Shown here: piece after piece, positions 1 through 41,634 of the stretch
Layout of the letters: each line of letters opens with the position of its first letter
How positions within the stretch are numbered: position 1 is the first letter of the stretch
NCBI GenBank assembly: GCA_020721965.1
Contig: DYLS01000038.1
Coordinates: 1 to 41,634, forward strand
Source: Blastopirellula marina
GTDB taxonomy: Bacteria; Planctomycetota; Planctomycetia; Pirellulales; Thermoguttaceae
Direction of reading: 5' to 3'
Length of the DNA stretch: 41,634 bases
Notes under the pieces: generated by a model
What the model was told of the DNA's origin: nothing
The model's database searches: none
Seen by the model: the letters and a program-made list of their open reading frames with translations, nothing else
Translations under genes and position numbers: made by a program

Positions 1-75
1 GGTGACAGCGGTTGTCCTTTGCCCACCGGCAGCGACGCGGTGGGCGTAAACCGACGTCGATAGGGCTACACATGA

Positions 76-399
76 AACGCAAAATACCTCTTTCGGCTCT
101 CCGCGACTTGGCCGTGCTCATTCCCGGGCGATGTCCACCAACTTGCGGTGTTCCTGCTCAAGGCGTTTGACGCTCGCGACCGCGAAACCAACGCCCAGAA
201 TCCCGGCGTCCGCGTTTCACGACCAACGTTGCATGGGCTGGCCAACTGCTACTCCCGCGTGACCAATATCCCACCGGAACGCATCGAAGCAGAGCTGGCC
301 AAGGCAGGCTTCAGCTTGGGAGGAACAGTGGACTTCGATTCGGCGGACTCAGCGAACGAAGAGGGCGGGCCCAAGGGCCAACGTGAACGGAGATGCGCA
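76..399 (+). other. open reading frame remnant of unknown identity
   Basis: A reading frame open from a TGA at 73-75 runs without a stop into the zinc-ribbon remnant that follows in the same frame. It contains a protein-like stretch around 232-330 (GLANCYSRVTNIPPERIEAE) followed by an acidic then basic tail. No start codon with a ribosome binding site is visible, and I do not recognise a family. It may be the end of a gene that normally precedes the zinc-ribbon gene, or chance. A 7-bp perfect hairpin (21-27 with 39-45) lies upstream with no T-run after it. Confidence 0.25.
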
Positions 400-665
400 A
401 TGGCACGCCAGAAGAAATCCACCGGCAAGAGGGAACAGGTTCGGTAGTTTCGACAGCAGGATCGGGAGCGATGCGGCCTGTGCGGCAAGACGAAGAACCT
501 GATGACGACCGAGTGCTGCGGCAACTGGATTTGCGGCGACGAGCACAAGTACGTGATGTTCTCCTACGCCCGAAACAGTTGCAGCCGGAACCACTGCCGC
601 TACACGCTCTGCGGTTACCATCACGCCGAAGGTCACGCCGGCGACTGGAAGGACTGCCCGAAGTG
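400..665 (+). pseudogene. zinc-ribbon protein remnant with in-frame TAG
   Basis: From the ATG at 400 the frame reads MARQKKSTGKREQVR, hits a TAG at 445-447, and continues in the same frame through a Cys/His-rich domain. The motifs are CGLCGKT, TECCGNWIC, a CSRNHC segment, CGYHH and CPKC, ending near 665. The Cys pairs look like zinc-binding knuckles. From memory, small proteins with this pattern occur in planctomycetes and other environmental bacteria and have no known function; no domain name is claimed. The amber codon and the abrupt switch at about 661 into another frame that encodes an HsdR tail indicate a dead, truncated gene. The ATG has no strong Shine-Dalgarno sequence. Confidence 0.6.
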
Positions 666-1031
666 CCACTTGATGTGTTCCGCGACGCCAAGCTGCTTGG
701 TTTCATCAATAAGGTGGCGGCCAATCTGTACCGCGACCCGGCGCTGAACTTGCTGGGCGTGGCCGAGAAGGTCAAGTCGCTGATCGACGGGCATATTGCC
801 GCGAGAGGCGTGGACCCGAGAATTCCGCCGACCGCGATCACCGATGCCGAGTTCGATCGCGTGTTGCAGACGCAGAGCAGCAGCCGGGCGCGAGCGGCGC
901 AGATGCAGCACGCGGCCCGGTATCACATCCTCGGTTTTGCGAACCAGAACCCGGCTTTCGCCCGAAAGATGAGTGAGAAGCTCGAAGTGATTCTTCAGCG
1001 GTTCAAGGACGACTGGGACGCCCTGGAGCGG
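661..1031 (+). pseudogene. HsdR type I restriction subunit, C-terminal fragment
   Basis: The frame from about 661 encodes a helical segment typical of the C-terminus of HsdR, the motor/nuclease subunit of type I restriction enzymes. It shows DVFRDAKLLGFINKVAANLY, then ARGVDPRIPP, then RAAQMQHAARYHI and a FKDDWDAL end. The nuclease and helicase domains that should precede it are absent; upstream in its place, in another frame, is the zinc-ribbon remnant. No hsdM or hsdS is present. The frame stays open from 393, but the first 90 or so codons are the out-of-frame shadow of the zinc-ribbon gene. I infer a deletion junction and a non-functional gene. Confidence 0.65.
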
Positions 1032-1472
1032 GCGGCGCAGATCACCGCGTTTCGGGACAAAGTCGATGCTCTGCGCCGCGAGTGGGAGTCGCTCGTGGGA
1101 CATCCTGGCGAAGAAGAAGAGAAATCGCGATCGCAGCGGCGTGATTTCGGCCGGCTGGCCCGGGGCCTGCGGACTCCCGAAGACGCTTTCCGCCAACCGA
1201 TCTTGCAGGCGTTGGTGGACCTGGGCGGCGCCGCTCCGATGGCCGATGTGCTGGAGAATATCCGCCAGGCCATGCAGCACGTTCTGAAGGATGTTGATTT
1301 CCAGCCTCTCGGCTCCGATCCGGACCTGCCCCGATGGCGCAATACAGCGCAGTGGTCACGCGCGGCGATGGTCAAAGAGGGCTTGATCAAAGGGGACAGC
1401 CGACGCGGCATCTGGGAGATCAGCGACGCTGGCCGACGACACCTAGCCGACATGGATTCGCTTGCGCGTTGA
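1032..1472 (+). pseudogene. Mrr N-terminal-like winged-helix fragment fused to HsdR tail
   Basis: Directly after the HsdR tail the same frame continues as AAQITAFRDKVDALRREWES, a charged linker, and a winged-helix module. The module has the signatures FRQPILQALVDLGG, WRNTAQWSRAAMVKEGL and RGIWEISDAGRRHL, which are typical of the Mrr N-terminal domain (Mrr_N) found in modification-dependent restriction proteins and related planctomycete proteins. There is no Mrr endonuclease domain after it; the frame stops at 1472. The upstream HsdR tail and this module belong to different protein families, so the joined frame is either a recombination scar or a newly fused ORF. I favour a scar because no credible start exists for the whole. 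Confidence 0.55.
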
Positions 1473-1677
1473 ACATATGGTGGTCACTTCGCGTCAGTCA
1501 CGTCCGCTCACCGTCAAACCAGCAGCCCATCATCGTGCAGGCCCTTCGTCCGACGCCGTGGAGCGCAACTCCGCCCTTCTGCTTCCAGGTGCTCGAAGTT
1601 GCGGTACTCGGCGATGGGGGCAGCGAAATCGCCACCGACGGGGCCTTTGTACTACCGAGTAGTGGGCTGGCTGTGCT

Positions 1678-1913
1678 TTACGCCACCGACTTTTCCTTCG
1701 GGGCACTGCTGGGATGATGGTCGCCGTCCGGTCGGCCAGCTCCACGTGCGTGTAAACGCCCAGGGTCAGCCGGATGTCGCTGTGCCGGGCCAGCGTCTGG
1801 GCCATCTTGGGCGACAACCCCGCCCGCTCCAGGTTCGTGATCAACAGGTGCCTGAGGCTGTGGAAGTCGGCAAAGAGGCCCGCGTGGTTCGCGTAGCAGA
1901 GGAAATCCGACTT
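1678..1913 (-). pseudogene. tyrosine recombinase (integrase), C-terminal fragment
   Basis: The minus strand encodes LFADFHSLRHLLITNLERAG followed by SPKMAQTLARHSDIRLTLG and YTHVELADRTATI. These are the catalytic HxLRH box, the second His box and the Tyr nucleophile region of phage/ICE-type tyrosine recombinases that act on attachment sites. The N-terminal core-binding domain and the first catalytic Arg are missing. The reading is cut at about 1905-1913, where it runs into the opposite-strand start of the DUF3799 remnant; the two share a few bases. After TATI the natural C-terminal end may lie in another frame that stops at 1678, so a frameshift is likely too. It is a relic of an excised or decayed mobile element. 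Confidence 0.75.
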
Positions 1914-2763
1914 CCGCCGCTGCCCGCTCTTGTACCGCAAGAAGATGGGCCTGATCGAGGACGAGGACCGCCCGGCCTATCTCATCGGCCGAGCCCTGCA
2001 CACGCTGGTGCTGGAAGGCCGCGAAGCGTTCGAAGCGCAGTACGCCGTCGGCGGGCCGATCAACCCCAAGACCGGCGCACTCTACGGCTCGGGCACCAAG
2101 GCCTTCGCCGAGTGGGCGGCCGAGCAGGGCAAGCCCGTGCTCACCGTCGAGCATCGCGAGCTGGTGGATCGCATGGCCGAAGGGGTCCGCGGGCACGGCC
2201 TCGCCCGCGACCTCTTGAGCGAAGGCATCCCGGAGGGCGTCGTGCCGGCCGAGTACGGCCAGATGCCCTGCCAGATTCGCATGGACTGGTTCGACCCGCA
2301 CGCTGGTCTCGTGGGCCTGAAGACCTGCGATGACCCGCAACGTGCGGGTGCGAGTTGGCGCTGCCGCGCCAGTGTGTCAACCGCACTGGAGCGGAAGCTC
2401 CCACCGCCCGCCGCGGCCCGCGGCTGGTTCGAGGCCAACGCCCGGCGCTACGGCTACATCTACCAGGTGGCTTCTTATCAGGCCGTGTTGGCCAAGGTGA
2501 TCGCTTTGCCCATGCCGGTCTACTTCGTGGCTGTGGAGAAAAAGGAGCCTTACCGCTGCGGCGTCTGGAAGGTCCATGAGGATGCCTTGGCGCAGGCCCG
2601 GCGAGAGAACGAGGCGGCCATCGAGCGGCTGCGGCGGTGCATGGACAGCGTTAGGCAGTTCCCCGGCGCCACGCCACGCTCCCCACAGCCGCCAACAAGA
2701 CAGATCCGCTTTCCGGTTTGGCTCCGCCAAGCTATCGAGGTGCGAGCGACTCGAGCGCTCTAG
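1909..2763 (+). pseudogene. DUF3799 / PD-(D/E)XK phage-type exonuclease remnant
   Basis: The frame reads DFRRCPLLYRKKMGLIEDED, then RPAYLIGRALHTLVLEG, PINPKTGALYGSGTKAFAEW, PCQIRMDWFDPHAGLVGLKT, and after an insertion WFEANARRYGYIYQVASYQA and VYFVAVEKKEPYRCGVWKV. This order matches the DUF3799 family of RecE-like nucleases from phages and integrative elements, with the D and LKT residues of the PD-(D/E)XK core. The true start is missing because the gene is joined at about 1905-1913 to an integrase fragment. A 90-bp in-frame insertion at 2335-2424 splits the region right after the catalytic LKT, and the last part (after about 2660) no longer looks like the family. I judge it inactive. Confidence 0.7.
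2335..2424 (+). repeat. 90-bp in-frame palindromic (REP-like) insertion
   Basis: Between the codons for GLKTCDD and WFEANARRYGY, which are nearly adjacent in the DUF3799 family, lie exactly 30 extra codons. The DNA can fold: CCAGTG and CACTGG flank a 9-nt loop, and the outer arms are partly complementary (GCGGGTGCGAG near the left, CTCCCACCGC near the right). The translated insert is low in family-like residues. This looks like a mobile palindromic element that entered without breaking the frame. Its copy number elsewhere in the genome cannot be seen here. Confidence 0.5.
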
Positions 2764-2803
2764 TCACTTCCGCTTGCGACGGAACTCCGCCGGGGTAGAA
2801 CCT

Positions 2804-3001
2804 TCAGGCCGGCGCAGCCGGCAACGGCTTGGGATGACCGAATAGGTCCTCGTCGTCCACCAAGACCGTTGGTGTTCCGTACCCCGTGCGATGGTCCGCC
2901 GCAGGCAGCGTGGTCATGTCGATGACCGCGAGTGTCGCGTCAAGTCCGAGCGTCTTGATGGCCTCTGTCAACCTGCCCTGGAGAAGCGGACTGTTGGCGC
3001 A
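2804..3001 (-). pseudogene. thioredoxin-like protein, C-terminal fragment
   Basis: Read on the minus strand, the segment gives CANSPLLQGRLTEAIKTLGL, then VIDMTTLPA and TGYGTPTVLVDDEDLFGHP, and stops at TGA 2804-2806. A CxNxP start, a GTPTVLVDG-like strand with the cis-Pro, and a DLFG motif are features of small thioredoxin-fold proteins with a C-x-N-T-P type site. The part upstream of the first Cys is lost, and at about 3001 the sequence changes to an unrelated stretch next to the IS3 fragment. Too short to be functional. Confidence 0.55.
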
Positions 3002-3083
3002 ACCCGGCCGCGTGAGAAAACTGATTTACACCGTCGCTCTTCCGTTGGTCGAACCTAGACCACAAACTGATCGCCTCCGCTTC

Positions 3084-3311
3084 GGCCAGCAACCTCTTCA
3101 GCCGGGCGTTCTCCTGTTCCAGCTCCTTCAGCCGCCGGGCTTCATCCGCCTTCATCCCCCCGTACTGGTTCCGCCAGCGGTAGAACGTCTGTTCGCTGAT
3201 CTCCAATGCCTGGCATACCTCGCCGATCGTGCGATTGGCCGCCGGCATCGCGTCCGCATCACGCAACTTGCGAATGATCTGCTCCGGTGTGTGTCGCTTT
3301 CTGCGTCGCAT
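3084..3311 (-). pseudogene. IS3-family transposase OrfA, truncated
   Basis: The minus-strand ORF begins MRRRKRHTPEQIIRKLRDAD and continues with a helix-turn-helix (VCQALEISEQTFYRWRNQYG) and a leucine-zipper-like coiled coil (RRLKELEQENARLKRLLAEA). This is the DNA-binding OrfA of IS3-family elements. It is cut at about residue 76; the remaining frame down to 2940 is unrelated. OrfB with the DDE catalytic domain is entirely missing, so the element cannot move on its own. Confidence 0.85.
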
Positions 3312-3391
3312 GTTCGAGAGTCTCCTTTCCGCCCTCTAAGGCTCCAGATCCTCTCATAACACATGGACCAGTTTTCGGGGAGCAGGCCACA
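3084..3391 (-). mobile_element. IS3-family insertion sequence, left-end fragment
   Basis: The truncated orfA is preceded, on its own strand, by a stretch at 3365-3391 that reads TGGCCTGCTCCCCGAAAACT then GGTCCA. It resembles the terminal repeat of IS3-group elements, so the left end is probably at about 3391. The right end is lost at about 3084. It borders the intact flagellar region and probably marks the right limit of the decayed accessory segment. Confidence 0.6.
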
Positions 3392-3586
3392 ATCGCGAGG
3401 CCGATTCGGCATATCTTGCCGGTTTGATTCTCCATCCGGCCAGTTTCGCCGATGGTATGCGAACCTCTACGCCTGTTGTTTACGGGTTCGAACCACCCGG
3501 CGACGTGCGATGTATTTCCATAAATCATTAACGGACAAATGTTTATGTATTCAGGTCAATCTCTGAATCGACCGCGTGGGCACAAT

Positions 3587-3602
3587 TGGCACCGCACTTG
3601 CA
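3587..3602 (+). promoter_or_regulatory. sigma-54 (RpoN) promoter of the flgF cluster
   Basis: TGGCACCGCACTTGCA matches the RpoN consensus TGGCAC-N5-TTGCA at every fixed base, with GG (-24) and GC (-12) separated by the required 10 bp. It lies 111 bp upstream of the flgF start on the same strand, so transcription would begin at about 3614. Sigma-54 control of basal-body genes is established in several flagellated groups; its use here is inferred from the sequence. An NtrC-type activator is expected but the flagellar one is not in this window. Confidence 0.75.
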
Positions 3603-3652
3603 AAAGGAGCAGTCCTCGGTTGCGGGCCGAAAACTCCGCGTAATTGTAAGAC

Positions 3653-3688
3653 TACGATCCAGCTCGTTTAGATTTACGATCCACGTCG
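3653..3688 (+). promoter_or_regulatory. two near-identical direct repeats in the flgF leader
   Basis: TACGATCCAGCTCGT at 3653-3667 is followed 22 bp later by TACGATCCACGTCGT at 3675-3689. The offset is close to two helical turns. They sit downstream of the predicted sigma-54 start site and before flgF, so they could be a repressor or RNA-binding site, or chance. Confidence 0.25.
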
Positions 3689-3713
3689 TCCAGATTTTGG
3701 AGTCGTTCGAGTC

Positions 3714-4481
3714 ATGCCTTTTGGTTTGTACCTCTCTGCCGAAGGTGCCCACGCCCAAAGCCGGCGCATGGAGGTCATCGCCAACAACTTGGCGAACGTG
3801 GATACGACCGGCTTTAAGCGTCAGTTGGCAATTCTTCAGGCTCGCCACACGGAATCCATCGCCCGTGGCTACGATATCCCGGCCAGCGGGAGCCTTGGCG
3901 ACCTACCGGGGGGGGTCATTGTTCCCATGACGAAGACCGAGCTGACGCGAGGTCCAATGAAGGAGACGGGCAGCCCAACCGATTTCGCCATCCGCGACGA
4001 TGGGTTCTTCTTGGTTCAAAAAGATGACGTGCCCTATTTGACACGAGCCGGGAGCTTCCGCATCACCGAGCGAGGGGAGTTGGTCACCGAATTCGGGGGA
4101 GAACAGTACTACGTTTTGAGCGATGCCGGCCAAAAGATACTGCTGAATCCGCGAGATCTGGGACCGTGGGAGGTGTCTCCGCAAGGAGTAGTCCGTCAAG
4201 CCGGCGTGATACAAAACATCGCCGTAGTTCGCGGCAAGTCGCCGGACGACGTCGTCCCCGTTGGTGAGAATCTCTTTCGAGTAAATGGTGAGGCGGAGCC
4301 GGTTCCCTTGGCCGACAGGCAGATCGCCCAGGGCTACCTGGAGATGTCGGCGGTCCAACCGACCAACGAAATGGTGGCCTTGCTAGAGACCTCACGGCTG
4401 CTCGAGGCCAACATCAACATGCTGCAAACACAGGATCAAATGCTGGCGGGGCTGTTTAATCGCGTGCTGCGAACTGCTTGA
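3714..4481 (+). CDS. flgF: flagellar proximal rod protein FlgF
   Basis: A 255-residue rod protein that assembles in the periplasmic axial rod of the flagellar basal body. The N-terminus carries the rod-family signature EVIANNLANVDTTGFKRQ, and the C-terminus the matching helix with EMVALLETSRLLEANINMLQ. The middle has the beta-rich region with DFAIRDDGFFLVQ and YLTRAGSFRI, as in FlgF/FlgG. Assigned to FlgF rather than FlgG because it is shorter, lacks the extra N-terminal motif and directly precedes a clear FlgG. First gene after the sigma-54 promoter; 86 bp separate it from flgG. No Shine-Dalgarno sequence is visible before the ATG. Confidence 0.9.
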   Translation: MPFGLYLSAEGAHAQSRRMEVIANNLANVDTTGFKRQLAILQARHTESIARGYDIPASGSLGDLPGGVIVPMTKTELTRGPMKETGSPTDFAIRDDGFFLVQKDDVPYLTRAGSFRITERGELVTEFGGEQYYVLSDAGQKILLNPRDLGPWEVSPQGVVRQAGVIQNIAVVRGKSPDDVVPVGENLFRVNGEAEPVPLADRQIAQGYLEMSAVQPTNEMVALLETSRLLEANINMLQTQDQMLAGLFNRVLRTA

Positions 4482-4567
4482 GTTGAAGCAACGGCGGCCC
4501 CAGTGGAAAGCGATTTCCAATCCGATCGAATGGCCTTTCCAAAGATCATACGAAGGTTGAAGAAACG

Positions 4568-5371
4568 ATGAGCGTTCAAACCTTGTATTCGGCCGCCACC
4601 GGCATGACGGCTATGGAAAAAAAGCTCGATGTGATTGCCAACAATTTGGCCAATATCGAGACGACGGGATTCAAACGCGGTCGAGCGAATTTCGAAGACC
4701 TCTTTTACCGCCACGAGGTCTTCCCGGGAGCCGAAGACAGTTCCGGACAATTCACACCCACCGGCATTTCCATCGGCTTGGGTGCCCGCCTCTCTAGTAT
4801 TCAAACCGACTTTCGGCAAGGCGCCTTTCAGCAAACTTCGAACCAACTCGACGTTGCCATCGAAGGCCCGGGTTTCTTTCAGGTGCTCGATCCCTCGGGG
4901 CAGATTTACTACAGCCGGGCAGGGAATTTCTCGATCAACGCCAACGGCAATCTCGTGCTAGGCTCCGCCCACACCGGCCGCCTGCTCGAACCCCCCATCG
5001 TCATTCCCGAGGACGCCACCGCGATTACCATCACGCCCGAGGGACGGGCCTTTGTTCAACAGCCCGAGAATCCCCAATTGACGCCGGTGGGTGATATCGA
5101 ATTGGTCACCTTCATCAACCCAGAGGGACTGCTGAAGCTGGGCGAAAACCTCTTCGCTCAAACGGACGCCTCGGGTGCCCCCACCGCCGGGACGCCAGGA
5201 CAAGAGGGCCGGGGTCTGCTGCGGCAAAACGCACTCGAGGCATCCAACGTGGAGCCGGTCCGTGAATTGATCGATCTGATCACCACCCAACGCGCGTTCG
5301 AGATGAATTCTCAGGCCGTGCAGGTCGGCGATCAGATGATGCAATTGGTGACCAACATGCGGAGGTTCTGA
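4568..5371 (+). CDS. flgG: flagellar distal rod protein FlgG
   Basis: 267 residues, close to the usual FlgG length of about 260. It begins MSVQTLYSAATGMTAMEKKL followed by VIANNLANIETTGFKRGRA, the hallmark N-terminus of the distal rod protein, and carries the FlgG-specific insert region (EDLFYRH.., GIGLGAR-like IGLGARLSS). The C-terminus EASNVEPVRELIDLITTQRA then FEMNSQAVQ is typical. It polymerises as the drive shaft between proximal rod and hook. Its stop lies 2 nt before the flgA start, and a GGAGG inside its last codons serves flgA, so the two are translationally linked. Confidence 0.95.
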   Translation: MSVQTLYSAATGMTAMEKKLDVIANNLANIETTGFKRGRANFEDLFYRHEVFPGAEDSSGQFTPTGISIGLGARLSSIQTDFRQGAFQQTSNQLDVAIEGPGFFQVLDPSGQIYYSRAGNFSINANGNLVLGSAHTGRLLEPPIVIPEDATAITITPEGRAFVQQPENPQLTPVGDIELVTFINPEGLLKLGENLFAQTDASGAPTAGTPGQEGRGLLRQNALEASNVEPVRELIDLITTQRAFEMNSQAVQVGDQMMQLVTNMRRF

Positions 5372-5373
5372 TC

Positions 5374-6462
5374 ATGGTCGGTCCCAAAAGCGTCACAAAT
5401 CGCCCGGTACCGAACAACCGCCCCCTCTTGCGCAAGCTGGCGACGGCCATGCTGTCTGCCGCGTTGTCCGTGAGCGTCGGCGCTGCCGGGTTCAGCGCGG
5501 CTGCCGAATTGGCATTGCGTCAGAACGTGATTTGTTCCGGCTCCGTCGTCACGCTCGGCGAAGTGGCCGAAATTCGTGGCTCGGACGCCCTGGCCAACGC
5601 CGCTTTGAGTGCTATCCCGCTTTTCCCTGCGCCCCCGATCGGAGAAGAGCGATTTGCTTCCCTGCAGGACATACAGGATATCTTACGACTTCGCGGCATC
5701 GACCTTCGCCCGCATCGTTGGGCCGGTTCGGCCTCCGTCCGCATGGTCTCCGCCCCGCATCGGGACGACAAGGCCGCGGTTGCCATCAACGAGGACGCTC
5801 GCCGCCGGGCCACGGATATCGTGGTGCGGGCCTTGCGCGACTATCTACATCGCAACCAAAACGAAGAAACCGAATGGGAGATCCAGGTTTCACTGGACGA
5901 TCGGCAAGCCGCTTGGTTAGGCACGCCGGACGCTCTTGTTGCGGTAGAATCGGACCTCGCACTGGGTGTCGATCAGCGGCGGTTCTGGATTTCTGTGCTA
6001 GCAGCGGGAAAAAGCATCGAGCTTCCCATCGATGCCAAGATACGCGTGCGCCAAGCCGTGGTAGTTGCCATGCGGCCGCTGGCACGCGACACGATCTTGA
6101 CGCCGGCGGACGTGAAATTGAGTTTTGACGTCGCGGATGACGGCGACGGTAGCTCCTTGCACTCTTTGGAGGACGCCATTGGTCGGCAACTTACCCTCAG
6201 CCTCTCCGCCGGCCGGGTGTTGGATAAAAGCATGCTCCGCGAACCGATTCTGGTCCGGCGCAATGATGTCGTTACCGTCTACACGCGCTCGCCCGGGGTC
6301 GTGGTTCGCACCAACGCCCGTGCCAAAGAAGACGGTACCCGCGGCGAGTGGATTCCCGTGGAGCATCTGGAGGTCCGAGGCAAGGCTATCCTGGCCCGCG
6401 TGGTTGGCTTCCGGGAGGTTGAGATCCTCGCGAGAAGCCCTCATACGCAGGAGCATCGATAG
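5374..6462 (+). CDS. flgA: flagellar P-ring assembly chaperone FlgA
   Basis: 362 residues. FlgA is a periplasmic chaperone for P-ring subunit FlgI. A hydrophobic signal-like segment (MLSAALSVSVGAAGFSAAAE) follows a 25-residue basic N-terminus. The mature part has the N-terminal domain (VTLGEVAEIRGSD) and a C-terminal SAF/ChapFlgA domain, visible as VVAMRPLARDTILTPADVKL, GRQLTLSLSAGRVLDKSMLR and the end VRGKAILARVVGFREVEI. The ATG at 5374 has GGAGG at 5361-5365 with 8-nt spacing. It is longer than E. coli FlgA (about 220) but in the range of FlgA proteins with an extra N-terminal domain. Tandem 20-bp repeats lie right after the stop. Confidence 0.85.
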   Translation: MVGPKSVTNRPVPNNRPLLRKLATAMLSAALSVSVGAAGFSAAAELALRQNVICSGSVVTLGEVAEIRGSDALANAALSAIPLFPAPPIGEERFASLQDIQDILRLRGIDLRPHRWAGSASVRMVSAPHRDDKAAVAINEDARRRATDIVVRALRDYLHRNQNEETEWEIQVSLDDRQAAWLGTPDALVAVESDLALGVDQRRFWISVLAAGKSIELPIDAKIRVRQAVVVAMRPLARDTILTPADVKLSFDVADDGDGSSLHSLEDAIGRQLTLSLSAGRVLDKSMLREPILVRRNDVVTVYTRSPGVVVRTNARAKEDGTRGEWIPVEHLEVRGKAILARVVGFREVEILARSPHTQEHR

Positions 6463-6542
6463 CACCTATCCAAGATCCCTGACACGCATCCAAGATCCCT
6501 AATACGCTTCCAAGATCGATTGCACACATCCAAGACCGAAGA
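6463..6542 (+). repeat. 20-bp tandem repeat, four units
   Basis: The core CAAGATCCCT starts at 6471 and 6491 and recurs as CAAGATCGAT at 6511 and CAAGACCGAA at 6531, an exact 20-bp period, with TC or TTC before each core. It fills the gap right after the flgA stop and before the flgH leader. There are no spacers, so it is not CRISPR. It could bind a regulator, stabilise the transcript end, or be a neutral slippage product. Confidence 0.7.
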
Positions 6543-6634
6543 TCGGCTCTTGGGAGCACAGAATCAGAACCGGGGTGTGAGGGAAGATCGCAGCAAAGGC
6601 TGAAGCCCAGAAAAACAACGGGAGAGCATGAGCT

Positions 6635-7363
6635 ATGAATCGCATGTTTGGGTATCGACAACCTTCGCTGCACGATGCTTGGCGGTTTTCCCGCCGATCC
6701 CGATCCCTCCTCGGCGCGACCATGTTCGTGGTCAGTATAACGGCGTTTTCGGCCTCGCCTGCCGCGGCGCAATCGTCCAGCCTATTGGCCCGCGAGGGGG
6801 TGCCACCGCCCACGCTGAGCCGCTTTTCCTGGACCTATCAGGCCCCGCAACAACCGCGCACGCTGCGGCTGCACGATTTGATCACGGTGCTTGTTGACGA
6901 AAAGACTCAGGTGATCGCGGAAGGAAACATGGACCGTCGGAAAAAGGCGGATGGCAAGTTCGTCCTCTCCGATTGGATTCTTCTGAAGGGCTGGAAGTTG
7001 CTTCCCGCCCCGCAATCGTCTGGCGATCCGAAAATTGCCGCCCAAATGGAAAATAAATATCGCGCGGAGTCGGAACTTTCTACCCGGGAAGCCATGAAAC
7101 TGCGAGTGGCCTGCGAGGTGGTGGACATCCGACCCAACGGCACGCTCGTAATCGAGGGGCGGCGAGCAATCCTCGTAAACAACGAGAGTTGGGAGATCTA
7201 TGTTACCGGTACTGTCGATCCTCAAGCCATCCTGCCGGATAACACCATCCTTAGTGAAAACGTCGCCAATCTCCGCGTGGTCAAGCGCGAGGGCGGGCAC
7301 GTCCGCGATGGCTACCGCCGCGGCTGGCTTTTGAAATGGATGGACGAAAACCAACCGTTTTGA
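6635..7363 (+). CDS. flgH: flagellar L-ring protein FlgH
   Basis: 242 residues; forms the L-ring in the outer membrane around the rod. The N-terminus has a signal peptide (LLGATMFVVSITAFSASPAA, cleavage near AAAQ) but no lipobox cysteine, unlike E. coli FlgH, which is a lipoprotein. Family features are LRLHDLITVLVDEKTQVIAE, the SEL-like coil, the EVVDIRPNGTLVIEGRRAI strand pair, and VTGTVDPQAILPDNTILSEN with VANLRV. The start ATG is preceded by GGGAGA at about 6620. It is followed by flgI, whose longest possible reading overlaps its last 28 bases. Confidence 0.9.
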   Translation: MNRMFGYRQPSLHDAWRFSRRSRSLLGATMFVVSITAFSASPAAAQSSSLLAREGVPPPTLSRFSWTYQAPQQPRTLRLHDLITVLVDEKTQVIAEGNMDRRKKADGKFVLSDWILLKGWKLLPAPQSSGDPKIAAQMENKYRAESELSTREAMKLRVACEVVDIRPNGTLVIEGRRAILVNNESWEIYVTGTVDPQAILPDNTILSENVANLRVVKREGGHVRDGYRRGWLLKWMDENQPF

Positions 7364-8655
7364 CGTTCAACTCCGTTCCCCAACTCTGTCACCAATCGGC
7401 GAGCTTTGGCAGAATGGTATTAAAATCCTCACAATTGCCGACTCTCATGCTCAAGACGAAACCACCGTATAGGCATTTTGATATAGATTCTAATATTAAC
7501 AACGCGCACCCACACGGCACGAGCCAATCACAGGCAACATCGCCGTTCTCCATCGCCAATTTACTCGCGACGAAATATTCGCGTCGATGGAGCCACTCCC
7601 CCTGCATTCAACGCATCGTGCTGTTAGTTGTGGTGTGCCTTTCCATTGCCATCCTCGCCCGGCAGAGCCTCGCCGCCGTTCCGCTTAAAACAATATGCCG
7701 TGTCAAAGGGCAGGAAGAAAATACCTTGCACGGCCTGGGGCTGGTGGTCGGACTGAAAGGCACCGGCGACGGCGGGAGCTTTCTCCCCACCATTCGCAGC
7801 ATGGGCGTGGCATTGGAAATGATGGGGAATCCGCTTGGAAACAACGGCCTGAGCGAACTCAAAGACGCCAAAAACGTTGCCCTTGTCATGGTTACAGCCA
7901 CCGTCCCGGCCGCCGGTGCCCGGCAGGGCGACAAAGTCGATTGCACGGTGCATTCCGTTGGCTCCGCCAAAAGCCTAGCCGGCGGTACGCTGTTTCTCAC
8001 GCCGCTCGTGGGTCCGGATCCGCAAGATCCACGCGTTTATGCTTTGGCGGAAGGTCCGATCACGTTGGATGCGCCGGACATGAGTACGACGGGGCGCGTT
8101 CACGCAGGTTGCCGCTTCGAGGCCGACTTCTTCAACCCATTCGTCAAAGACGGCCGGATCACTCTCGTCCTCGAGCCCGCCTACGCGGACTTTCAGGTCG
8201 CCCAGGAAACCGCCGAAATGATCAATAGCCAAATGAGTGTGCAAACCGGCGGCGTCCCAGTAGCCAAGGCGCTCAATCAGCTCAATATCGAGGTGCTTAT
8301 TCCGCGACAATACGCTGAAGATTCTGTGCTGTTCGTTTCTCAGTTACTCGCCCTTCCATTGATGAATGTCCCGATCGGCCCACGCGTCGTGATCAATGAA
8401 CGATCCGGTACCATTCTCATTGGCGGTGATGTCGAGATCGCGCCGGTTGTCGTTACTCACAAAAACATGGTGATTCAGGCGGGCGTCTCCCCGTCTCAAT
8501 TCGTCGCCATGGATTCCCAACAAACTCAAAACCCCACGCTGAAATCCCTGGTTGACGCCTTGAACGCGCTGAACACGCCGCCCCAGGACATCATCACGAT
8601 TATTAAGGGGCTGGAACGCGACGGCAAACTCCGCGCGCAATTGATCCTCCAATAA
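7336..8655 (+). CDS. flgI: flagellar P-ring protein FlgI
   Basis: Forms the periplasmic P-ring. The longest frame is 439 residues. The mature FlgI part begins at AVPLKTICRVKGQEENTLHG, then LGLVVGLKGTGDGG, MGNPLGNN, KNVALVMVTATVPAAGARQG, a long conserved core, and the end LVDALNALNTPPQDIITIIK. A signal peptide core (IVLLVVVCLSIAILARQSLA) lies about 90 residues after the first ATG, so the real start is uncertain: ATGs at 7336, 7414 and 7447 all lack a Shine-Dalgarno sequence, and the two later ones would still leave 50-65 residues before the hydrophobic segment. A non-ATG start closer to 7600 is possible. The long pre-signal part is low in conserved motifs. Confidence 0.9.
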   Translation: MDGRKPTVLTFNSVPQLCHQSASFGRMVLKSSQLPTLMLKTKPPYRHFDIDSNINNAHPHGTSQSQATSPFSIANLLATKYSRRWSHSPCIQRIVLLVVVCLSIAILARQSLAAVPLKTICRVKGQEENTLHGLGLVVGLKGTGDGGSFLPTIRSMGVALEMMGNPLGNNGLSELKDAKNVALVMVTATVPAAGARQGDKVDCTVHSVGSAKSLAGGTLFLTPLVGPDPQDPRVYALAEGPITLDAPDMSTTGRVHAGCRFEADFFNPFVKDGRITLVLEPAYADFQVAQETAEMINSQMSVQTGGVPVAKALNQLNIEVLIPRQYAEDSVLFVSQLLALPLMNVPIGPRVVINERSGTILIGGDVEIAPVVVTHKNMVIQAGVSPSQFVAMDSQQTQNPTLKSLVDALNALNTPPQDIITIIKGLERDGKLRAQLILQ

Positions 8656-8742
8656 TCGATATCAACCTTTAACCCATATCAACCCTTCCATAAAAAAGAC
8701 GGGGGGAGACGCAGGCAAGAGACCAGCGTACCGGATCACCGC

Positions 8743-9213
8743 ATGATGACTCCTATCAACACGACTCGCATTCCCCATCATCCCGTTCTTGGGCCATCCT
8801 CCGCCACAGCGCGATGGATGCCACCGGCAACCGACCATGTCGCCGATTTTCAGGCCCTTCTGGCAGCACAGACGAACACTATCCCTGCTCAGGTGGGCTC
8901 GGGCGATTCCAAGACCCCATCACCCCTGACGAACCATGATCGCGCAAGCTCCCCACAGGCAGCCCCGCCTTCAGAAGATGAGGCTGTTCGTGATGCGTTT
9001 CAATCCTTCGTGGGCCAGACGCTTTTCGGGATGATGATCAAGGAAATGCGAAAATCCGTGAATAAAACCGCGTATTTTCACGGCGGGATGGCCGAGGAGG
9101 TCTTTGAGCAGCAATTGGACACGGTAATCGCCGAGAAGCTGGCAGCCGCATCCGGTGATAGATTTGCGACCCCGATGTACGAATTGTTCCAACTGCGCCA
9201 GACAAGCCGATAA
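8743..9213 (+). CDS. flgJ: FlgJ-type rod-binding protein without muramidase domain
   Basis: 156 residues. The C-terminal half (from about residue 82) matches the rod-binding domain of FlgJ: FQSFVGQTLFGMMIKEMRKS, then YFHGGMAEEVFEQQLD and a final helix. The first 80 residues are Pro/Ser/Ala-rich and probably disordered. The peptidoglycan-hydrolase domain present in enterobacterial FlgJ is absent, as in many non-gamma-proteobacteria, so a separate enzyme must open the wall. It caps or scaffolds rod assembly. Starts at an ATG-ATG pair 88 bp after flgI. Confidence 0.8.
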   Translation: MMTPINTTRIPHHPVLGPSSATARWMPPATDHVADFQALLAAQTNTIPAQVGSGDSKTPSPLTNHDRASSPQAAPPSEDEAVRDAFQSFVGQTLFGMMIKEMRKSVNKTAYFHGGMAEEVFEQQLDTVIAEKLAAASGDRFATPMYELFQLRQTSR

Positions 9214-9258
9214 TGGATTCCCTGAAAAAAGCCATTATATTCGATCATATACTCTGTA

Positions 9259-9275
9259 CGGGAGCGAAACTCCCG
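9259..9275 (+). other. small GC hairpin after flgJ
   Basis: CGGGAG (9259-9264) and CTCCCG (9270-9275) form a perfect 6-bp stem over a 5-nt CGAAA loop, about 45 bp after the flgJ stop. No T-run follows, so it is a weak terminator or an mRNA-stability element rather than a proven terminator. Confidence 0.35.
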
Positions 9276-9413
9276 GAGTAAGGCTGACCCTTGCTACCGC
9301 AACAGGCGTCCAGGAATAGACTGGCACACATTGGAAAACAATCGATGAGTGTTTTCTCTTACACCGTATAGAATTGCAATCCGTCACTTTATTGCATCGC
9401 AAGGACAGGATGC

Positions 9414-9905
9414 ATGTCGAACCATTGGACTTTCACCCTGGCGTCATTGCTGAACGAGTTATCCGATCTGCAACGGCATTTATTGGACGTTTTGGAACGG
9501 AAACGCCAGGCGCTGGCCAACGCGGACATGGAAGGCCTCGCAAGAACGACGGAGGAGGAAGGCCGCATCGCGGAGCAGCTTCAAGCTTTCGCGGCGAAAA
9601 GGGAAGTGTTGCTCCAACAGGCACAGCAGGAAGGGTTCGCCTGTCGCAATTTGCGGGGCCTTGCGGTCGCCGTCGAGGGGACTCGATCTTCCCACAAAAG
9701 ACAGTTTCAGGAGGCCGCTGACCGCTCCCGACTCATTCAAATCCAGGCATTGACGAACTGGATGCTCACACAGCGAGCGATGATACATCTTTCGCAACTG
9801 TTAGAGATTATCGCAACCGGCGGGCGTCTCAGGCCGACATATGATAAAGGCGAATCGCGTGTTCGCGTGGAAGCCTGCGGTGCCCTGGTAGATCAGGAGG
9901 TTTAG
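9414..9905 (+). CDS. flgN: FlgN-like flagellar export chaperone
   Basis: 163 residues, almost entirely helical with heptad patterns: LASLLNELSDLQRHLLDVLE, KRQALANADMEGLARTTEEE, and a long second helix through AKREVLLQQAQ. This fits the FlgN family, which binds the C-termini of FlgK and FlgL and pilots them to the flagellar type III secretion gate. The position directly before flgK and upstream of flgL supports the assignment; sequence identity in this family is always low, so context carries weight. A GGACAGG sits just before the ATG at 9414. Confidence 0.7.
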   Translation: MSNHWTFTLASLLNELSDLQRHLLDVLERKRQALANADMEGLARTTEEEGRIAEQLQAFAAKREVLLQQAQQEGFACRNLRGLAVAVEGTRSSHKRQFQEAADRSRLIQIQALTNWMLTQRAMIHLSQLLEIIATGGRLRPTYDKGESRVRVEACGALVDQEV

Positions 9906-9970
9906 CGAGTATCGAGAAAGGAGCCGCGACCGGCTAGCGTGGTCGCCATCGTCTGTCCGTAGGGTCCACT

Positions 9971-11671
9971 ATGTCGCTTTTCAGCTCAATCCGCATGGCC
10001 AACAACACCTTGCGAGCGGACCAGATCGCTCTCCAGGTGATCGGCCAAAATATTGCCAATGCGGAAACGCCGGGATATGTCCGCGAGGAGGTCATTCTCA
10101 AACCGGCGGCATCCTACAAGTTTGGTGGATTCACCCTCGGACTGGGCGTCGAGGTCTCGGCCATTGTCCAGAAGATCGACCAGTTTTTGGAGGAACGGCT
10201 TCGTGGTTCGGTCAGTGATCGGTCTTCGGCCGAGGTGCAGGAGCAAGCGTATCAACAGCTCGAGGGACTTATTCGCGAACTAAATGATACAGATCTCAGC
10301 AGTGATTTTACCCGTTTTTTCTCTGCCATCTCCGAAGTTCTCAATCAGCCCGAGAGTGCGGCCACTCGAAATCAAGTCGTATTACAAGCGCGCACTCTCA
10401 CCCAGAATATTCGGCGGTTGTACGAACGCGTGAATACCGTGCGTGCGGATTTTGATAAGCGGGTAGAAAACGTCGCGGACCGAATCAATCGACTGACGTC
10501 GGAAATACAACAGCTCAACATTCGTATATCTGAGATGGAGGGAGGAAGTACCTCTCAGAGCGACGCGGTGGGACTGCGTGACCGAAGGCAACAATCGCTC
10601 GAAGAGCTAGCCAGTCTCATCGATATACGAGTCGAGGAACAACCCAGCAGCGGCGTGGCGGTCTATTCGGGCGGGCTGTTCTTGGTCTACGAGGGCACGC
10701 GACGCGAGGTCGAGGTAACGCACACCACGAACCGGGGGCTAGCCGTCTCCGAAGTGCATCTCGCGGAGACGGATTCCAGTCTGGAAACCACGGGCGGCGA
10801 GCTGCACGGTCTCGTCCAGGCCCGCGATGAAGTGCTCGGCGGGTTCGTCGATCGCCTCAACGAATTGGCCTCGGCCCTGATCTTCGAATTCAACAAGATT
10901 TACGCCAGTGGGCAAGGATTGGCGGGATATCAAGATTTGACCAGCGCATCGGCGGCCTTCGAGCGTGACGTACCTCTCGATGCCGCCGGGCTTCCCTTCA
11001 CGCCCGTGAACGGCGCCTTCGATATCCTGCTCCGCAACACGAATAGCGGCGTTACCCAAACTCACACCATCCGTGTCAACCTGACCGGAGTCCAGGACGA
11101 CGACACGACCTTGGAAGACCTGGTTGATCAAATCAACGCCATCGATGGTTTGGAGGCGACCATCTTGTCCACGGGCAAGGTCCGCATTCACGCCACGGCC
11201 ACCGACACGGAGTTCGCTTTCGCCAACGATACCAGCGGCCTGCTGGCGGCGTTAGGACTGAATACCTTTTTCGTCGGGCAAAACGCGAGAGATATCGATC
11301 TGAACCCGGTCGTGGCCGCCGATCCCAAGACCTTCGCCTCCAGCCGCGCCGGGATTGGAGCGGACACCCAAAATGCAGTGAGTCTGGCGGCATTCCTGGA
11401 TCAGCCGTTATCCCAATTCGGTGACGTCAGCCTGGCCGCCACGTACGACGCCATGATCGCCGAGGTAACGCAAGGCGCCGCCCTCACCAAGGCGGAGGCG
11501 GAGTCCGCCCGAACCTTCGAGAGTACGCTCCGCGGCGAAAAGTTGGCTATCAGCGGCGTGAACCTGGATGAGGAAGCCATCCGCATGATCATGTTTCAGC
11601 GACAGTTTCAAGCCTCGGCACGATTCATCAAGACTCTCACCGACCTGCTGGATATACTAGTGAACATTTGA
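9971..11671 (+). CDS. flgK: flagellar hook-filament junction protein FlgK (HAP1)
   Basis: 566 residues. The N-terminus SIRMANNTLRADQIALQVIG then QNIANAETPGYVREEV is the FlgK/axial-protein signature, and a long coiled-coil D1 region follows (VRADFDKRVENVADRINRLT). The C-terminal helix SGVNLDEEAIRMIMFQRQFQ ASARFIKTLTDLLD closes the coil as expected. The middle (about 330-450) is the variable outer domain; INAIDGLEATILSTGKVRIH in it resembles the flagellin IN/FlgL modules next door. Forms the junction between hook and filament with FlgL. A 232-bp AT-rich gap follows before flgL. Confidence 0.93.
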   Translation: MSLFSSIRMANNTLRADQIALQVIGQNIANAETPGYVREEVILKPAASYKFGGFTLGLGVEVSAIVQKIDQFLEERLRGSVSDRSSAEVQEQAYQQLEGLIRELNDTDLSSDFTRFFSAISEVLNQPESAATRNQVVLQARTLTQNIRRLYERVNTVRADFDKRVENVADRINRLTSEIQQLNIRISEMEGGSTSQSDAVGLRDRRQQSLEELASLIDIRVEEQPSSGVAVYSGGLFLVYEGTRREVEVTHTTNRGLAVSEVHLAETDSSLETTGGELHGLVQARDEVLGGFVDRLNELASALIFEFNKIYASGQGLAGYQDLTSASAAFERDVPLDAAGLPFTPVNGAFDILLRNTNSGVTQTHTIRVNLTGVQDDDTTLEDLVDQINAIDGLEATILSTGKVRIHATATDTEFAFANDTSGLLAALGLNTFFVGQNARDIDLNPVVAADPKTFASSRAGIGADTQNAVSLAAFLDQPLSQFGDVSLAATYDAMIAEVTQGAALTKAEAESARTFESTLRGEKLAISGVNLDEEAIRMIMFQRQFQASARFIKTLTDLLDILVNI

Positions 11672-11903
11672 GATCGCGCTCAGACGGCCATTCCAGCCAA
11701 CATTCGTGAAGAATAGGATATTTATTTTGTCATACAACGTACAATCATCGAATGATTGGCCATCGGCGCGTACACAGACATAAAACAGTTAGCAGAGCGA
11801 AGATACACAAGGTCTAGCATGTTCAGAATATAATAGATATAGTTGGTCCAATAATTAAAAGATAAAGCAGAGCGGTGTACAAACACAGCTTCTAGGGAAA
11901 GAC
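11672..11903 (+). other. AT-rich flgK-flgL spacer
   Basis: 232 bp, clearly more AT-rich than the genes beside it, with runs such as ATATTTATTTTG and AATATAATAGATATAG. It may hold a promoter for flgL, but I see no sigma-54 or sigma-28 match with correct spacing and no convincing -35/-10 pair. Confidence 0.3.
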
Positions 11904-14900
11904 ATGGGTGCCATCAGCGGTGTTCCGACGACGCGCGTCACGGATCAATTCATTCGCCAGAGGCTGATGCAACAAGTGCAGTACAGCCAGCGCGAGCTGT
12001 ATCGGCTTCAGGTCCAGATGAGCACCGGCTATCAATACGAGTTTCCCAGCGAAGAGCCGATCGCCTCGCTGCGGGTCATCTCACTGCAACGGTTGCTCGA
12101 GCAGAAGGCCCAAGTCAAGGTCAACCTGGCGACCAGTAGCTCGTATCTCGATGCCTCCGACGCGGCCTTGAGCCGAGTGTCGGAAATTGTTGCAGATGCC
12201 CGGGGTACCGCCCTCGGTGTGTTGGGAACGACCAGCACGGCTGAACAGCGTGCGGCAGCGGCCCAGCAAATACGGCACGCCTTGCAGCAATTGGTGGATT
12301 CCGGAAATCAGAACTTCCGCGGACGATATCTCTTCACGGGGAGTGAAACAGAGGTCCGCCCCTTCTCTATGGTGGGCAACGGCCTGGTCCGTTACGAGGG
12401 CAATGAAAGTGTTCTCGAAAGCTATTCCGACGTAGACCTGCTCTTCGATACCAATATACCGGGGAGTCGTGTATTTGGGGCATTATCCTCGGAAATGCGC
12501 GGAACAATCGATCTGAACCCCGCATTGAAGTTCGATACTCCTTTGTCCGAATTGCACAACGGCGATGGAGTATCGCTAGGCAGCATCGCAATATCCGATG
12601 GCACGCAAACGGCGATCGTCGATCTCAGCAATGCCTATACCATCGGCGATGTGGCGTTGATGATCAAGCGGCAGGCGGGGACCGTACCGCTCCATGTGGA
12701 AGTTGGCCAACGAGGTCTACAGTTGAGCCTCGCCTCGACGACCGGAGACCTGTCCGTGCGAGAGGTGGGCGAGGGCGTGACGGCCCGGCAACTCGGAATC
12801 CTCACGCCGATCGGGGTAGGCACTGGCCCGATTGTCGGAGAAGATTTGGACCCGCGAGTCGTGCCCACCACCCGATTGGCCGATACACTGGGCACTTTCG
12901 CCCAGGCCACGATTCGATATCCCGGCACGGACAACGACTTTGTGGTGCAGGCGGTGCACCACGGTTCGGAGTGGAACGGGGTCCGAATCCGCCTGGAGGA
13001 CGATTCCACAATTCACTGGGGTGATGAGGTCGCAACGTACCACGCCGCCACCAAAGAGATCGTTGTACGGATCGACGAGGGTCATACCCAGGCCGGGCAC
13101 GTCGTGGACGCCATCAACCGAGCCAACGACCTCGGCGACATGCCGTTCCGCGCCTCTCTCGATCCGCTGGATCGCGATGTCTTTCCCGGCCAGGGGCTGG
13201 TAGAGCCTAATCTTCCTGGAGAGTGGGCGGGCGAGACTGCGGGGGGAAGCGAGCAAGACCTCGATCTGGAGTCCGGCATCCAGGTCGTCAATGGCGAAGA
13301 AACCTACACGATCTCATTTGCTGACGCCGTGACCGTGGAGGACTTGCTCAATCAGCTCAATCAATCGAATGCGGGTCTGCTGGCTCAAATAGCGGACAAT
13401 GGAACCAGCATTGACGTCCGCTCGCGGATCAGCGGGAGCGATTTCGCGATTGGAGAGAACGGCGGCACGACCGCCGCACAATTGGGAATTCGCACATTTA
13501 CCGAGGACGTGTTTCTCCGCGATTTGAACCACGGCCGCGGCGTGGATGACTACGAAAGCGAGGGTCAATCGGCATCGGCAATCTGGGATTCCTCGGGATT
13601 GAACAACGCCCTCAAGCTCACGGCGCGGGAGGCCGGGCCTGAATGGAACGGATATCGCCTCCGCTTCTACGACTCCGGCTTGCCGCCCGGATCTGAAACA
13701 TTGACCTACGACGATATCAACAAGGAAATCGCCATCGGTATTGCACCGGGATACACCACGGCCCAACGGGTAGTCGAATTATTTGCCGCATCGCCCGGCG
13801 CACGCGATCATTTCTCGCTCGAACTGTATTCCGAAAACGAAGTACCGAATGACGGTTCCGGTCTGATTCAATTGGGCGAGGCGACCACATCTGGTGGCAG
13901 CTCCGGCGGAATCGATTTCCTCATTCAGCGTGCGGACGGCGTGACGCTGGAGATCGATGTTCACGGGGCCGAGACCATCCAAGATATACTCGATCGGATC
14001 AACAATCATCCCGACAACCCTCCGCGGGCACCCGGCGGGGCTCCTTGGCTGATTGCCCGGCTTTCGCAATATGGGAACGGCATCGAACTCGTAGATGACA
14101 GTATCGGCACCGGCACGCTCACCGTTTCTCGCGCCTTCATGAGCCGGGCGGCTATCGATCTGGGCTTGATACCCGAAGGCGCGGAATCGAGTACCGCCTC
14201 CAGCCCTGGCTCCATCGCCACGGCGACCGTGACATCGGCCGCACCCAATAACGATCTGATCTTTCGCACACGGCGTCCCACGTCGGAAGGAAACGGCTTT
14301 CAAGTCGTTTTCGAGGATGCCGGGGCAAACCCCGAAAGCTTCTCGTACGACACAGCCAACCGGATTTTACGGTTCAAAATCTGGCCCGGCGTTACCACAG
14401 CCAACCGGATTATTGAATTATTCGAGGGGCACGCTACGGCCGGAGAGACCTTCGAGGTCGTTCTCAATCCCAGCGATGGCAATGACGGAACAGGGTTCGT
14501 GGACTTGACCAATCCGACAGAACCGCCGACCTTGACCGGCGGGTCGCCTGCGCTTCTGACCGGCAGCGATGTCCATCCCATCGAGACCGAAGGCATCTTC
14601 ACGGCGCTGATTCGTTTGGCGGCCGCCCTCGACCAGAATTACGTGCCGGAGGTCCAGCTCGCAGTGGACATGCTGGATCAGGCGGCCACGGAGATGAATT
14701 TCGTCCGTGCCGATCTAGGCACCAAGCAGCAGGCCCTGGATATCCTCAAGACCAGGCTGGAAGACGAGGACACCCAGCTACGACAGGTCCTCTCCACCGA
14801 CTACGAAGTGGACCTGGTGGAAGTGGTCTCTGAGTTCACGGGCAGGCAAGCCGCCTTGCAGGCCGCACTCAAGGCCTCGGCGCAGATCTACCAGCTAAGC

Positions 14901-14918
14901 CTGCTCAATTATCTCTGA
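11904..14918 (+). CDS. flgL: very large FlgL (HAP3) with three tandem two-domain modules
   Basis: 1004 residues against about 300 for enterobacterial FlgL. The N-terminal coil (QLMQQVQYSQRELYRLQVQ-like, residues 10-170, including GRYLFTGSET) and C-terminal coil (AVDMLDQAATEMNFVRADLG to residue 1004) are typical FlgL. Between them, residues 215-870 hold three A-B modules. A domains (about 218-300, 454-530, 664-758) resemble flagellin IN/hook-IN motifs, with an IxDxxxxxTVxDLLxxIN-like pattern ending in QLGI or DLGL. B domains (about 332-420, 558-645, 771-857) share SEWNG/PEWNG/SEGNG, a YD..N/T..I strand, then GxTTAxRVVELF-like helices. The insert would project from the junction surface. RBS AGGGAAAG precedes the ATG. 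Confidence 0.9.
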   Translation: MGAISGVPTTRVTDQFIRQRLMQQVQYSQRELYRLQVQMSTGYQYEFPSEEPIASLRVISLQRLLEQKAQVKVNLATSSSYLDASDAALSRVSEIVADARGTALGVLGTTSTAEQRAAAAQQIRHALQQLVDSGNQNFRGRYLFTGSETEVRPFSMVGNGLVRYEGNESVLESYSDVDLLFDTNIPGSRVFGALSSEMRGTIDLNPALKFDTPLSELHNGDGVSLGSIAISDGTQTAIVDLSNAYTIGDVALMIKRQAGTVPLHVEVGQRGLQLSLASTTGDLSVREVGEGVTARQLGILTPIGVGTGPIVGEDLDPRVVPTTRLADTLGTFAQATIRYPGTDNDFVVQAVHHGSEWNGVRIRLEDDSTIHWGDEVATYHAATKEIVVRIDEGHTQAGHVVDAINRANDLGDMPFRASLDPLDRDVFPGQGLVEPNLPGEWAGETAGGSEQDLDLESGIQVVNGEETYTISFADAVTVEDLLNQLNQSNAGLLAQIADNGTSIDVRSRISGSDFAIGENGGTTAAQLGIRTFTEDVFLRDLNHGRGVDDYESEGQSASAIWDSSGLNNALKLTAREAGPEWNGYRLRFYDSGLPPGSETLTYDDINKEIAIGIAPGYTTAQRVVELFAASPGARDHFSLELYSENEVPNDGSGLIQLGEATTSGGSSGGIDFLIQRADGVTLEIDVHGAETIQDILDRINNHPDNPPRAPGGAPWLIARLSQYGNGIELVDDSIGTGTLTVSRAFMSRAAIDLGLIPEGAESSTASSPGSIATATVTSAAPNNDLIFRTRRPTSEGNGFQVVFEDAGANPESFSYDTANRILRFKIWPGVTTANRIIELFEGHATAGETFEVVLNPSDGNDGTGFVDLTNPTEPPTLTGGSPALLTGSDVHPIETEGIFTALIRLAAALDQNYVPEVQLAVDMLDQAATEMNFVRADLGTKQQALDILKTRLEDEDTQLRQVLSTDYEVDLVEVVSEFTGRQAALQAALKASAQIYQLSLLNYL

Positions 14919-14959
14919 TCCAATAGTGAATGAACGACGCGGTGCAGACACCAAGTCGG

Positions 14960-14990
14960 TCCCCGCTGACTTCAACGTGGCCCTGGCGGG
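14960..14990 (+). other. 7-bp hairpin in flgL-fau spacer
   Basis: TCCCCGC and GCGGGGG/A bracket a 19-nt loop about 40 bp after the flgL stop. No T-run follows. The spacer (14919-15094) precedes a formyl-THF cyclo-ligase gene, the classic neighbour of 6S RNA, but I could not build a convincing 6S structure by eye. Confidence 0.3.
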
Positions 14991-15094
14991 GGAACATCCT
15001 TGTCCTCCTCCGAGCGATCTCATACGATTGGGTTTGACCTTAGCTCGTCCGAGGGCTTGGGCGACGAAGGAGACATACTTCGTACAGGTTTCGG

Positions 15095-15694
15095 ATGGCT
15101 AGCGATTGGCACGAAACGATTCTCATTCAAAAGCAGCGACTCCGCCGCGAGCTGCGTGGGCGCCGGGCGTCTTTCGCCTTCCGTGATGCCGCCTCCCAGG
15201 CCATTGCGTCACGACTACTGGGCTTGCCTGAGGTGGTCCGATCTCGCGTAATCATGACCTATGTTAGCGTAGGCAGCGAGGTCGCGACGCGCGACCTTGT
15301 GCCCAAGCTGTTCCAACTGGAGAAGATCGTACTCGTGCCCTATTGCCTCGGCAGCGAGCTGCAACTGTTCCAACTTGAAGCGCTCGATGAACTGGAGCCA
15401 GGCACGTTGGGGATTCCCGAGCCTCCGCCCCGCTTGCGAAGTGCGCCGCAGCGGCAAGGGCAGCCCGAGACGATCGACGTCGCCCTGGTCCCGGGCCTGG
15501 CATTCGATCTTCAAGGAAATCGCCTCGGCCAAGGCAAGGGCTACTACGATCGCTTCTTGCGCACCATGCGGCCGGACGCCTTCAAGCTTGGCCTGGCCTT
15601 TGAGTGCCAACTCGTGCCGGCCGTGCCCCACACCCACCACGACACGCCGGTCGACGCCGTCCTCACCGAGAAGACGCTATATCGTTTTCGGTAA
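15095..15694 (+). CDS. fau: 5-formyltetrahydrofolate cyclo-ligase
   Basis: 199 residues, the usual length. The enzyme uses ATP to convert 5-formyl-THF to 5,10-methenyl-THF in the cytosol (folate one-carbon pathway). Visible family motifs are KQRLRRELRGRR near the N-terminus, YVSVGSEVATRDL, GTLGIPEPP, VALVPGLAFDLQGNRLGQGK then GYYDRFL (ATP/Mg binding loop), and the end HDTPVDAVLTEKTLYRF. The TAA stop at 15692-15694 lies inside the left terminal repeat of an inverted-repeat element, so the element inserted at the very 3' end of the gene and supplies or replaces the stop. Confidence 0.93.
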   Translation: MASDWHETILIQKQRLRRELRGRRASFAFRDAASQAIASRLLGLPEVVRSRVIMTYVSVGSEVATRDLVPKLFQLEKIVLVPYCLGSELQLFQLEALDELEPGTLGIPEPPPRLRSAPQRQGQPETIDVALVPGLAFDLQGNRLGQGKGYYDRFLRTMRPDAFKLGLAFECQLVPAVPHTHHDTPVDAVLTEKTLYRFR

Positions 15695-15845
15695 TCGTTC
15701 ACGGCTGAAATCATGCGGAGAGCACGGTGTTTTTACGAGCCGTGCGGCAAAAACGCTTTGTTCTCAGACGGCGATTGCCCAAGAGGACCACAAGACGTTG
15801 TGGTCGAGGCGGTGTGACACCCTGAATGTTCCGTGAATGGTTACC
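15690..15845 (+). mobile_element. MITE-like element, family A subtype 1, copy 1
   Basis: 156 bp bounded by GGTAATCGTTCACGG (15690-15704) and CCGTGAATGGTTACC (15831-15845), an imperfect 15-bp terminal inverted repeat with 13 matches. Inside are two small hairpins: GCACGG/CCGTGC, and ACCACAA/TTGTGGT at about 15787-15804. No ORF. A homologous copy lies at 23219-23387. The left end is shared with the longer elements at 24715 and 31780. Confidence 0.7.
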
Positions 15846-16020
15846 GTTTTTTTAGCCCTCAAGAGTCTTAGGCTCGCCGCTGGTCGCCCGTCACATTCTT
15901 TCACAACGGGCAGGGGGCGGCGAGCAATTTTTACGCGCCTGGCCGCTCCCGACGCCCTTTACGATCTACATTCCGCCTTCTGTTTCCAGCGTGTGGGCGG
16001 GACTGGCGTCGACTCGTTTC

Positions 16021-16054
16021 GCCGATCTTGCTGGCAGCAACTGAGGAGATCGGC
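16021..16054 (+). promoter_or_regulatory. 8-bp perfect inverted repeat upstream of the ZraP-like gene
   Basis: GCCGATCT (16021-16028) and AGATCGGC (16047-16054) flank 18 nt. The repeat lies about 110-140 bp upstream of the -24 element of the nearer sigma-54 promoter, a normal place for an enhancer bound by an NtrC-type regulator. It is therefore a candidate binding site for the regulator encoded at 18783-20144; a terminator stem is the alternative. Confidence 0.4.
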
Positions 16055-16069
16055 TTTTGGGGGCTGTTT

Positions 16070-16084
16070 TGGCACGATCTTGGC
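16070..16084 (+). promoter_or_regulatory. second, weaker sigma-54-like promoter
   Basis: TGGCACGATCTTGGC keeps TGGCACG, and GG and GC with 10 bp between, but the -12 box reads TGGC instead of TTGC. It lies about 93 bp upstream of the better site at 16163. It could be an alternate promoter, a decoy or a chance match. Confidence 0.3.
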
Positions 16085-16162
16085 GATCTTGCCTCCCCCA
16101 AATGGGTTGAATTCCTCGCTGAAGTGGCGGATGATCCACCGGCTTGAATTTTTCCGCTGCTC

Positions 16163-16178
16163 TGGCATAACGCTTGCG
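16163..16178 (+). promoter_or_regulatory. sigma-54 promoter of the ZraP-like gene
   Basis: TGGCATAACGCTTGCG has the -24 GG at 16164-16165 and the -12 GC at 16176-16177 with exactly 10 bp between them, and keeps TTGC. Transcription would start near 16188 and leave a leader of about 79 nt before the ATG at 16267. In enterobacteria zraP is transcribed from a sigma-54 promoter activated by ZraR; the same logic is inferred here. Confidence 0.7.
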
Positions 16179-16266
16179 TAATACCACCTTCAGCGTCGAC
16201 GCAGTTTTGGGTGGGGCTGGCCAATCACGGTTTTGGGGCTATCTAACGAGAAAAGGAGAGAGTGCG

Positions 16267-16752
16267 ATGCGCTACCGAAGTTTTGCGTTAGGCGTTTGTG
16301 GGGTGCTGGTGAGCATTTTGGGAATCAGCCGAGCGAGCGTAGGACAGGAACCGCCGGCGGCAGAGCTGCAAGCCGCTCAGCCGTCTGCAACGGCCAATGA
16401 TTGGTTGGCGCAGAGGGCTGAATGGCACGCGCTGATGTCGGAGTGGCTGGCGGAACGAGCCAAGCCGAACGCGGATTCCGCCCGTCTGGCCGAGCTTCAA
16501 GCTAAGTTACAGTCCTTGCGTGCCGCATCCGGCTCGGTGCCGACCTGGCAACCTGGGGTTTGCCCATGGGGCGGCCCGGGGCTTGGCATAGGCCCTGGCT
16601 GCTCGCGCCGAGGAGGCTACGGCCCGTCGTACAGCCGAGGCCAAGGCAGAGGGATGGGTTACGGTCCAGGTAATGGGATCGGCTACGGCCCAGCAGGCCG
16701 CGGTTTTGGCCCGCGTGCAACGTCCGGACCTCGCATGGGACGCCCCTGGTAA
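16267..16752 (+). CDS. small secreted Gly-rich protein, ZraP-like
   Basis: 161 residues from the ATG at 16267, chosen because AAAGGAGAG precedes it; the longer frame from 16174 starts inside the sigma-54 promoter. A signal peptide (FALGVCGVLVSILGISRASV, cleavage near VGQ) exports it. The mature N-half is a helix with WHALMSEWLAERAKPNADSA then RLAELQAKLQSL. This fits the YxxLxxxxxxPDxxKIxxLxxEIxxL pattern of ZraP and other metal-resistance/CpxP-like periplasmic proteins. The C-half is Gly/Arg/Tyr-rich (GYGP repeats). Its location before a sensor kinase and NtrC regulator supports a ZraP-like buffering or repressor role at the envelope. The ligand is unknown. No zinc-binding His cluster is obvious. 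Confidence 0.55.
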   Translation: MRYRSFALGVCGVLVSILGISRASVGQEPPAAELQAAQPSATANDWLAQRAEWHALMSEWLAERAKPNADSARLAELQAKLQSLRAASGSVPTWQPGVCPWGGPGLGIGPGCSRRGGYGPSYSRGQGRGMGYGPGNGIGYGPAGRGFGPRATSGPRMGRPW

Positions 16753-16895
16753 CGGGCGTAGCGGCCGCATCCTAGAACGCCGTGGTATCCAGCCGAAGTT
16801 CGCCACACTTCGCAGAGACACGATCTTCCGCCTTGGACCGCATCGGATACCGCACGGCTACGCAAGCCACGTTTCCAGCACGATGTAACCGGCTG

Positions 16896-16937
16896 AGGGG
16901 TCGCGACGATGATTCGCTGCGACCCCTTTCATTTATT
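16896..16937 (+). terminator. rho-independent terminator of the ZraP-like gene
   Basis: AGGGGTCGC (16896-16904) and GCGACCCCT (16919-16927) form a perfect 9-bp stem over a 14-nt loop, followed by TTCATTTATT. It ends the short monocistronic unit. The inverted-repeat element that follows has inserted directly in its T-rich tail. Confidence 0.8.
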
Positions 16938-16938
16938 A

Positions 16939-17103
16939 CTGGACTTTTGCAAACTGTTTGCTTTCCATCTGAGAGAGGGCGACAAACTGAAGCTGTGGGT
17001 AATTCAGATAAACGAGGAAGGCCGTTTTTGCAGCAAACAGTCCTCCCTCTTTAACCTCCGGAGTGTAGAGCGGAGCTTGTGAACCCAATTTGCAAAAGTC
17101 CAG
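16939..17103 (+). mobile_element. MITE-like element, family B, copy 1, with 6-bp target duplication
   Basis: 165 bp with perfect 15-bp terminal inverted repeats, CTGGACTTTTGCAAA (16939-16953) and TTTGCAAAAGTCCAG (17089-17103). It is flanked on both sides by TTATTA, a 6-bp target-site duplication. No ORF inside. A second, homologous copy lies at 20716-20876; both contain an internal TAATTCAG segment. Confidence 0.8.
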
Positions 17104-17271
17104 TTATTACCGCAACAGATCGCGTTAGTTCTTACCGCGACAGCTCGTGCGGTCTCGGTGATGGCCTCGGCGCTGGTCGTGCAATGACATAGAGAGCCGA
17201 CGGAACAGAGAAGAGAGAATGGAGAGCCGACCGACCGGCCCAGTCGCCAAGATCAGCGGGCCGTTTTCGTT

Positions 17272-17286
17272 TGGCATTCGGTTCGC
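17272..17286 (+). promoter_or_regulatory. sigma-54-like promoter of the sensor kinase-regulator pair
   Basis: TGGCATTCGGTTCGC has GG at 17273-17274 and GC at 17285-17286 with 10 bp between them; the -12 box is TCGC rather than TTGC. The predicted start at about 17297 favours the ATG at 17344 over that at 17302 as kinase start. Autoregulation through sigma-54 would match the enterobacterial zraSR unit. Confidence 0.45.
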
Positions 17287-17343
17287 CCCATGCCAAAATG
17301 AATGTCCAGACTGAAGAGAGAATGGGACTTAGCGAGAAGCCCA

Positions 17344-18783
17344 ATGAACCGGATGGAGACCTCCACGAATCGGCCGCTCCTTTGGACCCTGCATGTGACG
17401 GCCGCGTTGCTTTGCGTGGTCATGGGAGCGGGATTTGCTTTGTGGCAATATCGGGAATTGGCGAAGGACCGGCAAGCATCCGAATTGGTCCTTCGTGGGC
17501 AGGCCGAGTCCGTCCTGCGAGCCATTTCCGGGAACCTCCGTTCGCACCGCCGTCTGGGAGCCTATTTCGATCAACAGATCGCCGTATTTCTGGAAGAACT
17601 TGTGGTCTCTCAAGACGTGTTGGGGGTTTCGATTTTCGATGATTCGGGGCGCGAGGTCATTCATGCGGGAAAGGCCGTGCCAGCATTGCCGTCGCAGCAA
17701 AGCGAAGGCTGGTCGAGTGACGGCTATGTTTCGCGGCGGGAGATCGAAGTCCCTCCCCTATCCTCGCCCGGCAGTGGCCCGCTGGGACGTGGACGCGGCT
17801 TCGGTCGCGGCGGTTGGGGACAGCCCGGCACCTCCCAAGAGAGCGTCTTTGTAAAGGGCGGCCGTTTCTCATGCGCCATCAAGCTGGATCGAAGCCGCTT
17901 TGACCTGCAAACCGCGCGCATGGCCCGCTTGCGGTGGGGCCTGATCGTCGCTGGAATTGGGCTGTGCGCCTCGCTTTGGGGAGGGTGGCTCCTGGCGGTT
18001 CGAATGGTAGTCCTCAGCCATCGAAAACGGCTGGCGGAGCTGCAAAGTCGCCACTGGGAAGAACTGAGCCTTGCCGCCGCCGGCCTGGCCCACGAAACCC
18101 GTAACCCCTTGGGATCGATTCGTGGCTGGGCTCAGCGGCTGGCGACATCCACCGAGGCAAGTGCATCGGTGGCGTCGCAGGCTCGAGTCATCATGGAGGA
18201 ATGCGATCGCATCACCGCGAGAATCAATCAGTTTCTAAGCTTTGCCCGACCCTACAACATTCACGCCCAGGCCGTGGACGTGCCCACGATGTTCGCGGAA
18301 CTGACGGCACTGCTGGGCGCCGACGCCGATGCGCGGGATCTTCGAGTAGAGGCAAGGGGGGAAGTGCCAGAAGTGGTCGGCGATCCGAACCTCTTGCGCC
18401 AGGCGCTGTTCAATCTCCTCCACAACGCCTTGCGTTATTCGCCGAAAGGCGGCACGATCGAATTGCAGGCGTATCAGGATTCGCCCCGTCGCACGGTCAT
18501 CGAAGTGCGTGACCGAGGTCCGGGGGTTCCTGAAGCGGCGAGGGCCAAGCTCTTCACTCCGTACTACACGACGTCGGACGGCACGGGACTGGGGCTGGCC
18601 ATCGTACGTCGCATTGCGGAAGTCCACGGATGGGGCGTGGAGTATCGTCCACGCGACGGTGGCGGGGCCGTCTTCCGCCTGCTGATCCCCGTTTCCAGGA
18701 CGAAACCGCCCTCTTCCGTCGCCAGCTCCCACGAGAAAATCGCGCCATCAAGCGTCGAAAGAGCCGCGAAACGAGGCGAGTAA
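17344..18783 (+). CDS. membrane sensor histidine kinase, ZraS/NtrB-like
   Basis: 479 residues from ATG 17344 (an in-frame ATG at 17302 adds 14). TM1 is at about 13-34 and TM2 at about 198-219, enclosing a roughly 160-residue periplasmic sensor domain with a Gly/Arg-rich loop (GPLGRGRGFGRGGWG, about residues 145-160). The cytosolic part has HisKA with LAAAGLAHETRNPLGSIRGW (His250), the N box NLLHNALRY (Asn361), the D-box DRGPGVP and the G box GTGLGLAI. The short linker between TM2 and HisKA and the AHETRNPLGSIRG box resemble ZraS. The stop overlaps the regulator ATG (TAATG). It is predicted to phosphorylate the next gene product in response to an envelope signal; which signal is unknown. Confidence 0.85.
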   Translation: MNRMETSTNRPLLWTLHVTAALLCVVMGAGFALWQYRELAKDRQASELVLRGQAESVLRAISGNLRSHRRLGAYFDQQIAVFLEELVVSQDVLGVSIFDDSGREVIHAGKAVPALPSQQSEGWSSDGYVSRREIEVPPLSSPGSGPLGRGRGFGRGGWGQPGTSQESVFVKGGRFSCAIKLDRSRFDLQTARMARLRWGLIVAGIGLCASLWGGWLLAVRMVVLSHRKRLAELQSRHWEELSLAAAGLAHETRNPLGSIRGWAQRLATSTEASASVASQARVIMEECDRITARINQFLSFARPYNIHAQAVDVPTMFAELTALLGADADARDLRVEARGEVPEVVGDPNLLRQALFNLLHNALRYSPKGGTIELQAYQDSPRRTVIEVRDRGPGVPEAARAKLFTPYYTTSDGTGLGLAIVRRIAEVHGWGVEYRPRDGGGAVFRLLIPVSRTKPPSSVASSHEKIAPSSVERAAKRGE

Positions 18784-20144
18784 TGCAAGCGATCACGGGT
18801 ACGTCCAAATGCCACAAGACTGTGTTAGTGGTGGACGACGATCCGTCGCAACGGCGGCTTTTTGCCGATTCGGTGCGGCAGCTCGGCTTTTCCGTCCACG
18901 AGGCGGCGTCGGGTGAGGAGGCGATGGAGACCGTGGCTCGGTCTCCGGTACATCTGATTTTGCTAGATGTTCGCCTGCCCGGCATCTCAGGGCTGGAGGT
19001 CTTGCGGCGGGTGCGCGAAGTGCATTCCACTCTGCCCATACTCCTCATTACCGCCTACGGTGACGTGCGTGACGCGGTAGCCGCCTTGAAGGGCGGTGCG
19101 GTCGATTACCTGACCAAACCCGTCGACCTGGAGGAATTGAAGACCGCCATCCTGGATCAACTGGGCGAGCGTTACGATGCAGCTCGAACATCCGCAGAGC
19201 TTCCGCCGCTGCCGTCGGACGTCGTTTTTTCCGATCCCGCCTTTCGCCGCGTTTTGGAGACGGCGGCCTTGGTCGCACCGACCGATGCCCCCGTCTTGAT
19301 CCTGGGACCCAGCGGTTCTGGAAAGGATGTCATCGCGCGCTTGATCCATCGCTGGAGCCAAAGGTCCGAAGGCCCGTTTGTGGCGGCCAATTGCGCGGGA
19401 TTGCCCGAGACGCTGATCGAGAGCGAACTCTTCGGGCACGTCAAAGGGGCGTTTACCGGGGCACAGGTGGAGCGTAAGGGGTATTTCCGCGCGGCGAACG
19501 GGGGGACGCTGTTTTTGGATGAAATCGGGGAACTGCCGTCACATCTCCAAGCCAAGCTGCTCCGCGTGCTCGAGAACAGGGAAATCATGCCCCTTGGCAG
19601 CGATGTGCCCGTTCGCGTGGATTTTCGCCTGGTCGCCGCCACGAATCGCGATCTGATCGAGGCGGTGGCTGATGGGCGATTCCGCGAGGATTTGTTCTAC
19701 CGGCTCAACGTATTTGAACTGAGCGTGCCGGCGCTGCGAGACAGACGGGAAGATATCCTGCCTCTGGCGCGACACTTTGCGGAGACGTTTGCGGGAAGGA
19801 CTGTGCGTTTTTCCCCCCAGGCCGCGACCGCCTTGCTGGCCCACCCTTGGCCCGGCAATGTCCGAGAGCTGCGGAACGCCGTGCAACGGGCTTGCCTACT
19901 AGCACGCGGTGATGTGATCTTGCCCGAGCATCTCCCCCGGCCAATCAGCCAAACGCTTCAAGCGCAGGGCGATTCTCAAATGGGGCGTCTTGACCTGGTG
20001 GAACGGGCCGCAATCTTGGCCACGCTCGACGAGTGTGGCGGAAACCGGACGCTTGCCGCCCGAAAACTTGGCATCAGCCGGCGAACCTTGATCTATAAGC
20101 TCCGTGCCATTCAAGATGAAAGGGAGGCCAGCTCCGGCGGTTAA
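18783..20144 (+). CDS. NtrC-family sigma-54-dependent response regulator, ZraR-like
   Basis: 453 residues. Receiver domain 12-125 has the acidic pair VVDDD, phospho-acceptor Asp62 (LLDVRLPG) and Lys112 (TKP). The AAA+ domain has Walker A GPSGSGKD (175-182), the sigma-54 contact loop GAFTGA (222-227), Walker B GGTLFLDE (240-247) and the arginine-finger region FREDLFYRLNVF. A C-terminal Fis-type helix-turn-helix is GGNRTLAARKLGISRRTLIY. All parts needed to activate RpoN promoters are intact. The start ATG overlaps the kinase stop by one base, preceded by GAGGCGAG. It probably acts on the sigma-54 sites at 16163 and 17272. The first sense ATG of the longer open frame lies inside the kinase gene and was not used. 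Confidence 0.9.
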   Translation: MQAITGTSKCHKTVLVVDDDPSQRRLFADSVRQLGFSVHEAASGEEAMETVARSPVHLILLDVRLPGISGLEVLRRVREVHSTLPILLITAYGDVRDAVAALKGGAVDYLTKPVDLEELKTAILDQLGERYDAARTSAELPPLPSDVVFSDPAFRRVLETAALVAPTDAPVLILGPSGSGKDVIARLIHRWSQRSEGPFVAANCAGLPETLIESELFGHVKGAFTGAQVERKGYFRAANGGTLFLDEIGELPSHLQAKLLRVLENREIMPLGSDVPVRVDFRLVAATNRDLIEAVADGRFREDLFYRLNVFELSVPALRDRREDILPLARHFAETFAGRTVRFSPQAATALLAHPWPGNVRELRNAVQRACLLARGDVILPEHLPRPISQTLQAQGDSQMGRLDLVERAAILATLDECGGNRTLAARKLGISRRTLIYKLRAIQDEREASSGG

Positions 20145-20571
20145 TGCCCATTCGCCTTGGTCGGTGGGACAGGCATTCGGTGTGTACCCCCGAAGCGTCC
20201 GGACCTGGCCGAGATTCGTCGGAGCAAGCGGTTACGCGCGACGTCACAACCCGGCCGTGAGCCTCCCTAATCCTACAGCGCAAAGTCCGCCTGCGTGCGT
20301 ACCGTGCCCAGGATATGTTGGGAGGCGCTATGCTCCATCACTCCAAGCTGTTGAGCCGAGCAGACAACCCTGCACTGTAGTAATCATCACGAACTGCCGT
20401 GCTGTCCCATCAGCCAACGGAATCCCCCGCTGCCTGCTCTCTTCTAGTGCCCCAAGCGAGGACTACGAAGGCCGCGACTCGCATGAGTCACATGTGCTCT
20501 GTTTTCGAATCCGCGCTTATAAGATCAGCTTTCTACTCCGCACTTAAGATCTAGTCCGCTCTTATAAGAAT
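20145..20571 (+). other. spacer after the ZraR-like gene
   Basis: No gene is supported here. The end (about 20510-20571) has a degenerate repeat of GCTTATAAGA / CACTTAAGAT / CTCTTATAAGAA at about 23-25-bp spacing. The last copy supplies the target site of the element at 20572. Confidence 0.4.
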
Positions 20572-20705
20572 TGAGGGTGTCCGGGAATTTGACAGTCGTA
20601 ACCTCTTGTTTTCAATGGTGTTCCGACATTTGGCCGCACGGTTTCGCGTATCTGTGCGGTTGAGGGTCTGAGTAATCTGCAGAATCTAATTCCCGGACAC
20701 CCTCA
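20572..20705 (+). mobile_element. MITE-like element, family C, with 7-bp target duplication
   Basis: 134 bp with perfect 18-bp terminal inverted repeats, TGAGGGTGTCCGGGAATT at the left (20572-20589) and its exact complement at the right (20688-20705). TAAGAAT flanks both ends (20565-20571 and 20706-20712), a perfect 7-bp target-site duplication. No ORF inside. Only one copy is seen in this window, 10 bp from a family B element. Confidence 0.8.
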
Positions 20706-20715
20706 TAAGAATAGA

Positions 20716-20876
20716 TTGAACTTTTGCAAACTGATCGCTCCCTCTGAGCAAGGATGAAAAATGGAGTGCTGGATAATTCAGGGAAACAAGTAAAGCTGTT
20801 TCCGTGGGAAACTGCCTTCGCCTACCGTCTCCCGAGGGAAGATGGAACTCTGGGAAGGCAATTTACAAAAGTCCAG
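20716..20876 (+). mobile_element. MITE-like element, family B, copy 2
   Basis: 161 bp. The left end TTGAACTTTTGCAAA and the right end TTTACAAAAGTCCAG match the termini of the copy at 16939-17103 with few changes, and the interior shares ATAATTCAGGGAAACAA with ATAATTCAG-type sequence there. No target duplication remains. Its right end is about 100 bp before the Rrf2 gene start and could contribute to that promoter. Confidence 0.65.
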
Positions 20877-20978
20877 AATCGAGTTCCCCTTCAGGCATTC
20901 GTTCAGTATAATTCAGCATACCAGAGTCGCTTTTACTTGTTTTCGGGTGGCCGTGACAAATCTCTCCGAGAGGGTGCG

Positions 20979-21449
20979 ATGGTAGGAATGTTACGAATTT
21001 CGGAGGCGGCCTCGCTTGCACTGCACGCAATGGGCTTGATGGCCCAAACGCGTCGGCGTTGGTCGAATGAAGAGCTGGCAAGCCGATTGCGTGCGTCCAC
21101 GCACCATTTGGCGAAAGTCATGCAGCGGCTCGTCAAGGCCCGGGTGGTTCGATCCGTGCGTGGTCCGCACGGTGGCTTCGAGCTGCTGAGGGCACCAGAG
21201 ACCATTTCCTTGGCGCAGATTTACGAAGCGGTGGAAGGTCCGTTGCCGACACCGGACTGCCTCCTTGGAGAGCCTTTGTGCCGCGGCGGCGACTGCATGC
21301 TTGGGGACCTCATGCACTCTGTCCACAATCAAGTGCACGAGTATCTTTCCAAAACCACGCTAGCGCGGATGGCCTGTGGACTGCAACTGGTCTCGATGGA
21401 AGACCCCATCTCTATCGAGGGTGTTGGTGCGGCAAATCAGCCCTCGTAA
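20979..21449 (+). CDS. Rrf2-family transcriptional regulator
   Basis: 156 residues from the ATG at 20979 (GAGAGGG about 6 nt upstream). The longer frame from 20754 begins inside a mobile element and has no family-like sequence before MVGMLRISEAASLALHAMG. The winged helix (NEELASRLRASTHHLAKVMQ, VRGPHGGFELLR) is typical. Three cysteines in DCLLGEPLCRGGDC (C-x6-C-x4-C) sit where Rrf2 proteins such as IscR and NsrR bind an iron-sulfur cluster, so a redox, NO or Fe-S signal is likely. No Fe-S assembly gene is adjacent; the targets are unknown. Confidence 0.88.
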   Translation: MVGMLRISEAASLALHAMGLMAQTRRRWSNEELASRLRASTHHLAKVMQRLVKARVVRSVRGPHGGFELLRAPETISLAQIYEAVEGPLPTPDCLLGEPLCRGGDCMLGDLMHSVHNQVHEYLSKTTLARMACGLQLVSMEDPISIEGVGAANQPS

Positions 21450-21799
21450 TTCCCTATCATTGTCCAGGTCTCCCAGGCATCGGCCCCTTCGGCCCACCAA
21501 GGCCGCCCGAAGGCATCCTCGGCAGCGACCCGCGCCAAAAGCGGATATCCGGCCTCCCTTTTCACTTTCGGGAACTTCAAGTTCCGTTGCAAGGAGTCCG
21601 GGAAAGCGTTTACGATTGATGACGCGGTGCGTCTCCTGAAGCGAGCCCGCGGCGGTAAACGAACGCACTTGCTCGCTAAACGAGCGGGTCGCTCAGCCCG
21701 GCCAGCGAGGGACTAGCCGTCGAACGATGGGCAATGTTCGTGTGTAGCCGCCATCATATCTTGCACGTCTCGCCCTTCCGTATCGAGCTTTAGCAGAAG
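21450..21799 (+). other. gene-free spacer
   Basis: 350 bp with no supported gene. It has a near-perfect palindrome GGAACTT-C-AAGTTCC at 21571-21585 and a small stem GCTCG/CGAGC near 21670. Neither is followed by a T-run, and I assign no function. Confidence 0.4.
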
Positions 21800-23149
21800 A
21801 TGAATCCCTTCGACCCAGTTCGACCGTTCGCCTATGCCCCGACGCCTCACTCCGTCCTCACCGACCCAAACGAGGCAAGGCTGATCCAACGCGCGATCGC
21901 GGCGGGCGGCCCTCCGATCGCGAACGTATTGATGGCCCAAGCCCTGGCCAATCCCTCCATCATCTCTCTCGCCGCCGGATTCGTGGAGCAGGAATCCCTA
22001 CCGGTCGAGGAAGTCGAGCAGTGCCTCCACTTCCTGCTGTCGCAACGCGACGTGGCGTTGGCATCGCTTCAGTACGGCTCGACCATTGGCTTTCCCCCCC
22101 TACGTCAGGCCATTTTAGAGCGTTGGCTAGCGGCCGAAGGGATGTCGCAGCGGGATTTCGGAACATCACCAGAGCAGATCGTCATTACCGCTGGCAGTAA
22201 CCAATTGCTGCATTTGGTTCTCGACTGCCTGCTCGATCCCGGCGACATTGTGCTGTGCGGATCGCCAACATACTACGTTTTCCTGGGCATCGTTCAAAAC
22301 TTGCGTGGTCTGGCGATCGGCGTGGCCACAGACGCGGACGGCATCGTACCGGATGCCTTGGAGGAACGATTGGCCTGGCTTGCTGGGCGGGACGAACTGG
22401 ATCGCGTAAAAGCGTTTTATATCACCTCGTATTGTGACAACCCAACCGGCATCACCCTCGCCGAATCCAGGCGCCCCCAGATCGTGGATATCGTTCGCCG
22501 CTGGTCTCGCCATCACAAAATCTACATCCTGGAAGATGCCGCCTATCGCGATCTACAGTGCGAAGGTACTGGCCCCCCTTCGTTGCGATCTTACGACGAC
22601 GGAAACTGGGTCGTCCTTTTAGGCTCGTTCTCGAAGTCCTTCTCGCCGGGGATTCGCGTGGGGTGGGGACTTTTACCCAATGATCTGATGCAACCGGTCG
22701 CGGCGCTCAAAGGGAATCTCGACTTCGGCTCCCCGCAATTCAATCAAATGCTCATGTGGACGGCCTTGCAAAACGGAGCGTTCGATTCGCATTTGGCGGT
22801 GCTGCGCCGCCGTTATCGCGAGAAGATCGCCCTTACGGCCGCGGCAATCGAGGCTGAGCTTCGGCCGATCATCCCCATCGATTATGTCACGCCGGCAGGT
22901 GGCCTTTACCTCTGGGTGCGATTGCCGCAAGATTGCGATACTGGGATAGACGGGAAATTGTTTCAGGCAAGCGTGCGGGAAGGCGTCCTCTTCCTTCCGG
23001 GCGAGTATTGTTTTCCCAGCGGCGAAAATAACGTTCCAAGGAATTATCTCCGCCTCAGTCACGCCATGCCGTCCGCGGAGGGGCTGAGGCAGGGAATCGC
23101 GGCGCTCGCGCGTGCAGTCCGACACCTGGGAGCAGCCGCGGGGCACTAA
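21800..23149 (+). CDS. PLP-dependent aminotransferase, class I/II fold
   Basis: 449 residues, cytosolic. The fold-type I aminotransferase pattern is clear: SIISLAAGFVEQESLPVEEV, LQYGSTIGFPPLRQAI, the PLP-phosphate loop ITAGSNQLLHL, YITSYCDNPTGITL, EDAAYRDLQ, and the Schiff-base lysine in LLGSFSKSFSPGIRVGWG (Lys279). The C-terminal half has PAGGLYLWV and NYLRLSHA. It most resembles the MocR/LysN/ARO8-like group (2-aminoadipate and aromatic amino acid transaminases), but the substrate cannot be set from sequence alone. Stands alone between two repeat-filled spacers; AGCAGAAG precedes the ATG. Confidence 0.9.
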   Translation: MNPFDPVRPFAYAPTPHSVLTDPNEARLIQRAIAAGGPPIANVLMAQALANPSIISLAAGFVEQESLPVEEVEQCLHFLLSQRDVALASLQYGSTIGFPPLRQAILERWLAAEGMSQRDFGTSPEQIVITAGSNQLLHLVLDCLLDPGDIVLCGSPTYYVFLGIVQNLRGLAIGVATDADGIVPDALEERLAWLAGRDELDRVKAFYITSYCDNPTGITLAESRRPQIVDIVRRWSRHHKIYILEDAAYRDLQCEGTGPPSLRSYDDGNWVVLLGSFSKSFSPGIRVGWGLLPNDLMQPVAALKGNLDFGSPQFNQMLMWTALQNGAFDSHLAVLRRRYREKIALTAAAIEAELRPIIPIDYVTPAGGLYLWVRLPQDCDTGIDGKLFQASVREGVLFLPGEYCFPSGENNVPRNYLRLSHAMPSAEGLRQGIAALARAVRHLGAAAGH

Positions 23150-23218
23150 CCGAAACAGATGCAATCGCGCAGATTCGGCTGTCCTCAAGAGGGTAGCAAG
23201 GTCTGAGACGAATCGGCT

Positions 23219-23387
23219 CGTAACCGTTCACGGGTGGAATCATGCGGAAGACGTGGCGTTTTCACGAACCGTGTGGCAAAAACGCTCACCCCGTAGCTGC
23301 CGATTGCTCAAGGGGACTACAAGATGGTGCCTTCAAGATTTTGGCGTCAAGACGGCGTGACACCCTAAATGTTCCGTAAACAGCTAC
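23219..23387 (+). mobile_element. MITE-like element, family A subtype 1, copy 2
   Basis: 169 bp, bounded by CGTAACCGTTCACGG and CCGTAAACAGCTAC, which pair imperfectly. The interior aligns along its length with the copy at 15690-15845, including AATCATGCGGA, GGCAAAAACGC, GATTGC-CAAG and GCGTGACACCCT-AATGTTCCG, with a roughly 12-bp insertion in the right half. It fills most of the gap between the aminotransferase and the permease gene. Confidence 0.65.
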
Positions 23388-23408
23388 TCGGCGTCTAAGT
23401 TTGCCCCG

Positions 23409-24542
23409 ATGAAAATTATCGACCGATACATTTTTTTGCACTTTCTTCAATCGTTCGTGCTGGCTTATCTGAGCCTCACGTTCGTGTTCGTCGTATTCGA
23501 TTTCTTTACAAATATGGACGAATTTTCGCGGGCGGCATCGGGCGCCGGTGGAGTCCTGCGGTTGGCAATCTCCTTTTACGGCCCGCACTCTCTGGCATTT
23601 CTCGAACGCATCTTGGGGTTGTTGATTCTCAGCTCAGCGTTGTTCACCGTAGCATGGCTTCAACGACACAACGAGATGACAGCACTGTTGGCGGCGGGAG
23701 TCTCGCGATTGCGCGCGGTCAGCCCCATCCTCATCGGGGCCCTATTGGCAATCCTTTTCGGGGTGGCGCTGCGGGAAATAATTTTGCCGCCTCTTCGCGA
23801 CGCGCTGGCACGAACCAGCAAGGATCCTTTCGGCGACAATGGCAGGCCGATCCAACCGCGATACGACAACCAAACGCAGATTCTCTTCCGGGGAAAGGCC
23901 GCTTTTCGCAAGGCTTGGCGGATTTCCGAACCTAATTTGCTGCTTCCGCCAGAACTGGATGCCTACGGTGGGCAGTTGCAAGCGGAAAATGCGTACTACC
24001 TGCCTCCGGCGGCCGATCGCCCAGGCGGATTCTTGCTGGACAAGGTCCGTCGTCCGGCCGATATCGCCGAGAAACCCTCATTGCGACTGCGCGGCCGGGC
24101 CGTCCTGATCACCCCGCACGATGCCCCCTGGCTGCGCCGCGATCAGTGCTTCGTAGTTACGGACTTGGACTACGATCAGCTTGCCGGAGATCGTGTTTGG
24201 CTGGAATACTCCTCTACGGCAACTCTGATTCGGGGATTGCACAATCCGAGCTTGGACCTGGGGCCCGACGTTCGCGTCCGCATCCACAGCCGCTTCGTAC
24301 AGCCCTTCCGAGATGTTACCTTGCTCTTTCTCGGCCTTCCCTTGCTTTTGCGGCGTGAGCAACGGAACGTATTTCTGGCTTTGGGGCTGGGCCTGGTGAT
24401 CGTCGTGATCTTTACGAGCGTGGTCTTGACCTGGGAGTATCTTGGAGCCAACGAGACGGTCAGCCCGGCCTTGGCAGCTTGGGGTCCCCTCTTCCTTTTC
24501 GTTCCCTTCGCAGTAGCCTGGCTCGATTGGATTCATCAATAG
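23409..24542 (+). CDS. LptF/LptG-family permease
   Basis: 377 residues. N-terminal MKIIDRYIFLHFLQSFVLAY and a first block of three membrane helices (to about residue 120, including ILGLLILSSALFTVAWLQRH NEMTALLAAGVS), then a periplasmic beta-rich domain (about 130-290), then three more helices (RDVTLLFLGLPLLLRREQRN onward). This is the YjgP/YjgQ architecture of the LPS transporter inner-membrane subunits, which extract lipopolysaccharide with the LptB ATPase. The EMTALLAAGVS loop is the coupling helix. Only one of the usual LptF/LptG pair is here, and no LptB, LptA or LptC lies nearby. Which paralogue it is remains open. Confidence 0.85.
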   Translation: MKIIDRYIFLHFLQSFVLAYLSLTFVFVVFDFFTNMDEFSRAASGAGGVLRLAISFYGPHSLAFLERILGLLILSSALFTVAWLQRHNEMTALLAAGVSRLRAVSPILIGALLAILFGVALREIILPPLRDALARTSKDPFGDNGRPIQPRYDNQTQILFRGKAAFRKAWRISEPNLLLPPELDAYGGQLQAENAYYLPPAADRPGGFLLDKVRRPADIAEKPSLRLRGRAVLITPHDAPWLRRDQCFVVTDLDYDQLAGDRVWLEYSSTATLIRGLHNPSLDLGPDVRVRIHSRFVQPFRDVTLLFLGLPLLLRREQRNVFLALGLGLVIVVIFTSVVLTWEYLGANETVSPALAAWGPLFLFVPFAVAWLDWIHQ

Positions 24543-24581
24543 CTCCGCACTGCTCCACTCGTTTCCCGACAGGCCCCGCCA

Positions 24582-24650
24582 ATCGGGAAGCCCCTAACTA
24601 TCGGAAGGCCCCAACGATCGGAAACGCCCAGCCATCGGCGCCTTCCGGCC
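24582..24650 (+). repeat. 17-18-bp degenerate tandem repeat
   Basis: ATCGG recurs at about 24582, 24600, 24617 and 24634, each within units such as AATCGGGAAGCCCCTAA, TATCGGAAGGCCCCAAC and GATCGGAAACGCCCAG. It lies just after the permease stop, as the 20-bp repeat lies just after flgA. No function assigned. Confidence 0.55.
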
Positions 24651-24714
24651 CGTCGCGAGGGAAAGCACCCAGGCACTTCGCCAAGAGGCCTCGTAGCTTT
24701 ATACTTGGAAGATG

Positions 24715-24969
24715 GGTAATCGTTCACGGCTGAGCTACAACAGAAAAGATTTGCGAAACAACAGGGGTTAGAGGTTCCAGAGGTTCCTTGAGTGAGGAAC
24801 GGGATGTCACTTCGACGAGCGCCAACAATGCCATTTCGACGAGCGCTAGCGAGGAGAAATCTTAAGCCCCTGTCCAAAAGATCTCTCGCGTCGCGAGATT
24901 TCTCGCTTCGCTCGAAATGACAAGAGGATGAGCCGTTTCGCAGTGACGAGAACCCCTGTGAACGACTAC
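24715..24969 (+). mobile_element. MITE-like element, family A subtype 2, copy 1
   Basis: 255 bp from GGTAATCGTTCACGG (24715-24729) to CCTGTGAACGACTAC (24955-24969). The interior has ATTTCGACGAGCGC repeats at 27-bp spacing and the arms GAGGAGAAATCTT and AGATTTCTCGCTTCG, then CTCGAAATGACA, which together make a long imperfect hairpin. Homologous along its whole length to the inverted copy at 31780-32083. No ORF. Confidence 0.75.
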
Positions 24970-25135
24970 GAAGCCGGAATGTTCGGGAGCTGGAATGTTC
25001 GAACTTTTTGCGCGCATGATAACCGCTGCAGAGCGCGCCGTTTGAAAGAAGAGTTGGAGAGCGCCGCGGCGTCCGGCACGGTCGCCCGTCACCGCTCAAC
25101 GCGTTGCAGCAACAGGCGAATCCGAGGAAATTGTC

Positions 25136-26359
25136 ATGTCGAATGATCAACCACGCGCCGACCGTTGGCAGGAACTAGTAGCCCTGCTGGGACTCTCTCC
25201 GCCGGAAGAAAAGACCGCCCCTTCCGATGCATCCTCCCAGGCCGCGACTGGAAATGCTGAGGCAATCGCGGCGTCCCCCAATGAGGCAGCGTCCCAAGAC
25301 CAGCGGCAGGCCGCTGGCACGGCGCCCCCGCCTCCGCCCATGCCGCCTCTCGAAGAGAACCGCGTCGTCGGAATCCCCATTCGCACGGACTGGAAACGGA
25401 ATCGTGAATCCCGCAGTTGGGATATGGTTGCCGGGTCCCTGGGTCTCGCCCCGACGCAAGAGCCAGCCCCGCAATCGGCCGAGCGCCAGTCGGCTTCCAA
25501 CCAGGCAGCCACGGTTGGTGACGAAGGCGTCGGCAAAGAGCCTGCGGTGTCCGCTAAGAAACCGCATCACGCTGATAAGAAAGCGCATCAGCCTGAAAGG
25601 AGCCCGCGATGCGACCGTCCCAGAGAGGCCTTTGAAGGAATCAACCCGATTTGCCGTACCATCGAGCCACCCACTCTCCCAGAGGCGGAAATGGTTGCCG
25701 TCGCGCTGTCGGACACGGACGCGGCGGTGGTAGAAGAAAAGGTCGTTTCCGCCCCCCCGGACTACGCGGAAGGACTGGAGGTAGAGCAGGCTGTGGTGGC
25801 ACCGCCGGGACTCCCCGCATCGCTTTTTCAGCCTGACTTAGGCCCCTTGGAGGAAGCGGTGGGCGAGTTTGCGGATGAATCGGTCACCATAGCCGCCGAC
25901 ACCGTGAACGCCGCTACCAGACCGCAAGAGTCGCCATCCCGACGCAAACGGCGGCGACGGCGTCGCAAAACGGCCATTGCCGTCACCCCCGAGCCTTTCG
26001 AAGCTGAGCTGCCGGCAATCGTGGCCCAAGCCGCCGCGGAAGGCGGTGCCATCGATACAGACGACTCGGAGGCCCTATCCGCCGTTGGGCAAAGCCCTGC
26101 CGTTGGCGAGGCATCGCAGACCGACGCGCCGCCGGGCAGGCGCCAGCGTGAGCGGCAGCGGCGTCCCCACGAGTCCCAATCTCCCGCCGCGTCCGAATCC
26201 ACCCCCCCGGAGGAAGAGGGTTCATCTCGTGGCGAGGAGGGAAAATCGCCTCACAAGGCTGTACCGACCTGGGCGGAAACCGTGGGATTCGTCATTCAGA
26301 AGAATATGGAGAACAGACGTCACCGGGGTAACTCGGGACGAGGACGGGATCGCTCCTAG
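25136..26359 (+). CDS. disordered Ala/Pro/Glu-rich protein with basic clusters, unknown function
   Basis: 407 residues, not recognised as any characterised family. Most of the chain is low-complexity (Ala, Pro, Glu, Ser) and predicted disordered. Three short ordered motifs stand out: RWQELVALLGL at the N-terminus, SRSWDMVAGSLGL at about residue 98-110, and VPTWAETVGFVIQKNMENRR near the C-terminus. Basic stretches (RRKRRRRRRK, RRQRERQRR, RGNSGRGRDRS) suggest nucleic-acid or ribosome binding. No signal peptide or membrane helix. The ATG has GAGGAAA upstream. The repeated W..LV..LGL motif hints at a protein-docking role; this is inference only. Confidence 0.6.
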   Translation: MSNDQPRADRWQELVALLGLSPPEEKTAPSDASSQAATGNAEAIAASPNEAASQDQRQAAGTAPPPPPMPPLEENRVVGIPIRTDWKRNRESRSWDMVAGSLGLAPTQEPAPQSAERQSASNQAATVGDEGVGKEPAVSAKKPHHADKKAHQPERSPRCDRPREAFEGINPICRTIEPPTLPEAEMVAVALSDTDAAVVEEKVVSAPPDYAEGLEVEQAVVAPPGLPASLFQPDLGPLEEAVGEFADESVTIAADTVNAATRPQESPSRRKRRRRRRKTAIAVTPEPFEAELPAIVAQAAAEGGAIDTDDSEALSAVGQSPAVGEASQTDAPPGRRQRERQRRPHESQSPAASESTPPEEEGSSRGEEGKSPHKAVPTWAETVGFVIQKNMENRRHRGNSGRGRDRS

Positions 26360-26489
26360 GAGGGGTGGCCCAGAGATCTTGGCAGCTTGAGGCTGTGCAA
26401 CGGCGCCGTCCCAACGGCCGATCATGAATACCCCCCGGATCGGCTAGTGTCCAACGAGATACGATCGTGACGGCCAAGGAGATGCAATC

Positions 26490-27956
26490 GTGAGAAGTCT
26501 ACTTCGGCTGCCCAAAGCTTTGTGCCTTGGTTTGGTTGTATGTTTGACTCATTTGGGGACCAGCCTCGCCGATGCGACATCGAGCAAGCTCAACCTGATC
26601 TTCATCCTGGCCGACGACCTGGGGTGGAGCGACACCACCCTATATGGGACCACGAAGCTATACGAAACCCCCAATCTCGAACGCCTAGCGGCACGGGGTA
26701 TGACTTTCAATCGGGCGTACGCCGCTAGCCCCTTATGCTCGCCGACTCGCGCAAGCATTCTTACTGGGATGAATCCGGCGAGGATTGGAATTACGGCGCC
26801 GAATTGCCACTTGCCGCAGGTCGTGTTGAAACCGAAGGCTCACGATAGCGTTGCCCCTACCGAGAGAGCCACGGTCGTGGAAAGTGCGACCCGGCTCGAT
26901 ACTCGCTACGTGACACTAGCGGAACGGCTGGCAGCGGCGGGGTACGCCACGGCCCACTTCGGCAAATGGCATCTGGGCAAGGAACCGTACTCGCCCCTAG
27001 AACAAGGGTTTGACCTGGACATTCCGCATTGGCCCGGGCCGGGGCCAGCCGGAAGTTACGTGGCTCCCTGGAAGTTCCCAGCGTTTCGCGAAAGGTGTCC
27101 CGGCGAGCACATTGAAGATCGGATGGCCGACGAGGTCGTCGCCTGGATCGAGTCGCACAAGGATCAGCCCTTTTTCGTCAATTACTGGCAATTCAGCGTC
27201 CATACCCCGTTCGACGCCAAGCGCGAGCTGATCGAAAAGTACCGTCCTCGGATCGATCCTCAAAGCCCGCAGCGATCCCCCACGTACGCGGCGATGGTTC
27301 AAAGTTTGGACGAAAACGTCGGCAAGGTCCAGAAGGCCGTGGATCGGCTCGGTCTCGCCAGCAAAACAGCGATTATCTTCTTTTCGGACAACGGCGGGAA
27401 CATGTATAACCAACTGGATGGCACGACCCCTACCAGTAATGCGCCGTTGCGGGGCGGGAAGGGCACCGTTTACGAAGGCGGTGTGCACGTGCCCGCCGTA
27501 GTGGTATGGCCTGGCGTCACCGCCCCCCATTCGCGATCCGATACCATCATCCAAAGCACGGACTTTTACCCCACAATTTTGAATCTCTTGGGTTTGCCAC
27601 CGACGGAAAATCAGCCCGTGGACGGCAAGGACATCACGCCCGCGCTGAAAGGTGAACCCTTTGATCGCGGCCCCATCTTCACGTACTTTCCTCACAATCC
27701 CAACGTGCCGGACCGCCTTCCGCCCTCCGTAACAGTGCACCGTGGCGACTGGAAGCTGATCCGAATCTTCTTTGACGCTGGCAACGGCAAGCACCGCTAT
27801 GCGCTGTACAATCTTCGAGAGGACGTCGGCGAGACCCATAATTTGGCCGGCCAGCACCCCGAATTGGTTCGAGAACTGGACGCCCTGATCACGACCTTTC
27901 TAACGGACGTGCAAGCAGTTCTGCCCATGCCGAATCCTCGTTATAAGGCTCCATAG
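26490..27956 (+). CDS. secreted sulfatase (formylglycine-dependent)
   Basis: 488 residues. A signal peptide ([19 protein letters not shown]) is followed by the metal-binding start [19 protein letters not shown]. The catalytic motif CSPTRAS (Cys83 is converted to formylglycine) is followed by [11 protein letters not shown], then [40 protein letters not shown] and [14 protein letters not shown], all typical of type I arylsulfatases. It hydrolyses sulfate esters, probably on algal or other polysaccharides, outside the cytosol. Planctomycetes usually carry many paralogues; the substrate is not predictable here. Starts with GTG, with AAGGAG 7-10 nt upstream. Confidence 0.93.
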
Positions 27957-28461
27957 CCGCGGTAACACTCGCCGCCGCATCTCGCGGATGTATCGACGAC
28001 CGACCGCGGCGAGGCTGCGGATTTGGCAGCTTATTTCGCTTTATTTCGCTGCGACATCAAGGGCCAATGCTTACGATGCCCTGGCCCCAAAGCCTCGAAC
28101 GGGCTGTGGCGGCGTGAGACGATCGCCAAAGAGTCCTGCCGCGATGAAGCTCCATTGCCGATGGGGCGACATCCGTCACGGAACGGTTAGCCAGCGGCGT
28201 ACTGGGGCGGGTTGGCGAGATTGCGTCCCTTGGCAAAACTGGGGCCGACATCTTGCCCGACTCTTTTCTTTCCCTATACCATGCAAGTGCATCATGCCCC
28301 GGTCCTCCAAGCGGCACACGATACAACGGGCTTCGTTGTGCATTACCGGTGGCAATCAGGCCGCTCGTCGGTTCGTGGGTCCAGCGGCTCGCGGGGTGCA
28401 ATTTCGACCGCGGGTTCACGGGGCAACCGAGCGAGCCGCAGAGGTAAGACAGGAGCTTGCG
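27957..28461 (+). other. gene-free spacer before the NHLRC2-like gene
   Basis: 505 bp. The plus frame is open across it, but the encoded sequence is Arg/Ala-rich without any family feature, and the downstream gene has its own ribosome binding site and signal peptide. No repeats, hairpins with T-runs or promoter matches are convincing. Confidence 0.4.
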
Positions 28462-30534
28462 ATGGTGCGGTTTTTCAAATCCCCGCCTTGCGCGATCACG
28501 ACGGTCGCGGTACTGATAGTACTGATATCGATTCTGGGTACGAATGTCATGGCAGAGAACTCATCCATGCGCCCACCATTTCCTATCCGCAGGCCGGTTC
28601 CATCCCTTCCCGAGAACTTGACTTGGCTGAACAGCGGCGGCCCGATTTCCTGGCCCCAGCTTCGCGGCAAGTTCGTGCTTCTCGACTTTTGGACCTATTG
28701 CTGCATCAACTGCATGCATGTTCTCCCGGAGCTGAAAAAACTGGAGCACAAATATCCCCTCGAACTCATTGTTATCGGAATCCATTCCGCAAAGTTTGCC
28801 ACCGAGCGTGAGGCACAAAACATTACGGAGGCCATTTTACGCTACGGCATCGAACACCCGGTCGTCGTGGACAGCGATATGCGAGTCTGGCAGACCTTCG
28901 GCGTCAACGCCTGGCCCACCCTGGTTCTCATCGACCCACAGGGATACGCGGTGTGGGCAACCAGCGGCGAGACGACTTTTGAAGCCCTGGACGAGCTGAT
29001 TTCAAGGGGCCTGCCATTTTATGAGCAGCAAAACCTCATCGACCGCACCCCCGTGCGATTCGACACGCTGGCCCGCCGCACGCCCCGCACGCCCTTGCGG
29101 TTTCCCGGGAAGGTTGCCGTGGATGAGGCATCCGGACGGCTGTTCATCGCCGACAGCAGCCACCACCGCATCGTCGTTACGACCTGGGACGGCGAACTGC
29201 TGGCGGTGATCGGCACGGGTCAGCAAGGCTTCAAGGACGGAAGTTTCACAGAGGCCGAGTTTTCTCAGCCCCAAGGGATGGCCATTAGGGGAGACGAGGT
29301 TCTCGTTGCCGATACCGAGAACCATGCGATCCGGCGTATCGACCTGACCGCCAAGAGTGTGACCACCATCGCCGGAACCGGCCGGCAGTTGCGGCGTGCC
29401 CCCACGATGGACCCCAAGCCAGCCAGAAACGCCGATCTGAGCAGCCCGTGGGACTTGCTCCTCGCTGAGGACTTCCTGTACATCGCCATGGCCGGTTGCC
29501 ATCAAATTTGGCGAATGAACTTGAAGGACGGCCGCATCGGGGTTTACGCGGGTAATGCTGCGGAAGATATCGTGGATGGAGAACGATTACCGCCCGCCCC
29601 TTATCGAATGTGCTTCGCATCGTTCGCCCAACCCAGCGGACTGGCATCCGACGGCCGAAGCTTGTTCGTTGCCGATAGCGAGGGCAGTTCCATCCGCAGC
29701 GTTGGATTGGAAAACAACGGCGAAGTGGAAACCATCGTGGGGACGGCAAAACTCCCCTATGCCCGGCTATTCACTTTCGGTGATCGCGACGGCCCACGCG
29801 ATCAGGCGTTGCTGCAACACCCCTTGGGAGTGGCCTATCTCGACGAATTTCTGTATGTGGCCGATACCTACAACAACAAAATCAAGCGCATCAACCCGGC
29901 CACTGGAGAGACGGTGACGTTGGCAGACGATGACACATCCGGAGAATCCGATCAGCCACCGCGATTCAATGAACCAGGCGGCATCGCTGCGGCAAAAGGG
30001 CGACTGTTCGTAGCAGATACGAATAACCATGCCATCCGCGTCATCGAGCTTAGCGACCAGCCGACAATCAAAACGTTGACGATTCGGGGCTTGACCCCGC
30101 CAGAAACCCCAAAGCCGCAAGACGACGCGGCCTGGGACGCCGTAGCCTTGCGTCAACAACCGGTACAGCGTTTGTCGCCCGGCGATATTACCATCGAATT
30201 GACGCCACCATTGCCACCAGGGATGAAGCTGAACCCGGGCTTCTCTCCCGAGATTCAGGCGATTGTGAGCCGGGAAGGCTCTCCGGCGGGAGCAGACTCT
30301 GCGGTCATCCGGTCATTTCGGGTCCAGGATACCTCGCTGCCGTTGCGGTTGACCTTGCCAGCGCAAGATGTCCAAAATGCCCGGCGTATCGAGATTCGCT
30401 GTACTTATTTCTACTGCGAGACGGAGGGCAGTGGGCTGTGTCGCATGGGGACGGCTCGATGGTTCTTCCCCGTGGAGATCGCGCCGGACGGCCTGGGCCG
30501 AATCCAGCTTTCGAGCGAAGAACCGTTCCGCTGA
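28462..30534 (+). CDS. NHLRC2-like secreted thioredoxin-NHL repeat protein
   Basis: 690 residues from the ATG at 28462 (AGGAG at 28451-28455). N-terminal membrane or signal segment (TTVAVLIVLISILGTNVMAE), then a thioredoxin/TlpA-like domain with FVLLDFWTYCCINCMHVLPE (Cys80, Cys81, Cys84) and NAWPTLVLIDPQGY. Then come five to six NHL beta-propeller repeats, each with an LFIADSSHHRI / VLVADTENHAIRRI / LYVADTYNNKIKRI-like strand, and a C-terminal beta domain. The CCINC motif and domain order match animal NHLRC2 and its bacterial homologues, whose exact biochemical role is unknown. It probably works outside the cytosol in redox or protein-interaction tasks. The last gene on the plus strand; it converges with the glycosyltransferase gene over 121 bp. 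Confidence 0.88.
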   Translation: MVRFFKSPPCAITTVAVLIVLISILGTNVMAENSSMRPPFPIRRPVPSLPENLTWLNSGGPISWPQLRGKFVLLDFWTYCCINCMHVLPELKKLEHKYPLELIVIGIHSAKFATEREAQNITEAILRYGIEHPVVVDSDMRVWQTFGVNAWPTLVLIDPQGYAVWATSGETTFEALDELISRGLPFYEQQNLIDRTPVRFDTLARRTPRTPLRFPGKVAVDEASGRLFIADSSHHRIVVTTWDGELLAVIGTGQQGFKDGSFTEAEFSQPQGMAIRGDEVLVADTENHAIRRIDLTAKSVTTIAGTGRQLRRAPTMDPKPARNADLSSPWDLLLAEDFLYIAMAGCHQIWRMNLKDGRIGVYAGNAAEDIVDGERLPPAPYRMCFASFAQPSGLASDGRSLFVADSEGSSIRSVGLENNGEVETIVGTAKLPYARLFTFGDRDGPRDQALLQHPLGVAYLDEFLYVADTYNNKIKRINPATGETVTLADDDTSGESDQPPRFNEPGGIAAAKGRLFVADTNNHAIRVIELSDQPTIKTLTIRGLTPPETPKPQDDAAWDAVALRQQPVQRLSPGDITIELTPPLPPGMKLNPGFSPEIQAIVSREGSPAGADSAVIRSFRVQDTSLPLRLTLPAQDVQNARRIEIRCTYFYCETEGSGLCRMGTARWFFPVEIAPDGLGRIQLSSEEPFR

Positions 30535-30655
30535 GATGGCCCCCTTGTGATCCAAGATGTGCCGCACCGAGGACGCTGAATCGCAATGTTGAATTCCAAT
30601 AGCTCGCGGAAAACGTGCAGAAACACATCTCGCCGCCTACGTCGCGAGTCACGGG

Positions 30656-31654
30656 TCAACGTGATTTGGAGAACATTGCCCTCACCGCCGCGCTAAGCAG
30701 AAACCAGGCGTCGGCCGCATAACGCGGCAGCAAGCGTTTCGGTTCCGTTACGAGACGGAAGGCCCATTCCAAACCCAATCGCTGCCAGGCCAAAGGCGCG
30801 CGGCGAAGCTCGCCCGCGATGAAGTCCAAGGACGCCCCGATCTGCACGGCCACGCCATCGCCCCAACGGCCAAGATTTCGGGCCAACCACAATTCCCCTT
30901 TGGGTTGACCGAACGCGGCAAAGACCAGTTTGGCCCCGCTACGCGCGACCGATTCTAGTAAACGTTGCTCCTCTTCCTGGGACAGACGATCGAGATGCGG
31001 GGCGGCCGTGCCGCTGATGACAAGTCCCGGAAAACGATCGCGCAGAATGCTTGCCGCACGCTCCGCGACACCAGGCCGTCCCCCGAGGAGGAAAATACCG
31101 AATCCGCGCCGGGACGCCATCTCCGCCAAGGCCCAAACCAGGTCCGCCCCGGTGACTCGCTCCGGCAAGGGCGTCCCTACCCAGCGTGACCACCAGACCA
31201 GCGGCATACCGTCTGCGACCAGAAAGGCCGCCCGCCGATTGACTTCCGACAGTTCGGGCCGCTGACGACACAATCTCGCGTAGTGCAGGTTGGCCGTGAT
31301 GAAGTAACTTAGCTTGCCGACCCGAATGAGCCTCTCGACTACGGCGATCGTTTCCTTGAATCCCAGTGCGGCAATCGGGAGTCCCAGAATGGGCACGCAG
31401 GAAATGGCGGGCACGGCCTCGATCGGACTATCCGCGCTCTCACGGCCAGGATTTTCGGTTGGGCTGGTGCGATCCGCGCCTTCGGGACGCGCCGCGGGGA
31501 CCGCATCCCCCAGGGCCACTTGCGTGCTACACTCCGCAGGTCGCACAACAATCGCCTCTGTGGCAAAGGAGCCATCGGGAACTTGATAGGACGGGTTCAA
31601 GGGAAACCTCTTCGTTGACAACAAAACGTCCACGCAACTATTTGCTACCGCCAC
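30656..31654 (-). CDS. WecG/TagA/CpsF-family glycosyltransferase
   Basis: 332 residues in the open frame, with a GTG first codon; the first 80 or so residues are Pro/Ser/Ala-rich and not conserved, so the true start may be further in. The GT26 core shows VPILGLPIAALGFKETIAVV, SYFITANLHYARLCRQ, FLVADGMPLVWWSR, RVTGADLVWALAE, IFLLGGRPGVAERAA, GAKLVFAAFGQPKGELWLAR and VQIGASLDFIAGELRRAP. The family transfers N-acetylmannosaminuronic acid or similar sugars to lipid-linked intermediates in exopolysaccharide or teichoic acid synthesis. It lies in a minus-strand region with other envelope genes, but no undecaprenyl-sugar operon is next to it. Confidence 0.88.
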   Translation of the reverse strand: MAVANSCVDVLLSTKRFPLNPSYQVPDGSFATEAIVVRPAECSTQVALGDAVPAARPEGADRTSPTENPGRESADSPIEAVPAISCVPILGLPIAALGFKETIAVVERLIRVGKLSYFITANLHYARLCRQRPELSEVNRRAAFLVADGMPLVWWSRWVGTPLPERVTGADLVWALAEMASRRGFGIFLLGGRPGVAERAASILRDRFPGLVISGTAAPHLDRLSQEEEQRLLESVARSGAKLVFAAFGQPKGELWLARNLGRWGDGVAVQIGASLDFIAGELRRAPLAWQRLGLEWAFRLVTEPKRLLPRYAADAWFLLSAAVRAMFSKSR

Positions 31655-31664
31655 CCTTCTTCGC

Positions 31665-31772
31665 CCTGCGAAGCGACCAGCAAAACTTGCTATGTCAAAC
31701 AGAGGGGAGGACGGCGCTCGGCCCCAAAAGGGCTGACCTGCGAAGTGACCGGCAAAACTTCCTGTGTAAAAC
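31665..31772 (+). repeat. 36-bp direct repeat at 72-bp spacing
   Basis: CCTGCGAAGCGACCAGCAAA (start 31665) and CCTGCGAAGTGACCGGCAAA (start 31737) are followed by similar ACTT-CT-TGT-AAAC stretches; 36 bp align with about five differences. The copies are 72 bp apart, upstream of the glycosyltransferase start and next to the family A element. It may be two old copies of a small mobile repeat. Confidence 0.6.
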
Positions 31773-31779
31773 GGGGCGG

Positions 31780-32083
31780 GCAGCCTTTCACAGGGATTCT
31801 CGTCCCAACAAAACCGCTCGCCCGCCTGTCATTTCGAGCGAAGCGAGAAATCTTGCGAAGTGCGGAAGCTTCTCGTTAGGGGTTAGGATTTCTCCTCGCT
31901 GGCGCTCGTCGAAATGACATTGATGGCACTCCATCGAAATGACATTGTTGACGGTCGTCGAAATGACATTCCGTGCCACACTCAAGAATGCTCTGGAACC
32001 TCGTAACAACCCTCGGGAACCCTTGAACACCCCTTGTTGTTCCACAAATGTCTTCCGTTATCGCTCAGCCGTGAGCGGTTACC
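31780..32083 (-). mobile_element. MITE-like element, family A subtype 2, copy 2 (inverted)
   Basis: 304 bp, in opposite orientation to the copy at 24715-24969. On the minus strand it begins GGTAACCGCTCACGG (32083-32069), carries CGAGCGCCAGCGAGGAGAAA and AGATTTCTCGCTTCGCTCGA, and ends CCTGTGAAAGGCTGC (31794-31780). It has three TCGAAATGACATT units at 24-26-bp spacing where the other copy has two, so the internal repeat number varies. No ORF. Confidence 0.75.
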
Positions 32084-32423
32084 GCAGCGGCAAACCAGCG
32101 GCGGCCGACTGTTGCGTCAGGGCCAGGAAGTGCGACCGCTGCTGAACTATCCAAGTATGGCTCACACGAAGACGAGAAGTCTTGGGATAAAAACGCATGC
32201 CATCGTTCCGCGGCGCATGTCAGAGTTCGTGACATGCGGGAAGCGAGGCTTGTAGCGTTTATCTTGGGAGAAGACGCGGCGCCATGCTATCACTACAGGG
32301 CAAGGTCGTTCGCTCGGTGCAACATCTTGCGTGATGGCAGAAGGCGCCTCGCAACCTATTATTGCTGGGCACATCCTGCAAACCGGCGAACGTTGCCCTG
32401 GAGCACTATTTCGAAACGGTGAT
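32084..32423 (+). other. gene-free spacer with an 8-bp hairpin
   Basis: 340 bp after the element and before the end of the NarL-type regulator gene. GCATGTCA (32215-32222) and TGACATGC (32230-32237) form a perfect stem over a 7-nt loop, without a T-run on either strand. No gene is supported. Confidence 0.4.
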
Positions 32424-33086
32424 CTACACGAGCTTGTTTCGGACCGCCCAAACGGCAGCCTGGGTGCGGTCCGCCACGCCAATCTTTCTTAAGATGTGCT
32501 GTACATGCTCTTTCACCGTTTCGTAACTGATGTGGAGTTGATTGGCGATCTCCTTGTTCGTCAGCCCCAAGGCGAGTTGCTTCAATACCTCGCTCTCGCG
32601 ATGCGTCAGCGGCACATCTACGTCGGCACCGAACCGTGGTGTGGCCAAGGCCCCCGTGACTCGCCGGAGTTCCTCTCGCGTCCACACCGTCTCACCGTTG
32701 GCAGCCGCACGGATCGCCGCCAGGAGCTGATCCCGCGTGCAGTTCTTCAGCAAGTAACCGTTGGCTCCCAATGCCACGGCCCGAGCCACGTACGTGGGAT
32801 TGTCGAACGTGGAGAGCATCAAAATCGGCAGATGCGGCCTCTCTAGCCGAATCCGCCCCAGGGCATACAACCCATCCCCCTCCGGCATCCGAACGTCTAG
32901 CAGAACCACATCCACGTCGTTCTCCAAGGCATAGCGGATGGCAGCCTCTCCCGTTTCGACATCGCCAACGATGTCGATCTCCGTTTCCGCTACCATGGCT
33001 TTGAGACCGATGCGGACCATTCCGTGATCGTCCGCCATCAACACGCGAATCCTGCGTCCACCCTGAGGGGCCAAATGTTGCGACAT
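32424..33086 (-). CDS. NarL/FixJ-type response regulator
   Basis: 220 residues from the ATG at 33086, chosen because GGGAAGAAAA precedes it and the receiver begins at once (RRIRVLMADDHGMVRIGLKA). The phospho-acceptor is in VVLLDVRMPEGDG (Asp64), with the Thr/Ser and Lys positions in LMLSTFDN and LLKNCTRD. A LuxR-type helix-turn-helix is LTHRESEVLKQLALGLTNKE then IANQLHISYETVKEHV. No sensor kinase gene is adjacent, so it is an orphan here. Targets and signal are unknown. Confidence 0.9.
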   Translation of the reverse strand: MSQHLAPQGGRRIRVLMADDHGMVRIGLKAMVAETEIDIVGDVETGEAAIRYALENDVDVVLLDVRMPEGDGLYALGRIRLERPHLPILMLSTFDNPTYVARAVALGANGYLLKNCTRDQLLAAIRAAANGETVWTREELRRVTGALATPRFGADVDVPLTHRESEVLKQLALGLTNKEIANQLHISYETVKEHVQHILRKIGVADRTQAAVWAVRNKLV

Positions 33087-33385
33087 ACTTTTCTTCCCGT
33101 AGAAAGCTTCGTGTTCACATGGCAAAAACCACCCGAATCGGTGGCATAATGCTCCCAGAGGATCACCCCTCTGTGCTAATACGCGCGTACCACCCAATAT
33201 TCTACCACTCGAAGGCGCCCCGTAAATGGCCGCGAGAGATCACCCTGCCCACCGACCACAGCCCCCCTCGGAGGTCGGGGCATGGTAAGAAACATGGGTA
33301 AGAGACAAACTGACCAGTGGAACAGGTGGCGAAAGCGAAGACCACCTGCGGCCGGGTCAAATGCGGATTCCGGGTGCCGGGCGAT
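33087..33385 (+). other. gene-free spacer
   Basis: 299 bp between the DUF218-like gene and the regulator gene. It has a short imperfect stem near 33245-33280 (CCCCCCTCGGAGGTCGGGG). No promoter or gene can be supported. Confidence 0.35.
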
Positions 33386-34135
33386 TCAAGCGTGCCTTGC
33401 CGTGCCTTCCGCCATCCCACGCCGACGTGACCGTGCGATGACAAACGCCAGTGGGAGTGCGGCTACCACCGCTAGGAGAAAGCCCCCCGCGACCAGCGTT
33501 GTACGATCGGCATAGCGAACGCAATAGAACGCCAGTTTGAGATATTCGCTGATGACGAAAAAGAAGCCGTCCGGGTACAGCCACCATCGTTGCGGATCAA
33601 AGCTGTCGCCGACCGCCGAGACGAACCTGGCCCGCTTGGCATCGGGGCCTAACACGCGACGCACGCTCCAGGCAGTCCGCCGCGTGTGCAGGGCATCGGT
33701 CACCACGAGCACGGTGGCTCGCGGATGATCGCGGAGAAAATCTCGCAAGGATACGATTTCATCGAACGTCGAGGCGTGGTTCCCGGGCAGCAGAATGATG
33801 GACTCCTCCGGCACTCCCAACATCAGCAGAATCTTTCGCGTGAGATCGTGCTCGGCAGGCAGTATCGCCTCGTTCGGCCCCTCCAAGAGCGGAAGTTCGG
33901 AAATCAGGATGTGGTTAACCCACCCGTGGTGGAGCAGGCTAGCTGCGGCGAATGGCCGGGTCTCTACACCACCACCCAAGATCATGGCGTAGTCCGCACG
34001 CCGTGGTGGCTCCCCTACATCCAAAAACTGTGCGATAGCCCGAAGCGTCTGCGGTCGCGCCAAAATGAACAGCACCAGTACCGTGAGCAGCGCAGCTAGC
34101 CCATACAGCCAGATTTTCCGTCCCACTGTGCTCAA
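33386..34135 (-). CDS. DUF218 (YdcF/ElyC/SanA-like) membrane protein
   Basis: 249 residues from a TTG at 34135-34133, which has GGAGGT 6 nt upstream; the longer frame from 34282 has no family sequence before it. An N-terminal membrane helix (IWLYGLAALLTVLVLFILAR) is followed by the DUF218 core: ADYAMILGGGVETRPFAAAS, HILISELPLLEGP, LMLGVPEESIILLPGNHAS, DEIVSLRDFLRDHP, TVLVVTDALHTRRTAWSVRR. It ends with another membrane helix. DUF218 proteins such as ElyC and SanA act in envelope and peptidoglycan precursor homeostasis; the exact reaction is unproved. The start overlaps the stop of the upstream gene (CCTTGA), so the pair is translationally coupled. Confidence 0.8.
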   Translation of the reverse strand: MSTVGRKIWLYGLAALLTVLVLFILARPQTLRAIAQFLDVGEPPRRADYAMILGGGVETRPFAAASLLHHGWVNHILISELPLLEGPNEAILPAEHDLTRKILLMLGVPEESIILLPGNHASTFDEIVSLRDFLRDHPRATVLVVTDALHTRRTAWSVRRVLGPDAKRARFVSAVGDSFDPQRWWLYPDGFFFVISEYLKLAFYCVRYADRTTLVAGGFLLAVVAALPLAFVIARSRRRGMAEGTARHA

Positions 34136-34923
34136 GGGGCACCTCCGACCCTGGGCGGAAAGCGATCCAGCAGTTCCCGGACGGTGAATTCTGGGGGATC
34201 GGGCGGACGCGGAACCACCAGGCCATGCGTTCCGAACAGATAACCGCTCATGATCGCTTTGACGCCGGTCCGACTTCGCCACCAGTACCGCACGTCGAAT
34301 CGGCGATCGGGGACCTCGAACACCGCGACTCGCTCGCGGATATCGGGTGCCATCGCCCGATCAAAAACGCGTTCGGCGGCTGCACCCGCAAAGGTCTCGC
34401 TCAAGAAAAGTACCCGGTCGCCACGGTGCTTCTTCAGGTATTCTTGGAGCCACTCCGCCGCGTCCCAAAGCTGGCCACGGCGGTATGGCGCCCCGATCAC
34501 GTTCTCGGGCGGGATCCCTTTTCGAGCGACAGCCTGCCGGACGACTTCGTCCATGCATGGCAGCGCCCCCAGTGCCACCACGCGGCTCGGGCGTCCCACG
34601 GTGAACAAGATTTTGGCCCCGTGGCGATGCTGAAGCTCTACTAAGATGTTCAGCGTATCCTGTCCGGGGAGAGAATGGCCGTCACCGCTGTGAAGCCAGA
34701 TCAGGGTTGGCGAGAAACCCTTGGGCAGCGACCGGGCGCGAAGCGGAGCCGCCGCCCACCTTAACCAATATACGTGTGTTGCGATGGCGAGGATCGCGAC
34801 CAAAACCAATAGCGCGATCTTCGCTCGGGAGTGAAACACACGAACGGGGGACCTCGCCATTGCGACTGGCGAGGGAGTGACGCCGGGTGTGTCCGTGCTC
34901 TCGGGGCACTCGTCTCCCGTCAT
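34132..34923 (-). CDS. diverged DUF218-like membrane protein
   Basis: 263 residues, ATG at 34923 with GGAGGTGA 6 nt upstream, an unusually strong site. One membrane helix (IALLVLVAILAIATHVYWLR) near residue 40. The rest follows the DUF218 layout in order: TLIWLHSGDGHSLPGQDTLN, HGAKILFTVGRPSR, RKGIPPENVIGAPYRRGQLW, AAEWLQEYLKKHRGDRVLFL, RYWWR. The conserved glycine-rich and His residues of the family are replaced, so I call it diverged. It is likely an old tandem duplicate of its downstream neighbour, and the two may form a hetero-oligomer. Confidence 0.55.
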   Translation of the reverse strand: MTGDECPESTDTPGVTPSPVAMARSPVRVFHSRAKIALLVLVAILAIATHVYWLRWAAAPLRARSLPKGFSPTLIWLHSGDGHSLPGQDTLNILVELQHRHGAKILFTVGRPSRVVALGALPCMDEVVRQAVARKGIPPENVIGAPYRRGQLWDAAEWLQEYLKKHRGDRVLFLSETFAGAAAERVFDRAMAPDIRERVAVFEVPDRRFDVRYWWRSRTGVKAIMSGYLFGTHGLVVPRPPDPPEFTVRELLDRFPPRVGGAP

Positions 34924-35005
34924 CCGCAGTCACCTCCCCACGAGACGAGGATTCCCCTATCCTGCACCTACACCGTAACGCACCATGGGCGATGCCGCTT
35001 TACCG

Positions 35006-35257
35006 TCACGGGCAAGGGCAGGGGCAACAGCAACACGGGTCGCCGGGGGGACAAGACGAGGGATCGCAGGTCCCGCAGACATTGATCGCTTGAACCGCAT
35101 TCGCCAAGTCATTCAACTCGCTCAACAGCGCGTTGCGTACCGCCGCTAGCCCCCCAATGATCCCAATCACTACGATGGAAATCAAGAGGATCCACTCGAA
35201 GCTCAACATCCCGCGACGTACGTGCCGTCGCGACTTCCGAAAAGAAGTCGGCTGCAT
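35006..35257 (-). CDS. Flp/type IVb pilin-like peptide with Cys-rich tail
   Basis: 83 residues from the ATG at 35257 (GGAGAAA about 8 nt upstream). A basic leader (TSFRKSRRHVRRG) precedes MLSFEWILLISIVVIGIIGG, a class III-type pilin segment with Glu at position 5 after the Gly, the pattern cut by prepilin peptidases (TadV/PilD). A helix continues as AAVRNALLSELNDLANAVQA. The tail has nine cysteines (CGTCDPSSCPPG then DPCCCCPCPCP), which is not usual for Flp pilins. No tad genes lie in the window. The tail could bind metal or form disulfides once exported. Confidence 0.65.
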   Translation of the reverse strand: MQPTSFRKSRRHVRRGMLSFEWILLISIVVIGIIGGLAAVRNALLSELNDLANAVQAINVCGTCDPSSCPPGDPCCCCPCPCP

Positions 35258-35783
35258 ATCAATCTTTCTCCGTGTTGCACCGAACCACGTCCTGAAAACT
35301 GGCGATCTTTCTCGATGTGCATCCCACGGCATCAGGCTGCCGGGAGGAATGCGGCGTTCCCGTTGGGGACAGGGCCTATTACGAGTTACGCAAGCCCCCA
35401 GCCTTGCGGACGCCGCACGCACTCGGGCACCACCTCCAAGAGTGCAGCTCGCGTGCCAAACCTGGAAACAAAAGCTGGCAGAGCGTCCCCACCCGCTTCG
35501 AAAGCGTTATATTCGGTACAATTCGCATCACCTTCCCACAAATTGCCCCGCGGGGTGTTTTGCCCAATCAACACCCGTGGAGGCGATGTTGCCGCATTGC
35601 AACACGCTACCGGCCGATTCGCGTCGATCGGAGGCACCCGATTTGCGGTGATCGCAGGCACGCGGCATCGGCGGGTGCCGAGAGAGGAACATAGATGGAA
35701 GGGGCCGCCGCGCCGCAGCCACGGCGATGCGTCGCGTCCGTCGCCGCTTACGACGCCTCCGCGACATTAGCGCATGGCAAGAG
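35258..35783 (+). other. gene-free spacer upstream of the pilin-like gene
   Basis: 526 bp between the pilin-like gene and the end of the RidA-like lipoprotein gene. Open frames here are Arg/Pro-rich shadows. A TATAAC at about 35510 on the minus strand lacks a matching -35. Nothing else recognised. Confidence 0.35.
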
Positions 35784-37148
35784 CTACCGCGCCGCGGGCA
35801 CGGCGATGCAGTCGATGACAACGCTACGACCGGCCCGGCCCACTCCCGCCACCTTGGCCTTGGAAGCAGCGGGCGGGCGGCTCGGGTCGAGGTATTCACG
35901 GCGCAAGACGTCGATCGCCTTGGCGGCATCATCGTCCGAAACGAAATAATGGGCCTTGGCCCCGTGCCGCAAATCGCTGCCCACATCACCCAACGCCTCT
36001 ACCAGTTGGTTAAAAGCATCGCGGGTCTGGGCGGCGCCGTCTCCATCCTTGCGAGCGACGAAGCCGGCCGTGAAAATCACGGTCGAGCTGGCCAATACCG
36101 CCGCGCGACTGAAATTCGGCGACGGCTTTACGCCGGGAGGATTGTAAAGCTGAAGCGAACCCGCGACTTCCGCTTTATCTTTCGCCGTGGCGGAACGGCA
36201 GGCGATCATTTCGATTTCCACGGGCGCTGACGCAATCCAATTCACGAAGCTGACAGGCGGTACGGGCTGGCCTGCAAAGGCCGCCCGAATCGCTTCCAGT
36301 ACCACCGGCGCATCTTCCATTTTCGCCAAGAAGACCCTGATTTGAGCAACGTCCTGCGGCTGGCAATCCAGCTCAGAAGCCAGCGCGAGTTGCCACTTCA
36401 ATGAGGCCTGTGCCGCCTCCGCGATCTCGCCCTTTTCCGGTCGGCCCGACAGAAACACCAGTCGTTCGGACGGTGCCACGCTGTAATCCGCAGGCGCGAG
36501 TGGGCCGCCCCCGGCCGACGCGGATTTACGAACCCCTTCGGATCCCTCGCCGTCAACGGCCGCGACAACATCGATGGCCAACTTCTCAGACGCCTCGGAC
36601 AGGGGCGTTTCCACAGCGGTAACCACGGGAGCACTTCCAGGCGGCAGCAGCTCGGGCAATCGGTTGACGAAGGTCGCGACTTCGTCCGCTGGCGAGCCAT
36701 AGGCATTGATTCGCACTACGTTGCTCAGATTGGAGCCGCCCTCTTCCAAGATCTTGGACAGCCTCTCAATCAGCCCGTCGATCGAATGGTTCCCGTCCGC
36801 TCCCATCGCCAACTGGCGCGTGAAAAGCAGCGGCATTTGATGGACCACGACCACAGCCGACGTTGCAGGATGCCAGCCTTGCCCCAAACGGTGAATCCCG
36901 CGACTCCACTCCTTCAAGCCTTGGGCTGAGGTTGCCTCGTTCGTGGCAGGCTGTGCCGACGTGCCACTCGTCGAAGGTGTGCCGCCAGCTAAAGGCGTAC
37001 CACCAGTTGAAGGCGTGCCGCCAACCGAAGGTGCGCCGCCAGATGAAGCGGCCTGTTCGCCGTTCGGCACCGGTGAATGGGGACATCCGACGAGGAGGGG
37101 AAGAAGTAACAATCCCAGAGCGAAGGCCCGACGTATCTCTACTTTCAT
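35784..37148 (-). CDS. lipoprotein with three RidA/YjgF-like domains
   Basis: 454 residues from the ATG at 37148 (AAAGGCG upstream); the longer frame has no family-like start. Signal and lipobox LGLLLLPLLVGC (Cys22) make it a lipoprotein. A linker with hexapeptide repeats (GGxPST, residues 37-60) follows. Three chorismate-mutase-like RidA folds then follow: 97-199, 222-320 and 344-452, each with an N-terminal strand, two helices with a 'V..I.V..' pattern (LSNVVRINAY, VAQIRVFLA, RHGAKAHYFV) and a final strand (AIDVVAAV, EIEMIACR, VVIDCIAV). The catalytic Arg of RidA (PARS motif) is not present in any of them (PVVTAV, PPVSFV, PAASKA), so classic imine deamination is doubtful. Just downstream of the Gfo/Idh gene. 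Confidence 0.7.
   Translation of the reverse strand: MKVEIRRAFALGLLLLPLLVGCPHSPVPNGEQAASSGGAPSVGGTPSTGGTPLAGGTPSTSGTSAQPATNEATSAQGLKEWSRGIHRLGQGWHPATSAVVVVHQMPLLFTRQLAMGADGNHSIDGLIERLSKILEEGGSNLSNVVRINAYGSPADEVATFVNRLPELLPPGSAPVVTAVETPLSEASEKLAIDVVAAVDGEGSEGVRKSASAGGGPLAPADYSVAPSERLVFLSGRPEKGEIAEAAQASLKWQLALASELDCQPQDVAQIRVFLAKMEDAPVVLEAIRAAFAGQPVPPVSFVNWIASAPVEIEMIACRSATAKDKAEVAGSLQLYNPPGVKPSPNFSRAAVLASSTVIFTAGFVARKDGDGAAQTRDAFNQLVEALGDVGSDLRHGAKAHYFVSDDDAAKAIDVLRREYLDPSRPPAASKAKVAGVGRAGRSVVIDCIAVPAAR
36969..37040 (-). repeat. 18-bp coding tandem repeat (GGxPxx hexapeptide x4)
   Basis: Four in-frame 18-bp units encode GGAPSV, GGTPST, GGTPLA and GGTPST in the linker of the RidA-like lipoprotein. 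Copy number is likely to vary by slippage; the repeat sets the distance of the domains from the membrane anchor. Confidence 0.7.
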
Positions 37149-37231
37149 TCCTAGATCGCCTTTTCTCGGATTTCCAAACCACCACGGAACAAAGGTGCTT
37201 TTGGCCCCAAGCCCTTCCGCTGGATCGTCCG

Positions 37232-38674
37232 TCACACCGTCTCGGGTAACTCGTACCCTTTTCGCTTTGGACAATCGAGCAAGGAATTGGCCTCTGCATC
37301 GTCGGGAAAGGTCTCGTTTTGGGGGTCCCATTTGAGCCGTCGCCCCAGCCACCGGGCGATATTCCCCAAATGGCAGAGGGTGGCCACGCGGTGGCCGTTT
37401 TCCACCTTCATGATGGGATCTTTGCGTGATTTCACGCACTCGTAAAAATTGTGCATGTGGTTGTCGCTCTCGTAGACCCGGATCGCGTCCGACGGCAACG
37501 GTTGTTGATCCAGTTCTGGGGGATCGCATTCGTAACCACCGCGGAAGACGGTGATCTTCCCCTTATCGCCGATGAAGGTCCCGCCGCCCCCCAATCGCGA
37601 ATCTGTGCTTTCCAGTTTGAGGATTACGTCGTTCGGGAAGCGGTAGTGCACGACGGGGGAACTCATGGATTTGTCGCCGCGGTCGCGATTCTCGGGCTGC
37701 TCGTAGGTCAACGAGGCGAGTTTTTCCTCGGGTTCTACCCAAACTTCGACCGGGCCGCTCTCGTCCATGCCCAAGCCCCACAAAACCATGCTCAAGCCGT
37801 GGCAGCCCCAATTGAGGAGTTCGCCTCCGGAATACGGTCGCAGCGACATCCATCCCGGCCCGACCGCCGCCTTTTCGGCTGGCTCTGGCGGATAGTTTTC
37901 GCGGTTGTACGGGACCCGCGGCACGTACGCATTGATGTTGAATGGGACGACCTCGTTTTGCCCACACCAAGCGTCCCAGTTCAGATCGGCGGGAACCGGC
38001 TCCTCTGCAAACTTGTAATCCCAGGGGCTGGGGTAGTTGTACCCAATCACCGTATGGACCTTGCCGATGAAGCCGTTGAGGATCATTTCCACAGCCTTGC
38101 GTGTTTTGGGATGAGACCGCTGCTGCTCGCCGGTCTGGAAAACGCGGTTGTATTTGCGAACCGCCTGCACCATGACCTGACCTTCGCGGATGCTGTGGCT
38201 GAACGGTTGTTCGCCGTAAATGTCCTTTCCGGCCTGACAGGCGTGGATGCATGGCAAATAATGCCAGTGCTCGGGGGTGGCGTAAACAACGACCTCGACC
38301 TCTTTCAGTTCCAGCAACTTGCGATAGTCCTGAAAAGGCTTGGCCTTGTATTTTTCCGCCCACTGCCCCGCCCGCTTCATGTTAAAGTCAGCGACGGCGA
38401 CGATCTTGGCGTATTCGGGCGGTTTTCCCTGCCCGCCTTTCCCGATCGCCAATTGCCCGTTGCGTCTTCCGCAACCGATGATACCGACTCCAATCCGCTC
38501 GTTTGCGCCCTTGGCGCCCTCGGGGAGGACGTTTGGTACCGCCACCTTGGATTCGCTTTCGGTTGGTTTCTTACACGAAGTCAGAGACGCCAAGGTCACG
38601 CCGGCAGCGACCCCGGCCATTCGTTGCAGCGCGTCCCGTCGATTCAAGGACTTTTCTTGTGGTTTAGTTTGCAT
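37232..38674 (-). CDS. Tat-exported Gfo/Idh/MocA-family protein lacking the EKP lysine
   Basis: 480 residues. The N-terminus has a twin-arginine signal (SLNRRDALQRMAGVAAGVTL) that ends in LTSC, a likely lipobox. The Rossmann core follows: IGVGIIGCGRRNGQLAIG, KIVAVADFNMKRA, VEVVVYATPEHWHY, then GKDIYGEQPFSHSIREG. Normal family members have EKP here, with Lys as an active-site residue; this one has Gln156 (codon CAA, 38207-38209). The C-terminal beta-sheet domain includes WGCHGLSMVLWGLGMDESG and the end WDPQNETFPDDAEANSL, as in planctomycete and Bacteroidetes secreted homologues. The family oxidises sugars and related polyols with NAD(P); activity without the Lys is uncertain. GGGAG lies upstream of the ATG. 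Confidence 0.85.
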   Translation of the reverse strand: MQTKPQEKSLNRRDALQRMAGVAAGVTLASLTSCKKPTESESKVAVPNVLPEGAKGANERIGVGIIGCGRRNGQLAIGKGGQGKPPEYAKIVAVADFNMKRAGQWAEKYKAKPFQDYRKLLELKEVEVVVYATPEHWHYLPCIHACQAGKDIYGEQPFSHSIREGQVMVQAVRKYNRVFQTGEQQRSHPKTRKAVEMILNGFIGKVHTVIGYNYPSPWDYKFAEEPVPADLNWDAWCGQNEVVPFNINAYVPRVPYNRENYPPEPAEKAAVGPGWMSLRPYSGGELLNWGCHGLSMVLWGLGMDESGPVEVWVEPEEKLASLTYEQPENRDRGDKSMSSPVVHYRFPNDVILKLESTDSRLGGGGTFIGDKGKITVFRGGYECDPPELDQQPLPSDAIRVYESDNHMHNFYECVKSRKDPIMKVENGHRVATLCHLGNIARWLGRRLKWDPQNETFPDDAEANSLLDCPKRKGYELPETV

Positions 38675-38823
38675 CTGGAAATCTCCCTTGGCTCACGGCC
38701 GTTGAATACGTCAGAATGGGATGGCTACCCCCTGGGGCCAGAAGTGACTCTATTGTTCTTTTGATCATGCTTGGGCACGATGACTCTCATCGAATTGCGA
38801 ATCGGCACGCCCGCCGAACCGCG

Positions 38824-40191
38824 TCACGTCCCCATAATTCGAGGATATACCTTCCGAATGGCGGTGACGATATCGCGCAAGTCCGCGTCGTCGAAATTCG
38901 GATCGATGATGACGCCGCCGAACCGGCCGATGATGTCGATGGTGCGTGGGCAACACGCTGCGCCATACTGAACGGCCTTTCCTTCCGGCGAGTTGAAGGA
39001 GGGCCAGGCAGGATGCACCGTCACTTTGTTCTCGATACGCGGATCGGTCGGCAGGATCGCGGACCCGGCGGGCCCACCAGCGGCGATTCCCTCAGCTCGC
39101 AATGCGCGAAGGAAACGATCTCGATGCTCGCGATCGCCAAAATCGATGAATACGCCCACACCGACATCGCCCTCCACGTCGGGCCACTTGCGGAGCTTGA
39201 TGCCCGGCAAATCCGCAATTCCCTCTCGCACCATCCGATTGTTCCGCCTCAACCGCTCGCAGATCGTCTCTAACTTGGTGAGTTGTGCTTTCAGCACCGC
39301 TCCCGTAAATTCATTCATACGGAAGTTGCACGAGGCAAAGGCGGCCAGCAATCCACCCTTCAGCACTTCATCATAGGGCGATCGGATAGTACCCACGTCA
39401 TGAAATCGGACGGCCCGTTCGAACAATTCTGGGTCGCTCGTCAGAACGCCTCCCCCTTCGCCCGAAGTTATTGTCTTACTGAGCTGGAAACTATTGATTG
39501 CGATGTGCCCGATGGAACCGACATACTTGCCCTTATATTTCCCGCCGCAGCATTGGGCGCAGTCTTCCAGAACGTAGAGGTTATGGCGTTTTGCGATCTC
39601 CATGATCGGATCGAGGTCGGCCACCGTTCCCTGAAGGTGAACTGCAATGATCGCCTTGGTACGCGGCGTGATTCGGGCCTCGATATCGTTGGGGTCGATG
39701 TTGAACGACTCGTCGATTTCGGCAAAGATGGGCAGGGCACCGGCCAAAACGATGGCGTCGTAATCCGCATACCACGTCCAGGCCGGCAAGATGACCTCAT
39801 CGCCCGGACCGATTTCCAGGGCCGCCATGGCGGTAAACAATGCCGTTGTTCCCGAGGTAACCCCCAAGGCATATTTCACGCCGATGTGTTTCGCCAACGC
39901 CTCTTCGAACTGTAACACTTTTGACCCGCTGTGCCACCAACGGAACGGGCTACGGGATCGCAGCACCTCGATCAGTTCGTGCTCCTCTTGCTCGTCGTAG
40001 AATTGCGGCCCGTAAGGCGACGCCGACAATGTGCCCTCGCGAACCGGCTGGCCGCCGTCGATGGCAAGTTTTTCCGCCTCCGCGGCCTCAGCGGAGGGTG
40101 AGGCCCACCCGCCGCCACGAAGCATCGAAACAGCCCCGGCCGCCCCCATCGCCTCCAGAAAGTGCCGCCGACTGGTGATGTCGCTGTGCAT
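38824..40191 (-). CDS. Tat-exported DegT/DnrJ/EryC1-type aminotransferase
   Basis: 455 residues. The N-terminus MHSDITSRRHFLEAMGAAGA is a textbook twin-arginine signal (SRRHFLE), with a cleavage site near WASPSAEA. The enzyme part has the DegT fold-type I motifs: YALGVTSGTTALFTAMAALE, GDEVILPAWTWYADYDAIVL, AIIAVHLQGTVADLD, YVLEDCAQCCGGKYKGKYVG, and the PLP lysine in NSFQLSKTITSGEGGGVLTS (Lys239). The family transfers amino groups to keto-sugars or cyclitols. Most members are cytosolic, so export is unusual; folded, PLP-loaded export by Tat would make sense of it. 149 bp upstream of the Gfo/Idh gene on the same strand, likely one functional group. AAAGGTGAACC precedes the ATG. Confidence 0.9.
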   Translation of the reverse strand: MHSDITSRRHFLEAMGAAGAVSMLRGGGWASPSAEAAEAEKLAIDGGQPVREGTLSASPYGPQFYDEQEEHELIEVLRSRSPFRWWHSGSKVLQFEEALAKHIGVKYALGVTSGTTALFTAMAALEIGPGDEVILPAWTWYADYDAIVLAGALPIFAEIDESFNIDPNDIEARITPRTKAIIAVHLQGTVADLDPIMEIAKRHNLYVLEDCAQCCGGKYKGKYVGSIGHIAINSFQLSKTITSGEGGGVLTSDPELFERAVRFHDVGTIRSPYDEVLKGGLLAAFASCNFRMNEFTGAVLKAQLTKLETICERLRRNNRMVREGIADLPGIKLRKWPDVEGDVGVGVFIDFGDREHRDRFLRALRAEGIAAGGPAGSAILPTDPRIENKVTVHPAWPSFNSPEGKAVQYGAACCPRTIDIIGRFGGVIIDPNFDDADLRDIVTAIRKVYPRIMGT

Positions 40192-40596
40192 GGTTCACCT
40201 TTCCTTTCTCAGCAATTTACACAACCCCAGCGCCATTGGTTTGCTCGTGCTGTAAAAACTCACGTAGTTACGCCAATAATTGCTCTGCCGATTGCTAGGC
40301 CGAACTTCCTGGACGTATTTTTGTGCAAATCATTACTGCGTAAAGACTTCCGGTTGATTTGCCCTGCTTACGGCGGTCACGCAATGGTTTTTCGTAAGTT
40401 CTTGTCTTGTAATGAGTTGCGCGATACAATTTGTACTCGGAAAATGGTGGGAAAATCAGGGCGATCCATTGACGCAATCATTGTCTAGCAATCACTTGCA
40501 ATTAGCATCCCCCTAGTTCGCGGGGGGTGGCTTAAAACTTAGTCGATGGATGCCAACGCAATTGCTCAAAACGGTTTTCTACAATCAAGCGGAGGA
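40192..40596 (+). other. AT-richer spacer between the two DegT genes
   Basis: 405 bp without a supported gene. A short GC stem (CCCCC at 40509-40513, GGGGG at 40522-40526) lies about 70 bp downstream of the DegT gene at 40597, with no T-run after it on the minus strand (TTTTAAG precedes it on that strand). It may hold the promoter of the Tat-DegT gene; no clear boxes are seen. Confidence 0.4.
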
Positions 40597-41634
40597 TCAT
40601 GCCGCGGCCAATTCTGCGGCATGGGCGTGAATCTTGCGAATCGCCTCCGCAATCTGATCCATCGCGGAACGCTCCGCCAAAAGCGTGGATTGGTAAAACC
40701 ATACGGATTCGGCACACAGCTTGTCATTCTCGGGGCATTCGCACCGATTGGCCCAGTTAGCCAGTTCCGCGTCGCCATAGACCCGACGATAAGCTGGCGA
40801 TGCGAGGGCATCCCGGATGAACTCCGCCTCGTTGAGCATGTCATAGCCGGGGCTACAGGGGATTCCTTCTGCCCGGAGTGCCTTCACAAAGCCATTCCGT
40901 GAAAGCCCCGCAAACTCCTCGGGGGAGTATCGGAACATATACAGATGATAGGCGTTTCGGGTACAGTCTTCATACATCTCAGCAGGCTGAATCCCGGGAA
41001 TGTCTCGCAACAGCGAGGTCAAATACGCGCCGTTCTCCGATCGGGTGGCGGCACGGGCCTGGATATCCGGAAGCTGGCTCAGCAGCACCGCCGCCTGAAA
41101 TTCCGTCATGCGAAAGTTACCGTTCCTCCCACCGCGATACGAGAGAGGTCCCTGCGCTCCACGTCGCCGCCGCAGGCAATTGTGAAAGGCGAAACAGGCG
41201 TCAGCCACCGCTTCGTCATTGGTGATCATCGCTCCCCCGTCTCCCGAGCACAGATTCTTGCTCAGTTGGAAGCTATAGCAAGCGGTAGTCCCCCAACTTC
41301 CTGCCGACTTCTTCTTCCATTCGGCCAAGTGGGCCTGGCAAGCATCGCCGACCACGGGAATCTTTTGTTTTTCCGCAACAGCCAGGATGCAATCCAAATC
41401 TGCCACATTACCGCCGATGTGCACGGGGATGATCGCCTTGGTGCGGTCAGTTACGGCGGCCTCCAGCTTGCCCGCGTCCATCAGAAACGTCCGCGGGTCG
41501 GAGTCTACAAAAACGGGCAAGGCGTGGTGAAGCAACACGACCGTCACCGTTGCCAGGAACGTGAAGGGTGGCACGATCACCTCATCGCCGGGGCCCACTC
41601 CCAACGCGCCGAGCGATGTAAACAAAGCTGTTGT
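40597..41634 (-). CDS. second DegT/DnrJ/EryC1-type aminotransferase, N-terminus off the window
   Basis: 345 codons are present; the frame continues past the right edge (TTALFTSLGALGVGPGDEVI), so the start and any signal peptide are missing. DegT motifs: VPPFTFLATVTVVLLHHALP, AIIPVHIGGNVADLD, VVGDACQAHLAEWKKKSAGS, and the PLP lysine in YSFQLSKNLCSGDGGAMITN. The C-terminal half has NGNFRMTEFQAAVLLSQLPD and RNAYHLYMFRYSPEEFAGLS. It is a paralogue of, not identical to, the DegT gene 405 bp downstream. The product is predicted to be a sugar or cyclitol aminotransferase; whether it is exported cannot be seen. Confidence 0.88.
   Translation of the reverse strand, partial: TTALFTSLGALGVGPGDEVIVPPFTFLATVTVVLLHHALPVFVDSDPRTFLMDAGKLEAAVTDRTKAIIPVHIGGNVADLDCILAVAEKQKIPVVGDACQAHLAEWKKKSAGSWGTTACYSFQLSKNLCSGDGGAMITNDEAVADACFAFHNCLRRRRGAQGPLSYRGGRNGNFRMTEFQAAVLLSQLPDIQARAATRSENGAYLTSLLRDIPGIQPAEMYEDCTRNAYHLYMFRYSPEEFAGLSRNGFVKALRAEGIPCSPGYDMLNEAEFIRDALASPAYRRVYGDAELANWANRCECPENDKLCAESVWFYQSTLLAERSAMDQIAEAIRKIHAHAAELAAA

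Follow-up and report, generated by a model that had tools for sequence, protein, structure and literature searches.

The window analysed here, a contig (C332) of 41,634 nt from Blastopirellula marina taken in its entirety, carries on its minus strand a group of genes that may encode an extracytoplasmic module acting on the amines of sugars (or cyclitols), a reading from sequence to which we give an even chance. In its broadest form, the proposal is equally balanced between true and false: DegT enzymes of at least four phyla would transaminate sugars outside the cytoplasm, Tat export having been recruited in three lineages that meet in the cluster of one planctomycete family, where the core of an amino-sugar pathway running on tightly bound cofactors would be completed by a lysine-less Gfo/Idh-fold protein together with a Rid trimer, covalent and exported. 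Cytosolic twins of this pathway, with neither DegT nor the ceramidase-like amidase tagged, would exist in the same genomes or in related ones. According to the ORF list and a Pfam profile search, the genes for DegT1 (38824–40191, 455 aa), a Gfo/Idh-fold protein (37232–38674, 480 aa) and a Rid lipoprotein (35784–37148, about 454 aa) are successive on the minus strand, and a truncated gene for a second DegT/DnrJ/EryC1/StrS aminotransferase, DegT2 (40597–41634, minus strand), is the fourth; the window ends inside it, and its 5' end lies beyond the contig edge. The first-pass annotation had reported three adjacent minus-strand genes with export signals, and they were found at that place and on that strand. 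As listed, the Rid ORF spans 35784–37529 and overlaps the Gfo/Idh gene; its likely start is the ATG at 37148, which gives a protein of 454 aa with an LLVGC lipobox (Cys codon at 37083–37085) and a low-complexity Ser/Gly/Thr-rich linker. Greedy ORF calls are rough in GC-rich stretches, and counts were made with tblastn instead.

DegT, Gfo/Idh and Rid enzymes are normally intracellular, and their export is unusual since bound cofactors are needed. The DegT1/Gfo/Rid set is nevertheless very probably exported, as predicted from its N-termini. DegT1 begins with an extension of about 39 aa (40075–40191, minus strand) that contains the Tat-type motif SRRHFL, in which R8, R9, F11 and L12 are invariant in all 16 aligned orthologues (alignment A1). 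Given this invariance, the corresponding motifs in two DegT1s outside A1 (RREFL in L086 and RRGFV in L085) and the presence of a TatC gene in the source genome, the export motifs go beyond chance. Twin arginines followed by a hydrophobic stretch are thus conserved among orthologues, with a weak h-region in the window's own DegT1, which is short and charged, failed our strict Tat rule and passed only the relaxed one. The N-terminus of DegT2 lies off the contig, and its nearest orthologues (L066 and L068) carry the arginine pair. The Gfo/Idh protein has a Tat motif (NRRDAL) and a lipobox-like LTSC. Among the six clear PF01041 proteins of the source genome (E below 1e-70), two carry the arginine pair (DegT1 and a protein encoded on contig C50) and three lack it, DegT2 being cut off, so a Tat tag is not the default for DegTs here; Tat-tagged Gfo/Idh proteins, by contrast, are ordinary in this genome (21 of 30 N-termini judged by eye, among the best 30 of 52 PF01408 matches). 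Were the N-terminal motifs unused and the proteins cytosolic, export would be an artefact of reading, and the poor h-region of the window's DegT1 fits that idea; the invariance of the motif, its occurrence in three DegT clades across four phyla, the matching export signals of the partner proteins, the lipobox of Rid and the TatC gene all argue against it, and we regard it as very improbable.

In a 142-member DegT tree, Tat-tagged proteins form three separate clades that cover four phyla, with concordant labels in 22/22, 20/20 scored and 8/8 scored rows, and DegTs of all three clades are co-located in four relatives. Under the relaxed rule, the Tat label changes four times on the tree, versus a mean of 41.5 in shuffles; the four changes include the row L060_1495, and by count there are three without it. 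The strict rule, applied over 144 rows, gave 48 exported, 91 not exported and 5 unscored, with two further rows skipped, and the relaxed rule shifted window_38827, L065_6903 and also L060_1495 to exported. The exported label of L060_1495 is judged to be wrong, its arginine pair being upstream of the likely start. The tree omits L052 and L053, which duplicate L090 and L091. Exported DegTs also occur in records with strain names, namely Petrimonas sp. IBARAKI and Membranihabitans maritimus.

Both DegTs score far above the PF01041 cut-off of 19.8 bits (DegT1, 275.7 bits; DegT2, 254.7 bits) and belong to the DegT/DnrJ/EryC1/StrS family. All 16 rows of A1 keep K239 (codon 39475–39477, minus strand), D210 and Q213 of DegT1, K239 aligning with the lysine of KdnA, and all 18 DegT2/DegT3 rows keep K126, D97 and Q100 of DegT2. 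We take these to be the PLP lysine and cofactor-site residues; as they are invariant, DegT1 and its paralogues look like catalytic transaminases, a sequence-based prediction, and the suggestion that the set could be a non-catalytic descendant is unlikely for the DegTs. The solved structures nearest to DegT1 in sequence are KdnA (8-amino-3,8-dideoxy-octulosonate transaminase, 5k8b) and scyllo-inosose aminotransferases, among them 5w71 (L-glutamine:2-deoxy-scyllo-inosose aminotransferase), with a matched region of about 300 of the 455 residues. KdnA and the 5w71 enzyme presumably both use keto-sugars or inososes in free form, not NDP-sugars. Orthologues of DegT1 hold 63–85% identity (A1), and the protein is rare beyond the family: a search of 392 genomes from the phylum at E 1e-85 found it in 4, and 3 of the 4 belong to the window's family.

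The partner of DegT1 has both the Rossmann and the C-terminal domain of the Gfo/Idh fold (PF01408, 62.4 bits; PF19051, 73.8 bits). The lysine of its EKP motif, which we take to be the catalytic residue of Gfo/Idh dehydrogenases, is replaced by glutamine (EQP; Q156, codon 38207–38209, minus strand) in 15 of 15 cluster orthologues, the L127 protein being unscored because its EQP lies off the motif position. The same column holds lysine in 28 of the best 30 Gfo/Idh proteins of the source genome (out of 52 PF01408 matches). It is also kept in the best solved-structure matches, 8tdf, 8tdh and DgpA, whose lysine is aligned with Q156; 8tdf and 8tdh are presumably of the BT2158 glycoside 3-dehydrogenase type, and the cluster protein scores 98.3 against the NCBIfam BT_2158 family (cut-off 750). 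With the lysine replaced in all 15 orthologues, the predicted role of this protein as a maker of keto-sugars is uncertain. The Asn of its NWGCH motif (15/15) was considered as a distinctive mark and discarded, as the best 30 proteins of the genome have Asp in 17 cases, Asn in 6 (cluster protein included) and another residue in 7.

The third protein (PF01042, 71.6 bits) had been described as a RidA-like lipoprotein; it is a lipoprotein, but its chain holds three Rid domains rather than one. An AlphaFold2 model (mean pLDDT 81.8) places them at residues 88–201 (36558–36899), 210–321 (36198–36533) and 336–453 (35802–36155), all on the minus strand, the last with a PPAASK motif present in 17 of 17 sequences. 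A single domain matches 3kjj_B with Z 16.7 and an rmsd of 2.0 over 119 aligned positions, and profile stretches matching solved Rid proteins were found in all three parts of the chain; model, structure match and profile stretches agree on a threefold tandem architecture of the Rid superfamily. The equivalent of the RidA arginine (Arg105) is absent from every domain (0/17 in each, 0 of 51 domain positions). PMC4433059 describes this arginine as essential for imine hydrolysis and the roles of Rid proteins without it as open. RidA-type imine removal, the function that the first-pass annotation had assigned to this protein, is therefore not supported, and we rejected it as an imine scavenger; Rid proteins missing the arginine of imine hydrolases gain a context through the cluster. 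No Rid match was detected beside the named DegT loci (80 loci, the best 80 of at least 592 pattern matches), and thus the Rid partner appears to be a feature of the window's family. The triple Rid is unsuitable as a marker of the cluster, since a search of 392 genomes from the phylum found it in 22 and no DegT-labelled ORF accompanies it in 19 stretches from outside the family. It adjoins a secreted protein of about 680–700 aa in nine of these stretches (L232–L235, L237–L239, L241 and L250), and two of these neighbours, when scanned, gave a weak Peptidase_S9 match; its neighbour in L240 and in L249 belongs to the Gfo/Idh family (PF01408, 66.2 and 34.9 bits).

Given the loss of the Gfo/Idh lysine and the Rid arginine, two of the three partners may not perform the chemistry of their families. 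Both losses would be expected of a sensing or binding module, in which exported enzyme folds have given up catalysis and the Gfo/Idh and Rid proteins serve as ligand binders. Such a module seems improbable to us, because the PLP lysine, aspartate and glutamine are invariant in DegT1 and in DegT2/DegT3, and the identity among DegT1 orthologues is what an active enzyme would show. We consider it probable that the module carries out sugar amine chemistry.

Fifteen of the 60 genomes combine orthologues of DegT1 (at least 60% identity), Gfo/Idh (at least 60%) and Rid (union 21), a co-occurrence with pairwise Fisher p below 1e-9 when kinship is ignored, and in 9 of these 15 genomes the three genes share a contig and a strand. 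The first-pass annotation had proposed that a lack of joint conservation in relatives would speak against its reading; the neighbours are kept together, and a chance neighbourhood is ruled out. In two genomes (G018 and G030), XylR-type regulators are divergent from the cluster.

At the named loci (best 80 of at least 592 matches), 8 of 14 exported versus 9 of 72 untagged DegTs have a ceramidase-like amidase gene at a distance of 1.5 kb or less, and the gene is also present at 9 of 21 additional planctomycete loci (L280–L300, left from 26 places after the exclusion of two on the 3.1-kb contig L262, one in G025 and two in G000). The amidase itself carries a signal beside 12 of 13 exported versus 2 of 15 untagged DegTs, and the states agree in 25 of 28 pairs, the amidase signals having been assigned by eye and not blind to the DegT label. 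The mismatched pairs are L203, with an exported DegT and an untagged amidase, and L166_16866 and L191, with the opposite combination. L284 (exported DegT, amidase that reads as tagged) and L161 (untagged DegT, two amidases, one of them tagged) were excluded from the pairs; with L284 added, the signal is found beside 13 of 14 exported DegTs. A kinship-aware test recovered three independent export switches, with a mean of 2.3 in which the amidase went the same way, 0.0 the opposite way and 0.6 without difference (sign test, median p 0.5); on the tree, the amidase signal changes six times and DegT export three times. Six of the 14 exported named DegTs have no nearby amidase (best 80 of at least 592 matches), and some untagged DegTs also have one. 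Within the window, no ceramidase gene was found beside the cluster, and an amidase gene hidden past the contig end was rejected because the orthologue of the DegT2 neighbour in G002 sits mid-contig (C258, 20353–21624 of 49085). A DegT-amidase fusion in L291 and L300 was likewise dismissed, the longer frame being out of frame by coordinates. No paper on the pairing of ceramidases with DegTs was found in the open-licence literature.

Amino-sugar genes adjoin exported DegTs in four of six Bacteroidota loci: L162 (MurQ family and NagP-like), L166 (NagP-like), L163 (GH20) and L168 (NagX-like, NagA and NagB-like); no amino-sugar gene match was obtained in L174 and L196. Genes of nag type are present at 4 of 14 exported versus 2 of 66 other loci (p 0.008), a comparison that ignores kinship and is biased, as the queries were drawn from those exported loci, and that serves here as context. 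Among the loci retrieved for the window's family, as in L124–L127, the nearest DegT1 relatives outside it, searches yielded no nag, mur or GH20 match, and the amino-sugar link is therefore carried over from distant relatives of DegT2 and of the C50 type. The earlier idea of amino-sugar chemistry outside the cytosol thus retains the backing of the export signals, the cohesion of the cluster and the ceramidase, MurQ, NagA, NagB-like and GH20 context, whereas its imine-removal part falls away.

If sugar amines are indeed the substrates, a catabolic direction is slightly favoured. The exported enzymes could instead work biosynthetically, adding amino groups to keto-sugars in an envelope glycan or in a polymer outside the cell: Gfo/Idh and DegT proteins form a known biosynthetic pairing (WbpB/WbpE and NtdC/NtdA), biosynthetic sugar aminotransferases account for many of the PDB matches of DegT1, and a profile search of seven proteins at the DegT end of the window detected no transporter and no glycoside hydrolase. 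The amidase companion, the XylR-type regulators and the Nag/MurQ/GH20 contexts, however, look catabolic, and nucleotide sugars are, to our knowledge, not expected outside the cytosol, so that we hold this biosynthetic direction to be rather unlikely.

In the catabolic direction that we prefer, the exported ceramidase-like amidase would free the amine of N-acyl amino sugars, which would then be removed. DegT1 and its paralogues would take up PLP and fold while still in the cytosol, before the Tat system moves the loaded enzyme, a step suggested by the conserved twin-arginine signals and PLP residues and by the precedent of PvdN and PtaA. Outside, an amino or keto sugar would exchange the amino group with a keto or amino acid of small size, assuming a periplasmic donor or acceptor. 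Each cycle would restore PLP on the enzyme, so that no free cofactor would be needed there. The Gfo/Idh-fold protein would bind the keto-sugar and probably transform it through a permanently bound nicotinamide, or may have lost hydride transfer; as the EKP lysine is missing, a standard dehydrogenase role is unsure. Rid would be a membrane-tethered, covalent three-domain chain with a reaction other than RidA-type imine hydrolysis. Sugar transaminases are usually viewed as cytosolic and fed by nucleotide or phosphosugars. If the proposal is true, amino groups are moved on periplasmic sugars without free cofactor pools, and Planctomycetota, Verrucomicrobiota, Acidobacteriota and Bacteroidota have an unexpected step in the use or building of amino sugars.

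Several known systems share parts of this arrangement. The Gfo/Idh and DegT pairs of amino-sugar synthesis, WbpB/WbpE and NtdC/NtdA, combine the same two families in adjacent genes, but they work in the cytosol with nucleotide- or phosphosugars as substrates, whereas the members of the cluster carry export signals and the Gfo/Idh lysine is lost. Chorismatases and Toblerone enzymes top the Foldseek list for the Rid model. Three Rid-like domains per chain, as in the cluster protein, are described in PMC4433059 and PMC3758960 for 3x-RidA proteins (e.g. EF_0115) and the Toblerone fold (cyanuric acid hydrolase). The cluster Rid differs from 3x-RidA proteins, Toblerone enzymes and chorismatases in being an exported lipoprotein without the RidA arginine in any domain, and its whole-chain superposition on them is poor (TM about 0.2–0.3). 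No report of Tat-exported DegTs was found in the open-licence literature searched, nor was a paper on 3-keto glycan breakdown or on tandem RidA lipoproteins, and none of the Gfo/Idh titles listed there (12 of 45) was relevant. The closest parallels for the export of a loaded enzyme are PvdN and PtaA of Pseudomonas, periplasmic PLP enzymes that leave the cytosol through Tat with their cofactor already in place (PMC6206403). Like them, DegT1 combines a Tat signal with an intact PLP site, judged in its case from sequence features; unlike it, they tailor the glutamate of pyoverdine rather than sugars, and no Gfo/Idh or Rid partner is named for them in the available parts of that source.

Four consecutive minus-strand genes run from 41634 down to 35784: a DegT-family (PF01041) aminotransferase truncated by the contig end (DegT2, 40597-41634), its paralogue DegT1 (38824-40191), a Gfo/Idh-fold protein (Gfo, 37232-38674) and a lipoprotein with three Rid domains (Rid, 35784-37148, the translation start most likely being 37148). 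The gaps between them are 405, 149 and 83 bases, and the window is one entire contig (C332) of a 4.95 Mb genome in 380 contigs. The last three genes and their export motifs, reported in the first-pass annotation, were borne out; DegT2 lies just beyond the stretch it described. Downstream of Rid, 35006-35422 encodes a short protein that combines a hydrophobic stretch with a Cys/Pro-rich tail and gave no match in the Pfam scan; genome G003 has it at the corresponding position (L079:413-655), with 83% conservation across part of the protein. Two minus-strand frames overlap at 33386-34923, one encoding a DUF218 protein (PF02698, 46.1 bits) and the other having a hydrophobic N-terminal stretch and no match in the Pfam scan.

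The 60 genomes searched comprised the window's own (G000), 3 of the genus, 33 of the family and 23 of the order. Rid was matched in 18, DegT1 (at ≥60%) in 18 and Gfo (at ≥60%) in 19; all three were present in 15 of the 60, the union being 21. The absence of Rid from G004 and G026, of Gfo from G001 and of DegT1 from G032 is possibly excused by incomplete or fragmented assemblies (completeness 82%, 79% and 73% for G004, G026 and G032; 1120 contigs for G001), which does not apply to G048 (Rid only) and G007 (Gfo only). The three genes share one contig and strand in nine of the 15 genomes (G000, G002, G003, G008, G013, G018, G025, G030 and G035) and are split over two contigs each in G016, G019 and G021, while DegT1 in G015, Gfo in G033 and a DegT3-DegT1 pair in G010 are located elsewhere. 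Identity to the window proteins was 63-85% for DegT1 (alignment A1), 64-90% for Gfo (A3) and lower, 29-61%, for Rid. The position of DegT2 and of a third paralogue, DegT3, is variable, and in G019 other genes separate DegT3 from DegT1. In the one-contig same-genus genome G002 (C1, ~2.842 Mb; L298:7163-10148), DegT2 is separated from the cluster and diverges from the gene of a ceramidase-like amidase (Ceramidase_alk) that carries a signal.

Export signals are conserved as well. RR-x-F-L occurs in 16/16 DegT1 rows of A1, and the DegT1 proteins of loci L086 and L085 carry RREFL and RRGFV, respectively. By manual count, an RR motif is present in all orthologues with a visible N-terminus of DegT2 (9), DegT3 (8) and Gfo (16), and 10 of the 16 Gfo signals end in a lipobox-like Cys. 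Rid N-termini, judged by eye, are lipobox-like or otherwise hydrophobic, one (L089) having an RR motif. The genome encodes TatC; in it, Tat-tagged Gfo/Idh proteins are common (21/30 N-termini by eye, among the best-scoring 30 of 52) and Tat-tagged DegTs uncommon (2/5 with a visible N-terminus).

A quick maximum-likelihood tree (SH-aLRT support only) was built from 142 DegTs, which comprised planctomycete relatives, the remaining DegTs of the window's genome and the best 80 of at least 592 matches, these 80 named loci being the best among the matches listed in a scan of one genome per species. Under an export-label rule that we set ourselves, exported DegTs fall into three clades: DegT1 (22/22 exported, support 99), also holding two Acidobacteria, one Verrucomicrobia and one Phycisphaerae record; DegT2 with a type from contig C50 (20/20 scored exported, support 100), including Bacteroidota and Opitutae; and DegT3 (8/8 scored exported, support 99). 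The label changes 4 times, one change being a row judged a false positive, vs a shuffle mean of 41.5, which suggests that DegT export arose or became fixed on about three occasions. Two of these lineages are seen in the window, and all three occur together in G004, G013, G018 and G030. The further Tat-tagged type is found on C50 of the window's genome (L092, 1948-5223) and in L075; C50 also encodes a transporter-like protein, 71% conserved in G015.

The PLP sites are intact: DegT1 retains the PLP lysine, the cofactor-site Asp and Gln and the GEGG loop without exception (16/16), and DegT2/DegT3 likewise retain K, D and Q (18/18). The structures closest to DegT1 are KdnA (5k8b, E 9.9e-78 by profile) and a scyllo-inosose aminotransferase. 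Gfo aligns with 8tdf/8tdh and DgpA, and its EKP lysine is replaced by Gln in 15/15; this Lys is kept in 28 of the 30 best-scoring Gfo/Idh proteins of the genome, the exceptions being the cluster Gfo and L096. G033 (contig C7) and G007 likewise encode a Gfo with EQP, while EKP occurs in the Gfo of L281, L240, L133 and L165 and in the second Gfo of L088.

The Rid site is changed too, with Arg at the RidA arginine position in 0/17 for each of domains 1-3 and PPAASK in 17/17 for domain 3. The structure predicted for Rid, of good confidence (mean pLDDT 81.8, pTM 0.79), shows the three Rid domains. A single Rid monomer (3kjj_B) superposes on it between model residues 85 and 458 (Z 16.7, rmsd 2.0, 119 aligned), suggesting a ring in which the N-terminal strand packs against the last domain to close it. 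According to one account, imine hydrolysis is not expected of Rid proteins that lack this Arg, and 3x-RidA proteins were already known (PMC4433059); cyanuric acid hydrolase is described as a concatenated Rid-like chain with a new function (PMC3758960). In nine class-level stretches (L232-L235, L237-L239, L241 and L250), an exported triple-Rid gene adjoins one encoding a secreted protein of ~680-700 aa, with a weak Peptidase_S9 match in both members scanned. In L242 (8645-11857), the neighbour has 3keto-disac_hyd and GSDH domains, which hints at a place for the triple-Rid type in keto-sugar chemistry.

Within the family, Ceramidase_alk proteins are found near the cluster in G025, G003 and G019 (above the Pfam cut-off) and G016 (below it), with a further match below the cut-off ~6 kb away in G032; Amidohydro_2 occurs nearby in G013 (~2 kb away) and G019, and XylR-type regulators are divergent from the cluster in G018 and G030. 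The association extends well past the family: among the best 80 named loci listed, a Ceramidase_alk gene lies within ≤1.5 kb of 8/14 exported vs 9/72 untagged DegTs (p 7e-4). The gene also occurs in 9/21 further planctomycete loci, chosen by DegT2 similarity, and likewise beside an untagged DegT on contig C126 of the window's genome. There (L093:10029-13526), untagged DegT, Gfo/Idh (EKP) and Ceramidase_alk are adjacent, an apparent cytosolic twin. The neighbouring amidase bears an export signal in 12/13 cases beside exported DegTs vs 2/15 beside untagged ones (p 7e-5, kinship ignored); in a kinship-aware comparison there were three independent switches, of which a mean of 2.3 agreed in direction and 0.0 ran the opposite way, not significant alone. 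We take this agreement as the strongest indication that the tags reflect genuine export and that amidase and transaminase would share a pathway.

Amino-sugar genes were present in 4/6 Bacteroidota exported-DegT loci among the best 80 named loci listed. L162 (Petrimonas) combines a DeoR-type regulator, DegT, Ceramidase_alk, a MurQ-family protein (NF003915, 297 bits vs cut-off 168; below the TIGR00274 cut-off) and a NagP-like MFS transporter (below the NagP cut-off, above that of the gluP subfamily). L168 (Tannerella) encodes NagA (TIGR00221, 310 vs 225.65), NagX-like and NagB-like proteins (both below cut-off), an APH-type kinase, a XylR-type regulator and a sialic-acid esterase domain; L163 has a GH20 gene, and L166 a NagP-like transporter scoring as that of L162. 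A proposed activity of NagX is the acetylation of glucosamine in the periplasm, and the protein is described as a distant relative of a putative MurNAc transporter in Tannerella (PMC9007349). We lean towards catabolism of N-acyl amino sugars as the direction. Against it, no nag, mur or GH20 genes were matched in the fetched stretches of the window's own family, the cluster in the window has no adjoining amidase gene, and no Rid partner was seen beside named DegTs of other phyla among the best 80 loci listed.

Most likely, the module uses Tat-loaded PLP enzymes to transfer amino groups on sugars in an extracytoplasmic compartment. The analysis shows a conserved cluster with conserved export signals, intact PLP sites, altered Gfo and Rid sites and a link to the amidase, whereas location, reaction, direction, substrate and the roles of Gfo and Rid are inferred. 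Such enzymes have a described parallel in PvdN and PtaA, which are likewise Tat-loaded PLP enzymes acting outside the cytoplasm (PMC6206403), although their substrate is pyoverdine, whereas sugars are proposed here.
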